Source: Blastopirellula sp. J2-11
GTDB lineage: Bacteria; Planctomycetota; Planctomycetia; Pirellulales; Pirellulaceae
Reading direction: 5' to 3'
NCBI RefSeq assembly: GCF_024584705.1
Contig: NZ_CP097384.1
Coordinates: forward strand, 4,774,001-4,838,000
Length of the DNA: 64,000 bases
The notes under the pieces are model-generated. The model had not been told where the DNA came from and searched no databases. It saw nothing but the letters and a program-made list of their open reading frames with translations. A program made the position numbers and the translations under genes. Every line of letters starts with the position of its first letter. Within the stretch, counting starts at the first letter, position 1. Shown piece by piece: positions 1 to 64,000 of this stretch.

Positions 1-1134
1 GGCGTCGGCGAATTCTTTGAAGTGACCCGGCGAACGCGGAATCGTTTTTTCCGGCCCCTCGTAATCCTTGTACTGAGCTTCCGGCAGCAATTGGAAGATG
101 GCGCCATAATCGTTGGACGAATAGATACGCCCTTTGTCGCCGATCAGCAAGCAACCGCTGTTGGCGACTTTGCCCTCGCCATCGCGCGGCACGCCGTCCA
201 ACAGTTCATTGTCAGGCATCTTACCGCCGTCGTACCAGAACAACTGGCAAGCCGGACGACCGTTCAGTTCCGGGAACTCGAAGGTGATCGTCGACCATTT
301 TGGGTAGGTGATGCCGTTGTGGCCCGAGGTGACCGCTTCGACCGAAGTGGGATCACGCAGCTTCAAAGCCATGTACGGCATGTTGACCGTATGGCAAGCC
401 ATGTCGCCCAAGGCGCCGGTGCCGAATTCCCAGAAACCGCGCCATTTGAATGGGTGGATGTCGGGACGATAGTCGATCGCTTTGGCCGGACCAATGAAGT
501 TGTCCCAGTGGATATTCTCTGGTGTCGGCTCTACTTCAGCGTAACCTTGACCTTGCGGCCAAATCGGGCGATTGGTCCAAACGTGGACCGCCTGCACGTT
601 GCCGATCGCGCCCGACTGAATGACCTCGGCGGCGCGACGCAGGCCGGAGTGCGAAGTTCCCTGATTACCCATTTGGGTCATCACTTTGTTTTCGCGAGCG
701 ATTTCGCCCAAACGACGCGCTTCGTAGATGCTGTGGGTCAGCGGCTTTTGCGTAAAGCAGTGCTTGCCCGCTTTCATTGCGGTAGCCGAGACGACTGCAT
801 GGCAATGATCAGGCGTGCTGACCGTCACCGCGTCAATCTCTTTGTCCATCTCGTCGAGCATCTTGCGATAGTCGTTGTACTTCTTGGCGCCTTCGAAATC
901 AGCGGCGGCTTTGTTCAGGTTGTTGTCGTCAATATCGCAGATCGCGACGATGTTGCCGGCACGGCTCGCATCGCGTGAATCGCTCGAACCTTTGCCCTGC
1001 ACGCCGATGCAAGCGAAGTTGATTTGTTCATTCGGCGATTTCGATTCCGCCGCTTGCATATTGGACGCCCAAAAGCCGACGCCCGCAGCCGCCGAAACTT
1101 TCAGAAAATCACGACGGTTATTATTCATTGTCAT
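1..1134 (-). CDS. Gfo/Idh/MocA-family oxidoreductase, Tat-exported (3' end outside window)
   Basis: Partial gene running off the left edge; 378 codons are visible and open. The start ATG at 1134 is preceded by TTAGGAG about nine bases away; a second in-frame ATG lies at 1128. The N-terminus has a twin-arginine signal ([18 protein letters not shown]), as in many planctomycetal secreted oxidoreductases. A Rossmann-type segment follows ([19 protein letters not shown], then [10 protein letters not shown]), then the family hallmark TQKPLTHS, equivalent to the EKP loop. Family members are NAD(P)-dependent sugar or inositol dehydrogenases; the substrate cannot be read here. The [15 protein letters not shown] region fits the periplasmic planctomycetal subgroup. 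It is separated by about 310 bases from mnmE, so probably a separate transcript. Confidence 0.9.
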
Positions 1135-1446
1135 CGAGGGTAACTCCTAATCCGGTGATCAACATCAACCACAAACGACAAGGTAGGTCGCTCACGCTTG
1201 GCGAAATCGATGTGGCGTTGAGAGAGGGCGGGCGGTTTGTGCTTGAACGGAAATACATTCAATCGTACTGACCGTTGGTGGGCACAATTTACCACCGTAT
1301 TGCTCTACGATACCGGGTCACTGCACATTCTGCAATTAAGAGAGACCGTGAAACGGGCAAAATCCCTTAACTAATTGTCAGAATTAGGCAGTTTTGTGCA
1401 GACCCTCCGATCGATATAGGGGGCGCAACCATTCTCAATTTGTCAA
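1135..1446. other. Intergenic stretch between oxidoreductase gene and mnmE
   Basis: About 310 bases with no convincing gene. Both neighbours are on the minus strand, so this stretch should hold the mnmE 3' end and the oxidoreductase promoter. The only element I can support is the AGGAG ribosome-binding site just before 1134. No clear hairpin terminator or repeat was seen. Confidence 0.4.
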
Positions 1447-2784
1447 TTATTTCCCGATACAGAATCGGCTAAAAATCACGTCCAAGATATCATCGGTCGC
1501 GATCGCTCCGACGACTCGCCCCAGCTCGGACAGCGCCATTCGGATCTCGACGGCGATCAATTCTTCCCCTAAACCGTACTGAGCAGCACTTAGCGCCGCC
1601 GCAAGTGAATCTGCCGCTTGTTCCAAACTTGCTCGACACCGACTAGCGGTCGCATCATCCGCCGCTGGCAGTGCGGCCAGCATTTCCGCGATCGCCTCCC
1701 GCAGTTGGGTGATTCCTACGCCGTTCGCAACGCTGGTCGTGATTCCCGCGGTTACGGTCGGAGTCGTCAAGTCGCATTTGGTCAGCACAAGCAACCGGCG
1801 ATCTTCCGGCGATTCGTTCCACAGTCGCCATTCGACGTCGGTCGCTGCACGACTTGCATCGAAGCAGACGATCCGCAGATCAGCGCGGCTCACTTGGTCG
1901 CCGCCAAGTCGTTGCGCCGACTGCTGCGGCCCTGCTTGAACTTCCTCTAGTCCTGCCGTATCGATCAGCGCGACTTGTTCGCCGCCGATGACGATCGTCT
2001 TTTGCAGCGTGTCGCGTGTGGTTCCAGCAACATCGGCCACGATCGCCGTCGACTCGCCGGCAATCGCGTTAAACAGGCTGCTTTTCCCGACATTCGGCGC
2101 GCCGCAGAAAACGACCTTGATCGTTTTTTCACCGGCGTCGCGACCCGAGAGCTGCGCCAACGATTGTTCGACGCAGAGTTGAGCCTCTTGAAGCTGAGCA
2201 CAGAGCGCTGCGGAAGAGATGAACTCAATGTCTTCTTCGACAAAGTCGAGACCTGCCTCCAAATGGGCTAATAGCTCCAGCAGTTGTCGTCGCGCTTCAG
2301 CCAGCGGAGAAGAAAGTCCGCCGGCAAGCTGCGTCAGCGATTGCTTCAAGCGCGCATCCCCTTCGGCGTCGATCACGCCGAGCACTGCTTCGGCTTGGGT
2401 CAGATCGAGCCGCCCAGCGAGAAATGCCCGCAGCGTAAACTCGCCCGGTTCAGCCATGCGAGCGCCATGCCGACATGCCGCGGCGACCAGCTCTTCTAAG
2501 AGCGGAGGAGAACCGATCGTATGAATTTCGATCGAAGGTTGCCGCGTGTAACTGCGATCGTCCGGCCAATAATAAAGATCGCACGCCAGCTGACGATCAA
2601 CGACTTTGGCTGTCGCTGCGGCCATTGCGGACCGACGACCGAACGTCGCCGGCGTCTCGCGCAGCTCAAGCCATGGCTCGACACAGCGATAGGCGGCGGG
2701 TCCGCTGATGCGAACGACCCCGCGCAGCGCCCCGTTGGCTCCGCTGCCGATCGCCACGATGGTGTCTTCCAATGCGGCCGACAT
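1447..2784 (-). CDS. mnmE: tRNA uridine-5-carboxymethylaminomethyl modification GTPase MnmE
   Basis: 445 residues, the normal length for MnmE (TrmE), which with MnmG modifies the wobble uridine of certain tRNAs. The N-terminal tetrahydrofolate-binding domain begins MSAALEDTIVAIGS, and GEFTLRAFLAGRLDL is at about residues 114-128. The inserted G domain shows GAPNVGKSS (228-236), DVAGTTRD (251-258), DTAGL (275-279) and TKCD (345-348). The protein ends FCIGK, the catalytic C-terminal cysteine motif. ATG start at 2784, 27 bases downstream of the yidC stop, so yidC-mnmE are probably co-transcribed, a common bacterial pairing. No anomalies seen. Confidence 0.97.
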   Translation of the reverse strand: MSAALEDTIVAIGSGANGALRGVVRISGPAAYRCVEPWLELRETPATFGRRSAMAAATAKVVDRQLACDLYYWPDDRSYTRQPSIEIHTIGSPPLLEELVAAACRHGARMAEPGEFTLRAFLAGRLDLTQAEAVLGVIDAEGDARLKQSLTQLAGGLSSPLAEARRQLLELLAHLEAGLDFVEEDIEFISSAALCAQLQEAQLCVEQSLAQLSGRDAGEKTIKVVFCGAPNVGKSSLFNAIAGESTAIVADVAGTTRDTLQKTIVIGGEQVALIDTAGLEEVQAGPQQSAQRLGGDQVSRADLRIVCFDASRAATDVEWRLWNESPEDRRLLVLTKCDLTTPTVTAGITTSVANGVGITQLREAIAEMLAALPAADDATASRCRASLEQAADSLAAALSAAQYGLGEELIAVEIRMALSELGRVVGAIATDDILDVIFSRFCIGK

Positions 2785-2811
2785 GCCAGATCCGTCGCCT
2801 TCCCGCTTCGC

Positions 2812-5175
2812 TTATTTCTTGCCTGACGGTCGTTTCTTCGGCTTTTTCGCAGTGACCGTATCAGACGGCGGCGGCAGATCCACTAACTTCGGCTTGGGGA
2901 TCATTTTGCGTTCCAAGATGCCCCAGACGCTTTGCGTGATGAAGTAGATGCAAAGACCAGACGGCACGCGGAAGAACATGAAGCCGATGAAGACCATCAT
3001 GTAGGTCATCATCTGCTGCTGCATCTTCTGTTGCTCATCCACTGCCGGCGGCATGAACATCTTTTGCTGAATCAGAAAGAGCGCGATCGTGAACAGCGGC
3101 AGAATATTCAGATAAGGGCCCAGGAACAAAAAGCTGGCCGGAAAACTGGCCGAAGGATGAATCGTCATAAAGTCAGGCAGTACGCCGACCCAATACCAGG
3201 CCTGGTCAGGCGCCGAGAGATTCGAGCACCACTCAATGCCCGGAATAAACGGAGCTTGGCGCAATTGGATATCAACCGCCAACGCGCGATAGAGCCCCAG
3301 GAAGATCGGCAACTGCAGAAACATGACGCCGCAACCGCCGAGCGGATTGAAGTTGTACTTCGTGAACAGCTCTTGCTGCGCCTGACGCTGCTTGATCGGG
3401 TCTTCTTTGTACATCTCGCTGATCTTCTTCATCTCCGGCGCGAGTTGCTGTTGGATCAGCATGTTGCGCGCCTGCTTACGGCTCAGCGGGAACAAGCACC
3501 CGCGCACCATCAGCGTCAGGAAGATGATCCCCAAACCATAGGGGATGTACAGGTAGTCATGCATGAAGTGCAGCACGGCCAACAGCGCCGTCGACACGTA
3601 ATGGAACCAACCGTAATACTCAAGATTTTGCAGGCCGTAGTGGGCCAGCAACTCTTCTTTCTTCGGTCCCGAGAAAATGGTGCACGACAGTTCAAACGGA
3701 TTGTCACCGGGCTCGATCGTCTCGGTCGCTCCATCCAAGCGATAGGTGCAATCGGTTCGTTGCTTTTGTTCTTCATCGACGACGGCGGCGACAATCGCCG
3801 CTCCGCGTGACAAAGGGGGGCCCTTGTCAGGCTCGGCAAAGACCATCGCCGACGAGAAATAAACAGCGTCGACGCCGACAAACTTGGGTTTAATCTGATC
3901 GTCGACTTTGAACATCGAGATCTGGCGATCACTCTCTAGGTCTTGCGCTTTGGCGATAATCTTGGAGACGGTGAACATGTCGTAATCGCCTTTGGACGAT
4001 TCCCAGACCACGTCACGCAAACCGGCCCCGCCCCAGCCGCGGGCGATTTTGTTGCTGTACCACCAGCCTTCGGTCGGCAGCCCCGTGGCGCCGAACTGAC
4101 GAAACGCCGCGTCGACCGATTCCGTTCCATCATTGAAAACCTGCAGCGTGTACTTCAATCCGTACGGCTGATAATTGGGATCGGCGTTGGCCTCGACCGG
4201 CTTCTTCGGCAGTTGAAACGTTTTAACCAAACGCAGTTTGGCGAAGCGAACTCCCTGCGGCAGATCCTTCGGCGTCACCAAGGTTTCAAACTGTACGATC
4301 GTCGGATCTTCGTTTTCGACCAATCGCCAGTTCTTCGTAACCAGCGGCAAGTCGTTGATCTGTTTGCCTTCGGCCGGAATCATCGAGCCGTTGATCCGCG
4401 CCAGCGAAGTCAGGTAGGCGGAAGGATGTTCGACGGTGCGCGGCATGCCGGTGATCTCGTCAATCACTTCCGACACTTCCGGCTTGATCACTTCCAACGG
4501 AAGATCAGTCAACGTCGCCGAGTAGGTCAACAATTGAACCGCATCGGCGCCCTTCCGTTCGACGACCAGTTCGATCGCGTCGCCCGGCTTGGTCAGTTTC
4601 AGCGCGTCGACGTAGGACTGCACGTCGACCACTTCTTCGCCGGCAAGCGATTTAATGATGTCGCCAACCTGCAGACCGACGCCCGATTTCGCATCTTTGG
4701 GAGTCGCCAGTGCGGCCGGCGTTCCAGGGCCGACGACGCGAATCTCGCATCCGGCGACCGCGTCATACGGCATCAGCCATCCGAAATAACCGCCGAGATG
4801 GCGATCTTCGAGACTCTTGTATTTATCGGCCGGCAGTTCGATGCGAGCGACCGAGCCGCCGCGCGTGTCAAATGTGACCAGCATGTCGGCGTCGGAGGAA
4901 GCAACCGAGCCGAGCGTCACAAACTTGCGCGGCTGCTGCTCTTCTTGGACCGCCTCGTCCGCATTTTCGGCCTCTTCCGCCGGTTTGATTTCGGGATCGG
5001 GCTTGTCATCACCGGCGCCATCGCCCGCTTTGGGCTGATCCTTGTTTTCGGCAACTTCCGCTTGCTCTGCGCCTGGGTTCTCTGGCTGAGCGTCTTGATT
5101 ACGACGACCGAGCATCTGGAACGTCATGAGCATCGCGACAGCGATCAGAGAAAACGCGATTACACGACGTTCCAC
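2812..5175 (-). CDS. yidC: Membrane protein insertase YidC with PDZ-like insertion in the periplasmic domain
   Basis: 787 residues, longer than a typical YidC of about 550. It starts with GTG at 5175, preceded by AAGG. TM1 (residues 5-22) is followed by an acidic, low-complexity linker (about 25-85) and then the periplasmic P1 domain. Within P1, residues about 145-215 read like a PDZ domain: GTPAAL, then GLQVGDIIKSLAGEEV, then LKLTKPGDAIELVVERKG. The C-terminal Oxa1/YidC core is complete: a conserved TM arginine in LMVRGCLFPLSRKQ, the cytoplasmic hairpin, NPLGGCGVMFLQLPIFLGLYRAL, and a final TM region with a basic tail (KKPKKRPSGKK). It inserts and folds inner-membrane proteins. Upstream of mnmE, probably one operon. 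The PDZ assignment is by motif only. Confidence 0.96.
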   Translation of the reverse strand: MERRVIAFSLIAVAMLMTFQMLGRRNQDAQPENPGAEQAEVAENKDQPKAGDGAGDDKPDPEIKPAEEAENADEAVQEEQQPRKFVTLGSVASSDADMLVTFDTRGGSVARIELPADKYKSLEDRHLGGYFGWLMPYDAVAGCEIRVVGPGTPAALATPKDAKSGVGLQVGDIIKSLAGEEVVDVQSYVDALKLTKPGDAIELVVERKGADAVQLLTYSATLTDLPLEVIKPEVSEVIDEITGMPRTVEHPSAYLTSLARINGSMIPAEGKQINDLPLVTKNWRLVENEDPTIVQFETLVTPKDLPQGVRFAKLRLVKTFQLPKKPVEANADPNYQPYGLKYTLQVFNDGTESVDAAFRQFGATGLPTEGWWYSNKIARGWGGAGLRDVVWESSKGDYDMFTVSKIIAKAQDLESDRQISMFKVDDQIKPKFVGVDAVYFSSAMVFAEPDKGPPLSRGAAIVAAVVDEEQKQRTDCTYRLDGATETIEPGDNPFELSCTIFSGPKKEELLAHYGLQNLEYYGWFHYVSTALLAVLHFMHDYLYIPYGLGIIFLTLMVRGCLFPLSRKQARNMLIQQQLAPEMKKISEMYKEDPIKQRQAQQELFTKYNFNPLGGCGVMFLQLPIFLGLYRALAVDIQLRQAPFIPGIEWCSNLSAPDQAWYWVGVLPDFMTIHPSASFPASFLFLGPYLNILPLFTIALFLIQQKMFMPPAVDEQQKMQQQMMTYMMVFIGFMFFRVPSGLCIYFITQSVWGILERKMIPKPKLVDLPPPSDTVTAKKPKKRPSGKK

Positions 5176-5386
5176 AACTTCAAACCTTGCTGGACGAAAT
5201 AATTAGGCGCCGCCCCTGAACAGGGCGCCGCGATCAAAGCCTATTTGGATGTATTCTCATGGGATGGGCGAATCTTGCAACCACATCGCGCAAAACAAGA
5301 CAAAACCATTACGTCTATTTCGCCTCAAAGCGCCGTGTGGAGACAGTTAAGCCGCTGCTAGCGAGAATGGCGCGATTATCGCGGAT

Positions 5387-6139
5387 TTAACGCCCGTCTG
5401 ACAGACGGTCCGCTTGGGTGTTATCGAGACTGTCAATTGCCCGAATCTTGGCGGCCGTCGCCGCAATATCGTAAGAAACGCGGCGAAATTCGACTTCTTC
5501 GTCGTGAACCACTACGTAACTGCTGCGAGAATCGCCGTCTCGCGGCTGCCCCACACTGCCGACATTCACCATCAGCTTGCGCTGACCCATCTGATACCGA
5601 TTATTCTCGAGATCCGCCGACGGGATAAACGAGAAATCGTCAGCAAATACCCCCGGCACGTGCGTATGCCCCTGCAGACAATACTTGGGAATGATCGAAA
5701 AAATCCGTTCCAGCTTGCGACTGTTGTAGATGTCTTCAGGAAAAACGTACTCGTTCAGCGGATTTCGGGCCGAACCGTGTACGTACATCCAGTCCCCCTC
5801 GATCCGAGTTCGCGGCAATTCGCACAGAAATTTCCACCGTTTGGCGACTTCCGGGTCGGTATCACCGCCGTTTTCCAGTTGCTCGCGCGTCCAAAAGATC
5901 GCACGTTCGGCCCCTTGGCTGAACCCTTCGGGATCAAACAGAGCGGCCTGATCGTGATTCCCCAGAATACAAAAATCGAATCGCCGCGCGGCGTCGACGC
6001 ATTCGCGAGGATTGGGACCATAGCCGACGATGTCTCCCAGACAGTAGATCTCGGAGATCCCGATCGAAGCGATGTCGGCAAGGACCGCGGTTAGCGCTTC
6101 GAGATTGCCGTGGATGTCGCTGACGATCGCGCGTTTCAT
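5387..6139 (-). CDS. Calcineurin-like metallophosphoesterase (tandem copy 2)
   Basis: 250 residues. Shows the complete metallophosphoesterase signature in order: [10 protein letters not shown] (residues 8-17), [21 protein letters not shown] and QGHTHVPG. These supply the Asp/His/Asn ligands of a dinuclear metal centre. The family includes MJ0936/YfcE-type phosphodiesterases and ApaH-like phosphatases; substrate unknown. It is homologous along its full length to the gene just upstream (6185-6937, equal length), from which it is separated by 45 bases. This is a tandem duplication, probably co-transcribed. Motifs are intact in both copies, so both are predicted active. Cytoplasmic; no signal peptide. 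Confidence 0.92.
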   Translation of the reverse strand: MKRAIVSDIHGNLEALTAVLADIASIGISEIYCLGDIVGYGPNPRECVDAARRFDFCILGNHDQAALFDPEGFSQGAERAIFWTREQLENGGDTDPEVAKRWKFLCELPRTRIEGDWMYVHGSARNPLNEYVFPEDIYNSRKLERIFSIIPKYCLQGHTHVPGVFADDFSFIPSADLENNRYQMGQRKLMVNVGSVGQPRDGDSRSSYVVVHDEEVEFRRVSYDIAATAAKIRAIDSLDNTQADRLSDGR

Positions 6140-6184
6140 CGAAGTCGTCTCTGAAGGGCTAGCGGCAATGGGTGCGGCAGAATC

Positions 6185-6937
6185 CTATCTGCCGTCTTTC
6201 AAACGGTCGCCCAACATATTGTCGAGGTCCGGTATGTCGTAGATCTTTTTGGCGGTGGCGCTGACATCGTATTCGACGCGGCGGTACATCACCGACTCTT
6301 CCGTCAGGATCACATAGCACGAACGAGGATCGCCGTCTCGCGGTTGTCCGACGCTGCCGACATTAAACATCGCCCGCTCGTCTCCCAAGCGATAGACGTT
6401 ATCGCATTCATCCGGCCCGAAGAACTCGAGACTCGGCGTGAAGATGCCTGGGATGTGCGTGTGCCCTTGGAAACAAAATCGATCGAGTCGATCGAACAGG
6501 TTTTCCATCTTCCGTTGATTGTAGACGTCTTCTGGAAAAACGTATTCATTCGTGGGGTCACGCGGCGATCCATGCACAAACAAGCGATTCGGCTCCATGT
6601 GCGTTCGCGGCAGTTCGCCGAGAAAGTCCCACCGTTCGTTGACGACATTAGGACCGCCGGTAGAGTTATCAATTTGGTCTCGCGTCCACAAAATGGCGCG
6701 AAATGCGACCGGATTGAAGCCATCGGGATCAAACAGGGCCGCTTGATCGTGATTGCCCAATAGGCACATCGTGCATTTGCGACGGACAAGATCCAGACAT
6801 TCGACTGGATTCGGACCATAGCCGATAACATCCCCCAGGCAGTAGATCTCGGTGATACCCTGCTGTCGGATGTCGTCTAGAACCGCGGTCAGCGCTTCTA
6901 GATTGCCATGGATGTCGCTAATCAGCGCTCGTTTCAA
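6185..6937 (-). CDS. Calcineurin-like metallophosphoesterase (tandem copy 1)
   Basis: 250 residues with [31 protein letters not shown] and FQGHTHIPG, a full set of metal ligands. The start codon appears to be TTG at 6937, preceded by AAAGG about 11 bases away; the next gene's homologous start is ATG, which supports this N-terminus. It lies divergent from tsaB across 209 bases. Likely a cytoplasmic phosphodiesterase or phosphatase acting on a small phosphorylated molecule. Nothing in the context names a substrate. Confidence 0.92.
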
Positions 6938-7146
6938 GCCTGACTACCTTTCGTTTACCGAGGGAGGGTATTTCGGGACTGTATTCGGTGCGTCTCCCCT
7001 ACCGGAGCGATGCATCAATGGTAGCCTATAAAGCGATGCGATTGCAGGCCTAGCCCCGAAGTTTAGGTAGGATAAAGACCTAGGTCAAGCATGACCCACA
7101 CTGTCGTCGTCGTCCAGTTTCCTATGTCTAGAAATCTTACATCGCC

Positions 7147-7818
7147 ATGAAGCTGTTGGCACTTGAGACTTCGCTCCGTCAATCTTCCTTTGCCTTGCTG
7201 GAGGGGGATCAACTGTTGCGACAGGTAGAACTTGATCCGGCGCTGCGCACCGCCGCCGCATTAACCCCTGCCCTGGAAGAGGCTTTTCGCAACGTTGATT
7301 GGAGCCCTGGCCAGATCGAGCTGATCGCCGTCTCCCACGGCCCCGGTTCTTTCACCGGGCTGCGAATCGGTGTCGCAACCGCCAAAGCGCTGGCTTACGT
7401 CGCCCAGGCCGAAGTCCTGGGAATCGACACGTTGCGCGTCATCGCCGCCCAGTCGCCGGCCGACGTTCATACCGTCCAAACCATCATCGACGCCCAGCGA
7501 CAAGAGGTCTTCGCGGCGAAATACCAGCGGCAAGAAAGCATTTGGAACGGCGACGATTTGCCCGAAATTGTCGAAATCGACGCCTGGATCGCTTCGCTGC
7601 AACCAGGTGATTGCGTCAGCGGAACAGCACTGGCCAAACTGCGCGAAGAAATTCCCAGCGGCGTTGAAGTTTTGCCAGAGAGATGTTGGCGACCGATGGC
7701 TGCAACCGTCGGACAGTTAGCCTGGACTGACTATCAGTCAGGCGCTCGCGGGGACCATTGGAATTTGGCGCCGCAATACTATCGCAAGAGCGCCGCCGAA
7801 GAAAAACTGGACGGCTAG
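7147..7818 (+). CDS. tsaB: tRNA threonylcarbamoyladenosine biosynthesis protein TsaB
   Basis: 223 residues, typical TsaB length. It begins MKLLALETSLRQSSFALL and has the family motif SHGPGSFTGLRIGVATAKALAY at about residues 62-83, an ASKHA fold. TsaB is the non-catalytic partner of TsaD that supports N6-threonylcarbamoylation of A37 in ANN-decoding tRNAs. The start ATG at 7147 follows a poor ribosome-binding region, but the N-terminus matches the family. Convergent with the ceramidase-like gene, with only three bases between the stop codons and no obvious terminator. Confidence 0.94.
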   Translation: MKLLALETSLRQSSFALLEGDQLLRQVELDPALRTAAALTPALEEAFRNVDWSPGQIELIAVSHGPGSFTGLRIGVATAKALAYVAQAEVLGIDTLRVIAAQSPADVHTVQTIIDAQRQEVFAAKYQRQESIWNGDDLPEIVEIDAWIASLQPGDCVSGTALAKLREEIPSGVEVLPERCWRPMAATVGQLAWTDYQSGARGDHWNLAPQYYRKSAAEEKLDG

Positions 7819-7821
7819 TAC

Positions 7822-9246
7822 CTAATCAGGCGCCACGACCGCATCCAATTCAGCGACGCGGCGGCGCAGCGCCTCCATCACAATCGGCGCTACTTCGACG
7901 CCGCAACTGTTGATCTCGCCATATTGGCGATCATCGCGGCCATAGGCGTACGGCGACTGAGAATCCCATTGGCGTTTGGGAATGATGTAACCAATCTCAT
8001 CGTTCGCCAAGCCAAACAGCATCCACTTTTTGTCGGCCAGGATCGATGCGACGGTCGGTTCGAGTTCAGCGTCTGGATAGTCGGCGTTTGGTTCGGCGGG
8101 CTTCTGAAATTCGCCGTAAACAAGTTCGGGGTAAAGTTCGCCTGGGATGCAGGCAATTCGCAGTTCCCCCAGCGCGACCACCGAAACTTCCGATTTGAGC
8201 CCGGCGTCCTCAGGCCGAAACTCACGGGACACCTGCTTGCCGAAGGTCTCAAAATCGCCGGTCAACGCAAATCCCGGCCGCCGGACGACGTTTAACTTGC
8301 GAGCCAATTTGTAGAGCGGATTCTCCACCGCAATCGCGATCGGCTTGGCTGAGACGGCAAACGGAGTCGCCGTAATCGGCGCCGCCGTATCAATCGCCGC
8401 TGCGGCCAAATGCGCCACGGCGCGCCCATACGCTTCGCAGTAGGCGAAATCCCCTTCTTTCAGTTCGTTCCCTTGTTTGTCATGAAACTGACCACGCGAC
8501 GGAGCCAGCAACCCGCCCACCGCTCCAGAGATATAAACCACAGGGCAGTCATACTTCTTTTTCAACTCCGAGACGGTCGTCGCCGGAAAGTCGCCGGTCA
8601 GCAAGGTATTTCGAGAGCCCATCGCTTCGGGATGCGAGTTCCACTGGACCAACAGTCCAACATCGGCGCCGCTGTCGACCGCTTGAAAGCGGAGAACTCG
8701 CAATGTCGGATCATAGACCTCTGGCAAGCGGCTATCCCGCAGCAACGACGTATCATCGACCGTTCCAAATTTCGCCGTGACCGGCTTCAACTGTTTTTCG
8801 AGCGACGCGACCAGTTCCGAGACACGATCAACGACCAACGATACATAGCTGTCATCGACGCCGCGCGACAAGGGATTAGGCCCCCAAATGCCGATCACAT
8901 CGGGACCTTCGTGACTGTGCGTACTGGCGACGATCGTAAAGTCGACATCGGGCAGGTTATCCCGAATTCGCTGCACATCCGGAAAAGCCAAGCCAATCAG
9001 ATCAACACCGACAATTGCGATCCGCTTGTGTCCGTCATCCAACAACAGGGCTCGGCCCATGATCGGATCATGAACGCCGGATGCGCGGCGATTGTAGCCA
9101 TATCCGGCCAAGAAGACCGGTCGCTCCGCTTTTAATTCCGGGGTCAGATCGACTTCGCCAAATGCGACGCTCAGGGAATCTGCGAAGGAGGTTCCCGGAA
9201 AAACCGTGATCAAGGCAAGGATGATCCATCCCAACTGCTTCGACAT
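7822..9246 (-). CDS. Secreted neutral/alkaline non-lysosomal ceramidase-like protein
   Basis: 474 residues from the ATG at 9246, chosen because AAAGGG lies about seven bases upstream and the product then begins with a clean signal peptide (MSKQLGWIILALITVFPGTSFA). A longer upstream-start version would bury it. The body shows ceramidase-family features: FGEVDLTPE near the mature N-terminus, HDPIMGRALLL, IVASTHSHEGPD (metal-binding His region), LVQWNSHPEAMG and VVYISGAVGGLL. Known family members cleave ceramide, but many planctomycetal homologues are uncharacterised, so the substrate is open. Divergent from the sigma factor gene. Confidence 0.82.
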   Translation of the reverse strand: MSKQLGWIILALITVFPGTSFADSLSVAFGEVDLTPELKAERPVFLAGYGYNRRASGVHDPIMGRALLLDDGHKRIAIVGVDLIGLAFPDVQRIRDNLPDVDFTIVASTHSHEGPDVIGIWGPNPLSRGVDDSYVSLVVDRVSELVASLEKQLKPVTAKFGTVDDTSLLRDSRLPEVYDPTLRVLRFQAVDSGADVGLLVQWNSHPEAMGSRNTLLTGDFPATTVSELKKKYDCPVVYISGAVGGLLAPSRGQFHDKQGNELKEGDFAYCEAYGRAVAHLAAAAIDTAAPITATPFAVSAKPIAIAVENPLYKLARKLNVVRRPGFALTGDFETFGKQVSREFRPEDAGLKSEVSVVALGELRIACIPGELYPELVYGEFQKPAEPNADYPDAELEPTVASILADKKWMLFGLANDEIGYIIPKRQWDSQSPYAYGRDDRQYGEINSCGVEVAPIVMEALRRRVAELDAVVAPD

Positions 9247-9386
9247 CTCGATACCCTTTGATTTTTTTGCTCCGGCTACCCATCTGATCGTGCGCTTCGC
9301 TCGGCGTCGATTCAATGGCGCTGCGGAGAAAATCTACCTTACTTGTCCGAATAGACGCCCGTTTCTCGATCTGGTATTCTCCGAAC

Positions 9387-10001
9387 ATGGAAAGTTTTCA
9401 ACGCCCACTCGCCGATCCCTTCGTTACCGAAGCCGAATTGGTACAGGGCTTACAGTCGGGTGATCCGGCCGCCTTCGAGCGTTTGGTGCGAGACTACAGC
9501 GGGCGAATGCTCGCGGTGGCTCGCCGCTTTTTGACCCAAGAGCAAGATGCCCAAGACGCGTTGCAAGATGCGTTCCTGTCAGCATTTCGGTCAATTAGTC
9601 GGTTCGAGGGAAACTCGCAGTTGTCGACTTGGCTCCACCGGATTGTGGTGAACGCGGCGCTGATGAAATTGCGGACGCGGCGACGGAAACCGGAAAAGCC
9701 GATTGATGATTTGTTGCCGCAATTCTCGGGCAACGGCCATCGCGACGGTCATGAGCCGGCATGGGCCGTTACAATCGATACCGCGGTCAATGACCGAGAA
9801 ATCCGGGAATTAGTTCGCACAAAGATTGCCGAATTGCCAGAATCCTACCGTACCGTTTTGCTGTTACGCGACATCGAACAGATGAGCACCGAAGAAACGG
9901 CGGAAGTTTTGGAACTGACGCCCGGCGCTGTAAAAACTCGCTTACATCGTGCACGCCAGGCGCTCAAAACCTTGCTAGATCCTCACATGCAAGGTGCATA
10001 A
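9387..10001 (+). CDS. ECF RNA polymerase sigma factor
   Basis: 204 residues from ATG 9387; an upstream in-frame start would add an unlikely Arg-rich extension. Region 2 (FERLVRDYSGRMLAVARRF, then DAQDALQDAFLSAFRSISRF, then STWLHRIVVNAALMKLR) and region 4 (LPESYRTVLLLRDIEQMSTEE, then LTPGAVKTRLHRARQAL) are both complete. It directs RNA polymerase to a stress or envelope regulon. The stop codon is two bases before the start of a zinc-finger anti-sigma-type gene, the classic sigma/anti-sigma operon. Transcribed divergently from the ceramidase-like gene; no autoregulatory promoter could be assigned. Confidence 0.94.
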   Translation: MESFQRPLADPFVTEAELVQGLQSGDPAAFERLVRDYSGRMLAVARRFLTQEQDAQDALQDAFLSAFRSISRFEGNSQLSTWLHRIVVNAALMKLRTRRRKPEKPIDDLLPQFSGNGHRDGHEPAWAVTIDTAVNDREIRELVRTKIAELPESYRTVLLLRDIEQMSTEETAEVLELTPGAVKTRLHRARQALKTLLDPHMQGA

Positions 10002-10003
10002 CT

Positions 10004-10294
10004 ATGAACCACGCAAAACTATCCTGCAAAGAGATCTACGAGTATCTCGCCGAATTCCTCGACCATGCCTTGCCGTCCAACCAGCAAGACGTGATGGAGA
10101 CGCATCTTGAGCATTGTCCTTGCTGCAAGCACTATCTGGACAACTATCGCGAGACGTTGATCCTGGGCAAAGCGGCTTGCTGCAACAAGATGAACCCGCC
10201 CCCGCCGGCCCCCGACGCGCTGATCAACGCGATCCTGGCGGCCCGCCAAAAGGGATTGGAAGACGGGTCGGACGAAAGCTCGCCGAGCGAATAA
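10004..10294 (+). CDS. Zinc-finger (zf-HC2) anti-sigma-type protein
   Basis: 96 residues immediately after the ECF sigma gene (two-base gap, translational coupling likely). The N-terminal domain has LSCKEIYEYLAEFLDHAL followed by HLEHCPCC, the H-x3-C-x2-C zinc-binding motif of ZAS anti-sigma factors. The remainder (NYRETLILGKAACCNKMN, then a Pro-rich stretch) is soluble. There is no transmembrane segment, so it would be a cytoplasmic redox- or metal-sensing anti-sigma rather than an envelope sensor. A second cysteine pair (AACCNK) could contribute to sensing. Confidence 0.88.
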   Translation: MNHAKLSCKEIYEYLAEFLDHALPSNQQDVMETHLEHCPCCKHYLDNYRETLILGKAACCNKMNPPPPAPDALINAILAARQKGLEDGSDESSPSE

Positions 10295-10333
10295 GACGCC
10301 AATCTTTTCTCTGCTCACGAACGACAAGTCTGC

Positions 10334-11023
10334 ATGTCGAATTCATCATTCCCTTGGACACTTTCGCCAGAACTAAGCATCGAATTCCGCTACGCCAACG
10401 AGGCGACGCACCACGGCAGTCGAATCGGCGGAGCTCCGCCCAAGTTGGCGATTCCCCAGTTCGAATCGCCTTATCAGAAATTCTTCGCGACGCTTGAATT
10501 TGACACCGGCTTCGCTGTTTCGATTTTCTACTCCTTCGAGATCTTTGGTGAGTCGGAGGACCGCGATGTCCTCAAATTTCACTCTGACGCTCTCGAACCT
10601 TCTGCGTTGATCCATGCCGTCGTCCATGAAATCTCACCCGCAGACAAATTGTCTCCGATTCCTTCCGAGGTCACGTGTCATCGGTTGCAGATCGGCGAGC
10701 CTGCCGCAGATCTCTTTCAACGCGAATTTGAACCGGACGAACATTTCCACTCTCAGCTTTCATACGCCATGGCTCGCCATCCCATTCCGATTCCGGAAAG
10801 CAAAGTTGGCGGCGGCCCCTACACCGAAAATCGCCCGCTGGCTGCCGAATCATTCGCCGCTTTGGACAGCCGCGGATATCGGCAAATGGCGCAATTTGCA
10901 TCTCCCGATGGCGACGAAATAAGGTTCGTCGAAGGGTTTCCCTGGGATCCGGGCATGCTGCACTTGTTTGTTAAAGGCGATGCCCCATCTTCATTGGAAT
11001 TTGCATTCGTCGTCCAATATTGA
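10334..11023 (+). CDS. Protein of unknown function
   Basis: 229 residues, not recognised with confidence. No signal peptide or membrane segment. It carries two similar segments, SRIGGAPP near residue 29 and SKVGGGPY near residue 157, and ends MLHLFVKGDAP-SSLEFAFVVQY. These are vaguely like the GG-P and terminal beta-strand features of DUF1963/YwqG proteins, but this is only a weak resemblance. It follows the anti-sigma gene by about 40 bases on the same strand and may be co-transcribed or a target of the sigma factor. Codon use looks like that of its neighbours. Confidence 0.7.
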   Translation: MSNSSFPWTLSPELSIEFRYANEATHHGSRIGGAPPKLAIPQFESPYQKFFATLEFDTGFAVSIFYSFEIFGESEDRDVLKFHSDALEPSALIHAVVHEISPADKLSPIPSEVTCHRLQIGEPAADLFQREFEPDEHFHSQLSYAMARHPIPIPESKVGGGPYTENRPLAAESFAALDSRGYRQMAQFASPDGDEIRFVEGFPWDPGMLHLFVKGDAPSSLEFAFVVQY

Positions 11024-11127
11024 CCGACTATCTCTCTTCGTCGACGAAAAGCGTGAACATCACTACGTGATCAACTAGAATCATTCAAGTTGATTCCCCG
11101 CTCTATCTCACGCCCCGAGATCGCCTC

Positions 11128-12594
11128 ATGATTCGCCTCGCCTTCTGCGCCGTTGGCGCGCTGCTGCTTTCCATCTCATTCGCCAAGGCCGAAAAACCCA
11201 ATATTCTGTTCATCGCGATCGATGATCAAAACGATTGGATCGGCTGTCTCGGCGGGCATCCTCAAATTCAAACGCCGCACATTGACGGGCTCGCCGCGCG
11301 GGGAACATTGTTCGCCAACGCCCACTGTCAGGCGCCCCTTTGCAACTCATCGCGCACCAGTTTGCTAACCGGTCTGCGCCCTAGTACGACCGGCATCCAC
11401 GGCTTGGCGCCCTGGTTTCGGGATGTCGATTCACTGAGCGAGTTGGTGACGTTGCCGCAGTACCTGCGGCAGAACGGCTATACGACTTACTCAACCGGCA
11501 AAATCTTTCACGGCGGTTATGGACGTCGTCCGAAGAAAGATGACGAGTTCGATCATCTCGGCCCGGCCGCTTCGGTCGGCGCGCGGCCGCAACAAAAACT
11601 AGTCGAAACGCCTAATCCGCACCCGCTGGTCGACTGGGGAACCTTTCCGCACAACGACGAAGACAAAGGAGATTTCAAAGTCGCCAGTTGGGCGGTCGAT
11701 ACGCTGCAAGCCAAACCGCAGCAGCCCTTCTTCCTGTCGGTCGGCTTCTTTCTGCCGCATGTCCCCTGTTATGCAACGCAAAAATGGTTCGATCTCTATC
11801 CCGAAGACGAAGTCCAACTGCCGCCGTTCATGCCGGAAGATCGGGACGACACGCCCCGCTTCTCTTGGTACATGCACTGGAAGCTGCCGGAACCACGGCA
11901 AAAATTTTTGATGGAGTCTGGCGAGTGGCGCAACCTCGTCCGCTCGTACATGGCCTGCACTAGTTTTGTCGACTCTCAAGTCGGCCGCGTATTGGCGGCG
12001 CTCGAAGAACAAGGGTACGCCGACAACACCATTGTCGTCGTCTGGTCCGATCATGGTTGGCACTTGGGCGAAAAAGGGATCACCGGCAAGAACTCTCTGT
12101 GGGATCGCTCGACACGCGTACCGCTGATCTTCGCCGGCCCCGGCGTCGCGATTGGCGGCAAGTGCACGCAACCGGTCGAACTGCTCGACATCTACCCCAC
12201 CCTGATCGACCTCTGCGGGCTCCCCCAGAACACCAACTTGGAAGGCCTCTCGCTTACGCCGCAACTACAAAACGCCGCCACCAAACGAGATCACCCCGCG
12301 ATCACCACTCACAACCAAGGGAATCACGCCATCCGCACCCAGCGCTGGCGATACATCCGCTACGCCGACGGTTCAGAAGAACTGTACGACATGCAGTCTG
12401 ACCCGCAGGAAATCAACAACCTGGCTGGCAACGCGAAATTGGCCGATGTCAAAAAGGAACTGGCCGCTTGGCTGCCGAAAGTCGATCTCCCCGCAGCGCC
12501 AGGCAGCGCCCACCGCATCTTGTCTTACGATGGGGAGACGGCGGTGTGGGAAGGGGAAGTAATCAGGAAGGATGATCCGATTCCGGAGCTGTAA
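11128..12594 (+). CDS. Secreted sulfatase, iduronate-2-sulfatase-like
   Basis: 488 residues. Signal peptide MIRLAFCAVGALLLSISFAKA, then PNILFIAIDDQNDWIGCLGG with the metal-binding Asp pair. The formylglycine site reads CNSSRTSLLTG (Cys about residue 72), where the usual C-x-P-S-R proline is serine. Further motifs: STGKIFHGG, FFLSVGFFLPHVPC, VVVWSDHGWHLGEKG and a C-terminal LYDMQSDPQEINNLA. The family removes sulfate esters from polysaccharides or glycosaminoglycans; planctomycetes carry many. Predicted periplasmic or extracellular. The local partner gene that would supply the formylglycine-generating enzyme is not in the window. Confidence 0.93.
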   Translation: MIRLAFCAVGALLLSISFAKAEKPNILFIAIDDQNDWIGCLGGHPQIQTPHIDGLAARGTLFANAHCQAPLCNSSRTSLLTGLRPSTTGIHGLAPWFRDVDSLSELVTLPQYLRQNGYTTYSTGKIFHGGYGRRPKKDDEFDHLGPAASVGARPQQKLVETPNPHPLVDWGTFPHNDEDKGDFKVASWAVDTLQAKPQQPFFLSVGFFLPHVPCYATQKWFDLYPEDEVQLPPFMPEDRDDTPRFSWYMHWKLPEPRQKFLMESGEWRNLVRSYMACTSFVDSQVGRVLAALEEQGYADNTIVVVWSDHGWHLGEKGITGKNSLWDRSTRVPLIFAGPGVAIGGKCTQPVELLDIYPTLIDLCGLPQNTNLEGLSLTPQLQNAATKRDHPAITTHNQGNHAIRTQRWRYIRYADGSEELYDMQSDPQEINNLAGNAKLADVKKELAAWLPKVDLPAAPGSAHRILSYDGETAVWEGEVIRKDDPIPEL

Positions 12595-12602
12595 GGTGGG
12601 AT

Positions 12603-13126
12603 ATGCAATTTGATCTGAAGTTCTGTTTTGCGATTACGGCTGGGATCGCACTCTGCTTTGCCGTAGTGAACAGGACGAACGGCCTTGCTGCGATTCCCAT
12701 GTTCCTGATGCTATTGGGCATCGTTCTTTCTGCGTATCGCCCTAAATGGGCGTCGCGCTATGCGATGGCTTGCGTGGTCTGTTTTGTAGTGCTGACCTTG
12801 ATTGTTATCAGTATGCCGATGACTGGGCGCCCGCTTACATTTCGAATCATGCCGCAGCCCGGAGTCGAACCAAATTAACGTTGATTGCGCTATTCAATTA
12901 TCAAGCAGCCCATCAATCCATCCCGCCATGTTGCGTTATTGGCGCAGACGGACGCCCTATGCACAGTTGGCGAACTCTGTTAGTTCCGACTTTGGCGAGC
13001 GAGATTGATTCGCGACTCAGCGAATACCATTTCGACGAACCGTGGGACAGTCCCCACAATCGAAAATTACACGACTGTAAATCTCCCTTTCATCTCGACA
13101 ATGATCCAGGCGAGCCGATCAAGTGA
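12603..13126 (+). pseudogene. Frame-broken DUF1559-like protein gene
   Basis: Two overlapping reading frames read as one broken gene. The first (12603-12878, 91 codons) encodes two or three hydrophobic segments and stops at 12878. The second, in another frame, carries the recognisable part from about 12855 to 13126: LTLIALFNYQAAHQSIPP, then MHSWRTLLVPTL, then FDEPWDSPHNRKLHD. This is the pattern of planctomycetal DUF1559-related proteins (LHNYH...P, SWR-LLP, DEPWDGPNN-KL). The segment that normally continues with a Cys-Pro-Ser stretch is missing after 13126. A frameshift between about 12746 and 12870 plus loss of the 3' end is the simplest reading. Alternative: two small genes; less likely. 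Confidence 0.6.
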
Positions 13127-13249
13127 CGAAGTCCGTTATTCATGTCCGGAAGTTTGATCCTTGGGCAGCAACTGAGGTATATTGAAACTCACGATGTGGA
13201 CGCTTCTAAAAACCGATTGCGGCTTACTTTATAGATTGCGGCGAAGCCG

Positions 13250-13492
13250 ATGAAATTAACGCTACCTAGTGAGTTTGACGAATTCCTCCACGCCTTGGTG
13301 AAAGAGGGCCGATACGCATCGATCGAAGAGGCGGCTGTCGCCGGCATTCGACTTCTACAAGCGCAAGAATCGTTACGTCTCGACATCGCCAAGGGGATCC
13401 GGCAATTGGATGCCGGCGACGCCTTCGACGAAGACGAAGTCTTCGCCGAAGTGAAATCGATAATCGCTAAAATTGAATCTGAGCAGCGGTGA
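13250..13492 (+). CDS. parD: ParD-family antitoxin
   Basis: 80 residues. The N-terminal ribbon-helix-helix portion reads MKLTLPSEFDEFLHALVKEG, then RYASIEEAAVAGIRLLQ, the typical GRY-S-EEV layout of ParD. The acidic C-terminal half (DEDEVFAEVKSII) is the toxin-binding tail. It would repress its own operon and neutralise ParE. Eleven bases downstream begins a ParE-like frame that has a nonsense codon, so this antitoxin may now be an orphan. Confidence 0.85.
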   Translation: MKLTLPSEFDEFLHALVKEGRYASIEEAAVAGIRLLQAQESLRLDIAKGIRQLDAGDAFDEDEVFAEVKSIIAKIESEQR

Positions 13493-13502
13493 GCTCCCTG
13501 GC

Positions 13503-13787
13503 ATGAATTAACTGCGATATTCTGCCGAAGCGAAAGTTGACTTAACGGATATTGCTTCTCACATAGCCCAGGATAAGCCGCAAGCGGCAAGGCGTTGGCT
13601 TCACAAGATTCGCGACAAGTGTCGATTTGTTTCCAGTCAACCCGATATCGGCGACCCCCGTGACGAATTGGGGGCAGGTGTCCGAGCAGTTGCATTTGGT
13701 CGCTACGTGATCTTCTTTCGACACGGCGCCAATGAAGTTCAGATCGTTCGAATTCTTCCCGGCGATCGTGATCCGACGCTTCTTTAG
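13503..13787 (+). pseudogene. parE: ParE-family toxin with in-frame stop at codon 3
   Basis: From ATG 13503 the frame reads M-N-stop (TAA at 13509-13511), then continues open to the TAG at 13785-13787. It encodes about 91 residues of ParE/RelE-type protein: LRYSAEAKVDLTDIASHIA, PQAARRWLHKIRDKC, ELGAGVRAVAFGRYVIFF, IVRILPGDRD. ATG, stop codon and the downstream toxin are all in one frame, so a single-base nonsense change in a third codon explains it. A CTG at 13512 directly after the stop could act as a weak start, so residual expression cannot be excluded. ParE toxins target DNA gyrase. Confidence 0.75.
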
Positions 13788-13971
13788 TTCCAAGACGTGT
13801 CGCGCCCCTACCAAGATTTCTGTGCGCGAACCGCCTCTCCCTGCATGTGTCTCCCTCTCCACAACCTCATTTTCTGTTGGAGTTTTTTCGCATGAAACCG
13901 ATTCCGAGTCTCGCCCATTTATTGCTTCCTTCAAGAAACTGTAGAGATCCTATGCGCTCCCCTGATCAATC

Positions 13972-15450
13972 ATGGCTACCAAACAAAAACAAAACGAACT
14001 TCTCCATCGCGATCGCCATTTCCGCGGTCATCTAAAGCGGCTCGGCCTCGATACGGTCGAGCAGTATCGCTCTTGGTGCGCCGAAAACGGCTTCACCGGC
14101 AAGCTCCGTAAAAAGGAGCGTCAGCGCGAACTGGAAATCGAGCATGCGGCGCGTCTCGCCGCGCGTCGCCAACTGTTGCGTCAAAAGCGTGATGCGCGGC
14201 GCCAGGGGGATCACTTGCTGTCGCTGGCTCGTAGGGAGATCGATGCGCGGCATGTTTCGGCGACGTCGCTCATTCGCTTCGCCAACGCGGTGAAAGAGAC
14301 GAACCACAAGCGGAAAACCTTGGTCGACTTGCTGACGCACCTGCTGAATCAGCGGGCCAGTTTTCTGAATGGCTATTCGTTTTATCCCCACGACGGCGAG
14401 ATCGCCGGCAACTCGGCGATTGAAGCCTTGCCGCTGATCGCAGCGTTTGGCCCGCATTGGATCCGGCCGTTGGAACAATGGAAGCCCAAGACCCGCAGCG
14501 CGCGTCGGCAGTTTATCTCGCTCTTGCATCACTTGTTTGTGCGGTACGGCGACATGCCGGCCTTCTTGGATCGCGTTTGGTTTACCGGTCTCGGCGGCCA
14601 ATCCGACAAAGAACGCCTGTGGTACGTCCAGGTCGGCGCCGGCGAGAACTTGACGCGTTGCAACTTGCCGCTTCCTTACACCAAGAAGATGGCCCATCAC
14701 TTTCTCTCGGCGCCGAACAACGCGACGGTCAACGAAGCGATTCGTTGGGGTCAGGTGATCGGCCTCGGTGGCGATGATCGGCTGGCCCAAGCAATCATGG
14801 GAACGCGACTGGCCAATGACTTTTCGCAGCACCAATTTTGGACGACGGTCATTCAATGGTTTATTCGCAATCCGCTGGAAGATCTGGCGCAAGTCGGACC
14901 GATCATCGACTACATTTACTTCCAAAAGTTTGAAGCCGCTTACTACTATCTCGGAGCAGATCAAAACGAAACAGGCCCAGCTCGGCAGCCGAACTTCACC
15001 ATGAAGGGACGTACGCCTGAGGCGCTGTTGCGTCAGGTGAATCGCTGGCACGCCGGTCTTGAATCGAACTCGGCGTTCGACGTCCCGCAGTGGAAGCCGA
15101 GCGGTTTTCCTTCGTTCGATTGGCTCGACCAGTCATGGGACGGGGACGATCAATGGTGGTCGATCCGCGAAATTTGCACTGCCAAGGAACTCGTCGCCGA
15201 GGGACGCAAAATGCATCACTGCGTTGCGTTGTACGCTTCGACTTGTGTCCGCGGCGCCCGATCCATTTGGCGGATGGAAGTCGAGTCTTGCGATTTGCAT
15301 CTGAAAGCGTTGACCTTAGAGGTCGACGCTCAATCGCGTACGATCGTACAAGCTCGCGGCAAATTCAATCGCTTGGCGACCGACCAAGAGAAAGAAGTGC
15401 TGCGCCGCTGGGCGTCGTCCGCCGGTTTGAAATTGGGCAACTATGCGTAA
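13972..15450 (+). CDS. PcfJ-like domain protein
   Basis: 492 residues from ATG 13972; very basic N-terminus (KLRKKERQRELEIEHAARLAARRQLLRQKRDARRQG). The C-terminal region matches the PcfJ-like pattern: TAKELVAEGRKMHHCVALYA, then GARSIWRMEV, then LTLEVDAQSRTIVQARGKFN. PcfJ is named from the conjugative plasmid pCF10, but homologues are widespread on chromosomes and their function is unknown. No mobility genes are near. It follows the broken ParDE pair by 184 bases and converges on a GspF-like gene with 11 bases between stops. The upstream 184 bases hold no further gene. Confidence 0.72.
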   Translation: MATKQKQNELLHRDRHFRGHLKRLGLDTVEQYRSWCAENGFTGKLRKKERQRELEIEHAARLAARRQLLRQKRDARRQGDHLLSLARREIDARHVSATSLIRFANAVKETNHKRKTLVDLLTHLLNQRASFLNGYSFYPHDGEIAGNSAIEALPLIAAFGPHWIRPLEQWKPKTRSARRQFISLLHHLFVRYGDMPAFLDRVWFTGLGGQSDKERLWYVQVGAGENLTRCNLPLPYTKKMAHHFLSAPNNATVNEAIRWGQVIGLGGDDRLAQAIMGTRLANDFSQHQFWTTVIQWFIRNPLEDLAQVGPIIDYIYFQKFEAAYYYLGADQNETGPARQPNFTMKGRTPEALLRQVNRWHAGLESNSAFDVPQWKPSGFPSFDWLDQSWDGDDQWWSIREICTAKELVAEGRKMHHCVALYASTCVRGARSIWRMEVESCDLHLKALTLEVDAQSRTIVQARGKFNRLATDQEKEVLRRWASSAGLKLGNYA

Positions 15451-15461
15451 CGCCGCTCCGA

Positions 15462-16508
15462 CTAGTGATTCATCTCATCCAGAATTTCATACATCGGAGC
15501 GTAGTACGAATACGCCAAGCGAAAGATCAACGAGACCATCAGGCCGGCGACCATCAGCCAGACGCCGAAGCCCGCCAACATCGCCAACGTGTTGAGCGCG
15601 GCTTTGGCGCGGGCCTGGTAGTCGGCGGTCAGCTTTTCCATCATCTCAGACAGATTGCCGGTGATCTCGCCGGTATCGATCGCATCCAGAAATTCTTCGG
15701 GGAAGACGCTGGTGTGACGCAGCGCGGCGCCGATATTTTCTCCGTTTAGCAGATCACGATCGACCTGCTCGATGTACTGCGTGTAGTAGTCGCTATGGGT
15801 CGACTCTAAGCCGAGTTGAACCGAACGCCGCGCATCAAGCCCGCCGCCGGTGGTCAGCGCCATTGACCAGGCCATCTGCGACAACGCGATGGTTTTCAGC
15901 GGATAGCTGACTCCGGGGATGTTCATCAAAATGCGGCCCAACGGCAAAAAGTCGAGTTGTCCGCGACTGTAGAACATCCAAACAGCCCAACCGCCGAAGA
16001 TCAAACAGCCGATCAGCGAAAAATAAATGACCAGCCCCTTCGTGCCGATCAGCCCCAACCCCAGGATATCGACCGTCTGACCAGTCATGTCGCCGAGAAA
16101 ACCCATAATCCAGATCAACAGCCCGACGACGCCGATTGCGAAGACCAGTTGGATCATCGGCCAGGTGATGCCGGCCAAAAAAGCGCTGCGAATCTGCTTC
16201 CGGTGTTCGTAGCGAACCGAGAGTTCCTTCAGAATCCGATCGAGATGCCCTGTTTCGTCCCCCAGACGCACCATTTCTCGAAAAACATGCGGAAAGTAGT
16301 CGCCTGTCCGTGTCAACGCGTCTCCCAGCGTCGACCCGTTTTCGACGGCATCCCGGATTTCGATCATCACCTGGCGATGTGCGCCCGACGATCGCTCGAC
16401 CTCGCGGCGCCAGATAGTGCGGTCATCCACACCGGCGTCCAACTGCGTCCCGACTCGTCGGCACAGCAGAACGAGCGCTTGAAGTCCGATACGTGGGGAA
16501 AAAAACAT
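15462..16508 (-). CDS. Type II secretion system F-family (GspF/PilC-like) membrane protein
   Basis: 348 residues from ATG 16508, chosen over an upstream TTG at 16550 that gives an Arg/Ser-rich leader. Two T2SSF repeats: about residues 1-120 (IGLQALVLLCRRVGTQLDAGV, then MVRLGDETGHLDRILKEL) and the last 140 residues (LSQMAWSMALTTGGGLDAR, then FLDAIDTGEITGNLSEMM). Three transmembrane segments lie around WPMIQLVFAIGVVGLLIWI, LVIYFSLIGCLIFGGWAVW and FGVWLMVAGLMVSLIF. It would be the inner-membrane platform for a type II secretion or type IV pilus-like machine, possibly serving the DUF1559 pseudopilins, although no GspE or GspD gene adjoins it. Confidence 0.85.
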   Translation of the reverse strand: MFFSPRIGLQALVLLCRRVGTQLDAGVDDRTIWRREVERSSGAHRQVMIEIRDAVENGSTLGDALTRTGDYFPHVFREMVRLGDETGHLDRILKELSVRYEHRKQIRSAFLAGITWPMIQLVFAIGVVGLLIWIMGFLGDMTGQTVDILGLGLIGTKGLVIYFSLIGCLIFGGWAVWMFYSRGQLDFLPLGRILMNIPGVSYPLKTIALSQMAWSMALTTGGGLDARRSVQLGLESTHSDYYTQYIEQVDRDLLNGENIGAALRHTSVFPEEFLDAIDTGEITGNLSEMMEKLTADYQARAKAALNTLAMLAGFGVWLMVAGLMVSLIFRLAYSYYAPMYEILDEMNH

Positions 16509-16666
16509 GCCATCTCGCGATTTAAGGGAGTCGGAACGGTTCTCTCTCAAGATACCTGGGGAAATCGTCGCTGGCAGCGCCTTGCCCCTCGGCTAACGGC
16601 GCTGGATTTTGTTAAACTAGCGGATTCTCGAATTCAACCATTTACGACTAACACCCCTTGTGCGTC

Positions 16667-17509
16667 ATGCCTCAGTGGAATCAAGCCGCGATCGTTGGAG
16701 TCGGCCTGATCGGCGGTTCGATCGGCTTGGCGATGCGAGCCCGTGGTTTGGCGAAGTCGATTATCGGGGTTGGGAGAAACAAAGAGAGCCTGGTCGACGC
16801 CCAACGAGTCGGCGCGATTGACCGAGCGACCACCGATATCGCCGACGGCGTCAAACAGGCCGACCTGGTGATCGTTTGTGCTCCGGTCGACAAGATTGTG
16901 GGCTTGGTGCACGAGATCGATCGGCACTGCCCGGTCGGTACGATTGTGACCGACGCCGGCAGTACGAAAAATGAAATCACGGCGGCGCTCGATCAAGGAT
17001 TGACCAACGCACGCTTTGTCGGCGGCCATCCATTGGCGGGTGGCGCAAAAGCAGGCCCCAAACATGCCGACGCTTGCCTGTTTGTCGATCGCACCGTCGT
17101 ACTGACGCCGACGCGGCGTACGAATGCAGCGGCAGCGGAAGCGATCGAAGATTTGTGGACTGCACTGGGGGCGACCGTCGTCTGGATGAAACCGAAAGAA
17201 CATGACGAGGCGCTGGCCTTCACCAGCCATTTGCCTCACTGGGCGGCCGCAGCGGTCGCGGCGACCACTCCTGAGAAGTGGTTGCCGCTGACTTCGACCG
17301 GCTGGGCCGATACGACGCGGATCGCCAGCGGCGACGCCGCATTGTGGCGACAGATATTTACTTCGAATCGGGGCCACGTCTTGAAGGCGCTCGACAAGTT
17401 TGAGAAAGTGCTGGCGGCTTTGCGTGAAGCTCTCGAAGCAGAGAACGACGCCAAGCTCGAAAAACTCCTAAACGACGGAAAAAATCGCCGTGACGCTGTG
17501 GGAAATTGA
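16667..17509 (+). CDS. tyrA: Prephenate/arogenate dehydrogenase
   Basis: 280 residues from ATG 16667 (an in-frame TTG lies nine bases upstream). N-terminal Rossmann motif VGVGLIGGSIGLAMRARGL, then APVDKI, TDAGSTKNEI and GGHPLAGGAKAGP, which is diagnostic for TyrA. The helical C-terminal dimer domain has EHDEALAFTSHLPH. It catalyses oxidative decarboxylation of prephenate (or arogenate) in tyrosine synthesis. No ACT domain is present, so feedback control within this chain is not evident. Its 3' end overlaps the purL start by 20 bases, so the two are translationally coupled despite belonging to different pathways. Confidence 0.93.
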   Translation: MPQWNQAAIVGVGLIGGSIGLAMRARGLAKSIIGVGRNKESLVDAQRVGAIDRATTDIADGVKQADLVIVCAPVDKIVGLVHEIDRHCPVGTIVTDAGSTKNEITAALDQGLTNARFVGGHPLAGGAKAGPKHADACLFVDRTVVLTPTRRTNAAAAEAIEDLWTALGATVVWMKPKEHDEALAFTSHLPHWAAAAVAATTPEKWLPLTSTGWADTTRIASGDAALWRQIFTSNRGHVLKALDKFEKVLAALREALEAENDAKLEKLLNDGKNRRDAVGN

Positions 17510-20414
17510 CATATATCCGTCCGCTGCCGAGCGCGACGCTGCCGCTGATTCGCTAATCGCCGCCGCGGCCGATCTGGGCCTTGCGTCCGATCTGCAGGTC
17601 GCTACGTCGCGCGGTTTTCTGATTCAGGCCGACTTCAACCGCGACCATGTCGAGCTGTTGTCGGATCAACTGCTCTGCGACACCGTCGTCGAACAGGCGA
17701 AAGTCGACCAGGCAGGCGCCGACTCGCTGTCGAAACCGCCGGCGTCCGGTTTGTCGCAATTGGTCTACGTCTTGCCGAAGCCCGGCGTGATGGATCCGGT
17801 TGCGCAAAGTACGATGACGGCGATCGCCGACTTTGGTCAATCGGCCGCCGCGGTCCGCACGTTCCGCAAATACTGGCTGCCGCAGTTGCCGCAACCGTTG
17901 TTCGACAAGCTGTGCAACAAACTGTTGGCGAACGACGCGATCGAGCAGGTCATCATCGGCCCGATTCCATTCGAGCAACTGTCGTTCGGCAAGCCGTACG
18001 AATTCGCGCTGGCGACCACGCCGATTCGCAAGCTGGATGACGCCGGTCTGACCAAGCTCAGCAAAGAGGGCCAGCTTTATCTGACGCTGGTCGAAATGCA
18101 AACCATTCAAAACTATTTCAACGAGCTGGGACGCGATCCGACCGACATCGAGCTGGAATCGGTCGCCCAAACTTGGAGCGAGCACTGCAGCCACAAAACG
18201 CTCGCCGGCCGCATCGCCTACAAAGATGAAAAAGGCGAACGCAAATTCAACAACATGCTGAAAGAGACGATCTTCGCGGCGACGCAGGAGATCCGCAAAA
18301 GCCTGGGTGACAAAGATTGGTGCGTCAGCGTTTTCCAAGACAACGCCGGCATCGTCCGCTTTGATGACGAGCACAACATCGTCTTCAAGGTCGAAACCCA
18401 CAACCATCCGTCGGCGCTGGAACCTTACGGCGGCGCCAACACCGGCATCGGCGGCGTCGTCCGCGACCCGATGGGAACCGGCATGGGCGCCAAGCCGATC
18501 TGCAATACCGACGTCTTCTGTTTCGCTCCGCCCGATGTCGATCCCGAAACGCTTCCCCCCGGCGTGTTGCATCCGCGCCGCGTGATGAACGGCGTCGTCA
18601 GCGGCGTCCGTGATTACGGCAACCGCATGGGCATCCCCACGGTCAACGGCGCCGTCTACTTTGACGAACGTTACCTGGGCAACCCGCTCGTCTACTGCGG
18701 CAATGTCGGCCTGATCCCACAGCAGCACTCTTTCAAAGAAGTGAAGCCCAACGACTTGATCGTCGCGCTCGGCGGACGAACTGGTCGCGACGGCATCCAT
18801 GGCGCGACGTTTAGCTCGGCCGAACTGACCAGCGAGAGCGAATCGCTCTCGGGCGGCGCCGTCCAGATCGGTAACGCCATCACCGAAAAGATGGTGCTTG
18901 ACGTTCTGCTGGAAGCCCGCGATCGCGGCCTCTTCAACGCAGTCACCGACTGCGGCGCCGGCGGCTTCTCGAGCGCCGTAGGCGAGATGGGCGAGAAGAT
19001 TGGCGCCGACGTTTGGCTCGATCGAGCGCCGCTGAAATACGACGGTCTGTCGTACACCGAAATCTGGATCAGCGAAGCGCAAGAGCGGATGGTGCTGGCC
19101 GTGCCCGATCACAAATGGGACGAGCTGGAAGAGCTTTGCTCGAGCGAAGGGGTCGAAGCGACGATCATCGGCCGGTTCGCGCCGACCGGTCGCTTGAAGC
19201 TGTTCTACTACCAAGAAGCGGTCGGCGACCTCGACATGAAGTTCCTGCACGATGGCCGCCCGCCGATCGTGCGTGAAGCGACTTACCAGCCGCTGCCGGT
19301 CAAGCCGCTGAAACTTCCGGCGGTCAAATCGTGCGATTTCGCCGGCGATTTGAAACAGATCCTTGGTTCGCTCAATGTCGCCAGCAAGCATTGGATCATT
19401 CGCCAGTACGATCACGAAGTGCAAGGGGGGAGCGTCATCAAGCCGCTGGTCGGCGTTCAAAATGACGGGCCCGGCGACGCGGCGGTGGTTCGCCCGGTGC
19501 TGACTTCGCATCGCGGCGTGGTCGTCTCGTGCGGCATGAACCCACGTTACGGCGATTTTGACACCTACGACATGGCGACCAGCGCGATTGACGAAGCGAT
19601 GCGCAACTGCGTCGCCGTCGGCGCCGATCCTTCGCAGATCGCGATCCTCGACAACTTCTGCTGGGGCTATACCGATCGCCCTGAAACGCTCGGCTCGCTC
19701 GTTCGCTCGGCGATCGCGTGTTATGACATGGCGATCGCATTGGGCACGCCGTTTATCAGCGGCAAAGATAGCTTGAACAACGAGTTCAGCTACTTCAACG
19801 ACACCGGCGAAAAGCAGACGATCTCGATTCCCCCGTCGCTGCTGATCAGCGCCTTGGGTCAGGTCGACGACGTCCGCCGCTGCGTGACGATGGATCTGAA
19901 AAAGACCGGCAGCAAACTGTATGTCGTCGGCAAAACGTTCAACGAACTGGGCGGTTCGCACTGGTCGTTGATTCACGATCAAAAAGATGGCGCCGCGCCG
20001 AAGGTCAATCCGGCCATCGCCAAAAGCACCTTCGCTTCGCTGCATAAAGCGATTCATGGTGGTTTGGTTCGCTCGTGTCATGATCTCTCCGAAGGCGGTT
20101 TGGCCGTCGCGGCGGCCGAAATGGCTTTTGCTGGCGGACTTGGCGCCGAGCTCACCCTCGACAACATGCCACATGACGAAGCGGCCCAACATGCAGTCAG
20201 CTTGCTGTTTAGCGAATCGAATACGCGATTTTTGGTCGAAGTTCCGGCCGAGAACGAAAAGCAGTTCCAATCGCTGTTGGCCGGCATTCCGCACGCGGCG
20301 ATCGGCATGGTGATCGAAAAGCCGAAACTGACGATCTCGCTCAAAAAGACGAAGCTCGTTTCGGCCTCGCTGGACGAACTGAAACAAGCTTGGCTCTCGC
20401 CGCTCGACTGGTAA
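17490..20414 (+). CDS. purL: Phosphoribosylformylglycinamidine synthase, PurS-PurL fusion
   Basis: 974 residues, between small PurL (about 740) and the full PurLQ form (about 1300). Start GTG at 17490. Residues about 1-80 and 88-165 look like two PurS-type modules (LWEIDIYPSAAERDA; then LVYVLPKPGVMDPVAQSTM and NDAIEQVIIG). The PurL core follows: WSEHCSHKT (residues 229-237), a DNAGIVRFDDEH segment, ETHNHPSALEPYGGANTG, DCGAGGFSSAVGEMG, and the second half CHDLSEGGLAVAAAEMA. It converts FGAR to FGAM using ATP and ammonia supplied by PurQ. purQ is the next gene, 56 bases downstream. No standalone purS is seen, consistent with fusion. Confidence 0.95.
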   Translation: MTLWEIDIYPSAAERDAAADSLIAAAADLGLASDLQVATSRGFLIQADFNRDHVELLSDQLLCDTVVEQAKVDQAGADSLSKPPASGLSQLVYVLPKPGVMDPVAQSTMTAIADFGQSAAAVRTFRKYWLPQLPQPLFDKLCNKLLANDAIEQVIIGPIPFEQLSFGKPYEFALATTPIRKLDDAGLTKLSKEGQLYLTLVEMQTIQNYFNELGRDPTDIELESVAQTWSEHCSHKTLAGRIAYKDEKGERKFNNMLKETIFAATQEIRKSLGDKDWCVSVFQDNAGIVRFDDEHNIVFKVETHNHPSALEPYGGANTGIGGVVRDPMGTGMGAKPICNTDVFCFAPPDVDPETLPPGVLHPRRVMNGVVSGVRDYGNRMGIPTVNGAVYFDERYLGNPLVYCGNVGLIPQQHSFKEVKPNDLIVALGGRTGRDGIHGATFSSAELTSESESLSGGAVQIGNAITEKMVLDVLLEARDRGLFNAVTDCGAGGFSSAVGEMGEKIGADVWLDRAPLKYDGLSYTEIWISEAQERMVLAVPDHKWDELEELCSSEGVEATIIGRFAPTGRLKLFYYQEAVGDLDMKFLHDGRPPIVREATYQPLPVKPLKLPAVKSCDFAGDLKQILGSLNVASKHWIIRQYDHEVQGGSVIKPLVGVQNDGPGDAAVVRPVLTSHRGVVVSCGMNPRYGDFDTYDMATSAIDEAMRNCVAVGADPSQIAILDNFCWGYTDRPETLGSLVRSAIACYDMAIALGTPFISGKDSLNNEFSYFNDTGEKQTISIPPSLLISALGQVDDVRRCVTMDLKKTGSKLYVVGKTFNELGGSHWSLIHDQKDGAAPKVNPAIAKSTFASLHKAIHGGLVRSCHDLSEGGLAVAAAEMAFAGGLGAELTLDNMPHDEAAQHAVSLLFSESNTRFLVEVPAENEKQFQSLLAGIPHAAIGMVIEKPKLTISLKKTKLVSASLDELKQAWLSPLDW

Positions 20415-20470
20415 GCGATCTCCTTTCCTTATTTCTGTTTGCAGCACCTTTCAAGAAAAAGTACCCGACG

Positions 20471-21244
20471 ATGGCGACTCCCAAGGCGTTGATCCTGCGA
20501 GCCCCAGGCACCAATTGCGACCGCGAAACCGCGTTCGCGTTTGAAGCGGCCGGCGGCGCCGCCGAGCGCGTCCATCTCAATCGCCTGCTCGATCAGCCGC
20601 AGCTGGCCGAGGGCTTCCAAATCCTCTGCCTGCCCGGCGGCTTCAGCTATGGCGACGACATCGCCGCCGGTCGAATCGTCGGCAGCCTGATTCGTCATCA
20701 TCTCGACGAAGTGCTGCGTGAATTTGTCGATGCCGGCAAGCTGGTGCTAGGCATCTGCAACGGCTTTCAAATCCTCCTCAAATCGGGCATCCTGCTCCCC
20801 GACGCCGCCGACGGTCACGCGCCGGCGACCTTGGCCTGGAACGAGTCGCAACGGTTCATCGATCGCTGGGTTCACTTGAAAACCAACGGCGACAAATGCG
20901 TCTTCCTCAAAGAGATCGAAAAAATGTATCTGCCGGTCGCCCACGCCGAAGGACGCTTCGTCGCTCGCTGCGCCGAAACGCTCAAATCGCTTGATCAGTC
21001 GGGCCAACTTTCGCTTCGCTACACCAACGCCTCAGGCGGTGAAGCGGCTTACCCCGATTGTCCCAACGGCGCCCAACTAGGCGTCGCCGGCGCTTGCGAC
21101 GAAACCGGCCGCGTCTTCGGCCTGATGCCGCACCCCGAACGTCATCTCGACCCCACGCATCACCCCCGCTGGACCCGCGGCGAAGCCGGCGAAGTCGGCG
21201 ACGGCCTCAAGATCTTCCAAAACGCGGTCCAGTTTTTCGCCTAA
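20471..21244 (+). CDS. purQ: Phosphoribosylformylglycinamidine synthase, glutaminase subunit PurQ
   Basis: 257 residues from ATG 20471. Class I glutamine amidotransferase: RAPGTNCDRETAFAFEAAGG at the N-terminus, LPGGFSYGDDIAAGRI, the nucleophile elbow VLGICNGFQIL (Cys about residue 95) and the terminal His/Glu pair MPHPERHLDP. It supplies ammonia to PurL. Same strand as, and 56 bases after, purL. The longer in-frame upstream start would add a hydrophobic extension overlapping purL and is not favoured. Confidence 0.96.
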   Translation: MATPKALILRAPGTNCDRETAFAFEAAGGAAERVHLNRLLDQPQLAEGFQILCLPGGFSYGDDIAAGRIVGSLIRHHLDEVLREFVDAGKLVLGICNGFQILLKSGILLPDAADGHAPATLAWNESQRFIDRWVHLKTNGDKCVFLKEIEKMYLPVAHAEGRFVARCAETLKSLDQSGQLSLRYTNASGGEAAYPDCPNGAQLGVAGACDETGRVFGLMPHPERHLDPTHHPRWTRGEAGEVGDGLKIFQNAVQFFA

Positions 21245-21354
21245 GCGGGCTGCGCTCACTCACGGTTAGCCCGGATCGCTCCGCTATCGGGGCCAACCTT
21301 GGAAATAGCGCAACTTCTATAAGCAATCGCCTGTGGGCAAGCCGAGCGAATGTG

Positions 21355-21632
21355 GTCGGACCGGACCGCCGTGATTTTTTTATCGATTCATCTAGTTTGC
21401 ACGGCTGTTAGTCTGGGTAATTTGAAGACCCCGCCTGACCCGCCAATCGGACAGGACCGGACTGGACCGCGACGTTTTTTTCGTAGCTCAAGCCGAGCTA
21501 GCGAGGGTAAATGAGGCCATTCTGCCCAATACCCAATCGCCCCAACGTTGATTCGTGCTTCTTTTGACATTCAGGACTTTGACTTTGTGATTAGTTTCAC
21601 AATGTGGACTGGACCGCGGCAATTTTTTTCGG
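21355..21632. repeat. Three spaced copies of a GGACYGGACCGC-N4/5-T7 motif
   Basis: Copies at about 21355-21381, 21456-21483 and 21604-21631 share GGACCGGACCGC or GGACTGGACCGC, then four or five variable bases, then seven T residues. Copies 1 and 3 are also preceded by AATGTGG and followed further on by AGTCTGGGTAAT. Spacing is irregular (about 100 and 148 bases), so this is not a tandem array or CRISPR. Role unknown. Confidence 0.6.
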
Positions 21633-21799
21633 CGCACCGAGCAGCCGAAATGGCAGTCTGGGTAATATAACGCCAGCCCTCGACGACAAATAAAAGCGGG
21701 CCGCTAGTCATTAGCACATGGGTCCAGAAACGCGAATTTTCAAAGAGCCGAGAAGCCTCCTTCCGCGTGACGAGCTACGCCGATTTACGGTGCGCCGCT

Positions 21800-22019
21800 C
21801 GGCAATCGACCACGAATCCGTGCGCTTTGTCAACGGACAAAATCCGACGCGCCAGAGCGCCCAAAACGTCCTACTCGTAGAGTGCGTCAAGACGCACCGG
21901 GCGTTGCCAAGAGCTACAAAATCGAACCTAGCGTGGCAACGCAAACGGCGCCCACGGATTGCGTCGTTACGCTCATTGGATGGTCGCAGACGAACAGGTT
22001 CTTGGTGTGTCGCGACACA
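21800..22019 (+). repeat. 220-bp dispersed direct repeat, copy 1
   Basis: Aligns almost end to end with 23793-24014 in the same orientation. It contains two palindromes: GTGCGTCAAGACGCAC (21882-21897) and TGTGTCGCGACACA (22006-22019). It ends 84 bases before the start codon of a lipoprotein gene. Substitutions against copy 2 are not concentrated in any codon position, arguing against a coding role. Confidence 0.85.
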
Positions 22020-22042
22020 TACTACAACACTGCAAGTCTTGT

Positions 22043-22070
22043 TTGACTCTAGTTTTTCACCTGCTATCAT
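22043..22070 (+). promoter_or_regulatory. Sigma70-type promoter for lipoprotein gene
   Basis: TTGACT at 22043-22048 and TATCAT at 22065-22070, with a 16-base spacer and a TG one base before the -10 (extended -10). The predicted transcript begins about 27 bases before the ATG at 22104. It sits just outside the right end of the 220-bp repeat. Confidence 0.6.
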
Positions 22071-22103
22071 GAGCAATCATTCACAAGAAAATTGAGGATA
22101 CTG

Positions 22104-22589
22104 ATGCACGCCAAAGTATGCCATCTCTTTTGGAATCTGTTGGGCGTGAAAGCGGTTCGTAGCGCCGCTTTCTTCCCGCTGATTTGCTTCACAGCATTGG
22201 CCCTGTTTCTGCAGTCAGGGTGTGCGGCGAGATCGGATCGACCGGATCTTGGCGAAGTGACTGGAACGGTCACTCTCGACGGAAAACCGCTTGCTGACGC
22301 CTTGTTGACGTTTGTTCCCGAAAGGGGGCGCTCCTCCTTCGGGGCAACCGACGAAGCCGGTTTCTACCGGTTGAAATACACAGGCGATTTCGACGGAGCG
22401 GTTCTCGGCCAGCACAAAGTGGTCATCGAGAGTATCGTGGCTAGCGGCAATCATTCCGATCCGTCCATCGAGCGAAACAACTCGGCGCAAGTCGAAAAAA
22501 TTCCGCGCAAATACAATACTCGATCCGAGTTGAAGCGAGAGGTGGTCGCCGGCAGCAATGCGTTCGATTTCGAGCTCACCTCTCGTTAA
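22104..22589 (+). CDS. Carboxypeptidase-regulatory-like lipoprotein (DUF1559 partner 1)
   Basis: 161 residues from ATG 22104, preceded by TTGAGGA. The N-terminal signal ends in a lipobox (LFLQSGC), so this is a predicted lipoprotein. The mature part has the beta-sandwich pattern GEVTGTVTLDGKPLADALLTFVPE, FGATDEAGFYRLKYTGDFDGAVLGQHKVVI and a C-terminal KYNTRSELKREV-SNAFDFEL. This is a common planctomycetal lipoprotein type, function unknown. It is directly upstream of a DUF1559 gene (148-base gap), the pairing repeated at 24816-26325 and 47714-49045. Confidence 0.87.
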   Translation: MHAKVCHLFWNLLGVKAVRSAAFFPLICFTALALFLQSGCAARSDRPDLGEVTGTVTLDGKPLADALLTFVPERGRSSFGATDEAGFYRLKYTGDFDGAVLGQHKVVIESIVASGNHSDPSIERNNSAQVEKIPRKYNTRSELKREVVAGSNAFDFELTSR

Positions 22590-22737
22590 AGCTTGCTATC
22601 TCATTCGTCCCTTATCTGTTTTCGCGTCTCGCTCTTCTAACGAGTATCCATCATTGCTAGTCAGAGCGGATCGCGTTGATTATTGAAGTCTCTCAGCAAC
22701 TTGCCGCGGGGATCTCTTCGTAGGAAAGGAAGTAGAA

Positions 22738-23727
22738 ATGAATACTCGTTCTCGATCCGGTTTTACGCTCGTTGAATTACTGGTGGTGATCGCCATTATC
22801 GGCGTTCTGATCGCGCTGTTACTGCCGGCCGTCCAGCAAGCCCGCGAAGCGGCGCGGCGGATGCAATGCACGAACAATCTGAAACAGCTGGGAATAGCGA
22901 TGCACCTTCATCATGACGCGCATGGCAAGTTTCCTCAGGGCTACGCCGACATTCGCAGCACCGGCCGAGCTTCGATCGATAATGAAGGACATTGGAGCTG
23001 GTCCACGTTCGTGTTGCCGTATATCGAACAAACGGCGCTGGCCAACTTGTTAAACGCCGACGAACGAGACGCCTCCACGGCGCTGGCGGACGCCACGGTC
23101 TTGGCCGCAGCCCAACAAACTCAGGCAGCGTTTCGTTGTCCTTCCGATACCGGCCCCGTACTGAACGAAAATGTAGGGCATGCCATTGCAGCCGGCGGAG
23201 ACAATCTCATGCCGGTCAGCAACTACGTAGTGAACAACAACAATTACAACACGAAACAAGCTCGGGCCACCAATAACCTCGATGGTTTGTCTGGCGGCAC
23301 GGGATTGTTTTGGCGCGATAGCGAGTCGTCGTTCCGCGACATCACCGACGGCGCCAGCAACACCTTCATGCTGGGCGAAAAATCGTATCAATTTGCGTCG
23401 TCCGCCCCCGACCCTTCGTACGCAGGCTCGCTCTACGCCGCTCGAGACTTCAATGCGACGGGCCCTGAACAGGGAAGCGGAAACCAAGGACTAGTTGCAA
23501 TCTTCGGCTCTTTGCGAGTCCCGATCAATCCGGCTTACATTTCCAGTTCGGTCTCCGAACGACAAGGGTATAGCAGTCAGCACCCAGGCGGCGCCCAGTT
23601 CGCACTCGCCGACGGCAGCGTTCGCTTCTTCAGCGAAAACATCGAGCATAGCGTTGATGGGACGATCAACAGCACGATCGAACGACTCGCCGGAATTTCC
23701 GACGGAGAGGTAATCGGAGAGTACTAA
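22738..23727 (+). CDS. DUF1559 prepilin-like protein (copy 1)
   Basis: 329 residues; ATG 22738 preceded by GGAAAGGAAG. A type IV prepilin N-terminus (SGFTLVELLVVIAIIGVLI) gives a predicted prepilin-peptidase cleavage after Gly8 and a hydrophobic helix. It is followed by LLPAVQQAREAARRMQCTNNLKQLGIAMHLHHD, the DUF1559 signature, and ends with the family C-terminal motif SSQHPGGAQFALADGSVRFFSENI. Probably a surface or periplasmic pseudopilin; planctomycetes encode many with unknown role. The upstream gene is its lipoprotein partner. A 220-bp repeat begins 65 bases after the stop. Confidence 0.92.
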   Translation: MNTRSRSGFTLVELLVVIAIIGVLIALLLPAVQQAREAARRMQCTNNLKQLGIAMHLHHDAHGKFPQGYADIRSTGRASIDNEGHWSWSTFVLPYIEQTALANLLNADERDASTALADATVLAAAQQTQAAFRCPSDTGPVLNENVGHAIAAGGDNLMPVSNYVVNNNNYNTKQARATNNLDGLSGGTGLFWRDSESSFRDITDGASNTFMLGEKSYQFASSAPDPSYAGSLYAARDFNATGPEQGSGNQGLVAIFGSLRVPINPAYISSSVSERQGYSSQHPGGAQFALADGSVRFFSENIEHSVDGTINSTIERLAGISDGEVIGEY

Positions 23728-23792
23728 TCGACTAGCGACTGAATGACGCCGGCCTCTTTGCGCCAGCGTCATCCCTTTCTTCAATCGCGACG

Positions 23793-24014
23793 CGGCAAAC
23801 GACCACGTATCTGTGCGCTTTGTCATCGGAAAAAATCCGCCGCGCCAGAGCGCCCCAAACGTCCTACGTGCAGGGTGCGTCAAGACGCACCGGGAGTTGC
23901 CGAAAGCGACGAAATCAAACCCAGCGTGGCAACGCAATCGACGCCCACGGATTGCGTTTGCACGCTCATTGAATGGTCGCCGATTCGCAGGTTCTTGGTG
24001 CGTCGCGACGCACC
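23793..24014 (+). repeat. 220-bp dispersed direct repeat, copy 2
   Basis: Same orientation as copy 1, offset by about 1993 bases. Palindromes GGTGCGTCAAGACGCACC (23874-23891) and GGTGCGTCGCGACGCACC (23997-24014). Against copy 1, the second palindrome differs by a paired C/T and G/A change that keeps it self-complementary. It ends 80 bases before the start codon of the YdeI-like gene. Confidence 0.85.
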
Positions 24015-24094
24015 TAACGCAACTTAAAAGTAGAATACGTTATTCGGTTTTGCTTCACTCAGCCTACAGGACTTCGACAGAGAGAGACCAACCC

Positions 24095-24673
24095 ATGCCC
24101 GAGCCGAGCGCAGCGCGGACGCGTGCCTTTCCAACGCCTAAAAAGTTCAACGCTTGGCTCGCGGTCCATCATGCGACGGAAACGGAATTGTGGCTCAAAA
24201 TCCATAAGAAGGCGTCTGGTCTTCAATCGATCACCTGGCAAGAAGCGGTGATTGAGGCGCTGTGCTGGGGTTGGATCGACGGCGTGAAGAAATCGTTGGA
24301 TGACATTTCTTACCTGCAACGATTTACGCCGCGGCGGCCGAAGAGCAATTGGTCGCAGCGCAATCGCGAGCATGTCGAACGGCTGCTTGCGGAAAACAGG
24401 ATGCAAGAGCCGGGCCTGGCGCATGTTCGTGCGGCCCAAGCCGATGGGCGTTGGGACGCCGCTTACGCGCCGTCCAGCGAAGTGGTCGTCCCGGCCGATT
24501 TCGTCGCCGCCGTCCGCACCGATCCAAGCGCGAAAGCGTTTTTCGCGACGTTGAACAAAGCCAATCTATTCGCGATCGCCTATCAATTGCAAACGGCCAA
24601 AAAGCCTGAGACGCGGCAACGACGTTTTGACAATCTGCTCGCGATGCTCAAGAGCCAAACCCGGATCCACTGA
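24095..24673 (+). CDS. YdeI/OmdA-family protein
   Basis: 192 residues from ATG 24095, preceded by GAGAGAG. N-terminal pattern RTRAFPTPKKFNAWLAVHHA, then ELWLKIHKKASG, then ITWQEAVIEALCWGWIDGVKK and YLQRFTPRRPKSNWSQRNREHVERL is the YdeI family core. The C-terminus (PADFVAAVRTDPSAKAFFATLNKANLFAIAYQLQTAKKPETRQRR) is the bacteriocin-protection (OmdA) segment. Function is poorly defined: linked to resistance to peptides or bacteriocins in some bacteria. No signal peptide. The upstream extension of the frame through the repeat is rejected as a start. Confidence 0.85.
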   Translation: MPEPSAARTRAFPTPKKFNAWLAVHHATETELWLKIHKKASGLQSITWQEAVIEALCWGWIDGVKKSLDDISYLQRFTPRRPKSNWSQRNREHVERLLAENRMQEPGLAHVRAAQADGRWDAAYAPSSEVVVPADFVAAVRTDPSAKAFFATLNKANLFAIAYQLQTAKKPETRQRRFDNLLAMLKSQTRIH

Positions 24674-24815
24674 CGATTTTGCGACGGCGCTCGCTTCCAA
24701 ACTGTCCGACCATTCAGCCAGGGCCCTGCCAGTCTGCCCCCAACTGGCGGGTTGCCTAGCCATCCATGAATGGCTCGCTCCTTCAGATCTGACGGAGAGC
24801 CGGGGGGCCAGCCAA

Positions 24816-25205
24816 CTACTTCGTCAGGTGAAAATCGAACTCGGTATTTTCGCGACTCACGTCGGCGGTCAGCGTGCTCTTTTTGTTGTATTGGACCGGG
24901 ATCAAGTCCATAAATTCGTGAGCCGGATCGGAAGTTTGGATGACCGAGTGGATCACCACCTTCTTCTCTCCGGCAGGGACCTTCGCGGCGTATTGACCAT
25001 CTTTGATATCGGCCGAGGCGACCATGCCGTCGGCGATGTCTTGATCGGAACGGAAGGAAATCGAGCCGTTGGGGAGCGGCTCGCCGCCGATAGTGACCTT
25101 TCCCGTCACTTCAATTCGATCGGGAAACCTGCGTTCGGCGGTGCAGCCGAGCGTTCCGATCAACACTGCGACCAAACCCACCCACACTATTTCGTGCGTC
25201 TTCAT
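24816..25205 (-). CDS. Carboxypeptidase-regulatory-like lipoprotein (DUF1559 partner 2)
   Basis: 129 residues. Signal sequence MKTHEIVWVGLVAVLIGTLGC with a lipobox ending at Cys21. Mature part IEVTGKVTIGGEPLPNGSISF, then VPAGEKKVVIHSV, then PVQYNKKSTLTADVSRENTEFDFHL, a beta-sandwich lipoprotein type closely related in layout to the one at 22104. It lies 139 bases downstream of a DUF1559 gene on the same strand. Function unknown. Confidence 0.87.
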   Translation of the reverse strand: MKTHEIVWVGLVAVLIGTLGCTAERRFPDRIEVTGKVTIGGEPLPNGSISFRSDQDIADGMVASADIKDGQYAAKVPAGEKKVVIHSVIQTSDPAHEFMDLIPVQYNKKSTLTADVSRENTEFDFHLTK

Positions 25206-25344
25206 CGGGCGCGCCTCTCTATGTTTTGGAATGATTACTCAAGAGATGGAAAGCCTATGACTTGTCTTGAAGGAGGACTGGGGGCGCTTATCTCCAAGGA
25301 GGTAAGAGCCCCAGCCGACTTCACTTCAAGTCGCACAGACGCGA

Positions 25345-26325
25345 TTAGTACTGCGAAACGACCAAGCCATCCTGACGGTTGGCAAGTCGCGCCATCGAAC
25401 CCGTGTCAACCGATTCCGTAAGAAATCGGACCGACGCGTCGCCAACAAGAACCATGACGCCGCCTGGATGAGCGGATCGCAGGGGACTGTTGTATCCGAG
25501 TTCGCTGACGCCGTCCGAGCTATCCGTGGTGTATTCGATCGCGGGGCCGGGGTTAATGATGTGTCGCAAGGTGACGCAGTTATGAACGCGACGTGAACCG
25601 GTATTTCGTTGGTAACCAGCCGCAAAACCGTGCGTCGTGCCAGAGCGAACGTCTTTACGCGTTCCGCCAGAGACGTAAACCCAGTCGCCGATTTCGCTGA
25701 CCACAATCGTATTGCTGCTGCCGTCGGTGATCGACGCAAAGGTGTTTTTCGACTGCTTGGCGAGCACGCCGTTGGTCGCGCTCACGCCAAAGGCGGTATC
25801 GCTTGTGTCATTCACCGCAGTAACGCCGCCGTAGCCGTCGACATGGCCGGCAATGCCGATATAGTCGGCGACCATGGTCTTGGGAGTCTGGCTGCTGAAC
25901 TCTTGCTCCAGCGCCGAAGAGGGACAGCCGAACACGGGGAAATTGGTGTTGCCGATGGCGGTTTCAATATTCGAGTCGTAGAAGCTGCGATTCGGGAAGT
26001 CGCTGCTATCGAAGGCGTTCCCCAACTCTAAAAACGGCATGCTGTACGCCATCCAGGAGTGCCCGCCGGGGCTCTTATAGCCGTTGCCGAAAGGAGCGGA
26101 ATTGTCGCTGGCTCCCGGCGGAAAGCGACCATACGTATCGTGAAAGTTATGCAGGGCGAGCCCCATCTGTTTTAGATTGTTGGAGCATTGCGAACGCCGA
26201 GCCGCTTCGCGGGCCGCTTGAACCGCCGGCAACAATAAGGCGATCAGCACGCCGATGATTGCGATCACCACCAAAAGCTCGACCAGTGTGAAACCGGGAC
26301 GATTTCGAGACGATGACATGCACAT
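25345..26325 (-). CDS. DUF1559 prepilin-like protein (copy 2)
   Basis: 326 residues from ATG 26325 (MCMSSSRNRPG), with GGGG nine bases upstream; ATG 26319 is an alternative. Longer in-frame upstream starts are rejected because the prepilin motif PGFTLVELLVVIAIIGVLI must be near the N-terminus. Then LLPAVQAAREAARRSQCSNNLKQMGLALHNFHDTYGRFPPG, ITDGSSNTIVVSEI and C-terminal SAHPGGVMVLVGDASVRFL. Predicted pseudopilin; role unknown. Its lipoprotein partner lies downstream. Confidence 0.92.
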   Translation of the reverse strand: MCMSSSRNRPGFTLVELLVVIAIIGVLIALLLPAVQAAREAARRSQCSNNLKQMGLALHNFHDTYGRFPPGASDNSAPFGNGYKSPGGHSWMAYSMPFLELGNAFDSSDFPNRSFYDSNIETAIGNTNFPVFGCPSSALEQEFSSQTPKTMVADYIGIAGHVDGYGGVTAVNDTSDTAFGVSATNGVLAKQSKNTFASITDGSSNTIVVSEIGDWVYVSGGTRKDVRSGTTHGFAAGYQRNTGSRRVHNCVTLRHIINPGPAIEYTTDSSDGVSELGYNSPLRSAHPGGVMVLVGDASVRFLTESVDTGSMARLANRQDGLVVSQY

Positions 26326-26826
26326 AGAAAGAACCCCAAAGAAAAGAAGAAGACAAAGAAGGGATTGGCTTTTCCCCGCAGAGGGTAAAGCCGTGTAAAG
26401 ATAAAAATAATTATATCGATTTGACTTTTTTGCAGGCGCAAGGATCGCCGCAAAAGCGCTGCGGTTTTCCCCATGCCGCCCCAGAGATTCCATCCCGCGA
26501 CTTGCGGCGAACCCGGGATTTTCGCGAGCAGGACCACGTAACGGCCGCAGAAGAAACCAGAGCATCGCGAGGGACCGGTTTACCGCATTCCAGAAAATCA
26601 CCTTCTTGAAGTTGACGTTTCCTCTCTCTCTTGCTAACATTACCGCTATTGAGACTCACTATCATTTCAGCCGCCAGCCAGCCCGTTCTAATCTGCGGGA
26701 GCCAGCTTCGCTGGATGTACCATCCGATTCGCCGTGACCGGCGAACTCGGCTGGCTCGCTGCGATCGCAGAACGCAAATGCGCACTGCGAGAGCAATCGC
26801 TGGCTTCGGCATGAAGGAGAGATTTG
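26326..26826. other. Divergent intergenic region between DUF1559 gene and TPR pair
   Basis: About 500 bases with no supportable gene. Divergently transcribed flanking genes imply two promoters. An A/T-rich patch near 26401-26425 contains TATAAT on the minus strand, a possible -10 for the DUF1559 gene, but no good -35 at the proper distance. The right part (26700-26800) has GC-rich self-complementary segments (AGCCAGCTTCGCTGG; GCCGTGACCGGC) that may fold. Confidence 0.4.
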
Positions 26827-27585
26827 GTGGATTTTTACACGCTTGCCGCTGACTTGTTTCGCCAGGAACGAAACCGACAGGCCCTCCATGTGCTGCAGCG
26901 CCATCACGACCAGTGGGTCCATGATGGTCGTTGTTGGCAATTGGCGGGGCAGATTCAGTTCCGCCTGGGAGAACTGGCCGCCGCGGCTCGCATGTTAGAA
27001 ACCGCTGCGATTCTCATTCCTCTCTCGGCGGCGGCCCAGTGCCGTTTGGCCGAGTGTTATCTCCGCACGCAGCGCCCTGATTTGGCGGCTTGCATTTACG
27101 CTCACCTGGCCGAGATCGAAAATCTCGACGAGGTTTCAGCGGTCGATGCGGTTCGCGGGCTGCTGCGTGTCGACGCGATTGGAGACGGGGTCGACTTGGG
27201 TCTGCGCAGTCTGCGGCGTTTTCGAGAAAATCATCGACTACTGGTGCTAGTCGCTGATGGACTGGAACGCTCGGGACTGGGGCCGCAAGCGGCGCTTCCT
27301 TTGTTGCTGCAGGCCGAACGGCTGCAGCCGAAGAATCTCCAATACAAAATCGCGGTGATCAAGAGACTGGTCGAAGCTGGACGGCGCTTAGACGCCGTTC
27401 GGCGGTTGCGCGTTATCGAGGTCGAGTCGCTGGACTGCGTCGCGTCGTTACAGCGGTTACGTCTGCTGTTGGCGGCCTGCGGCGAAGTTGCCGGAGCCGA
27501 AGCGTGCCATGCGCGCTTGGCCCAAATCGAATACGAGGCCGTTTCCTCGTACCGACCGACTGACGAAGAGGAGAGCGACGGATAG
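26827..27585 (+). CDS. Tetratricopeptide-repeat protein A
   Basis: 252 residues; start taken as GTG 26827 with AAGGAG about eight bases upstream (a TTG at 26824 is closer than usual). Soluble, helix-rich; TPR-like units include RQALHVLQRHHDQWVHDGRCWQ and ARMLETAAILIPLSAAAQCR-LAECYLRTQRPDLAACIYAHL. No signal peptide. The C-terminal part (VESLDCVASLQRLRLLLAACGEVAGAEACHARLAQIE) aligns with that of the next gene, so the two are paralogues. Followed at 41 bases by TPR protein B and then a flavodoxin, probably one operon. Partner or function unknown. Confidence 0.8.
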   Translation: MDFYTLAADLFRQERNRQALHVLQRHHDQWVHDGRCWQLAGQIQFRLGELAAAARMLETAAILIPLSAAAQCRLAECYLRTQRPDLAACIYAHLAEIENLDEVSAVDAVRGLLRVDAIGDGVDLGLRSLRRFRENHRLLVLVADGLERSGLGPQAALPLLLQAERLQPKNLQYKIAVIKRLVEAGRRLDAVRRLRVIEVESLDCVASLQRLRLLLAACGEVAGAEACHARLAQIEYEAVSSYRPTDEEESDG

Positions 27586-27626
27586 TCGCGCCCCTTCACG
27601 CTTCACCATCTGATCGCTTGGAGAGA

Positions 27627-28361
27627 ATGCCTGTGATTCAAAATCAATTACAGCGCGCCGTCGCTTGCTATAGTCGCGGAATGCTCGGCGAAGCGCTTCG
27701 CCATGTCGATGCGGCGCTGGCCGAAGGAGATATCGCCGCCGACGCTTTGGAGTTGAAAGGAGTCATCCTGCAGATGCAGGGGGCGCATGAGGCGGCGCTG
27801 CACACGCTAGAACACGCGCGCCAATTGCAACCGCTCTCGATGGCGGCGCAACTGGCGATGGCCGACTGCTATTGCCAACAGGGTGACTTTGAAGATGGTC
27901 GCTTGATCTATTGCGAGTTATCGGATCGCGACGACTTTCCTCCAACGCTCTTGTCTTGCCTGGCCGAAGGATTAGGGCGATTGCAAGAGTTTGACCGGGC
28001 GCGGCGCGTCTGTGAGTTGGCCGTGCAGCACAATCCCGGCTGCCACGCTGCGTTGTACGGCGTCGTCTTTTACATGTGCCGCGCCGGCGAACCTGCCGAG
28101 AAGTCGATCCCTCTAGTCGAGAAGCTGATCGATTTGGCGCCGCGTGTGTTTCGGTATCGGATGTCGCTGGCGACCCTGTATGGTCAACAAGGGGAACAGG
28201 AAAAAGCGTATCTGGCGATTGCCGACGCATCGACCGATGAACTTCGCTCGGTCGATTGCACCTGTTGCGTGACGCGCTTGATCGATTTGTTCGCCCAGTT
28301 TGGCGACAAAGAGCGAGCCGCCTATTGTCGCTGCCGAATGATCGAAATCGCCAGCGAATAG
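27627..28361 (+). CDS. Tetratricopeptide-repeat protein B
   Basis: 244 residues from ATG 27627, preceded by GGAGAG. TPR units: AVACYSRGMLGEALRHVDAAL, HEAALHTLEHARQLQPLSMAAQLAMADCYCQQGDFEDGRLIY, FDRARRVCELAVQHNPGCHAALYG. The C-terminus RSVDCTCCVTRLIDLFAQFGDKERAAYCRCRMIEI mirrors TPR protein A and is cysteine-rich. Downstream by 85 bases is a flavodoxin gene. The repeated association suggests a protein-protein scaffold around an electron-transfer protein, but that is inference. Confidence 0.82.
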   Translation: MPVIQNQLQRAVACYSRGMLGEALRHVDAALAEGDIAADALELKGVILQMQGAHEAALHTLEHARQLQPLSMAAQLAMADCYCQQGDFEDGRLIYCELSDRDDFPPTLLSCLAEGLGRLQEFDRARRVCELAVQHNPGCHAALYGVVFYMCRAGEPAEKSIPLVEKLIDLAPRVFRYRMSLATLYGQQGEQEKAYLAIADASTDELRSVDCTCCVTRLIDLFAQFGDKERAAYCRCRMIEIASE

Positions 28362-28446
28362 CAGTCGTTCGCCGCTCTATTATTGAGCGGCCAACTTCGA
28401 CGCAACTTCTTTCCCTACCAAATAACCTTCCCAGGAAGTGAATCTT

Positions 28447-28992
28447 ATGAGCGTTTCGATCGCGATTTTTTATGGTTCCACCACCGGCAATACCGAAATG
28501 GCCGCTAACAAGATTGCCGAAGAACTCGGCGGCCTGCTGACGCACATCGGCGATGTCAGCCAAACGAAGCCCGCAGAGTTGACGCAATACGATGTGTTGT
28601 TACTCGGCGTTTCAACTTGGAACATCGGCGAGATGCAAGATGATTGGTTCGACTTTCTCCGCCAACTGGGCGACCTCGACCTGACCGGCAAGAAAGTGGG
28701 GCTGTTCGCCATGGGAGACTCGTACGGCTATCCCGACAATTTTCTCGATGCGATGGGAGAGTTATGGGGGGCGATTCAGAAGCGCGGAGCGGAACTCGTC
28801 GGCGTCTGGCCAGCGGCCGGCTATCAGTTTGACGAGTCGCAAGCGATGTATGACGACGAGCATTTCGTCGGACTTGGTCTCGACGAAGATAACGAGTCGG
28901 ATCAAACCGAAGATCGCATCCGCACCTGGTTGGTGCAAGTGCTGCAAGAGATCGGGCTGCTAAACCTGCAAGATCTGGCGGACGCAGGGTAA
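28447..28992 (+). CDS. fldA: Long-chain flavodoxin
   Basis: 181 residues from ATG 28447, preceded by AGGAAG. FMN phosphate loop IFYGSTTGNTEMAA (residues 6-19), STWNIGEMQDDW (isoalloxazine-flanking Trp at about 58) and FAMGDSYGYPDNFLDAMG with the second flanking Tyr. The extra segment around GYQFDESQAMYDDEHFVGLGLDEDNE is the long-chain insertion. A low-potential one-electron carrier that replaces ferredoxin under iron limitation. Third gene after two TPR genes; no Fur-like box could be read with confidence. Confidence 0.95.
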   Translation: MSVSIAIFYGSTTGNTEMAANKIAEELGGLLTHIGDVSQTKPAELTQYDVLLLGVSTWNIGEMQDDWFDFLRQLGDLDLTGKKVGLFAMGDSYGYPDNFLDAMGELWGAIQKRGAELVGVWPAAGYQFDESQAMYDDEHFVGLGLDEDNESDQTEDRIRTWLVQVLQEIGLLNLQDLADAG

Positions 28993-29046
28993 CGTTTCTT
29001 CGGGCGTCGTTGCAGGCTTGCCCAAATGATTGCTCCACCTGGCGAA

Positions 29047-29139
29047 ATCAGCCGCACGGCGTTAGCCGCGTTTTTTTCGCCGATTGCGTGTTGCGAATAA
29101 GGTCATATCGGAAACCGGAGCTAACGCTCTGCGGCTGAT
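29047..29139 (+). repeat. Inverted-repeat element family B, copy 1
   Basis: 93 bases. Termini ATCAGCCGCACGGCGTTAGC (29047-29066) and GCTAACGCTCTGCGGCTGAT (29120-29139) are inverted repeats with a few mismatches. A T-run and CGCCGATTG follow the left arm. Two other copies: 41339-41447 (same orientation) and 52216-52310 (opposite). It can fold into a long hairpin. A REP-like or miniature element; no transposase is near. Confidence 0.85.
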
Positions 29140-29182
29140 GTTATTTCTGACAAAGTGATGTGCCGCAAGATAACGAAAACCG

Positions 29183-30553
29183 TTAGCACTCGGTCCAGTT
29201 GACGGCCAAACCGCCGCGGGACGTTTCTTTGTACTTCTTGGACATGTCGGCGCCGGTTCGCCGCATCACGTTGATCACGCGATCGAGCGAAACGTGATGC
29301 GTGCCGTCGCCGTGCAGCGCCAAGCGGGAAGCGTTGATCGCTTTGGCGGCGCCCATCGCATTACGTTCGATGCAGGGAGCTTGCACCAAGCCGCCGATCG
29401 GATCACAGGTCAGACCGAGATTGTGCTCCATGCCGATCTCGGCCGCTTGCTCGACTTGTTGCGGAGTTCCTCCCAATACTTCGGTCAGTGCTGCGGCCGC
29501 CATCGAACAGGCGACGCCCACTTCTCCCTGACAGCCGACCTCGGCGCCAGAAATCGACGCGTTCTTCTTGTACAGCACCGCGATCGCGCCGGCCGTCAGC
29601 AAAAAGCGAATCACGCCATCTTCGTTGGCTTGCGGACAAAACCGGGCATAGTAATGCAGCACCGCCGGAATAATGCCGGCCGCACCGTTGGTGGGCGCTG
29701 TGACCACGCGCCCGCCGGCGGCGTTTTCTTCGTTCACGGCCATCGCAAATGCGTTGACCCAATCGAGCACCGACAGAGGGTCATTGGCGCCGCCATACCG
29801 TTTGATCAACTCCTGCGACAAGCCGTGCGCTCGCCGCTTGATCTTGAGCCCGCCGGGCAAAACGCCGGGAGTCGCGAGACCTTTCTCGACGCACTTTTGC
29901 ATTGCGTCCCAGATCTTCTTTAGACCATCGCGAACTTCCGCTTCACTCCGCAACGACTTTTCATTCTCCAGCATGATGCTACTGAATGACATGCCGGTCT
30001 CTTGCGAGATCCGGAGCAAATCGGCCGCTTTTTCAAACGGATAGGGAAACGTCTCCGAGGCTTGGGGCGGACCTTGCGCCAGTTCCTGCTCGGAGACGAC
30101 AAAACCACCGCCGATCGAGTAGTAAGCGGTTTCTTGCAGGCTCGCGCCGTCTGCAGCAATCGCCGTAAACTTCAGCCCGTTGGGATGGGCCGGCAGTGAT
30201 TTGCGCCGATGGAACAGCAGATCGGTTTCGACGTCGAACGCGATCTCGCGCCTCCCGGCCAGGTTCAGCTTGTGCGACGCTTCGATCCGCTCGGCGGTCG
30301 GTACGATCGATTCAGGATCGACCGACTCCGGCGTTTCTCCCTCTAAGCCGACGAGTACCGCTTTGTCGGTGCCGTGACCGATGCCGGTCAGCGCGAGCGA
30401 TCCAAACAGTTCGGCTTGCAGACGAGCGACGTTGTCCAACTGACCGGCCTGGGTCAGATCGGCTAAAAACCGATGCGCGGCCCGCATCGGCCCAACCGAG
30501 TGAGAGCTGGAGGGTCCGATTCCAATCGTGAATAACTCGAAGACACTGATCAT
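29183..30553 (-). CDS. sdaA: L-serine ammonia-lyase (iron-sulfur, single chain)
   Basis: 456 residues, the usual length for SdaA/SdaB/TdcG. N-terminal beta domain [26 protein letters not shown] (SSHSVGP is the family hallmark), alpha domain with cluster cysteines in [19 protein letters not shown] and [21 protein letters not shown]. It deaminates L-serine to pyruvate and ammonia using a 4Fe-4S cluster. ATG start at 30553. Stands alone between repeats; no regulator adjacent. Confidence 0.95.
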
Positions 30554-30663
30554 TTTCGCGCGACTCGCTTCCGCTGATAATTGTACGCGTCACCCTGCTG
30601 AGGAGTGCGGTTTGAATAGCGTTATTTAAAATCGCAGGCGCCTAGGATTCTTCGTTGCCCGAC

Positions 30664-30737
30664 GCGCGAGCGAGGGAAAATCGCTCGGCCATTCTGATAC
30701 GATTCGAAGTAGCTAAACGCATTTCCCTCGCTCGCGC
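30664..30737. repeat. Inverted-repeat element family A, copy 1
   Basis: A perfect 16-base inverted repeat, GCGCGAGCGAGGGAAA (30664-30679) against TTTCCCTCGCTCGCGC (30722-30737), around a 42-base centre containing CTCGGC and GAAGTAGC. Same family as 30771-30870 and 38120-38217. Confidence 0.85.
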
Positions 30738-30770
30738 TCTTTGAAGTTGCGCTTTTTCGAATCTATCGAA

Positions 30771-30870
30771 CACTAGCCCGCAGCGCAAGCGAGGGAATAC
30801 GGCTCGCCACTTCAATCCGTGTTAGGATCATCGCCAACTCTATTCCCTCGCTGGCGCTGGCGGGCTAGTG
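30771..30870. repeat. Inverted-repeat element family A, copy 2
   Basis: 100 bases with near-perfect arms of about 29 bases: CACTAGCCCGCAGCGCAAGC (continuing GAGGGAATA to 30799) against the complementary 30841-30870. It lies about 34 bases from copy 1. The arms read AGCCCGC-GCGCAAGCGAGGGAA as in copy 3. Confidence 0.88.
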
Positions 30871-31129
30871 TGACGATTTCCGGTTGGTTCTGGCCGTAAT
30901 AACGTCCTTCATTCGTGTTCGATCGTTCGTGAATTGCAAATAGCGCAACTTCAAAAAACGCGTTTCGGGCTACGAAGAGAAAATGCCGTTACGCAACACC
31001 AAATAGCGTAGGAGACGTATTCATTATCAATCTGACGGAAGAACTACGTCATTGATAGATGTGCTGGCGAAAGACTGACAATTTCGCGCCAACAATCATG
31101 AAAATGAACAAGCGTGAAAATACGGCGAC

Positions 31130-31516
31130 TCAATCCTTGTGCCGCCGCTGATTGATTCCGGCGATTTTTTTGATCTTCTTCTGTTTTTTGAGCGTATCGA
31201 CAATGTCGGGGATCGGCTTGAAATCGTCGTCTGCCGACGATTGCTTGTAGTACTTGTCTTCCAGCTTCTCGATCTTGTCGAGTGCAGCGTTGCGAGCGCT
31301 GTTAAGCGAGGTGAACCCAGTCAAAAACTCCCGCAGACACGAGTCGTGACCGGTCAACTGTACGCTATAGAGATGTCGGCGAATGGTCGTGCCAGACATG
31401 CGGCGTTGAATGGACAATTGCCACGCTCCATGATGTTCGACCAAGGCAAGCTCGGTCCCCATGCGGTGGGCGCGCACCGGCAGATCATCATGATCGCGCG
31501 AGCGAAAATCGAACAT
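31130..31516 (-). CDS. Conserved-looking small protein of unknown function
   Basis: 128 residues; ATG 31516 has a strong ribosome-binding site (AAGGAG, nine bases upstream), which supports a real gene. No signal peptide or membrane segment. The first half is beta-like (GTELALVEHHGAWQLSIQRRMSGTTIRRHLYSVQ), the second a basic helical tail (ALDKIEKLEDKYYKQ, ending KKQKKIKKIAGINQRRHKD). Nucleic-acid binding is conceivable from the charge but not shown. I do not recognise a family. Confidence 0.65.
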   Translation of the reverse strand: MFDFRSRDHDDLPVRAHRMGTELALVEHHGAWQLSIQRRMSGTTIRRHLYSVQLTGHDSCLREFLTGFTSLNSARNAALDKIEKLEDKYYKQSSADDDFKPIPDIVDTLKKQKKIKKIAGINQRRHKD

Positions 31517-31597
31517 TAAGTCGGCTCCTTGACTGCCCCATCCCTGTACGAAATGAGCGGATATTCAGATTAGATCGGTGCTGGCGAATGCCGCTGA

Positions 31598-32038
31598 CTA
31601 ATCGAAATGTATCTTGCAGGAACCATCGTCGCATTGATTCCGACCGAATCGATACCGGATTCGTGCAAATTGACGATAGCAAAATGCCCAAATAGGCAGG
31701 CTGTAGGGAATATGCAACAACGGCGCAACGATCCATAAGGAGGGGAGCTTGCGCGTCAGATACCGAAAGGCCTCGGCGCCTCCGTGACGTTTTCCACTCG
31801 GCTCGACCACCAACATTTCCTCCATCAGCTGCTCATGCGTCAGGTCGCCGGCATAGTTTCCGACGCTTGGGTCATGCAGCGAAAGGTAAGAAAGCCGCCG
31901 TTTACCCCCCAAAAAGTCAATCCAACGGACGCCTGCAGTACAAAACCGGCAGTGCCCATCGTAGATCACCACATCCCGCTCAGGGGCCTCGCTGGGGGGA
32001 ACCAGCGGTCGCTTCGTACTTTTGTCGGTGGCCAACAT
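31598..32038 (-). CDS. DCC-family thiol-disulfide oxidoreductase-like protein (DUF393)
   Basis: 146 residues from ATG 32038; a TTG at 32068 would add ten residues. The defining motif is VVIYDGHCRFCTAGVRW, with D-G-x-C-x-x-C at about residues 26-31. It is followed by LSYLSLHDP and the C-terminal EAFRYLTRKLPSLWIVAPLLHIPYSLPIWAFCYRQFARIRYRFG. A thioredoxin-fold family with a presumed redox CxxC; substrate unknown. Overlaps the upstream region of the divergent coiled-coil gene; about 230 bases separate the starts. Confidence 0.88.
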   Translation of the reverse strand: MLATDKSTKRPLVPPSEAPERDVVIYDGHCRFCTAGVRWIDFLGGKRRLSYLSLHDPSVGNYAGDLTHEQLMEEMLVVEPSGKRHGGAEAFRYLTRKLPSLWIVAPLLHIPYSLPIWAFCYRQFARIRYRFGRNQCDDGSCKIHFD

Positions 32039-32268
32039 CCGAGATCTCGTGGGAATTGGAGGAAACAAACCCCGCCGCTGCGGAGTCTAACTGACGGTCG
32101 CGAACTTCCCAAGCTTAGAACTGCAACCCGTGCCGCCGCCGCAACGAAATTTCCCCATTTCGGTGGATATTTCGCCGCGAATTCCGGTAAACTCTTAGAT
32201 GGAGCTTCTCGGCACGAATTACGAGAAATCCTCCACTTTTTTTCGGATCCCAACTTAGGTGCCTGACG

Positions 32269-33915
32269 ATGGACAAACTGCAACAGCAAGTAGGCGCAGC
32301 GCGTTGGAGACTCAACGCACAGCAGTTTCTGGAGCGGCTCGTCTGGTCTTTGTTGTTCGCTTATTTGGCGGCGGCCGTTGCGATGGCCGTCCCCAAGATC
32401 TGGCCGATCGGCGTCGACGGCGACGTCTGGAAGTGGAGTTGGTTAGCCGGCGCCGCAATCGTCGGCCTGCTTGGCGCCGTGGTTTGGACTTATATCGTAC
32501 GCCGTAATGCGCTGGAAGCTGCGCTCGAAATCGACCTTCGCTATGGTCTGCGCGAACGGGTCTCCAGTTCGATGACCCTCGATCAGGACGAACGGGAATC
32601 GACTTTTGGCAAAGCGCTGGTAACCGACGCCGTCCGTCGCGTAGAGCGAATCGATGTCCGTGAGAAATTCCCCATTCATGCTTCGTGGCAGGGATTGCTG
32701 CCGGTTCTGGTTGCCGCTGTCGCGTTTATGGTCGCGATTTTTGTGCCAGACGCGCAGCCCGATCCCACCGCCGGCCAAGCGGTCGCCAGCAGCATCGACC
32801 AGGAAAAAAAGATCGTCAAATCGACGACTGAAGAACTGAAAAAGAAGTTAGAAGAACGCCGTAAAGAAGCGGAAGAAAAAGGGCTGACCGACGCCAGCGA
32901 ACTCTTCAAAAAGCTGGAAGAAGGAACCGACAAGATCGCCAAGAAAAAAGATGCCGGTCAAAAGGATACGTTGCTAGAGCTGAATGATCTGGCCAAGGCG
33001 CTCAAAGACAAAGTCAAAGAGCTTGGCATGTCCGAAATGCTGAAGGACAAGCTGGAAGCGCTCAAAAACATCTCCAAAGGTCCCGCAGACAAGATCGCCG
33101 ACGCTCTGAAAGATGGCGACCTGAAAAAAGCGATCGAAGAGATGAAGAACCTGCAGCAGAAAATGGCCAACGGCGAACTCTCGAAAGAAGAGCAGCAGGC
33201 GTTGGGTCAACAGTTGAAAGAGATGGCCGACAAAATGAAGCAAATGGCCGACGCTCGAGCAAAAGCCAAAGCCGATTTGAAGCAGCAGATCGAACAACAA
33301 AAAGCGGCCGGCAATCAGGAAGCGGCCGAAAAGCTGCAACGTCAGCTCGACGAAATGGAGATGCAGAACGAGCAGATGGGACGGATGGAGCAAATGGCCG
33401 AGCAGTTGGGAGAAGCGGCCGAACAAATGCAGAACGGCAACATGCAAGAAGCCCAGCAGCAGCTTAACCAGATGACGCAACAGCTTGAAGATTTGCAGGG
33501 CCAAATGGACCAGCTGGAAATGATGGACGAAGCGATGGAACAGATGATGGCCGCCAAAGAAGCGATGTGCAAAGCCTGCCAAGGGGAAGGCATGGACGGC
33601 ATGGGGCAGATGGGACAAAGCCGACAGCCTGGCAACGGCATGGGCGAAGGGCAAGGCCGCGGAGATCGCCCCGAGGAAGAAACCGACACCGGTTTCTATG
33701 ACTCGCAAGTTCGCGCCGATCCGAAAAAAGGAAAAGGGGTGATCGTCGATTACGTCGACGGCAAGAATATGGCCGGCAAAACGCTGATCGAAATCAAAGA
33801 AGCGATGTCAGCTGGATCGTCCGAAGACGCCGATGCGATCGTCGAAAAGCGACTCTCGCGCGATCACGAGAAAAATGCCCAACAATACTTCGACCTGATT
33901 CGCGACGGCGGCTAA
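32269..33915 (+). CDS. Membrane-anchored Met/Gln-rich coiled-coil protein
   Basis: 548 residues. Two hydrophobic segments near the N-terminus (about 22-42 and 58-76) and a third at about 145-163 (GLLPVLVAAVAFMVAIFV) anchor a long charged coiled coil (about 180-460) made of KKLEERRKEAEEKG-type heptads followed by Met/Gln-rich repeats (QMGRMEQMAEQLGEAAEQMQ). A cysteine pair (CKACQGEG) precedes a Gly/Met-rich hinge, and a small folded C-terminal domain ends it (KKGKGVIVDYVDGKNMAGKTLIEIKEAM). The layout resembles planctomycetal proteins encoded near AAA/VWA (Bat-like) clusters, but no such neighbours exist here. Function unknown. A bidirectional terminator follows. Confidence 0.8.
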   Translation: MDKLQQQVGAARWRLNAQQFLERLVWSLLFAYLAAAVAMAVPKIWPIGVDGDVWKWSWLAGAAIVGLLGAVVWTYIVRRNALEAALEIDLRYGLRERVSSSMTLDQDERESTFGKALVTDAVRRVERIDVREKFPIHASWQGLLPVLVAAVAFMVAIFVPDAQPDPTAGQAVASSIDQEKKIVKSTTEELKKKLEERRKEAEEKGLTDASELFKKLEEGTDKIAKKKDAGQKDTLLELNDLAKALKDKVKELGMSEMLKDKLEALKNISKGPADKIADALKDGDLKKAIEEMKNLQQKMANGELSKEEQQALGQQLKEMADKMKQMADARAKAKADLKQQIEQQKAAGNQEAAEKLQRQLDEMEMQNEQMGRMEQMAEQLGEAAEQMQNGNMQEAQQQLNQMTQQLEDLQGQMDQLEMMDEAMEQMMAAKEAMCKACQGEGMDGMGQMGQSRQPGNGMGEGQGRGDRPEEETDTGFYDSQVRADPKKGKGVIVDYVDGKNMAGKTLIEIKEAMSAGSSEDADAIVEKRLSRDHEKNAQQYFDLIRDGG

Positions 33916-33946
33916 TCTCCGGCTGCGTTCAGTCGAATCAAAAAAA

Positions 33947-33973
33947 CAGGGCGTCCCAACTGGGGACGCCCTG
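33947..33973. terminator. Bidirectional intrinsic terminator
   Basis: CAGGGCGTCCC / GGGACGCCCTG stem with an AACTG-type loop, flanked on the left by AAAAAA and on the right by CTCTGTTTCTT. It sits between the convergent coiled-coil and peptidase genes and can serve both. Confidence 0.85.
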
Positions 33974-33994
33974 CTCTGTTTCTTGACGGACTTC

Positions 33995-35047
33995 TTACGG
34001 TCGGAAGTCGGCGTCCGCTTCGATCATCTCGGCGAAGCGCGCCAGCAGCGTCGCCGCGTTGTCGATATCCTCGAGCGAGATGACCTCGACGGCGCTATGC
34101 ATGTAACGATTCGGGATCGCAACGCAACCGGCGGCGACGCCGGCTTGCGCCATTTGCAACGCGTTGGAATCATTCGACGCCGGCTTGCCGAGCGCCGCCA
34201 ACTGATACGGGATCTTGAATTCGTCGGCCGCCAGAATCAAGCGCTCGACCACCTTGGGGTTCATGTTTGGACCACGGAAGATCACCGGACCTTTCCCGAG
34301 AGCCACTTCCCCTTGCTGCCGCTTATCGATCGTCGGGCAGTCGGTCGCATGCGTCACATCGACGCCGATCCCCACATGCGGGTTGATGCCGTGAGCGCTC
34401 GTTTTCGCTCCCCGCAGGCCGATCTCTTCCTGCACGGTCGAAACGCTGAAGAGCGAGCAGTTCAATTTGTCGGCGCGGCGCAGCGCTTCGAGCACGACCC
34501 ACAAGCCGGTCGTGTTGTCCATCTTCGGTGCGTTCGCCAGGCCGTTGCGCATCTCTTGGAAGCCGAGCTTGAGCGTGACCGGATCACCGATGCGAACCAG
34601 ACCTTTCGCTTCTTCCTGATCCTTGGCGCCGATGTCGAGCCACAAGTCCTTGGCCGCGACGACCGTCTTCCGCTCTTCGTCGTTGAGCAGGTGAATCGGC
34701 TTGCGGGCGATCACCGCCGGAACAGGACCGGTCGAAGTCCAAATCATCATTCGCTGGCCAATCAACTGCTGCGGATCCCAACCGCCGATCGTCTGAGCGT
34801 AGATAAAGCCCAATTCGTCGATCTGGGTCACCAGCATGCCGATTTGATCGCAATGCCCGGCATACATCACGCGGAGCGGCGCTCCGGTGTTTTTGGCGCC
34901 GATGACATTACCATGCAAGTCGGTGTCGACCGATTCGGCGATCGGTTTCAGGTAGTCGCGCACCAGATCTTGAACCGGCTTTTCGTAGCCAGAGGGACTG
35001 GGAGTATCAAGCAAACGCTTAAAGAATTCGAGCGGCGCAGATTCCAT
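33995..35047 (-). CDS. M42-family metallo-aminopeptidase
   Basis: 350 residues from ATG 35047, preceded by AAAGGA at six bases; the longer in-frame N-terminus is not credible. M42 features: TPSPSGYEKPVQ at the N-terminus, YAGHCDQIGMLV (metal His and Asp), KMDNTTGLWVVLEAL (bridging Asp), STVQEEIGLRGA (catalytic and metal Glu), VDVTHATDCP, and NRYMHSAVEVI (final His). It is a cytosolic tetrahedral aminopeptidase of the glutamyl-aminopeptidase/cellulase-M type. Divergent from hom by about 500 bases. Confidence 0.93.
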   Translation of the reverse strand: MESAPLEFFKRLLDTPSPSGYEKPVQDLVRDYLKPIAESVDTDLHGNVIGAKNTGAPLRVMYAGHCDQIGMLVTQIDELGFIYAQTIGGWDPQQLIGQRMMIWTSTGPVPAVIARKPIHLLNDEERKTVVAAKDLWLDIGAKDQEEAKGLVRIGDPVTLKLGFQEMRNGLANAPKMDNTTGLWVVLEALRRADKLNCSLFSVSTVQEEIGLRGAKTSAHGINPHVGIGVDVTHATDCPTIDKRQQGEVALGKGPVIFRGPNMNPKVVERLILAADEFKIPYQLAALGKPASNDSNALQMAQAGVAAGCVAIPNRYMHSAVEVISLEDIDNAATLLARFAEMIEADADFRP

Positions 35048-35557
35048 GACGTCCTTTGCAGACAAAATAGCGAAGGGGCAAAGATTCCATCTTAACGATT
35101 CGACGGAAACTCGACAGCACGCTCGTCGCGAGCGATTTGGGCCGTCAATCACTTTCGTGCCGCCGCTATTGCCCGAGACGCTGGACACGGAGCGGAGTGA
35201 CCAGAATCTTCCCGGCGGAGATCGACGCGAGATTGTTCCCATCAGAACCGGGGGACGAAACTGTCGACTTCCCGCACCGCTTCAATCCCCAGAAACCCGG
35301 CTCGCCAGTTCTTCCATCCGCTCCGCCGCCGTCGCATAACCGCCGAATTCGGCGACCGAGCGTTGACCTGTAAAGATCACCGCGTTGTCAGGGGGATTAT
35401 CCAACTGCGTCCTACCGCGTCTCAATTCGAGCCTTGAAAACCCCGAAACCTTTACCCTATAACAACTTTAGCCCGGTTGACGACGCCCGCTGCGGCCATC
35501 TACGATGAATGATTCGCTTTGATATCACAGTCAGTCTGGGGAGTATCGCGTTTCGCC
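35048..35557. other. Divergent intergenic region, possible small minus-strand ORF
   Basis: About 510 bases between the peptidase and hom starts. On the minus strand a 40-codon frame at 35282-35404 (TTG start; ending ERMEELASRVSGD) has neighbour-like codon use and may be a small protein or a remnant; support is weak. No hairpin or threonine-rich leader peptide was found ahead of hom. Confidence 0.35.
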
Positions 35558-36859
35558 ATGCCAAAAACGAAGGTTGCCATTGTCGGCGTCGGCACCGTGG
35601 GCGCCGGTGTTGCGCGCATTCTCCTGGACCACGGCGATCGCACCGCGAAGAATGCAGGCACAACGCTATGGCTGCAAAAAGCGGTCGTTCGCGATCTGAG
35701 TCGCCAGCGTGACTGTCAGCTGCCTGACGGCGTGTTGACCGATGACCTGAACGAGATCATCAAAGATCCCGAAATCCAGGTCGTCGCCCAACTGATGGGC
35801 GGTATCGACGAGGCCCGCACGACGATGTTGCAACTGCTGGAAGCAGGCAAAGATATCGTCACCGCCAACAAAGCGTTGATCGCCGAACATGGGCCAGAAC
35901 TGTTCAGCCGCGCCCATGAACTGGGTCGTTCGATCGCTTTTGACGCCGCTGTCGCCGGCGGGATTCCGATCATCACCAACCTGACGCAATGCCTGGCCGC
36001 CAACCAAGTGACATCGCTGGTCGGCATTTTGAACGGGACCAGCAACTTCATCGTTTCCAAGATGGAGGAAGATGGCGACAACTATTTCGACGCCGTCCGC
36101 GAAGCGCAGCAGCGTGGTTACGCCGAAGCCGACCCGACGATGGATGTCGACGGCTCAGACGCAGCGCAAAAGCTGGCGATCCTAGCGCATATCGCCTTTG
36201 GCGCCGCAATCGACTGGAAAGAGATTCCGCGGGTCGGCATCGATTCGCTCGATCCGGTCGACTTGCAGTTCGCCCTTGAGCTGGGCTACCGCGTCAAACT
36301 GTTGGCGGTCGCTCGCATGACCGACAAGGGACTCGAACTACACGTCTCGCCCACTTTGGTCCGAATCGGTCGCCCCTTGGCCGAAGTTCGCGGCGCTTAC
36401 AACGCGATCAGCGTGAGCGGCGATCAGGTGGGAGATTTGCTTTATCACGGGCTGGGCGCCGGCCAACAGCCGACCGCTTCGGCGGTTGTCGCCGACTTGA
36501 TCGATACGGCGGTAGGGCGCACGGCGCTGACATTCCGTACGCTTAAACTGTTTACAAGTCACAATCCCGACGTAGCGATTTGCGATCCCCGAGAGATTGT
36601 CGGTCGCTACTACTTCCGCTTCCTGGTCGACGATCGCCCCGGCGTGCTGGCCGAGATCGCGACGATCCTGGGCGAGCATCATATTTCGATCGCGTCGGTC
36701 ATTCAGCACGAGCCCGACTACGAAGGAGACAACGCCGTTGTCGCCTTGATCATCATGACGCATACCGCGACCGATGGCGACGCTGACGCCGCGTTGGAAG
36801 AAATCGTCGGACTCGACAGCGTGCGAGCCGGCATCCGCAAACTTCGCGTCCAAGACTAA
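35558..36859 (+). CDS. hom: Homoserine dehydrogenase
   Basis: 433 residues from ATG 35558. NAD(P)-binding VAIVGVGTVGAGVARILLDHG, catalytic-domain hallmarks AFDAAVAGGIPIITNL, GILNGTSNFIVSKM and EADPTMDVDGSDAAQKLAILA, and a C-terminal ACT domain (YFRFLVDDRPGVLAEIATILGEHHISIASVIQ) for threonine feedback. It reduces aspartate semialdehyde to homoserine. Followed at 12 bases by the proposed homoserine kinase, forming a threonine-branch operon with lysC further down. Confidence 0.96.
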   Translation: MPKTKVAIVGVGTVGAGVARILLDHGDRTAKNAGTTLWLQKAVVRDLSRQRDCQLPDGVLTDDLNEIIKDPEIQVVAQLMGGIDEARTTMLQLLEAGKDIVTANKALIAEHGPELFSRAHELGRSIAFDAAVAGGIPIITNLTQCLAANQVTSLVGILNGTSNFIVSKMEEDGDNYFDAVREAQQRGYAEADPTMDVDGSDAAQKLAILAHIAFGAAIDWKEIPRVGIDSLDPVDLQFALELGYRVKLLAVARMTDKGLELHVSPTLVRIGRPLAEVRGAYNAISVSGDQVGDLLYHGLGAGQQPTASAVVADLIDTAVGRTALTFRTLKLFTSHNPDVAICDPREIVGRYYFRFLVDDRPGVLAEIATILGEHHISIASVIQHEPDYEGDNAVVALIIMTHTATDGDADAALEEIVGLDSVRAGIRKLRVQD

Positions 36860-36871
36860 AGTGAGATTGCG

Positions 36872-38074
36872 ATGAAATACGCCATCATTATTCCCGACGG
36901 TTGCGCTGACGAACCTCAAGAATCGCTCGGCGGAAAATCGCCGCTCGCCGCCGCCAACACGCCCAACATGGACGCGATCGCCGTCGCCGGCGCCGTCGGC
37001 CGCGCGAACAACGTGCCGGCGCATTTGCCCGCCGGCAGCGACGTGGCGAATCTCAGCCTGCTGGGTTACAACCCGAACGAATACTTCACGGGGCGCGCTC
37101 CGTTGGAAGCGGCCGCCCAGGGCATCGCGCTGGCCGCCGAAGATTGGGCGATTCGCTGCAATCTGGTCACGGTGCAAGATCAGACGATGCGCAGCTTCAC
37201 CGCTGGTCATATCACCAGCGAAGAAGCGGCCCAACTGCTGAAGGCGTTGCAAGCAGAACTGGGCGGCGATCTGCTCGAATTCGTCCCCGGCGTCAGCTAC
37301 CGCAATCTGTTGCTCTATCGCGGCGAAAAATCGCCGGCGCCTTTCTCGCCCGATACGCGGACCACGCCGCCGCACGATTTGACCGACAAGTCGGTCGCAG
37401 ACGATTATCCGCGTGGGCCCGGCAGCGACTTGCTGTCAGAACTGATGAGCCGCAGCGTCGAAATCTTCGCCGATCATCCGGTCAACCAAAAACGAATCGC
37501 CGCCGGCAAACCGCCGGCGACCAACGTTTGGCTGTGGGGCATCGGCAAGCGTCCTGCGTTAAAATCATTCCAAGAGGTCTATGGTCGTAGCGGCAAGATG
37601 ATCACCGCGGTCGACTTGCTGCGCGGTCTGGCCGCGCTAGTCGGCTGGGATCGCATCGAAGTTCCCGGCGCGACCGGCTATACCGACACCGACTACGCCG
37701 CCAAAGGGAAGTACGCGATCGACGCGCTGCCGACGACCGACATCATCTGCGTCCATGTCGAAGCGCCCGACGAAGCTTCGCACGAAGGGGACGCCGCCGC
37801 CAAGATCAAGGCGCTCGAAGAAATTGATCGCCACATTGTCGGTCCGCTTCACGAAGCGCTGAAAAAGCAGGGCGACTATCGCATCCTGGTCACTCCCGAT
37901 CACCCTACGCCGGTGCGCACCAAGACGCACAGTCACGGCTTTGTGCCGTTGACGATTTGTGGAACTGGCGTCTCCACCGACGAATACTCGACGTATGACG
38001 AGGAAAACGCCGGACGATCGGCGCTATCGTTTGATGATGGCTGGCGCATGATGCGCCACTTCCTCGACAGTTAA
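36872..38074 (+). CDS. ApgM/iPGM-superfamily enzyme, proposed homoserine kinase
   Basis: 400 residues. N-terminal metal site MKYAIIIPDGCADEP, the substrate Ser in HLPAGSDVANLSLLGYNP (about residue 56), and C-terminal metal ligands in HVEAPDEASHEGD and VTPDHPTPVRTKTHSHGFVP. The family is archaeal-type cofactor-independent phosphoglycerate mutase; one subfamily (TIGR02535) was proposed as a homoserine kinase substitute in organisms lacking ThrB. The position, 12 bases after hom and followed by lysC, fits that role strongly. I infer homoserine kinase rather than glycolytic mutase. Confidence 0.85.
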   Translation: MKYAIIIPDGCADEPQESLGGKSPLAAANTPNMDAIAVAGAVGRANNVPAHLPAGSDVANLSLLGYNPNEYFTGRAPLEAAAQGIALAAEDWAIRCNLVTVQDQTMRSFTAGHITSEEAAQLLKALQAELGGDLLEFVPGVSYRNLLLYRGEKSPAPFSPDTRTTPPHDLTDKSVADDYPRGPGSDLLSELMSRSVEIFADHPVNQKRIAAGKPPATNVWLWGIGKRPALKSFQEVYGRSGKMITAVDLLRGLAALVGWDRIEVPGATGYTDTDYAAKGKYAIDALPTTDIICVHVEAPDEASHEGDAAAKIKALEEIDRHIVGPLHEALKKQGDYRILVTPDHPTPVRTKTHSHGFVPLTICGTGVSTDEYSTYDEENAGRSALSFDDGWRMMRHFLDS

Positions 38075-38119
38075 ACAGTCCCTACGCTTGTGGGAGGGGA
38101 ATATGGCTGGCATCTCTCT

Positions 38120-38217
38120 TCGTAGCCCGCTGCGCAAGCGAGGGAAAATTGCTCGGCGATTCCAATGCGGATTGAAGTAGCGAGCCGCATTTCCCTCGCT
38201 GGCGCTTCGGGCTACGA
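38120..38217. repeat. Inverted-repeat element family A, copy 3
   Basis: 98 bases between the homoserine kinase-like gene and lysC. Arms TCGTAGCCCGCTGCGCAAGC (continuing GAGGGAAA to 38147) and the complementary 38190-38217. The centre repeats GCTCGGC and GAAGTAGCGA as in copy 1. Being inside a likely operon, its transcript would form a hairpin of roughly 28 paired bases. Confidence 0.88.
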
Positions 38218-38303
38218 AGAACGATGCTCCTCCAAATTTTTCCCATACGCATTTTTAAACTCGAAGCTCCCCCGCAGCTCTAGCCGAAAGGCCGAAACCC
38301 AAC

Positions 38304-40082
38304 ATGTCTTTGATTGTTCAAAAATTCGGCGGCACCAGCGTCGCCGATTGCGACAAAATCGTCTCCGCCGCACGCAAGGCGATCCGCGCCCAAAAACAAG
38401 GGCACCAGGTCGTCATGGTGGTCAGCGCGATGGGCAAAAACACCGATGTTCTGGTCGACCTGGCCCGCCAAATCAACGATCACCCTCCGGCCCGCGAGAT
38501 GGACATGCTCCTCTCGACCGGCGAACAGGTGAGCGTGGCGCTGATGGCGATGGCGATTCATTCGCTGGGCGCCAAAGCGGTCAGCCTGACCGGCGCTCAG
38601 ATCGGCATTCGCACCGACAGCACGCACACCAAGGCGCGGATCATCTCGATCGAAACCGAGCGTGTGAAAGAACTGCTCGCCGCCGGCAATATTGTGATCG
38701 CCGCCGGTTTCCAAGGAATCGACGAGAACCTGAACATTACGACGCTCGGCCGCGGCGGCAGCGACACGACAGCAGTCGCGTTGGCGGCGGTGCTGGATGC
38801 CGACGCTTGCGAAATTTACACCGATGTCGACGGCGTCTATACGACCGATCCGCGGCTGTTGGCCGAAGCGCGGCGCGTGCTGCAGATCAGCTATGACGAA
38901 ATGCTGGAGCTCGCCAGTCTCGGCGCCGGCGTGATGCACAGCCGCTCGGTCGAATTCGCCAAAAAGTTTGGCGTGCCGATTCATGTCCGCAGCAGCTTTA
39001 CCGATATCACCGGCACGATGATCGTCGACCAGCCCGAGTCGCTGACGCGCCCGGTCAGCGGCGCCGCGATGACCAAGAACGAAGCTCGCATCACGATCGA
39101 AGGGGTGCCCGACGTTCCCGGCATCTCACACGAGTTGTTCCACAGCATCGCCACCAAAGCGATCTCGGTCGACATGGTGGTGCAAAACATCGGCGCCGAC
39201 GGCCGCGCCAACATTTCGTTTACGGTTCCGCGCGAAGAGCTGGATCAAACGCTCGAAGCGGTTCGCAACGCCGCTCATATCCTGCAATTCACCAGCGTTG
39301 CGCATGACGAGCAGGTCTCGAAGATTTCGGTCGTCGGGCTCGGCATGGCCGAGCAATCAGGCGTCGCCGATAAGATGTTTCGCGTGCTGGCCGACGCCAA
39401 CATCAACATCCAGATGATCACCACCAGCGAGATCAAGATCTCGGTTCTGGTCGCGCGAGAAGACGCGCAGCGGGCGCTGGCCGCGGTTCACTCTGGCTTC
39501 CAACTCGATTTGACTCCTAGCGACGCCCCAGAGTCAGTCGCCGCCGTGCCGCGCGAATGCGAACGGGATGCAGCCGAAGTCGTTTCGAGATTGCGGACCA
39601 TGGAAGACCTGACGATCGACAGCATCGTGCTGGACGATTCGCAATCGGTCATCGCACTGCGTCGTATTCCGGATCATCCCGGCATCGCCGCTCGCGTGTT
39701 TGAAGCGATCGCGGCCGAAGGAATATTGGTCGACATGATCGTCCAAAACGTCGGCCGCGGCGACGCGGCCAACTTGAGCCTGACCGTGCCGAAGGAAGAT
39801 TGCGAACAGGCGTTGGTCGTCGCAAAGAAGATTGGCGCCGAACTGGGCGCCGAAGAAATCTTGTGCAAAGCGGACGCCGCCAAACTGTCGGTCTCCGGCA
39901 TCGGACTTCGCAGTCACACCGGCGTCGGCATCCGCATGTTCCGCGCGTTAAGCGACTCGGGAATCAACGTCGAGCTGATCAACACGTCGGAAGTGATGGT
40001 CAACGTGATTGTGGAAGGAAAACAGGGGCAAGAGGGTCTCGCGGCGCTCAACAAAGCGTTCGCCGACGTGCTGGTCTCTTAA
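38304..40082 (+). CDS. lysC: Aspartate kinase with four ACT domains
   Basis: 592 residues, against about 400-450 for ordinary monofunctional forms. Catalytic domain: SLIVQKFGGTSVADCDKI (1-19), FQGIDENLNITTLGRGGSDTTAVALAA, CEIYTDVDGVYTTDPR. Two ACT pairs follow: about 260-410 (ARITIEGVPDVPGISHELF; KISVVGLGMAEQSGVADKMF) and about 430-590 (VIALRRIPDHPGIAARVFEA; KLSVSGIGLRSHTGVGIRMF). The duplication resembles cyanobacterial aspartokinases. It makes aspartyl phosphate for lysine, threonine and methionine and is expected to be feedback-inhibited. Downstream of hom and the kinase-like gene. Confidence 0.95.
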   Translation: MSLIVQKFGGTSVADCDKIVSAARKAIRAQKQGHQVVMVVSAMGKNTDVLVDLARQINDHPPAREMDMLLSTGEQVSVALMAMAIHSLGAKAVSLTGAQIGIRTDSTHTKARIISIETERVKELLAAGNIVIAAGFQGIDENLNITTLGRGGSDTTAVALAAVLDADACEIYTDVDGVYTTDPRLLAEARRVLQISYDEMLELASLGAGVMHSRSVEFAKKFGVPIHVRSSFTDITGTMIVDQPESLTRPVSGAAMTKNEARITIEGVPDVPGISHELFHSIATKAISVDMVVQNIGADGRANISFTVPREELDQTLEAVRNAAHILQFTSVAHDEQVSKISVVGLGMAEQSGVADKMFRVLADANINIQMITTSEIKISVLVAREDAQRALAAVHSGFQLDLTPSDAPESVAAVPRECERDAAEVVSRLRTMEDLTIDSIVLDDSQSVIALRRIPDHPGIAARVFEAIAAEGILVDMIVQNVGRGDAANLSLTVPKEDCEQALVVAKKIGAELGAEEILCKADAAKLSVSGIGLRSHTGVGIRMFRALSDSGINVELINTSEVMVNVIVEGKQGQEGLAALNKAFADVLVS

Positions 40083-40112
40083 TAAGTCGTAGGGCAGGCC
40101 GTGCCTGCCGAC

Positions 40113-40164
40113 AAGAACGAGAAAAGGCCGAGATGAGCATGACATCTCGGCCTTCTTCGTTCTC
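40113..40164. terminator. Bidirectional terminator hairpin after lysC
   Basis: Long stem AAGGCCGAGATG / CATCTCGGCCTT (40125-40153), extended outward by imperfect pairing of AGAACGAG with CTTCGTTCTC. It lies between the convergent lysC and beta-propeller genes. A separate small palindrome GGCAGGC-CGT-GCCTGCC precedes it at about 40092-40109. Confidence 0.75.
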
Positions 40165-40180
40165 TTCGTGAGAGTTCGCG

Positions 40181-41122
40181 TTAGCGAATCACGTCTCCCT
40201 GAACATCCAAGATCTGTGAGTTGGGAACCGAGTTCCCAAACCGGTCATACTGGTCAAACGTCCAAACCACCTTCTTGGTCTTCGGCTCGATCTCGACCAA
40301 CAGCGGTTGCCCCGGGCCAGCATGACAGTTGCCGATCACATAATTGCCGCCGGGCAACACTTCCAACGTGGTGACCCAGGCCAACGTGATGCCGGGCAAT
40401 TCATTTTGCTGCAAGCGCCAGACGACTTCTTTGTCGTGGTTAACTTCGATCACGCCGTGGCCGTTGCCGGTCGAGATGAGCGTGTTGCCGTTCTTCAGGC
40501 GAACCGCGGCGAAGCATTGATTGCCCCACGCTTCGGGTCCGTGTCCACCGGCAGGCTGTTTGTCAAAGAGCGGAACATCGTATTCCCAGACGATATCGCC
40601 GGTCTCGCCGTCATACTCGCGAACCTTGCCGTCCCCTTCATGGCAAACCAGGTAGTCGCCATTTTCGAGCTTGCGAACCAAGCGGGTGTCGCGGTGCGGA
40701 TGCGGATTGTCGATGACCAGCTTTACTTCTTTGAGCAGTTTGCCGTCACGATCGATTTCGATAATGCGTCCAATGCCGGACTCTGCGATCATCATCTTCC
40801 CGTCAGCCAGCGGTTGAAACGAATGGACTTCGATCGGCTTGCCCGCGTTGCCATTAGAATTGGCGCAGTCGTACGACCAAACGATCTTCTTTTGTAGCGG
40901 GTCGATCTCGACGATCTTTCGCATCTGCTGTTGCGCGAAGATGTGCCCGTCGGTGGTAACGTGGATGTCATGGATATCGTTGAACGGCATTTCCCATTCA
41001 ACTTTTCCATCAGCGTCGACAATGGCCAGTTTGCCGTTACCCTGCGTCACCAGACGATGACCAGCGAAGGCGGGAACTGCGAACGCGGCTGCAATCAACA
41101 GCGAGAAAACAAGCCTGAGCAT
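40181..41122 (-). CDS. Secreted PQQ-like beta-propeller protein
   Basis: 313 residues from ATG 41122 (GGAG ten bases upstream), giving the signal peptide MLRLVFSLLIAAAFAVPAFA. A longer frame starting at 41335 is not supported. Repeats of the form NGKLAIVDADGKVEWEM, KIVEIDPLQKKIVWSY, RIIEIDRDGKLLKEV, KVREYDGETGDIVWEY and VIEVNHDKEVVWRL are beta-propeller blades of the PQQ/pyrrolo-quinoline or arylsulfotransferase-like type. Likely periplasmic; no active-site motif read. Function unknown. Confidence 0.84.
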   Translation of the reverse strand: MLRLVFSLLIAAAFAVPAFAGHRLVTQGNGKLAIVDADGKVEWEMPFNDIHDIHVTTDGHIFAQQQMRKIVEIDPLQKKIVWSYDCANSNGNAGKPIEVHSFQPLADGKMMIAESGIGRIIEIDRDGKLLKEVKLVIDNPHPHRDTRLVRKLENGDYLVCHEGDGKVREYDGETGDIVWEYDVPLFDKQPAGGHGPEAWGNQCFAAVRLKNGNTLISTGNGHGVIEVNHDKEVVWRLQQNELPGITLAWVTTLEVLPGGNYVIGNCHAGPGQPLLVEIEPKTKKVVWTFDQYDRFGNSVPNSQILDVQGDVIR

Positions 41123-41338
41123 GGGCGGGAACTCCAAAGACGGGGGACATGGATCAACCGTCATCCTAGTCCCCTGGGCGCGCGAAACAACCCGACCGTT
41201 ATAGATCAAAATCGGGCGAAGTTTGGTTGCGAAGCGTTGTGCGACCAGGGCGTAGCGCGCGTCGGGTGGGTAGAGCAAAACCGCGCGCGATTCGACCACC
41301 ACCAACCTACCGGAACCGCAGACCAATTCTTCCACAAA

Positions 41339-41447
41339 ATTAGCCGCACGGCGTTAGCCGCGGTTTCTGCTTAACCGCAGTTTTTCGCCGATTGTTTGTC
41401 GTTATCAAGCTCGCATCAGAAACCGGAGCTAACGCTCTGCGGCTGAT
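41339..41447 (+). repeat. Inverted-repeat element family B, copy 2
   Basis: About 109 bases. Left arm TAGCCGCACGGCGTTAGCCG (from 41341), right arm GCTAACGCTCTGCGGCTGAT (41428-41447). Longer than copy 1 because of an insertion after the left arm (GTTTCTGCTTAACCGCA). Same orientation as copy 1. Confidence 0.85.
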
Positions 41448-41474
41448 ATTATTCAAGAAGACGCGTCGCCAAAT

Positions 41475-41876
41475 TTAGGTAGCCGACTCGTCCAGCACAT
41501 GCTCTTCGACGTAGATCGGCAGGTTGGGCTGATTGGTGACCGCGATGGCGATCGCGTCGGAAGGTCGCGCGTCGATTTCGATCAACTCGCCTTCCATTTT
41601 GATTCGCAGGTTGGCGAAATAGGTCCCCTGATTCAGATCGCAGATGACGACGCTATCGAGCTCGCCCCCCATTTGATCGATGATATTACAGATCAGATCG
41701 TGGGTGAGCGGTCGCGGCGACGCGAAGTCTTTGACGCGGCGATGAATGCTGGTCGCCTCAAAGATGCCGATCATGATCGGAAACTGCCGATCGCCATCGA
41801 TTTCTTTCAGGTAAATGACCTGCTGATCATTGATCTCGCTGATGATAATCCGCGAGAGTTCCATTTGGATCGGCAT
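41475..41876 (-). CDS. Bifunctional nuclease (BFN/DUF151) family protein
   Basis: 133 residues, a single BFN domain: MPIQMELSRIIISEINDQQVIYLKE, PIMIGIFEATSIHRRVKDF, RPLTHDLICNIIDQMGG, then LRIKMEGELIEIDARPSDAIAIAV, the family signature. Plant members have been reported as bifunctional nucleases; bacterial ones are uncharacterised. Same strand as, and 126 bases downstream of, valS; it may be the last gene of the cimA-valS transcript. Confidence 0.9.
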   Translation of the reverse strand: MPIQMELSRIIISEINDQQVIYLKEIDGDRQFPIMIGIFEATSIHRRVKDFASPRPLTHDLICNIIDQMGGELDSVVICDLNQGTYFANLRIKMEGELIEIDARPSDAIAIAVTNQPNLPIYVEEHVLDESAT

Positions 41877-42002
41877 AGATTGTAGACCCGATGGTCAATA
41901 CGCGAGGAGACGGGACAGGACGCGTCTCTATTATAAGGGGCTGACGATTGCGGCGACCAGAGCCAGTGAAATTCGTCTGGCTGCGGACCACCGCGACGCG
42001 GT

Positions 42003-45000
42003 TTACTTCTTCTGGAGCTTGACCAAGGCCGCTTCGACCGATTGGAGCTCGCGCTGGGCGTTCTCCAAGCCTTCGCGTTCCTTGGCGACCACGTCGGCCG
42101 GCGCTCGTTCGACAAAGCTGGCGTTGGACAGTTTCTTCTCTTTACCGGTGATCATTCCCATCAAACGCTCACGCTGCTTCTCGTTGCGCTCGATTTCGGC
42201 GTCGATGTCGATAAAGTCTTTCAGGTCGACATAGACTTCCATGCCGGGCAAATCGATTCGAGCGTTGGTTTCGGGAATGGTCACCTGCTCGCCCCAACCG
42301 ACGCTGCGCGCATTGGCCATCGAGGTGAAGTAGGCCTCCATCGACTCCAGCAATTCGACCGTCGGCGCGTCACAGCGGATGACAAACTCGATCATCTCGC
42401 GGGGCGCGATATTTTGGCGACTGCGAATCTCACGCAGACTGGCCAACGTCTCTTGGAACTTGGCGAACTGCGCTTCGATCTTGGCGTCTTGCCAGGCGGG
42501 GTCGATCTTCGGCCACTCGGCGATCATGATGCTGTCGGTCACTTCCGTCACTTCGGCCAAACCGCGGCGCGGCGCCAGTTGGCCAAGCGACTGCCAAATC
42601 TCTTCGGTGATGAACGGAATCAGCGGATGAAGCATTCGCAGCAGCGAATCTAAGACAAAGGTAATCACGCGCTGCGCCAGCGGACGCGAAGATTCGTCGG
42701 TGAAGCGTTCCTTCGTCATCTCAAGATAGAAGCTGCAGAAGTTGTCCCACGCGAAGTCGTACAACGCACGAGCCGCGTCGGCATAGCGATACGTCTCTAG
42801 GCAACGCGTCATCTCCGCTTCGGCCGAAGCCAGACGACTGAGAATCCAACGATCTTCTAGTTGCAAGTCAGCGTCCTTGACCGGCGCCGGCTCAAACCCT
42901 TCGAGATTGATCATCGTGAACCGAGCGGCGTTCCACAACTTGTTGCAGAAGTTGCGGCCGATCTCGAACCGCTCGCTGACCACGGCGCCGCGCGGCAAAG
43001 CCTGATCGGCTTCGCTTTGCGCCCATTGCGTAGAGAAGACGCCTGAGCACTTTTTGCACGTAATCGTGGGCTGCACGCGGTTCTTCTTGGTCTGATCAAT
43101 CAGCGCCTCGCAGTGCGGACATTCAAACTGCACCGGCATCCGCACGTCTTGCGTTTCGGTCGTCAGATAGGCGAGTCCGAAGCGGAGCGAGTCGGCGCCA
43201 AATTTCTCGATCACGTCCAGCGGATCGACGCCGTTCCCCTTTGACTTCGACATGCGCTCGCCGGTCCCATCCAAGATGGTCGGGTGAATGAAGACTTCCT
43301 GGAACGGGATCTCGCCCATGTTGTTCAAACCGGCCAGCACCATGCGGGCGACCCACAACGTGATGATATCGCGACTGGTGATCAACGTGCTGGTCGGATA
43401 GAAGTACTCCAGCTCCGGCGTTTGCTGGGGCCAACCCAACGTCGAGTGGGGCCACAAGGCCGAACTGAACCACGTATCGAGCACGTCTTCTTCGCGCACG
43501 AACCCCAGCTGCTCGTACTTCGCAGCCAGCGCGTCGTCATCTTCGTTGATGCAGACGTGAATCATTGAGTAAGGCATCCCCACGCGCGCAGCGCCTTGGA
43601 TGACGCCGGTCTTTTCGGCCGCTTGACGCTCCACATCGCGTTCGATTTGGTACGAAGCGCGGCCCGCTGCGATCTCGGGATCGGCGTCCAGCGTCGCGAT
43701 CAGCTTGTCATGATCTTCCTGCAGCTGACAGGTTTGCGACCAGATCGGAATCTGATGTCCCCACCACAGCTGTCGGCTGACGGGCCAGTCCCGCTTTTCG
43801 CTGAGCCAGTCGACGTATCCCTTGGCGTATCGAGTCGGGAAGATTTTCACGCGCCCGTCGGTGACCGCGTCCATGGCGCTTTGCGCCAGGTCATCCATGC
43901 GAATGAACCATTGATCGGCCAAGTACGGTTCGATCGGCGTCTTGCTGCGGTCGGAATGGGCCAGATCGATCTCGCGATCTTCCACTTTGTCGAGCAGCCC
44001 AATCGCGTCGAGATCGGCCACCACACGATCGCGGGCGTCATAGATCTTCAAACCTTTGTACTGCGCCGCGTTCTCGTTGAGCGTCCCGTCCGGATTCAAG
44101 ATATTGATCATCGGCAGTTCGTTCCGCACGCCCACTTCGTAGTCGTTCGGGTCATGGGCCGGCGTGATCTTCACGCAACCAGATCCCATTTCGGGCTTGG
44201 CCCACTCGTCGGCGATAAGCGGAATTTCGCGTTCGATCAGCGGGAGCATCAGCTTGCGACCGGCCACCGCCATGTCGCGCAGCACGATCAATTGCGACAA
44301 CATCGTCCGGCGACGTTCAATCAGCTGATCGAGTTCGGCCTGGATCTCGGCTTTCTCTTTGCCGGGAGCGGTCTTCAGCTTCTCTTGGAGCTCTGTCTCC
44401 AACTCGTCCAGCGCACGCTTCGGATCGGGATGCACGGCCACCGCCGTATCGCCCAACATCGTTTCGGGACGCGTGGTCGCGATCGTCACCACCGGCGGTT
44501 CGCCGGGCTGCGGATCAATCACCGGATAGCTGAAGTGCCAGAAGTGACCTTGGGTCGTTTCATGTGAGACCTCATCGTCGCTCACCGCGGTCTGCAGGAA
44601 CGTATCCCAGTTGACCAGGCGTTTGCCTTTGTAGATCAGATTCTTCGAGAAGAGGTCAAAGAAGGTGCTGCGCACGGCTCGAGCGCACATCGGATCAAGC
44701 GTAAATCGCGTCCGTTCCCAATCGCAGCTGCTCCCCATCCGCTTCAACTGACCCAAGATGCGGGTCTCGTACTGATCTTTCCACTTCCAGATCCGCTCGA
44801 CCATTTGCTCGCGGCCGAGATCATGGCGCGAGAGCCCTTCTTCTTCCAAGATCCGGCGTTCGACCACCGCTTGGGTCGCGATGCCTGCGTGATCGGTGCC
44901 TGGCACCCAGAGCGCCTCAAACCCCTTCATCCGCTTGTAACGGATCAGCACGTCTTGCAACGTGTTGTTGAGCGCGTGTCCTAAATGAAGCGCCCCAGTC

Positions 45001-45176
45001 ACGTTAGGCGGCGGAATCACGATCGTGTAGGGAGGCTTGTCGGGATTCACCTCGGCGTGGAAGTAGCCCCGCTCTTCCCACATCGGGTAGATACGTTGCT
45101 GAGCGGCCACAAAATCGAATCGATTCGGGAGATCTTTCGGATTGAAAGTCACTGCTTCCACTTTCTTTGGTCTCAA
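42003..45176 (-). CDS. valS: Valyl-tRNA synthetase with extra insertions
   Basis: 1057 residues from TTG 45176; GTG at 45152 (giving an N-terminus TFNPKDLPNRF) is an equally possible start. Class I motifs HLGH (residues 64-67) in PPPNVTGALHLGHALN and ERMSKSKGNGVDP, editing-domain TTRPETMLGDTAV, anticodon-binding part, and a C-terminal coiled-coil arm (ending LQSVEAALVKLQKK). Two additions: a charged helix in the editing domain (about 43% along, starting KRALDELETELQEKLK) and a zinc ribbon after KMSKS (CPHC...CKKC). It charges tRNA-Val. It begins 28 bases after cimA, within the attenuated operon. Confidence 0.96.
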   Translation of the reverse strand: MRPKKVEAVTFNPKDLPNRFDFVAAQQRIYPMWEERGYFHAEVNPDKPPYTIVIPPPNVTGALHLGHALNNTLQDVLIRYKRMKGFEALWVPGTDHAGIATQAVVERRILEEEGLSRHDLGREQMVERIWKWKDQYETRILGQLKRMGSSCDWERTRFTLDPMCARAVRSTFFDLFSKNLIYKGKRLVNWDTFLQTAVSDDEVSHETTQGHFWHFSYPVIDPQPGEPPVVTIATTRPETMLGDTAVAVHPDPKRALDELETELQEKLKTAPGKEKAEIQAELDQLIERRRTMLSQLIVLRDMAVAGRKLMLPLIEREIPLIADEWAKPEMGSGCVKITPAHDPNDYEVGVRNELPMINILNPDGTLNENAAQYKGLKIYDARDRVVADLDAIGLLDKVEDREIDLAHSDRSKTPIEPYLADQWFIRMDDLAQSAMDAVTDGRVKIFPTRYAKGYVDWLSEKRDWPVSRQLWWGHQIPIWSQTCQLQEDHDKLIATLDADPEIAAGRASYQIERDVERQAAEKTGVIQGAARVGMPYSMIHVCINEDDDALAAKYEQLGFVREEDVLDTWFSSALWPHSTLGWPQQTPELEYFYPTSTLITSRDIITLWVARMVLAGLNNMGEIPFQEVFIHPTILDGTGERMSKSKGNGVDPLDVIEKFGADSLRFGLAYLTTETQDVRMPVQFECPHCEALIDQTKKNRVQPTITCKKCSGVFSTQWAQSEADQALPRGAVVSERFEIGRNFCNKLWNAARFTMINLEGFEPAPVKDADLQLEDRWILSRLASAEAEMTRCLETYRYADAARALYDFAWDNFCSFYLEMTKERFTDESSRPLAQRVITFVLDSLLRMLHPLIPFITEEIWQSLGQLAPRRGLAEVTEVTDSIMIAEWPKIDPAWQDAKIEAQFAKFQETLASLREIRSRQNIAPREMIEFVIRCDAPTVELLESMEAYFTSMANARSVGWGEQVTIPETNARIDLPGMEVYVDLKDFIDIDAEIERNEKQRERLMGMITGKEKKLSNASFVERAPADVVAKEREGLENAQRELQSVEAALVKLQKK

Positions 45177-45204
45177 GCGTTATTTGCTCAGGGACAAGCG
45201 ACGA

Positions 45205-46833
45205 TTATTTCGCCGCGGTTGACTGGGCGCTGGCCCGCGCCGGCAACTTGCCCCGTTGCTCGTCTTTGTAAAGTTTGTACTCAATCGCATCGACCAGCGC
45301 GTTCCAGCTGGCCTGGATGATATTCTCGCTTACGCCGATCGTGCCCCAAACGTCGTTCTCGTCGGCGCTTTCGATCGTCACGCGAATCCGCGCGGCGGTG
45401 CCGGCCTCTTGATTGACGACACGCACCTTGTAGTCGACCAGATGCATTTCTTCGAGCGTCGGAAAGCAACCGTTCAGCGACTTTCGCAGCGCCACATCGA
45501 GCGCCTGCACCGGGCCATCTCCTTCGCCCACTTCGTACCGAATCTCGCCGTCGACCGAAACTTTGACGGTCGCTTCGGTCACCAGGTCGACCATCTGATG
45601 CTCGACTAGATCTTCCACTTCGACGTGATATTTGAGGATCTCAAAGTGAGGCAGGAAGACGCCGGCGACCCGTTTGACCAATAGATCAAACGACGCTTCG
45701 GCCGCTTCAAACTGAAAGCCTTGGTTCTCTTTGGCGACGACTTCGGCCAGGATTTTATCCATCAACTCGCGATCGTCCTGCAGATTGTGCTTGGTCGTCA
45801 ACGCGACGATGTTGGATCGGCCTGACAATTCGCTCACCAACACGCGACGTTCGTTGCCGACGCTCTGCGGATCGATATGCTCGTAACTAGACGCGGCGCG
45901 ATTGATCGCGTGGACATGCATGCCCCCCTTATGAGCGAATGCGCTTTGTCCGACGAATGGTTGATTGTTGCGACGGTTGACGTTGGCTGTGTCATAGACG
46001 AAACGGGATAGTTCGGTCAGATGCTGATAACCGGCGCCGCCGATCACTTCGTACCCTTTCCGCTTCAAGCCGAGATTGGCGATCACCGAAACCAAGTCGG
46101 CGTTGCCGCACCGTTCGCCAAAACCGTTGATGGTCCCTTGCACTTGAACGGCGCCGGCGTCGACCGCGGCCAGACTGTTGGCGACCGCCAAGTCGCCATC
46201 GTTGTGGGTATGAATGCCGACCGGCACATGGAACTCGGCCAGCGCTGCAATTGCTTTGCTTGCATACTCGGCGATCTCTTCCGGCAAACTGCCGCCGTTG
46301 GTGTCGCACATCACCACCATGCGGGCTCCCGCCTTCGCGGCGGCTCGAATCGTCTCGGCGGCGTACTCGGGATTCGCTTTCCAGCCGTCAAAGAAATGCT
46401 CGGCGTCGTAGATCACCTCACAACCTTCGCTGACGATATAGGCGACCGAGTCGGCGATCATCGCCAGATTCTCTTCCAGCGTCACGCGCAACACATCGGT
46501 CACATGAAAGTCATGCGTCTTGCCGACGATCGTCACCACCGGCGCACCGGAGTTGACCAGCGCCTGCATGCCGGGATCATCGGCGGCGTTAATCCCTTTG
46601 CGGCGCGTCATGCCGAAGGCGCAGACCTTGGCATGCTTCAGCTGCAAATCTTGGACGCGGCGGAAGTACTCGGCGTCTTTTTCATTCGACAGCGGGTATC
46701 CTCCCTCGATGAAATCGACGCCGATCTCGTCCAGACGCTGCGTAATCGACAGCTTGTCCTGCAAAGAAAAGCTGACGCCTTCTCCTTGGGCGCCATCGCG
46801 AAGCGTCGTGTCGTAGATCTCGATTTTTCTCAT
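45205..46833 (-). CDS. cimA: Citramalate synthase (isoleucine pathway entry)
   Basis: 542 residues from ATG 46833 (AGGGAC about nine bases upstream). HMGL-like TIM barrel: KIEIYDTTLRDGAQGEGVSF, GVDFIEGGYPLSN, MVVMCDTNGGSLPEEI, VGIHTHNDGDLAVANSLAAVDAGAVQVQGTINGFGERCGNADL. The C-terminal LeuA-type regulatory domain includes VRVVNQEAGTAARIRVTIES. The specific length and GEGVSFS motif indicate CimA rather than LeuA: acetyl-CoA plus pyruvate gives citramalate, feeding 2-oxobutyrate and isoleucine. It is first in the cimA-valS operon and lies behind an attenuator. Confidence 0.93.
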   Translation of the reverse strand: MRKIEIYDTTLRDGAQGEGVSFSLQDKLSITQRLDEIGVDFIEGGYPLSNEKDAEYFRRVQDLQLKHAKVCAFGMTRRKGINAADDPGMQALVNSGAPVVTIVGKTHDFHVTDVLRVTLEENLAMIADSVAYIVSEGCEVIYDAEHFFDGWKANPEYAAETIRAAAKAGARMVVMCDTNGGSLPEEIAEYASKAIAALAEFHVPVGIHTHNDGDLAVANSLAAVDAGAVQVQGTINGFGERCGNADLVSVIANLGLKRKGYEVIGGAGYQHLTELSRFVYDTANVNRRNNQPFVGQSAFAHKGGMHVHAINRAASSYEHIDPQSVGNERRVLVSELSGRSNIVALTTKHNLQDDRELMDKILAEVVAKENQGFQFEAAEASFDLLVKRVAGVFLPHFEILKYHVEVEDLVEHQMVDLVTEATVKVSVDGEIRYEVGEGDGPVQALDVALRKSLNGCFPTLEEMHLVDYKVRVVNQEAGTAARIRVTIESADENDVWGTIGVSENIIQASWNALVDAIEYKLYKDEQRGKLPARASAQSTAAK

Positions 46834-46898
46834 GAAGAAAGTCCCTGCTGGCGGGGCAGGCCGCTTGGGTTTCTGCGTTTGGCAATGAAAACAAAAAA

Positions 46899-46928
46899 AG
46901 CTCTGAAACCGCAAAGGGCTTCAGAGCT
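46899..46928 (-). terminator. Attenuator terminator ahead of cimA
   Basis: On the minus strand AGCTCTGAA and TTCAGAGCT form a nine-base-pair stem (46928-46920 with 46907-46899) with an 11-12-base loop, followed by seven T residues and GTTTTC. Only 57-60 bases separate the T-run from the cimA ATG, so transcription ending here would prevent cimA-valS expression. This is an intrinsic terminator in a leader, not an end-of-gene terminator. Confidence 0.85.
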
Positions 46929-46974
46929 GTTGGATTCCGGTGATTCGCCGTTCCTCTAGCCAAGCCCACAGCGG
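46909..46974 (-). promoter_or_regulatory. Candidate antiterminator pairing
   Basis: In the leader RNA, CCGC...GGGCUU (46974-46962, overlapping the last leader-peptide codons) is complementary to AAGCCC...GCGG (46921-46909, the apical part of the terminator): ten base pairs around a three-by-three internal loop. A ribosome stalled at the Ile/Val codons would leave the first segment free; one reaching the stop codon would cover it. Pairing is by inspection only. Confidence 0.5.
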
Positions 46975-47045
46975 CCCGGTACTACGATGCGTACGATCGT
47001 AATCGGTCCCTTCTGCGAGCCTACGTTGATCAGCGTGTTGGGCAT
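46956..47045 (-). CDS. Ile/Val leader peptide of the cimA-valS attenuator
   Basis: 29 codons, ATG 47045 to TAG 46956, with a good ribosome-binding sequence (GGGTGCAGGGAA directly upstream). The peptide begins MPNTLINVG and carries the control run ITIVRIVVP at residues 15-23. All four valine codons (positions 8, 18, 21, 22) are GTA, a codon used sparingly by neighbouring genes. Such short Ile/Val-rich peptides upstream of a terminator are the hallmark of ilv-type transcription attenuation. Too short for standard gene prediction. Confidence 0.8.
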   Translation of the reverse strand: MPNTLINVGSQKGPITIVRIVVPGRCGLG

Positions 47046-47103
47046 TTCCCTGCACCCTTTTCAGGCTAGTGGCCGGTTTCTGCAACCTGCGTGTGAAGAC
47101 GTA

Positions 47104-47132
47104 AGTCTAAAATTACCAGTATTCTATGTCAA
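47104..47132 (-). promoter_or_regulatory. Sigma70 promoter of the cimA-valS leader
   Basis: On the minus strand: TTGACA (47132-47127), 17-base spacer, TAGACT (47109-47104). A perfect -35 and a four-of-six -10 at ideal spacing. The predicted start is near 47097, about 50 bases before the leader-peptide ATG and about 265 before cimA. Confidence 0.75.
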
Positions 47133-47713
47133 CCAGACGCACCCGCCGGTTGAGCGGTTCGGGGTCTGATTCAACCTCTACCTACATCGACCCGTCAGCG
47201 GTGCAGATGAACGATGGGGCAAAAACTTCGCATTTTGCCAATCCTACGGAGAAAACCGGAGCAACATGGTCCTGTGGATGTCATGTAAAGAAGAATTGCA
47301 TAAGCGATCGTCAACTTGGGCAATCCGCTGGACACGCAGTAATTAGCTCCACTGGGGGAGGGAATTACTGCATTACACACACGGATTCCCGAAGAGTGAA
47401 TCTGGCAAGAACAATAATCGGGCATTCTTCTTGAGTTCCAACTTGAATTCCGCTAAAAAGACTGGGCTATCTCGAAGGAGCATCATCCCCCTGTTACACA
47501 ACCTTTAGGGGGGCGAAATCTTTTCTGCTAGTAGGTATTTCATTCACTTGGTAAGCATTGAATTACCGCGATTTCATCGAATTTGGCGATCGGGTTCCCT
47601 CTCCTTCGCCGATTTGATAGTTAGCTTATCGAGTTTAATCCTTTTCGCATTTTCCCCACGTCTTTTTCTAGACGTGCGGTAGTATCTTCATCTCTTCTTA
47701 TCGAGGCACCCTT
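47133..47713. other. Intergenic region between cimA promoter and DUF1559 gene
   Basis: About 580 bases without a supportable gene. It contains a compact hairpin at 47336-47371 (GCAGTAATT / AATTACTGC outer stem, CTCC/GGAG inner) and a small one near 47657-47676 (CACGTCT / AGACGTG). The ORFs present are short, cysteine-rich on one strand and without ribosome-binding sites. Confidence 0.45.
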
Positions 47714-48592
47714 ATGTCCGGATATTTCCGTAGACAGAGCGGCTTTACTTTGGTCGAGCTGCTGGTCGTCATCGCTATCATCGGCGTGTTGATCGCCCTA
47801 TTGTTGCCTGCGGTGCAACAAGCGCGTGAAGCGGCTCGCCGTATGGCTTGCTCGAACAATTTAAAACAGCTTGGCCTGGCGCTGCACAACTATCACGATA
47901 CGCACCGCAACTTCCCGCTGGGCTGCCAAGGAAACTCGGAACGGACAGGCCTGCACGTGGCGTTACTGCCGTTCATTGAGCAGAACAACCTCTATGACCA
48001 GATGGATACGAAGATCAACTACGGCTCGGGAGTGAACGCGGTCGCCTTAAGAACGCGGATCGATGGATATCTCTGTCCGAGCGGTAATGAGCCGATGGGC
48101 GACGACAACGACGAGTATTTCACCACGCATTATTACGGCGTGTTGGGAGCGAAGGGGACCAATCCATCGACCGGCAATTCCTATGAATTTGACGCCGGCT
48201 CCGACACCGCCTACGGCGGCTTCTCTAAAGTAGGAATTTTTTACCAAGGCGAATCCCGCGGCATGCACGACATCCTTGACGGCACCAGCAATACGTTGGC
48301 TTTCGGCGAAATCTCGTGGAGCGATCGCAACGGCAAGGAAACGCGCTATCGCCCCTGGTCGCGCGGCGGACGCGTCGGTTATTTCTCGGTGGGGGCCAAA
48401 AATGTAAACGATGCGATTAACTCGGACCAAACAGGCCGCTTTAACGACATGTCTTTCGGCAGCAGTCACCCCGGCGGAGCGATGTTCACCTTGGGAGACG
48501 CGTCAGTTCGTTTCCTGGCGGAAACAATCGATCACGACACCTATCTGGCGGCGGCCAGTTGCAAAGGGGGCGAATCGCTGCCGCTCGACTAA
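47714..48592 (+). CDS. DUF1559 prepilin-like protein (copy 3)
   Basis: 292 residues; ATG 47714 with GAGG seven bases upstream. Prepilin N-terminus QSGFTLVELLVVIAIIGVLI, then LLPAVQQAREAARRMACSNNLKQLGLALHNYHDTHRNFPLG, a mid-region LDGTSNTLAFGEI and C-terminal SSHPGGAMFTLGDASVRFLAETID. Predicted pseudopilin-like secreted protein. Its lipoprotein partner follows 51 bases downstream on the same strand, ending in a strong terminator. Confidence 0.92.
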   Translation: MSGYFRRQSGFTLVELLVVIAIIGVLIALLLPAVQQAREAARRMACSNNLKQLGLALHNYHDTHRNFPLGCQGNSERTGLHVALLPFIEQNNLYDQMDTKINYGSGVNAVALRTRIDGYLCPSGNEPMGDDNDEYFTTHYYGVLGAKGTNPSTGNSYEFDAGSDTAYGGFSKVGIFYQGESRGMHDILDGTSNTLAFGEISWSDRNGKETRYRPWSRGGRVGYFSVGAKNVNDAINSDQTGRFNDMSFGSSHPGGAMFTLGDASVRFLAETIDHDTYLAAASCKGGESLPLD

Positions 48593-48643
48593 TCCAGTCG
48601 TTTGTGATCGTAGCAACTCCTCACTTTTTCATTGGGTCTGGTT

Positions 48644-49045
48644 ATGAAGTTTATTAGTTACGCGATCGGCGCCATCATGGCGATTACGCTGATGACGGCT
48701 TGGGGTTGCGGCGCCGCGAATTCGACTGGATTTTCCGTCTCGGGCGTCGTGACGTTTAAAGGAGCGCCGGTGCCGCGCGGCACCGTGACGTTCAGCCCTG
48801 ACTCGACGCAAGGGAACTCTGGTCCAGCCGTAACCACCGACATCATCGACGGCAAGTTCGACACGACCGGCGAGCGATTCGGCATGAAAGAAGGCGCTTA
48901 CCGAGTGCAGATCTACGGCTATGACGGCAACGCCAAGCCCGAAATGGAAATCCCTTTGGGACGAACGTTGTTCAACGCGTACCGTACCGAAACGAGCATC
49001 ACGCAGCAAAACGCCGGCGAATTGGCGTTTAGCGTCTCGAAGTAA
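48644..49045 (+). CDS. Carboxypeptidase-regulatory-like lipoprotein (DUF1559 partner 3)
   Basis: 133 residues from ATG 48644. Signal MKFISYAIGAIMAITLMTAWGC with lipobox Cys. Mature part FSVSGVVTFKGAPVPRGTVTFSPDS, then IIDGKFDTTGERFGMKEGAYRVQIYGYDG. Same architecture as the lipoproteins at 22104 and 24816. Function unknown; consistently paired with a DUF1559 gene. Confidence 0.87.
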   Translation: MKFISYAIGAIMAITLMTAWGCGAANSTGFSVSGVVTFKGAPVPRGTVTFSPDSTQGNSGPAVTTDIIDGKFDTTGERFGMKEGAYRVQIYGYDGNAKPEMEIPLGRTLFNAYRTETSITQQNAGELAFSVSK

Positions 49046-49070
49046 AGCCAACCTCAGACAAATCCAGCGA

Positions 49071-49099
49071 AGGACGCTCATTGCGAGCGTCCTTTTTTT
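49071..49099 (+). terminator. Intrinsic terminator after lipoprotein gene
   Basis: AGGACGCTC / GAGCGTCCT stem with an ATTGC loop, followed by seven T residues. It ends the DUF1559-lipoprotein transcript just before the convergent ftsK 3' end. Confidence 0.9.
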
Positions 49100-49123
49100 G
49101 GGCAATGTCAAAAGAGGCCCGAA

Positions 49124-51967
49124 TTACGCCCTCTTCTGACGATCCTCTGCCTCCGGCTCGTCATCCTCTTCTTCGTACTCGTCCTCCTCGTATTCTTCCT
49201 CTTCATACTCCTCTTCGTCGCCGTTGGCTTCCTCTTCTTCATACTCGGCGTCTTCTTCTTCGTACTCCTCGTCTTCCGCTTCTTCTTCGTCGAACAGTTC
49301 CGCATCTTCTTCTTCGTATTCCTCTTCCTCTTCTTCCTCGACATCTGGGACCGGTACGACCTTGTTGGATCGCTTCGACTTCGGCTCCGCTTTCTTCTTT
49401 GGCGCGGCTTCGACGACGTCTTCTTCGATCTCGATCTTGGGGCTGGGGCTTTCGCCTGACTTCATCTGCTCCCACTCGATCGCGGTGATCGTCACTTCGC
49501 GAGCTTGTGAACCGTTGTAAGGTCCGACGATGCCATCTTCTGCCATGAAATCGATCAGTCGCGCGCCGCGACCATATCCAACTCCCAGCGCGCGCTGCAG
49601 CAACGACACGCTGCCGCGCTGTTCGGCCACGATTACATCGACTGCTTGCTCGTACAGTTCGTCCCGTTTCTTCATCTTGCTCGGGTCGGCGACGGCGCCA
49701 TCTTCGACCTTTAGTTGCACCAACTCTTTGACGAAATCTTGCTCGCCGGTGCTGACAAAATCGACAACGCTATTGATTTCTTCGTCGGATAGATACGTTC
49801 CCTGACCGCGAAGCAGCGAGCTGGTGCCTGGCCAGAGGAAGAGCATATCGCCGTTGCCGAGCAACTTGTCGGCGCCCATTTCGTCGAGCACCACCCGGCT
49901 GTCAGTACGGCTGGCGACCTGGAACGCCAAGCGGGCCGGCAAGTTGGACTTGATCAAACCGGTGATGACGTCGACCGTCGGTTTTTGCGTTGCGAGGATC
50001 AAGTGGATACCGACCGCTCGGCTCTTCTGCGCAAGACGGATGATATGCTGCTCGACCTCTTTACCGGCGGTCATCATCAAGTCGGCGATTTCGTCGGCGA
50101 CGATCACGATGTACGGCAAGTTGGTCGGCACGCTCTTCCGATCTTCCTCGTCGCCGACTTCCAGACGTTCGTAAATCTCTTCGGCGCTCAACTGGTTGAA
50201 GACCGCCAGGTGCCGCACGCCAACCTTGGCCAGCAGCTGATAGCGTTCTTCCATCTTCTCGACAGCCCAAGCCAAGATCGCCTCGGCCTTTTTCATGTCG
50301 GTTACGACCGGGTGCATCAAGTGGGGGAGCGTTTTGTAGCAACTTAGTTCGACCATCTTCGGGTCGATCATCAACATGCGAACTTCGTCTGGACGCCGCG
50401 TCATCAGGATCGAAGAGATCAGCGCGTTCAAACAGACCGACTTACCGGTACCGGTTCGGCCCGCAATCAACAAGTGAGGCATCGACGCCAGATCAACGAC
50501 CAACGGATTGCCCGAGACGTCTTTGCCCAGGAAGATCGGGATCTTCATCTTACTCGAGCGACCAAGCCCCTCTTCCATCACCTCACGCAGACGGACCATC
50601 TGGCGTTCTTCGTTTGGCACTTCGATGCCGACCGTGTTTTTACCGGGGATCGGCGCAACGATGCGGACGCTCGGCACCCGCAGCGCGATCGCCAGGTCAT
50701 CGGCCAGACCAGTGATTTTGGAAAGGCGCAGTCCTGCTTCCAGTTCGACTTCGTACTGGGCGATAACCGGGCCGGTTTCGATCTCGACCACTTTGACGTT
50801 GAAGCCGAAATTGGCGAACGTTTTTTCGAGGATCTTCGCCTTCTGGCGGACTTCTTTCTCCTGAGCTTCGTACGAAAACTCTTCGTTCTCGATCAGCAGA
50901 TCGATCGGCGGCAGTTCGTAATGCTCGTGCTTCGGCCCATCGTCGGCGGCGGCGTTCAATTGACTGATCACCGCGGCGCGATCGTCTTCTTTCGCCTTCT
51001 TCTTCGACTTGGTGTTCTTCACCGCCAGCGGGTCGTCTTCTTTGGCAACTTTATCCGCCAACGTTTTGACGGGGATCACTTCTTCCAGCGCTTCCTCGTC
51101 TTCTTCTTCCTCTTCCCACTCTGACTCTTCGTCTTCGGCGCCATCCTCTTCCGCTTCTTCTTCCCATTCTTCGCCGTCGGCTTCTTCTTCGTCGTACTCG
51201 GCCTCATCCTCGTCGCCGCCTTCCACCTGGCGACCGCCGATGCGGATCGTCATCCCCTCGGTGATTTCCTCCTCGGCATCTTCGAGATCGGTAGCGGCGT
51301 CTTCGTTCTCTTTGCCAGCGGCCGGCAGCAGGTCCCCCTTCTTGCCAATCCGCTTGGCGACGATTTCTTTCCCCAGAACGGCGGTCTCAATTCCCTTGAC
51401 GCCAACGACCATCGCCAATCGCAATAGTTCATAGTCGGTACAGAGGAAGAGTCCGACCGCCGTGACGGTCAGCGCCAACAATGTTCCGCCGACGGCTGCG
51501 AAATGCTGATGCAACAGGGTCGAGCCCAGCATGCCGAGTCCGCCGCCGGCGCCGGCCAAAGGCCCGGTTCCCATCATCGGAGCATACATCGACGCCAGCG
51601 CCGTCAGACCCGTCAGCGAAGCGAGCCAGCCGAACATCCGTAGCGCCGGCGCCGAGACTTCCCAGCGCTTTAGCAAGATGAAATCTAGCGCCGCGAGCGA
51701 GAACAACAGGTAATAGGCGCCCAGTCCCCCTAAGCGAGAATAGAGCAAATCGGCCGCTAGCGCTCCCATGCCGCCGCAGATATTGTGAGCGCGTTCGGCC
51801 GGCGGGTAGACCACCACATCGGGCTGATAAAGCTCGCTGATCGGTGAGGGGAGCGCAGGGATCGGGTCGGCCGCGTTGTAGCTGACAAGCGACAACAGAA
51901 GAAACAACACCGCCGCCGCCAAACCGATTGCGATCAGGTCGCGATGTAGGCTGCGATTTTCGAACAT
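49124..51967 (-). CDS. ftsK: FtsK/SpoIIIE DNA translocase with acidic linker and tail
   Basis: 947 residues from ATG 51967 (GGAG 12 bases upstream); ATG 52075 is possible but has no ribosome-binding site. Four to five N-terminal membrane segments, then a Glu/Asp-rich linker (coded at about 51060-51300), then the motor: Walker A IAGRTGTGKSVCLNALISS, Walker B YIVIVADEIADLMM, ATQKPTVDVITGLIKSNLPARLAFQVASRTDSR. The winged-helix gamma domain (RGSVSLLQRALGVGYGRGARLIDFM) is complete. A further tail of about 110 residues ends in roughly 75 almost purely acidic residues. It pumps DNA during chromosome segregation. Confidence 0.94.
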   Translation of the reverse strand: MFENRSLHRDLIAIGLAAAVLFLLLSLVSYNAADPIPALPSPISELYQPDVVVYPPAERAHNICGGMGALAADLLYSRLGGLGAYYLLFSLAALDFILLKRWEVSAPALRMFGWLASLTGLTALASMYAPMMGTGPLAGAGGGLGMLGSTLLHQHFAAVGGTLLALTVTAVGLFLCTDYELLRLAMVVGVKGIETAVLGKEIVAKRIGKKGDLLPAAGKENEDAATDLEDAEEEITEGMTIRIGGRQVEGGDEDEAEYDEEEADGEEWEEEAEEDGAEDEESEWEEEEEDEEALEEVIPVKTLADKVAKEDDPLAVKNTKSKKKAKEDDRAAVISQLNAAADDGPKHEHYELPPIDLLIENEEFSYEAQEKEVRQKAKILEKTFANFGFNVKVVEIETGPVIAQYEVELEAGLRLSKITGLADDLAIALRVPSVRIVAPIPGKNTVGIEVPNEERQMVRLREVMEEGLGRSSKMKIPIFLGKDVSGNPLVVDLASMPHLLIAGRTGTGKSVCLNALISSILMTRRPDEVRMLMIDPKMVELSCYKTLPHLMHPVVTDMKKAEAILAWAVEKMEERYQLLAKVGVRHLAVFNQLSAEEIYERLEVGDEEDRKSVPTNLPYIVIVADEIADLMMTAGKEVEQHIIRLAQKSRAVGIHLILATQKPTVDVITGLIKSNLPARLAFQVASRTDSRVVLDEMGADKLLGNGDMLFLWPGTSSLLRGQGTYLSDEEINSVVDFVSTGEQDFVKELVQLKVEDGAVADPSKMKKRDELYEQAVDVIVAEQRGSVSLLQRALGVGYGRGARLIDFMAEDGIVGPYNGSQAREVTITAIEWEQMKSGESPSPKIEIEEDVVEAAPKKKAEPKSKRSNKVVPVPDVEEEEEEEYEEEDAELFDEEEAEDEEYEEEDAEYEEEEANGDEEEYEEEEYEEDEYEEEDDEPEAEDRQKRA

Positions 51968-52215
51968 GGCGGGCGCCACTCCATTTTGGCCGACGACATG
52001 CCGTGCATGCCGCAAAGTCGCGGGGCGATCCTTGCCCGACAAATCCTGTTGGTCCGTCTCTCTTTCTTTCGGCATTGCTAGCGATGCAAAATCAACGTCA
52101 CCCCGTCGCGCGGCGCCGTTTCGCTGGTGAAAAGAATCGGGCAAGTCGGCAGGATCGGTAAAATCACTAGGAAGCGAAATGACGAATGAAGATGTGCCAA
52201 TGTTCTAGGAATAGC

Positions 52216-52310
52216 ATCAGCCGCTGAGCGTTAGCTCTGGTTTCTAACACAAACTCAATTGCGACAGTCAATCGGCGGAAAAAAAACGCGGCTAACGCCG
52301 TGCGGCTGAT
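52216..52310 (-). repeat. Inverted-repeat element family B, copy 3
   Basis: 95 bases, inverted relative to copies 1 and 2: ATCAGCCGCTGAGCGTTAGC (52216-52235) at the left and GCTAACGCCGTGCGGCTGAT (52291-52310) at the right, with CAATCGGCGG and a run of A between. It lies between ftsK and truB. Confidence 0.85.
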
Positions 52311-52364
52311 TTCGTTTGGGGGAATCGAGCAAGAGAAACGTGTTCGCACAACGCGCAACGAAGA

Positions 52365-53240
52365 CTATTCCAGCGTCAGCGCGAAATTTTTGACCGGTTT
52401 CCAACGTTGGTCTTCGCGGCGAGTCAAGATGGCGATCAGGCGTCCTTGCTGGTCCAGCGCGGCGACTTCGACGGCTGGGCTTTCCATCGACGCACGGATG
52501 CCGCGGGCATAAATCATCTCGTTCACCTCGTCCGCGGTGAGTGTGATTTGCGGCATTTGGGAGACTGCGGATGCGAGGGGAGACAAATTGGCGGCGACGC
52601 TCTCGGTGCTCAGATCATCCAGCGGCAGTGCGTCTTCCAGACGAAAATCGCCGATCGCCGTTCGCTCTAGTCCGGTCATGACGGCGCCGCTGTCGAGGCG
52701 CTCGCCGATATCGCGTCCGAGTGCGCGCATGTAGGCGCCGGCGCCGCATAGGACGTCGATCTCGAACCTTGGATATTCAAAGCTTCGCAGCGTGATTTCG
52801 TAGATGTTGATCTCACGCGGCGCCAGTTCGACCGCTGCGCCTTGTCGAGCCAGTTTGTAGGCGCGCTTCCCATCGACCTTGATCGCCGAAAAGGAGGAAG
52901 GACGCTGCAAAATTTCTCCGACAAACTCCGGCAAGATCGCCGTCAGCTGCGCGGCGGAAATCTGCGGCGCGTCGACGATCTCGGTAACGACCCCTTCTAA
53001 ATCTTCGGTATCGCTCGTTTTCCCTAATTCAAACTGGCCGACATATCGCTTGGGCATTTGCTGCAGATATTCAATCAGCCGCGTGCCGCTGCCGACGCAG
53101 CAAATCAGGACGCCGGTCGCTAAAGGATCGAGCGTGCCGGCATGCCCCACTTTGGCCGGGCGGACGAATCGATTGATCCGATTGACCACGTCGCGCGAGG
53201 TCCACCTGGGCGGTTTGTGAATGTTGAGAATGCCGTGCAT
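52365..53240 (-). CDS. truB: tRNA pseudouridine-55 synthase
   Basis: 291 residues. MHGILNIHKPPRWTSRDVVNRI is the N-terminal KPxG-SS-like motif, and KVGHAGTLDPLATGVLICCVG contains the catalytic Asp (about residue 38). Then YVGQFELGKTSDTEDLEG and RPSSFSAIKVDGKRAYKLAR, and YEITLRSFEYPRFEIDVLCGAGAYMRALGRDIGERL. It isomerises U55 in the tRNA T loop. ATG 53240, divergent from hemL by 104 bases. Confidence 0.96.
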   Translation of the reverse strand: MHGILNIHKPPRWTSRDVVNRINRFVRPAKVGHAGTLDPLATGVLICCVGSGTRLIEYLQQMPKRYVGQFELGKTSDTEDLEGVVTEIVDAPQISAAQLTAILPEFVGEILQRPSSFSAIKVDGKRAYKLARQGAAVELAPREINIYEITLRSFEYPRFEIDVLCGAGAYMRALGRDIGERLDSGAVMTGLERTAIGDFRLEDALPLDDLSTESVAANLSPLASAVSQMPQITLTADEVNEMIYARGIRASMESPAVEVAALDQQGRLIAILTRREDQRWKPVKNFALTLE

Positions 53241-53344
53241 GAGTCGAGAACAGGGGGGAGGCAGTAGCGAAATCAGGCGTTTCGACTATAAAACTAAGAA
53301 GTGTTTCCCTCTCGTAACAGGCCCCCACCGAGAAGTTCCGCTCT

Positions 53345-54625
53345 ATGTCACGCACTCGCAGCCACGAAATTTTCCAGCGCGCTTTACAATTGATGCCCGG
53401 CGGCGTGAACAGCCCGGCCCGTGCTTTTGGCGGAGTCGGCGGCGAGCCGCTCGTCTTCGAGCGAGGCGAAGGCGCCTATTTGATCGACGTCGACGGCAAT
53501 CGCTACATCGACTATATCGGCTCGTGGGGGCCGATGATCCTGGGACATGGAAACGAGCAGGTCCGCGCCGCGATTCACGCAGCCGTCGATCAAGGGACCA
53601 GCTTCGGCGCGCCAACCGAGCGCGAGAATACCCTCGCCGAGTTGATCATTGAGTTGGTGCCGTCGGTTGAAAAAGTACGCCTGGTCAACAGCGGCACCGA
53701 AGCGACGATGAGCGCGATTCGCGTTGCCCGCGGCTTTACGGGACGCAACAAGATTGTCAAGTTCGCCGGCAACTATCATGGTCATGTCGACAGCTTGCTG
53801 GTCGCCGCCGGCAGCGCTGCAGCAACGTTGGGCGTTCCCAATTCGCCAGGGGTGACGCCTGGCGCGACCGCCGATACGATCGTCTTGCCGTACAACGATC
53901 CGGACGCATTAGCCCGCGCTTTTGCAAAGCATGGCGATGATTTGGCCTGCGTGATTTTTGAGCCGATCGTCGGCAACATGGGAACCGTGATTCCGACGCC
54001 CGAGTTTTTGACGGCGATTCGCGACCTGTGCACTAAGCATGGCGCGGTGATGCTGATGGACGAAGTGATGACCGGCTTTCGGGTCGCGCTCGGCGGCGCC
54101 CAACAATTGTTTGGCGTGACGCCTGACCTGACGACGATGGGGAAGATCGTCGGCGGCGGTTTGCCGATCGCCGCTTATGGCGGCAGAGCCGACATCATGA
54201 ATCACGTTCTACCGGCGGGCCAAGTTTTTCAAGCAGGGACCCTGAGCGGAAATCCGCTCGCAACCGCCGCAGGAATCGCGACCTTGTCGATACTGAAGGA
54301 AACCAATCCTTATCCGCGATTGGAGCAATTGGGCGATCGCCTGATGACGGGCCTGGCCCAAGCGGCGGCCGACGCCGGCGTTCCTGCTTCGGCAGCGCGG
54401 GTTGGCAGTATGGCGACTCTCTTTTTTGGCGCCGGCAAGGTCGTTGACTGGGACACCGCAGCAAAGAGCGACACCCAGCGCTACGCCGACTTCTTTTGGG
54501 GCCTGATTGATCGCGGTGTTTACTTTCCCTGCAGCCAGTTCGAGGCCCTCTTCATCTCGGTAACGCATACCGATGAAGATATCGACACGACAATCGCCGC
54601 GGCGCGGGCGACGTTGCAGGCCTAG
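53345..54625 (+). CDS. hemL: Glutamate-1-semialdehyde 2,1-aminomutase
   Basis: 426 residues, normal length. SRTRSHEIFQRALQLMPGGVNSPARAFGGVGGEP at the N-terminus, NSGTEATMSAIRVARGFTGR, KFAGNYHGHVDSLLVAAGS, LMDEVMTGFRVALGG, and the PLP lysine in TTMGKIVGGGLPIAAYGG. It converts glutamate-1-semialdehyde to 5-aminolevulinate in the C5 haem pathway. A strong bidirectional terminator follows. Confidence 0.97.
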   Translation: MSRTRSHEIFQRALQLMPGGVNSPARAFGGVGGEPLVFERGEGAYLIDVDGNRYIDYIGSWGPMILGHGNEQVRAAIHAAVDQGTSFGAPTERENTLAELIIELVPSVEKVRLVNSGTEATMSAIRVARGFTGRNKIVKFAGNYHGHVDSLLVAAGSAAATLGVPNSPGVTPGATADTIVLPYNDPDALARAFAKHGDDLACVIFEPIVGNMGTVIPTPEFLTAIRDLCTKHGAVMLMDEVMTGFRVALGGAQQLFGVTPDLTTMGKIVGGGLPIAAYGGRADIMNHVLPAGQVFQAGTLSGNPLATAAGIATLSILKETNPYPRLEQLGDRLMTGLAQAAADAGVPASAARVGSMATLFFGAGKVVDWDTAAKSDTQRYADFFWGLIDRGVYFPCSQFEALFISVTHTDEDIDTTIAAARATLQA

Positions 54626-54649
54626 GTGCAGGCGAATGTGACAACAAGA

Positions 54650-54687
54650 AAGAAACAACGCCGACCTAATGGTCGGCGTTGTTTCTT
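54650..54687. terminator. Bidirectional intrinsic terminator after hemL
   Basis: A perfect 17-base-pair stem: AAGAAACAACGCCGACC and its complement GGTCGGCGTTGTTTCTT around a TAAT loop. It serves the convergent hemL and TPR genes. Confidence 0.92.
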
Positions 54688-54712
54688 TTCTATGGTAATC
54701 GATTCCTGCCGT

Positions 54713-55756
54713 CTAACGACGAAACGGAGGAGCCGTCTGCATGCCGCTTCCCGAGTTTTGATTGAAATTCAGCTGCGGCGGGCTAGGAGCGGCAGGCAAC
54801 CGACGCAAGTTCGGCTGAGGCCCGCGTGACGGCAAGCTGGCGACCTCTGGCTGGCTTCGATCCAGGATCGACAACAACTGCCGAGCCGCATTCAGATCGG
54901 GGTCTTTTTCAATCGCCATGTTCAAATGAACGCGAGCCAACTGGGAGTCTCCCCGCTTGTAAAGCAGGTAGCCAAGGTTGTAGTGAGCCGGTGCGGCGCC
55001 ATGCGCGTATTCAAGCTGCGAAAAGGCTTCTTCCAGGCGATTCGCATCGACCAGCGCGCTGGCCATGTTATTACGATAACGTTTGTTCTCTGGCTCGATC
55101 ATCGTCGCCTTGAAGATCGCTCCCATCGCGTCATCAAAGCGTTTCGACTTCAAATAGCAAAGCCCCAGATCGTTCATCGCGACGGCGCTGTCGGGATGCG
55201 CAGCTGCCGCTTTTTGGTAGTACTCCAGCGCCGCGGGCGATTTCCCTTGGCGATCGAGCAGACGTGCATAACTGAGCAGCGCGAACAGATTATCGGGATA
55301 CTCTTCGATCGCTTTCAAATACTGCTTGGCCGCGCCATCAAAGTCTCCTTGCTGCTCATGCATCCGCCCGGAACCGAGATAGACATCCGCATTCAGATGA
55401 TCGGGCGTGTTCGCCAAACTGAGCGGGTCATCGGCCGGAATGGTCTTTGATTTGATCGTAAAAGCGTCGGAGATGCTTTTGCCGGCGTTTTTCAGCGTGG
55501 CGGTGAAGCCGCTATCACCAGACTTTTGGCTTTTCTGCGATTCCTTCTCGCGAATATATTCGTCGAGAGTCGTCGATTCGCTCTTGTCGCTCGTAAATTG
55601 CGCTTGCCGCACCTGAAACGAGGGGAGATTGCCAAGCAAACCGCCGCTCGTCTCTTCGGCATTTAACGTAGAAGTCCACATGGCGCTTGCCAGCGCCATC
55701 GATGCAATACCTGCACGAAGCGAATGCGAATTGAATATGGTCTTGTTCAGGGCCAC
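54713..55756 (-). CDS. Secreted TPR protein, possibly TadD-like
   Basis: 347 residues; ATG 55756 with GGAGGTG eight bases upstream. Signal-like N-terminus (RAGIASMALASAMWTSTLNA), a Ser/Lys-rich stretch, then four or five TPRs (ADVYLGSGRMHEQQGDFDGAAKQYLKAIEEYPDN; YARLLDRQGKSPAALEYYQKAAAAHPDS; NDLGLCYLKSKRFDDAMGAIFKATMIEPEN) and a Pro-rich tail. Located just downstream of a Tad cluster, where a TadD TPR protein is usual. The assignment to Tad is inference. Confidence 0.85.
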   Translation of the reverse strand: MALNKTIFNSHSLRAGIASMALASAMWTSTLNAEETSGGLLGNLPSFQVRQAQFTSDKSESTTLDEYIREKESQKSQKSGDSGFTATLKNAGKSISDAFTIKSKTIPADDPLSLANTPDHLNADVYLGSGRMHEQQGDFDGAAKQYLKAIEEYPDNLFALLSYARLLDRQGKSPAALEYYQKAAAAHPDSAVAMNDLGLCYLKSKRFDDAMGAIFKATMIEPENKRYRNNMASALVDANRLEEAFSQLEYAHGAAPAHYNLGYLLYKRGDSQLARVHLNMAIEKDPDLNAARQLLSILDRSQPEVASLPSRGPQPNLRRLPAAPSPPQLNFNQNSGSGMQTAPPFRR

Positions 55757-55959
55757 GCGACACCTCCGTGCGAACGCGCTTGTGGGCTGCTAGCACCAGC
55801 CGCACTTATAATCGGAATAACTTGCCCGTTTACTTTTCGACGAAAGACGCCGTCGCTCTACACCGAAAATGGGCGCGAGCGACAACCAAGCCGATATCTG
55901 GCGATGTTTTCCCGAAAGCGGCGCCCCCTGCCGGCGCCGCTACCGTGACTTTACCCCAC

Positions 55960-56496
55960 TTATTGCGTTGACGACTGGGCAGCCGGCAAGCGAGGCGCCG
56001 GAATCGAACCGCGCTCGGCTCGGTAGATGTCGTCAATAAAGTCGGCCGGACGACCGTAAGGCTCGGCTCCTGACTCGTAAATCTCAGGATGTGCGTTTGG
56101 TCCCAACATGCGGGCTACCGCGGCGTAAACCGAAGCCATCCGAGTTTGCGTCGCTTCTTGCGTCAGCGAAGTTTTGACAAAGACGGCGCGGCGGTCTGGC
56201 AAACCTTCCAGGATCTGGCGAATCTTCATCTCGCCGCCGCGGGTAATCTCGTTCGTCTCACTATTAAAGTGATGATCGCCCAGCGTGTTCTGCAAGCGGA
56301 TGCCGTTCGCCGTCATTTGGCTCAGATAGTTCCGAGTCGCCATGCGGTCATTCGTGAGGAATGGCTCAGGCCAGCATTTGTTCCGCGCGTAGTCGATCTT
56401 GGAGCGTTCCCAGAATTCACGCCAACCGGCGTCGCACGATCCCGCCATGACAAAAGCGGCGGCGATGGTAAGCGCGACTGCCTGACCTCGATTCAT
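55960..56496 (-). CDS. Small secreted protein next to Tad cluster
   Basis: 178 residues; ATG 56496 with GAGGAG nine bases upstream. Signal peptide MNRGQAVALTIAAAFVMAGSCDA. Mature part GWREFWERSKIDYARNKCWPEPFL, then LGDHHFNSETNEITRGGEMKIRQILEGLPDRRAVFVKTSLTQEATQTRMASVYAAVARML, whose middle faintly resembles an OmpA-like fold. Position between tadC and the TPR gene suggests a Tad accessory factor. A GC-rich hairpin (AGCGGCGCC / GGCGCCGCT, near 55918-55942) follows it. Confidence 0.75.
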   Translation of the reverse strand: MNRGQAVALTIAAAFVMAGSCDAGWREFWERSKIDYARNKCWPEPFLTNDRMATRNYLSQMTANGIRLQNTLGDHHFNSETNEITRGGEMKIRQILEGLPDRRAVFVKTSLTQEATQTRMASVYAAVARMLGPNAHPEIYESGAEPYGRPADFIDDIYRAERGSIPAPRLPAAQSSTQ

Positions 56497-56667
56497 CCGT
56501 CTATCTCCTCAGATGGGGCTAGTCCAACTAGCTCGGTAGTTCTTACTCGCGCTTGCGCGATCTGCCCGTTGGCCCGGTGCTTATTGGGCTTATCGGAAAA
56601 TCGCGCGTAGCGCAGCCACCTACAGCCGCCGAGACGGTACAGATTCACATTTACCCCCACCTCTCAC

Positions 56668-56700
56668 AAAAAACCTGGCCGCACAATGTGCGGCCAGGTT
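56668..56700 (-). terminator. Intrinsic terminator of the Tad operon
   Basis: On the minus strand AACCTGGCCGCAC / GTGCGGCCAGGTT (13-base-pair stem, three-base loop) followed by TTTTTT. It ends transcription after tadC, so the downstream 178-residue and TPR genes need their own promoter. Confidence 0.93.
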
Positions 56701-56732
56701 GAGTCAGGTAAAGTTTGCGGATTGCAACGGCG

Positions 56733-57695
56733 TTAGCTGTTGGCCGCCATCATCGGCAACATCTCGCGAATCACGGTGATCGCCGCCGGTCCGACTAGCA
56801 CGACAAAGATGCCGGGGAAAATGAAGAAGACCAGCGGGAAAATCATCTTCACCGCCGTCTTGGCCGCTTTCTCTTCTGCAATCTGCCGGCGACGCGTCCG
56901 CATCGAATCGCTTTGCACGCGCAACGCTTGAGAGATGCTAGAGCCGAATTTGTCGGCTTGAATCAAGATCGCTGCGAGGGAACGCAAATCGTCGACGCCG
57001 GTGCGATTACCAAGTTCGTGCAACACGTCGCTGCGTTGACGGCCGACTTGCAGTTGGAAATTGCAGAGCCCGAATTCTTCGGCAATCACCCGATACGTCT
57101 TTTTCATTTCTTCCGAAACGCGCCGCATCGCTTGATCGAGACCGAGCCCCGCTTCCACGCAGACGACCATCAGGTCCAGCGCGTCCGGCAAGCCGCGGAA
57201 GATCTGTTCTTTTCGCTTCTTGCCAAGATACCACAGGCCAATCGAGGGAATGTAAAACGAGATGCCGGCGATCGCGATTCCTTTGAAGAGATCGCTTTGA
57301 TTGTAGTTGCCGAGCAGCAGCACCAGTCCCCCACCGGCGATCAAGCCGATCAGCAACGAGGCGAATTTCAAGCCGAGGAACACGTTGGGCGCCGCTTCGC
57401 TCCGAAATCCGGCATGCGTGAGCCGCTCTTTCAGCGCGTTGGCGTCTTTCGCATTCTTAGGTTGCAACGGAGCCGCAAAGGCCGGCGTCGCTTTCTCCAG
57501 CACTTTTGAAACCGCGTTGCCGGCGCGATCTTCCCGATTTTTTTTACCAATCGGATCTTTAAAATCGTCGAGCCGATCTTCCGCGCGCGTCGCGCTGGGA
57601 GACCACGAATCAATCAACCACCAGACGCCGGCTGTAATGAGGCCGAATACGGCGAGCGGCACCAGGATGGCCCAGTTGAGAAAGGAAAGGTCCAT
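56733..57695 (-). CDS. tadC: Tad pilus inner-membrane platform protein TadC
   Basis: 320 residues. N-terminal membrane segment (FLNWAILVPLAVFGLITAGVWWLI), then SLLIGLIAGGGLVLLLG, and the T2SSF domain: FRGLPDALDLMVVCVEAGLGLDQAMRRVSEEMKKTY, LAAILIQADKFGSSISQALRVQSDSMRTRRRQIAEEKAAK, and a final membrane pair MIFPLVFFIFPGIFVVLVGPAAITVI. It forms the platform with TadB. Gene spacing of seven bases after tadB. Confidence 0.93.
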   Translation of the reverse strand: MDLSFLNWAILVPLAVFGLITAGVWWLIDSWSPSATRAEDRLDDFKDPIGKKNREDRAGNAVSKVLEKATPAFAAPLQPKNAKDANALKERLTHAGFRSEAAPNVFLGLKFASLLIGLIAGGGLVLLLGNYNQSDLFKGIAIAGISFYIPSIGLWYLGKKRKEQIFRGLPDALDLMVVCVEAGLGLDQAMRRVSEEMKKTYRVIAEEFGLCNFQLQVGRQRSDVLHELGNRTGVDDLRSLAAILIQADKFGSSISQALRVQSDSMRTRRRQIAEEKAAKTAVKMIFPLVFFIFPGIFVVLVGPAAITVIREMLPMMAANS

Positions 57696-57702
57696 GGTTC
57701 GC

Positions 57703-58665
57703 TTACACCTTGATGTCGATGATTTTCTGAATGACCCACGCCCCGATCAACTGCATTACGATCGCGACGGCCAGCATCTTATTTCCGAGCGGGTCGGTAA
57801 ACAGCGTCATGACATAGCCCGGATTGAGTCGCCACAGCGCGACAAACAGCGCCGGCGGCAGTCCCAACAGGACGATACCAGAGATCCGGCCTTCGCCGGT
57901 AAGCGCTTGAATCGTGCCGAACAGCTCAAGTCGTTGTCGCACGAGTCGGCCGATTTTGTCGAGGATTTCGGCCAAATCGCCGCCGGTCTGACGCTGCAAA
58001 ATGATCGCCGTGCCAAAGAACTTGAGATCCAAGTTCGGGACGCGTTCGGTCATGTCGGTGATTGCGTCTTCTAACGAAACGCCCAGGTTTTGCGCCTCGA
58101 ACACTTTCGAGAATTCACGCCCGATCGGATCATCCGACTCTTCGCTCACCAGGCGAAACCCGGCGCCCAAGCTATGTCCGGCGCGCAAGGCCCGCGAAAT
58201 CAGCTCCAGCGCGTCAGGTAGTTGCTTGCCAAATTTGGCCAAGCGAGCTTTCCGCTTAAAATGGACGACGGCGAATGGAATCACGCCCAACAATCCGGCG
58301 GTAATCGGCGCGACATAAAACGGCATGCCCAAAGCAACTGGCAAGATGCCGCCGGCAGCCGCTAACCCGCCTGAGATCATCACCAAATTGGCGACCGACA
58401 TGCTCATGTCGGCCTGATCCAGAAAGAGCCGCAGGTTGAAATACTGAAGGACGTACGCTTCGATCGCGTTCCCTTCATCCTGAAAACCAGAGAGCAATCC
58501 GGCCGCAGGATCGGCGTCTTTGCCGCGCGGCTGACCAGCTCCGGTCAGAACGTCGAGTCGCATTTCGGCATCTTCGCTGCCGGTACTGCGGAAGCTCAAT
58601 GCAACGCCGCCGATCAACGCGGCGATGCCTACGAAGACGACGATGGGAATTAATATCGACAACAT
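57703..58665 (-). CDS. tadB: Tad pilus inner-membrane platform protein TadB
   Basis: 320 residues; ATG 58665 with AGAGGT about ten bases upstream. One N-terminal membrane segment (LIPIVVFVGIAALIGGVALSF), two central ones, and the T2SSF region LPDALELISRALRAGHSLGAGFRLVSEES, ITDMTERVPNLDLKFFGTAIILQRQTGGDLAEILDKI, ending GVWVIQKIIDIKV-like. Pairs with TadC and the CpaF ATPase. Confidence 0.93.
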   Translation of the reverse strand: MLSILIPIVVFVGIAALIGGVALSFRSTGSEDAEMRLDVLTGAGQPRGKDADPAAGLLSGFQDEGNAIEAYVLQYFNLRLFLDQADMSMSVANLVMISGGLAAAGGILPVALGMPFYVAPITAGLLGVIPFAVVHFKRKARLAKFGKQLPDALELISRALRAGHSLGAGFRLVSEESDDPIGREFSKVFEAQNLGVSLEDAITDMTERVPNLDLKFFGTAIILQRQTGGDLAEILDKIGRLVRQRLELFGTIQALTGEGRISGIVLLGLPPALFVALWRLNPGYVMTLFTDPLGNKMLAVAIVMQLIGAWVIQKIIDIKV

Positions 58666-58702
58666 GGGGCAGTACCTCTTATGGCGCCTACCGGGAACAG
58701 GA

Positions 58703-60028
58703 TTAGTCGACCAACATCACGCGTTGCCTGAACGCGCTGGCCGGAAGCCGAACGCCTGCCGATTCAAGTCTCGACATAAAGTTCGGCCGGACGCCGGTCG
58801 CTTCAAACTGACCTCGAGCTCGCCCTGTCTCATCAATGCCAGTTTTGTTGTATCGATAAACGTCTTGCATCACGACGGTGTCTTGCTCCATGCCGATCAC
58901 CTCGGTGATGTGCGTCACGCGACGCGATCCCCCCTGCATACGGTTGGCCTGAATGATTAGGTCGACCGCGCTGGCGATCTGTTGACGCATCGCTTTGATC
59001 GGCAATTCAAAGCCGGCCATCGAGATCAGCGTCTCGACGCGCGCGATCGCGTCACGCGGGGTATTCGCATGGATCGTGGTCATCGAACCTTCGTGACCCG
59101 TGTTCATCGCTTGCAGCATGTCGAGCGTTTCGCCGCCGCGACATTCGCCGATGATGATTCGCTCAGGCCGCATACGCAGAGCATTGCGGACCAGGTCGGT
59201 CGCCGTAACAGAACCCTTCCCTTCGACATTGGAAGGACGCGTTTCTAACCGCACGACGTGATCCTGCTGCAGTTGCAATTCCGCGGCGTCTTCGATCGTC
59301 ACGATACGTTCTGAGGCCGAGATGAAGCTCGAGAGCGTATTGAGCAACGTCGTCTTACCTGAACCGGTGCCGCCGGCGATGATGATGTTCAAACGGGCTT
59401 TGATCGCCCCTTCCAGCAGCATCACCATCTCGGGCGTGAACGCTTTGTAGTTGAGCAGGTCTTCCAGCTTCAGCGGATTCGAGCCAAAACGGCGAATCGA
59501 CACGGCGGCGCCATCCAACGCCAGCGGCGGAATGATCGCGTTAAAACGAGAACCGTCCGGCAGGCGAGCGTCGACCATCGGGCAAGTTTCGTCCACGCGA
59601 CGACCGACGCGAGAAACGATGCGGTCAATGATTTGCAGCAGATGGTTGTTGTCGCGAAAGGTCACTTGGCTCTTTTCAAGCCGTCCATTCTTTTCGCAAT
59701 AGATCTGCTTGGGCCCGTTGATCAGAATATCGCTGATTGCATGATCTTTGAGCAGCAATTCGAGCGGCCCTAAGCCGAATGTTTCGTCCAGAACTTCTTC
59801 GATCAGTCGTTCGCGTTCGTTGCGATTGAGCAACGTTTCTTCCGTATCGCAAAGATGCTCTACGACCAGACGAATCTCGCGGCGCAAGACTTCGCCTTCG
59901 AGTTCGCCTACTTTCGAAAGATCCAGCTTATCGACAAGTTTGCCATGAATGCGACGCTTCAGGTTTTCGAACTCGGCCTGCTTGGCGTCTCCGTTTTTCG
60001 CTTCTGAGTTCAATGATCGTACAGACAT
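58703..60028 (-). CDS. cpaF: Tad pilus assembly ATPase CpaF/TadA
   Basis: 441 residues from ATG 60028 (GGAG eight bases upstream); an upstream in-frame start is not supported. N-terminal helical domain, [15 protein letters not shown], Walker [22 protein letters not shown], Asp box [13 protein letters not shown], Walker [43 protein letters not shown] hexameric secretion ATPase powering Flp pilus assembly. 37 bases before tadB. Confidence 0.96.
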
Positions 60029-60339
60029 TTCTCTTCTCCGCGCCGTCTTCATGCGACGCACAATGCGAATGTTTCAGAAATCGAGCGCATACCGTCAGGG
60101 GTAACGGCCACTGGACCTCGTGAAAAACATACGTCATACGATTGACAACGTCGGAAGAATTTCGGCGACCCTCCGCCGAGATCCGATCGTATCGATTGCG
60201 CGGAGCGAAGCGGCTGAAAAAGCAGAATGAATGTGAGAATGAAAAATGGGGGCAGACCTTTTTGCAGCAAAATTGGGGTCTGACCCCAATTTTCATGGCG
60301 CCAATTTTCATCGTGCAGATTCCAAGGGAAGCCTGCGTT
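60029..60339. repeat. Operon-internal gap with GGGGTCAGACCCC palindrome
   Basis: 311 bases between cpaE and cpaF, unusually long inside a Tad operon. It contains the palindrome AAAATTGGGGTCTGACCCCAATTTT (60270-60294, arms of 12) and a near-copy half-site GGGGGCAGACC (60248-60258). A second ATGAAAATTGG copy lies beside it. The motif is REP-like. No gene seen. Confidence 0.65.
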
Positions 60340-61602
60340 TTACTTGGAGGCGGTCTCTTCGCTGCTTTCGGGCGCCGGCTGCGCCTCGGGGTTCTTTCCC
60401 CCCAGAAAGCCGAACCATCGACTGAGGCCGGCTTTGCTGCCGGTCGCAGAAGCTTTTTTGTTTTCGCCAGACAACACGTCGGCCAACCCAGCTATCGCTT
60501 GCGTAATGCCGGCGCGGGGCGCCTGTTCGATCAGCGGCACGCCGTTATTGCGAACTTCGACCATCACGCGATAGTCATTGGGGATCTGCCAAAAGATCTC
60601 GCTGCCGATCGTTTCTTGCGCCTTTTTCAGGCTGATCTGCCCAGAATCGAGACCAACGCGATTGACCACGATCCGCGTCTTCTCTTTCAGTCCGTCCGTT
60701 TCAGAAAAGGACATCATCAAGCGGACGACGTTTCGCAAACAAGGGAGATCCAGTTGGATCACCATCAGATTGTCTTGCGCCTCGCGCATGGCGACAAAGT
60801 CGAGCGGGCGAAAGCCTTTTGACAAATCGATGATGACGTGCGTAAAGGTCGCTTTGAGCAAGCCAATCACACGCGTAAAGTCGCTGGGACTGATCAGCGA
60901 GTCGTCGTGCAATTGCACCGGTCGCGGCAATAAGTAGAGCCCCGACGAATGTTTGGTGAGCGATCGTTTCAACAGGTTGAAGTCGAGTCGCTGAATGTTT
61001 TGCGCGACGTCGACCAGCGTATAGTCGGGGATGGTGTCGAGAAAAACGTCTGCGTCGCCTAGCGCCAGATCGAGATCGATCAACACAACGTTGTTCTTTT
61101 CATTGGAGGCCAATAGGCAACCAAGATTGACCGCCAAACTGGTGGCGCCAACGCCGCCGGTCGCTCCGCCAACGGTAATCACGCGGCAACCGCGCGAGCG
61201 TGATTCTCCTTTGCCGAACTTCTGACTGCTGATCCGCTCCAAGGCCGCCATCAAATCTTCAAGCACCACCGGGTGGGTCAAAAACTCTTTGGCGCCAGCG
61301 CGCATCGCACGTAAAATTAGATTGCCGTCTGTCGAAGCGCTGATAACTAAAATGCTGCACTCCGGATTTGCGTCGTGCAGCTCTTCAATCAGCGCCAAAC
61401 CTTTCTCGGGATTCGCATCGAGCGAAACGATCCCGATATCGGGATTGGTTTGTCCAACCACATCGGCGAAGAACTCGTACCGAGAGCATTCGGCTTCTAG
61501 CCAAATGACTTCCATGCTGAGCAATGTAGACTTCAGTTTTTCTCGGGTCGAGTCGGTTGGATCAACCAAGGCGACTCGCAATACGTTATTCATAGCCGAC
61601 AT
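60340..61602 (-). CDS. cpaE: Tad pilus localisation ATPase CpaE
   Basis: 420 residues. N-terminal receiver-like domain (about 8-125: RVALVDPTDSTREKLKSTLL, DIGIVSLDANPEKGLALIEEL, LVISASTDGNLILRAMRAGAKEFL), then a MinD/ParA-type ATPase: ITVGGATGGVGATSLAVNLGCLLA, VVLIDLDLALGDADVFLDTIPDYTLVDV, VIIDLSKGFRPLDFVAMREAQDNLMV. The P-loop reads ATGGVGATS, lacking both lysines of the deviant Walker A (KGGxGKT). It directs pilus machinery to its site. A Gly/Pro/Glu-rich tail ends it. Confidence 0.92.
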   Translation of the reverse strand: MSAMNNVLRVALVDPTDSTREKLKSTLLSMEVIWLEAECSRYEFFADVVGQTNPDIGIVSLDANPEKGLALIEELHDANPECSILVISASTDGNLILRAMRAGAKEFLTHPVVLEDLMAALERISSQKFGKGESRSRGCRVITVGGATGGVGATSLAVNLGCLLASNEKNNVVLIDLDLALGDADVFLDTIPDYTLVDVAQNIQRLDFNLLKRSLTKHSSGLYLLPRPVQLHDDSLISPSDFTRVIGLLKATFTHVIIDLSKGFRPLDFVAMREAQDNLMVIQLDLPCLRNVVRLMMSFSETDGLKEKTRIVVNRVGLDSGQISLKKAQETIGSEIFWQIPNDYRVMVEVRNNGVPLIEQAPRAGITQAIAGLADVLSGENKKASATGSKAGLSRWFGFLGGKNPEAQPAPESSEETASK

Positions 61603-61691
61603 ACTTCTTAATGCGACGTCTAGCGCTGTGAAAGACGGATTTAGGCAGGGTGCAAGTTAAGAAAGTGTAGTGCGCATTTCCGGCGCCGCGA

Positions 61692-63347
61692 CTAAAATCT
61701 CAACGAGTCATAACCGACTGGTCCAATCAGCGTCGGTTCGGACTGAGCCGGCTGAAGCGGATTTGAGGCTTCGACCGTCGAGCTCTTCGGCGGAGCCATC
61801 GGGCTGATCCGCACCGGAGCCGCCGGTACCGGTTGTTGAGCCGGCATCCGCATTTGCGTCGATTGTCCCGCAGCCGCCGGTTCCACTATTTCGATCACTG
61901 GAGGGCCAGGCGCGATATTTTCGCCATCGTAAGGTCCAATCATCCCCGGTTCGCCGATGCAGGCTCCCCCCGGCGGGCAAGCCGGAACTTCCACATAACC
62001 GCGTCCATAAAGTTCGCAGTCATTGACGATTCCGGTGCTGGAACCTGGATACTCGCAAGGAACTTCTTCCGGATTCAACGCTCCGACAAGTTCTGGGGTC
62101 ACGATGATCAACAGTTCCACCTCGTTGCGCGAATCGGTGTTTCGACGAAACGCGGCGCCCAACCAGGGCAGATCGGCCAGATAGGGTAGACCGCGCGTTT
62201 CGGTTTCGATTTTCTCCTGAATCAAACCGGCCAAAGCGAAAGATTGTCCCGCTTTCATTTCAACGGCCGTATCTACCCAACGCGTGCGGAAACCGGGCGT
62301 GCCGTTAATCGCCACACTATAGTCAGGCTCACTCACTTCCGGGCGAACTTCCAGCTTCAGATTGCCGTTACCCAGCACGATCGGTACAAAGTCAACCCGC
62401 GTGCCGTACTGCTTGTACTCAATGGACGTGGTGCCGAGACCTGAAGCGACTTGGATCGGCACTTCACCACCAGACAGGAAGCTGGCGGGACGACCGCTAA
62501 TCGTGGCCAACGTCGGTTCCGCCGACAGTTTGGCGACGTTGTTTTGGCGCAAAGCGTCTAAAAACCCGAAGAACTGCGTGCTTGATCCGAGTACGCCAAA
62601 CTGCACGGTTTGGTTAGCCGCTGATAACGCATTACCTCCCTCTTGAGCGATAATATTTGCCGGCTGCGCAAGAACACCCGCCGGCCCCAACACATTGGCC
62701 GCGGTGGACGAAACGAAATAGTCAGATCCAATCGACGCCCAGTCGATGCCCAAGCGGCGCAATTTGGTCCGAGAAACTTCGTAGACTTTGACCTTCAGCA
62801 TGACTTGCTGAACGCCGCCGACGGTAATGTTGTTGATGACTTTCGGATAGTAGTCTTCGGCCATCGCAACGATTCGGCTGACCGCTTCTGGGCGATCGAC
62901 GTAGCCTGACAGCACGACGCTGCTCGCGAGCGGACGAACTTTGATCGACGAGTTGGGAAACTCGGTTTCCAACAACAACTGCAATTCGCGGCCGTCGCCG
63001 ATCACGATGATGTCGATCGTATGGATCGTGCCGTCTTCATTCCACAGGTTGACTTGCGTGACGCCTGGTTTGAGCGCAGAAACCTGAATCTTGTTGGGCG
63101 CCAGCGGCGTCAACCGCAGCAAGTCAGGATTGTTCACTTGCGCCTTCGGGATCTTCGCATCCAGCGTGAAGATTCGACTGGAGTTAACCATCATCTCCAA
63201 TCGCTGATTGGGCGCGTCGACCTTGAAGTTGACGTTTGGCACGACGCCCATATCCTGGGCGTTTGCGGCTGGAGTCGCGATTGCAATAAGCAAACAGGCG
63301 ACGCCGTAGCTGTACAAGAACCCCAAAGGGCGGCGAGAAGTCATCAT
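61692..63347 (-). CDS. cpaC: Tad outer-membrane secretin CpaC/RcpA
   Basis: 551 residues; ATG 63347 with AGGA upstream. Signal peptide (LYSYGVACLLIAIATPAANA), N-terminal pilus domain (LEMMVNSSRIFTLDAKIPKAQVNNPDLLRLTPL), a BON-like segment (VVLSGYVDRPEAVSRIVAMAEDYYP), and the secretin core LRQNNVAKLSAEPTLATISGRPASFLSGGEVPI, VEMKAGQSFALAGLIQEKIETETRGLPYLADLPWLGAAFR. The C-terminal 120 residues are Pro-rich with several cysteines (ACPPGGACIGEPG), longer than usual. It forms the outer-membrane channel. Confidence 0.95.
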   Translation of the reverse strand: MMTSRRPLGFLYSYGVACLLIAIATPAANAQDMGVVPNVNFKVDAPNQRLEMMVNSSRIFTLDAKIPKAQVNNPDLLRLTPLAPNKIQVSALKPGVTQVNLWNEDGTIHTIDIIVIGDGRELQLLLETEFPNSSIKVRPLASSVVLSGYVDRPEAVSRIVAMAEDYYPKVINNITVGGVQQVMLKVKVYEVSRTKLRRLGIDWASIGSDYFVSSTAANVLGPAGVLAQPANIIAQEGGNALSAANQTVQFGVLGSSTQFFGFLDALRQNNVAKLSAEPTLATISGRPASFLSGGEVPIQVASGLGTTSIEYKQYGTRVDFVPIVLGNGNLKLEVRPEVSEPDYSVAINGTPGFRTRWVDTAVEMKAGQSFALAGLIQEKIETETRGLPYLADLPWLGAAFRRNTDSRNEVELLIIVTPELVGALNPEEVPCEYPGSSTGIVNDCELYGRGYVEVPACPPGGACIGEPGMIGPYDGENIAPGPPVIEIVEPAAAGQSTQMRMPAQQPVPAAPVRISPMAPPKSSTVEASNPLQPAQSEPTLIGPVGYDSLRF

Positions 63348-63425
63348 CCGTGAACATCCTTGCGTATTGGGCGCGAGTCCAGTCCGTGTCCTCGCGTACC
63401 CGAATCGAATTCCGTTTTTTTCTAC

Positions 63426-64000
63426 TTAATCATCCAGGCCCAGTGGCGCCGCTTGATCCTGCGACGCGTCGTCTTGTTGCAAGGCGTCGCCGCCTTGCGT
63501 CGCATCTGCCGTCGATTGCCCTGTGGACGAGCCAACTCCACTGGGAGTGAAGCCCGATCCTTGCGGCATCGATCCCAATCCTTGCATTGGAATCGAAACC
63601 GGCGCCGCCGCTGAAGAACCCGCCGCGCCAGGCGCGACTTCTAACGGAAGCTTTCCATCTTGACCAAACTCAAAGCGACGAACTCCGTTCGGGTCGAGCA
63701 GATCCATCGTCCACTCCGGTCCCGATTCAACCGGCATTTCTACCGGTTTGCTGCCGCCATAGTTTTGTAGGAATCCCAAGAATCCGCCTGTGTCAGGCTT
63801 CGCTGCCGCGATCGGCTTCTTTTTCTTCTTGGGATCCGCGTCTTCATCGATACCCATCAGTTCTTCAATCGTCGCGTCATCCGTGTCGTCTTCGATGGTG
63901 TCATCATCCGGCGGACGCAGCGACAAGCTCAAGTTGCCGAGCTGGCTCGCCAGCATGAGCACTTCGACCTGACTCGGTTTCACTAGCAGCGAAACGGTCT
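63426..64000 (-). CDS. cpaB: Tad pilus assembly protein CpaB (5' part outside window)
   Basis: Only the C-terminal 191 codons are visible; the frame is open to the right edge, so the start lies outside. The visible part begins TVSLLVKPSQVEVLMLASQLGNLSLSLRPPDDD, the SAF/CpaB C-terminal hallmark. A long acidic then Ser/Gly/Gln-rich tail follows (DDDTIEDDTDDATIEELMGIDEDADPKKKKK...). A start at the GTG of 63983 would truncate the motif and is not favoured. First visible gene of the Tad operon. Confidence 0.85.
   Translation of the reverse strand, partial: TVSLLVKPSQVEVLMLASQLGNLSLSLRPPDDDTIEDDTDDATIEELMGIDEDADPKKKKKPIAAAKPDTGGFLGFLQNYGGSKPVEMPVESGPEWTMDLLDPNGVRRFEFGQDGKLPLEVAPGAAGSSAAAPVSIPMQGLGSMPQGSGFTPSGVGSSTGQSTADATQGGDALQQDDASQDQAAPLGLDD

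Follow-up and report, generated by a model that had tools for sequence, protein, structure and literature searches.

The window, a stretch of 64,000 nucleotides from Blastopirellula sp. J2-11, carries on its minus strand the gene cimA for citramalate synthase (45205-46833; TIGR00977, 662 bits, cut-off 450) and, behind it, valS for valyl-tRNA synthetase (42003-45176; TIGR00422, 924 bits, cut-off 612). Both genes had been named in an earlier note on this DNA, and the model matches bear out the assignment, with cimA starting at 46833 and valS following 28 bases after the cimA stop, provided that the TTG at 45176 is used as the valS start. The nearest long upstream ORF read as a gene (47714-48592) is divergent. 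The genome of the window is a single contig of 6.43 Mb; it encodes one CimA and one LeuA, the latter a distant homologue.

Upstream of cimA, a complete leader region is found on the minus strand, much as the earlier note had described it. A sigma-70-type promoter, TTGACA-17-TAGACT, is present at 47132-47104, identified by sequence match and by its conservation across loci. The claimed ribosome-binding site is probably AAAGGG (47055-47060), which lies 9 nt before the ATG at 47045. The leader ORF (46956-47045) comprises 29 codons from this ATG to the stop codon TAG at 46958-46956 and encodes MPNTLINVGSQKGPITIVRIVVPGRCGLG; relatives and a blind amino-acid test, given below, point to the same ORF. 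Codons 15-22 (46980-47003) encode ITIVRIVV, the putative regulatory codons, which are read in the sequence and in the genus alignment. The Val codons of the leader (8, 18, 21 and 22) are GTA each time (4/4), as claimed, while GTA accounts for 4 of the 200 Val codons in three genes of the window.

Behind the regulatory codons the RNA can be divided into four segments. Segment 1 (CCGGGCC, 46973-46979) is predicted by RNA folds to pair with segment 2 if uncovered by the ribosome. Segment 2 (GGGCTTGGCT, 46958-46967), likewise delimited by RNA folds and with an equivalent strand in relatives, is the antiterminator strand and reaches into the leader stop codon. Segment 3 (AGCTCTGAAGCCC, 46916-46928), defined by folds and covariation, is common to antiterminator and terminator. 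The complementarity of GGGCTT (46967-46962) to AAGCCC (46921-46916) was noted before, but a second pairing block (GGCT:AGCT), which extends the duplex to ten pairs with a bulge, had been missed. Segments 3 and 4 form an intrinsic terminator hairpin (46899-46928), found by a terminator scan and backed by covariation, with a run of seven T (46893-46899) that ends at 46893. The seven T had been counted correctly; the stem, given as nine pairs, has nine outer pairs and comes to twelve with the inner pairs (one G-T, two G-C) included. The terminator lies between the leader ORF and cimA, the first structural gene.

Taken singly, some of these elements are unremarkable. The 1-kb region holds one promoter-like match against 0.9 in shuffles and two terminator-like matches against 1.5 in shuffles. 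The 201 nt from 47080 to 46880 fold better than their own shuffles (z -3.2). It is the combination of elements and their conservation, not single promoter or terminator matches, that goes beyond chance.

Of 241 family genomes, 180 contain CimA at E <= 1e-150. A total of 169 loci with the cimA start were assembled; the terminator count was based on the 158 that were unique and had 300 nt or more of upstream sequence, and 59 of the regions gathered were hand-chosen for spread over genera and are not random. A strong terminator was present within 300 nt of cimA in 121 of the 158 loci, compared to 1.1% of the shuffles (n = 1580); among control ORFs of the same loci the count was 5 of 415. This agrees with the conserved terminator that had been expected. 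Under a strict rule (terminator plus at least four Ile/Val in eight codons) leader and terminator were recognised together in 96 of the 158. Among the 62 loci that failed the strict rule, a looser scan revealed a T-hairpin in 40 and a leader in just 7. In 70 of the 96 loci a gap of 20-38 nt separates the end of the ORF from the detected terminator. Of 92 strict loci (the other four had less than 80 nt), 84 have the promoter pattern TTGAC-15..19-TANNNT no more than 150 nt upstream of the leader, compared to 0.3% of shuffles; for control ORFs, the pattern lies within 200 nt in 5 of 430 cases. The same pattern was found within 450 nt of cimA in 31 of the 62 loci without a recognised leader.

Conservation of the peptide codons upstream of cimA had been set beforehand as a test, and the core GPITIVRIVVPGRCGLG proved to be identical in four genus members. 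In the same genus the terminator arm AGCTCTGAA is changed to AGCCCTGAA with the partner arm altered in step, a compensatory change. The promoter is visible in three genus members; the fourth, L003, is represented in the alignment by a piece that begins past the -35 box. Variable leader columns among the four members number 0, 4 and 5 at codon positions 1, 2 and 3, which gives no clear sign of a synonymous bias.

Which amino acids the leader favours was asked in a blind test: small ORFs immediately upstream of the terminator were searched, one amino acid at a time for all 20, for the eight-codon stretch richest in that residue. At 122 cimA loci with a terminator in the 450-nt stretch, Ile (z 24.0) and Val (z 13.2) stood out, the next single residue being Ser (4.8); the Leu signal was small (z 3.8). 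At least five Ile/Val in eight codons were present in 61% of the 122 loci, compared to 1.1% of shuffles. As a gene-matched control, 39 leuA loci of the same family and order were collected, 30 of them with a terminator; 25 further rows had no locus. Before leuA the same test yielded Leu (z 18.6), followed by Thr (2.8), with Val at 1.2, and 29 of 30 leaders contained at least four Leu in eight codons (4.5% of shuffles). The leuA leaders are of the MPCISLLPLLLLTGHRPQGTA type in genus members, with MFTPALLLLLLSLLALGS as an example from relatives. Since leuA leaders are rich in Leu and cimA leaders in Ile/Val, the leader residue tracks the gene behind it. The short ORF, which is predicted to be translated, is enriched in codons of the regulated amino acids. 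Codon choice is also distinct: ATT accounts for 69% of Ile codons in leaders and 24% in cimA, and GTA for 20% of Val codons in leaders and 5% in cimA, so that leaders favour codons avoided by the genes. No leader plus terminator was recognised before ilvB (13 loci), trpE (13 loci) or ileS (11 loci, one of which, L254, was wrongly positioned); the hairpin scan was positive before 4 of the 13 ilvB loci (all from genus members; three were read by eye), 1 of the 13 trpE loci and no ileS locus.

The antiterminator was located across the 96 strict loci. In 92 of them the strand that pairs best with the 5' half of the terminator falls close to the leader end (-6 to +12 nt), compared to 33% of shuffles. 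It touches the leader stop codon itself in 76, compared to 23% of shuffles, so that to speak of a strand straddling the stop codon in 92 of 96 would be too strong. Pairing of the stop region with the arm of its own locus amounts to -19.3 kcal/mol, compared to -15.4 kcal/mol (sd 0.3) when arms were permuted among loci (2000 permutations). For single loci, at most 1 of 50 shuffles reached the pairing strength in just 36 of the 96. In the window 24 of 50 shuffles were as good as the antiterminator duplex, for which reason its strength alone was rejected as proof; the counterpart in L003 ranks 20 of 50. The argument is carried by position and by cross-locus matching, not by the strength of the window duplex, which is not above chance. 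Across loci, the antiterminator shares the 5' arm of the terminator, and the two structures are mutually exclusive.

Ribosome positions were modelled on the assumption that coverage of the RNA ends 15 nt past the first base of the A-site codon. With the ribosome placed midway through the Ile/Val run, 7% of the antiterminator strand is occluded on average, and at least half of it in 6 of the 96 loci. At the stop codon the values are 92% on average and at least half in 90 of the 96, and of the pairing energy of -19.3 kcal/mol only -5.2 remains; the loss is 14.1, compared to 5.9 in shuffled sequence. A loss of at least 4 kcal/mol occurs in 90 of the 96 loci, yet also in 59% of shuffled regions. 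In this geometric model, a ribosome at the stop codon would block the antiterminator strand and one at the regulatory codons would leave it free.

Covariation had been expected in both stems. It was examined in an alignment of 22 loci hand-picked from 70 alignable ones, for which the counts are illustrative. The terminator shows it clearly, with five pairs in which both partners have changed, a count reached by 1 of 500 shuffles. The antiterminator score was reached by 3 of 500 shuffles, and pair 24-76 occurs as UA, GC, CG and GU, but two other measures were unexceptional for this stem (changes on both sides, 65 of 500 shuffles; further pair types, 361 of 500). To mimic a ribosome sitting in the Ile/Val run, window RNA transcribed as far as 46911 was folded with 46985 or 46973 as its first free base; segments 2 and 3 then paired at -20.1 kcal/mol. 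Once the full terminator is transcribed, it is part of the minimum-energy fold in every stall scenario tried; the switch must therefore be kinetic and act during transcription.

The region is very probably a classical ribosome-mediated transcription attenuator of cimA, usually together with valS, which senses Ile and Val and is widespread in the class of the window. This reading draws on the computed anatomy, conservation, gene-wise amino-acid specificity and covariation, and on where the antiterminator strand lies with respect to the stop and stall sites. RNA polymerase would start just downstream of 47132-47104, and the leader peptide would be translated as the RNA grows. With charged Ile- and Val-tRNA in plentiful supply, the ribosome would reach the leader stop codon and cover segment 2, segment 3 would pair with segment 4, and transcription would end near 46893. 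If Ile- or Val-tRNA were short, the ribosome would stall in ITIVRIVV and cover segment 1, leaving segment 2 free to capture segment 3 before segment 4 is made, and the polymerase would proceed into cimA and a presumably cotranscribed valS. If the leader were not translated, segments 1 and 2 could pair, and the terminator would form.

Intergenic terminators are common, and the hairpin might simply terminate an upstream gene or serve as an insulator, with the small ORF incidental to it. This appears extremely improbable, because the nearest long upstream ORF is divergent, the conserved promoter sits between that ORF and the terminator, and neither the enrichment of Ile/Val nor the location of the antiterminator strand at the stop codon would be explained. 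A leader that acts through Rho or on translation (by reinitiation or by unmasking a ribosome-binding site) instead of through the intrinsic terminator would account for loci without a detected terminator and for the 11 of 96 loci in which the terminator lies at least 70 nt after the leader; leaders without obvious terminators are described for other genes in PMC1262725. It is nevertheless very improbable, as terminators with T-runs are present in 121 of the 158 loci, with an alternative strand matched to them, and 122 nt separate the leader stop of the window from cimA, a spacing unlike that of close reinitiation.

A tRNA- or metabolite-binding riboswitch, either a T-box or an unknown aptamer that happens to hold an ORF, has next to no probability. 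A search of the window with Rfam gave no T-box or other family at the gathering level and no relevant weak match near the site; the Rfam model did not recognise a T-box core, and the weak matches obtained (microRNA, snoRNA family) were taken as chance, so that membership in the T-box or any other Rfam family was rejected. T-boxes do govern such genes elsewhere, and a hairpin conserved within the leader of one lineage would suit a riboswitch, but of the features compared across loci, it is the Ile/Val codons and the two switching stems that recur.

The distribution of the attenuator beyond the family was examined in an even draw of 119 genomes from the phylum, 41 of which had CimA at E <= 1e-100. 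The genome of the window, a genus member already used and one partial match were left out, and 38 loci were examined, among them L280 with only 45 nt upstream. Leader and terminator were present in 5 of 5 loci of the same class, compared to 4 of 33 loci of other classes (L261, L263, L269 and L277). Two further loci, L268 and L291, have a hairpin with a distant Ile/Val ORF and were not counted among the four. No terminator was detected in 25 of the 33 loci of other classes, and extension of the attenuator to the whole phylum was mostly rejected. In the family of the L107 genome, titled Gemmataceae, 29 loci from 54 genomes with a match were counted; 24 of them have the terminator, 21 a leader with at least four Ile/Val in eight codons and 14 the promoter pattern.

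The gene valS is found on the same strand within 600 nt of cimA in 104 of the 158 loci; it lies elsewhere on the strand in 10, was not found despite room in 35 and could not be resolved in 9. A role of valS as necessary partner was rejected, as 18 of the 96 leader loci have room for the gene, and none was detected in the stretch. It is thus a frequent passenger of the attenuator, not a universal one.

The ilvGMEDA and ilvBN leaders of Escherichia coli encode peptides rich in branched-chain amino acids, form alternative antiterminator and terminator structures and permit read-through on stalling. The planctomycete leader is alike in the peptide and in the alternative structures, and by prediction in the read-through. 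It differs in its target (cimA, on the citramalate route to isoleucine, and often valS), in its phylum and in the weak enrichment of Leu (z 3.8); the comparison is one of layout, not of sequence. The leuA leaders of the same planctomycetes, from the same family and order, share the layout of leader ORF and terminator but differ in encoding Leu instead of Ile/Val and often have a second ORF downstream that bears LLL. In the pheST attenuator of E. coli, too, an aminoacyl-tRNA synthetase is controlled through a leader peptide of the cognate amino acid.

The leuS attenuators of Streptomyces are described likewise in PMC1262725. Compared with pheST and leuS, valS shares its attenuator with a biosynthetic gene that is placed first. 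In the ilvB-II motif and ilvBNC uORF of Corynebacterium, a uORF with many branched-chain codons and a terminator likewise precede an operon for branched-chain biosynthesis (PMC10272879 and PMC1262725). The geometry of ilv leaders, which the earlier note had invoked, holds for the enterobacterial leader, antiterminator and terminator; the actinobacterial likeness is loose, because the leader ORFs of that group are described in PMC1262725 as overlapping the terminator. The planctomycete ORF ends before the terminator (24 nt before the detected one in L001), its stop codon lies usually in or beside the antiterminator strand, and the target is cimA, not ilvB. Leader genes close to structural genes were counted in Planctomycetes generally by Korolev et al. 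2016 (PMC4833913). The mechanism is known; in the openly licensed PubMed Central literature searched, no leader-peptide attenuator was found for planctomycetes or before cimA or valS, which does not establish absence from print. A widespread amino-acid-sensing switch would be added to the phylum, with a new target pair composed of the enzyme that opens the citramalate route to isoleucine and valyl-tRNA synthetase.

Attenuation works solely if the ribosome trails RNA polymerase within tens of nucleotides. As the attenuator is conserved in the class and in the family of the genome titled Gemmataceae, and its mechanism needs a close ribosome, it argues for coupling of transcription and translation. 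Spatial segregation of the two processes was claimed in Gemmata obscuriglobus (Gottshall et al. 2014, as cited in PMC6212462 and PMC5394234). We regard it as reasonably likely that, contrary to this claim, transcription and translation are physically coupled at biosynthetic loci of the class, and that a nearly invariant hairpin with a GGGAG loop, which the leader has gained in and near the family of the genome titled Gemmataceae, may add a pause or a second sensor. The chief interest of the switch is that it presupposes coupling where segregation was claimed, and the locus offers a place to test it.

Named example loci are those of Thalassoglobus neptunius (L051), Rhodopirellula maiorica (L054), Stieleria sedimenti (L073) and an uncultured Schlesneria (L069).

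The spacer between the leader ORF and the terminator upstream of cimA, usually about 28 nt long, is 70-87 nt in nine loci of planctomycete relatives (L054, L057, L073, L149, L157, L158, L164, L165 and L170), several of which belong to Rhodopirellula or Stieleria records. The antiterminator strand of these loci is still found at the stop codon of the leader, and in L057 it follows the stop codon directly. In the 96 cimA loci (of 158) with a terminator and at least four Ile or Val in eight codons, the leaders encode Ile by ATT, and Val by GTA, far more often than cimA does, a bias that might reflect the sensitivity of isoacceptors to starvation or the avoidance of base-pairing.

Directly after the Ile/Val codons, cimA leaders in or near the family of L107, a locus in a genome titled Gemmataceae, carry a nearly invariant in-frame hairpin with a GGGAG loop, GCGCAGGGAGTGCGC (AQGVR); a compensatory variant is present in three loci (L324-L326). 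The GGGAG-loop hairpin was found in 19 of 222 cimA upstream regions (L081, L110, L319, L324-L326, L328, L330, L331, L333-L336, L339, L342, L343, L346, L348 and L350), versus 0.18% of shuffles. Its exact 15-mer occurs once in each of 10 of the 41 genomes searched, and all 10 copies lie directly upstream of cimA, as judged from coordinates. The hairpin may be a pause hairpin or a protein site.

At leuA, an extra small ORF with at least three Leu in five codons lies between the terminator of the Leu leader and the gene in 14 of 30 loci (L197-L199, L202-L204, L207, L208, L294, L297, L298, L309, L314 and L317); a separate analysis added L206. In several leuA loci, among them L198 with MTSHFLPDASNFASRGRLLLAAPAPGRPVDSIHC, the Leu codons of this second ORF are followed by APAPGR-like codons that lie over a repeat of the form GCCGG...CCGGC. 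Tandem leaders may control leuA, the second perhaps acting on translation.

Upstream of the cimA leader in the window, a divergent ORF (47714-48592, plus strand) starts with a putative prepilin-type stretch.
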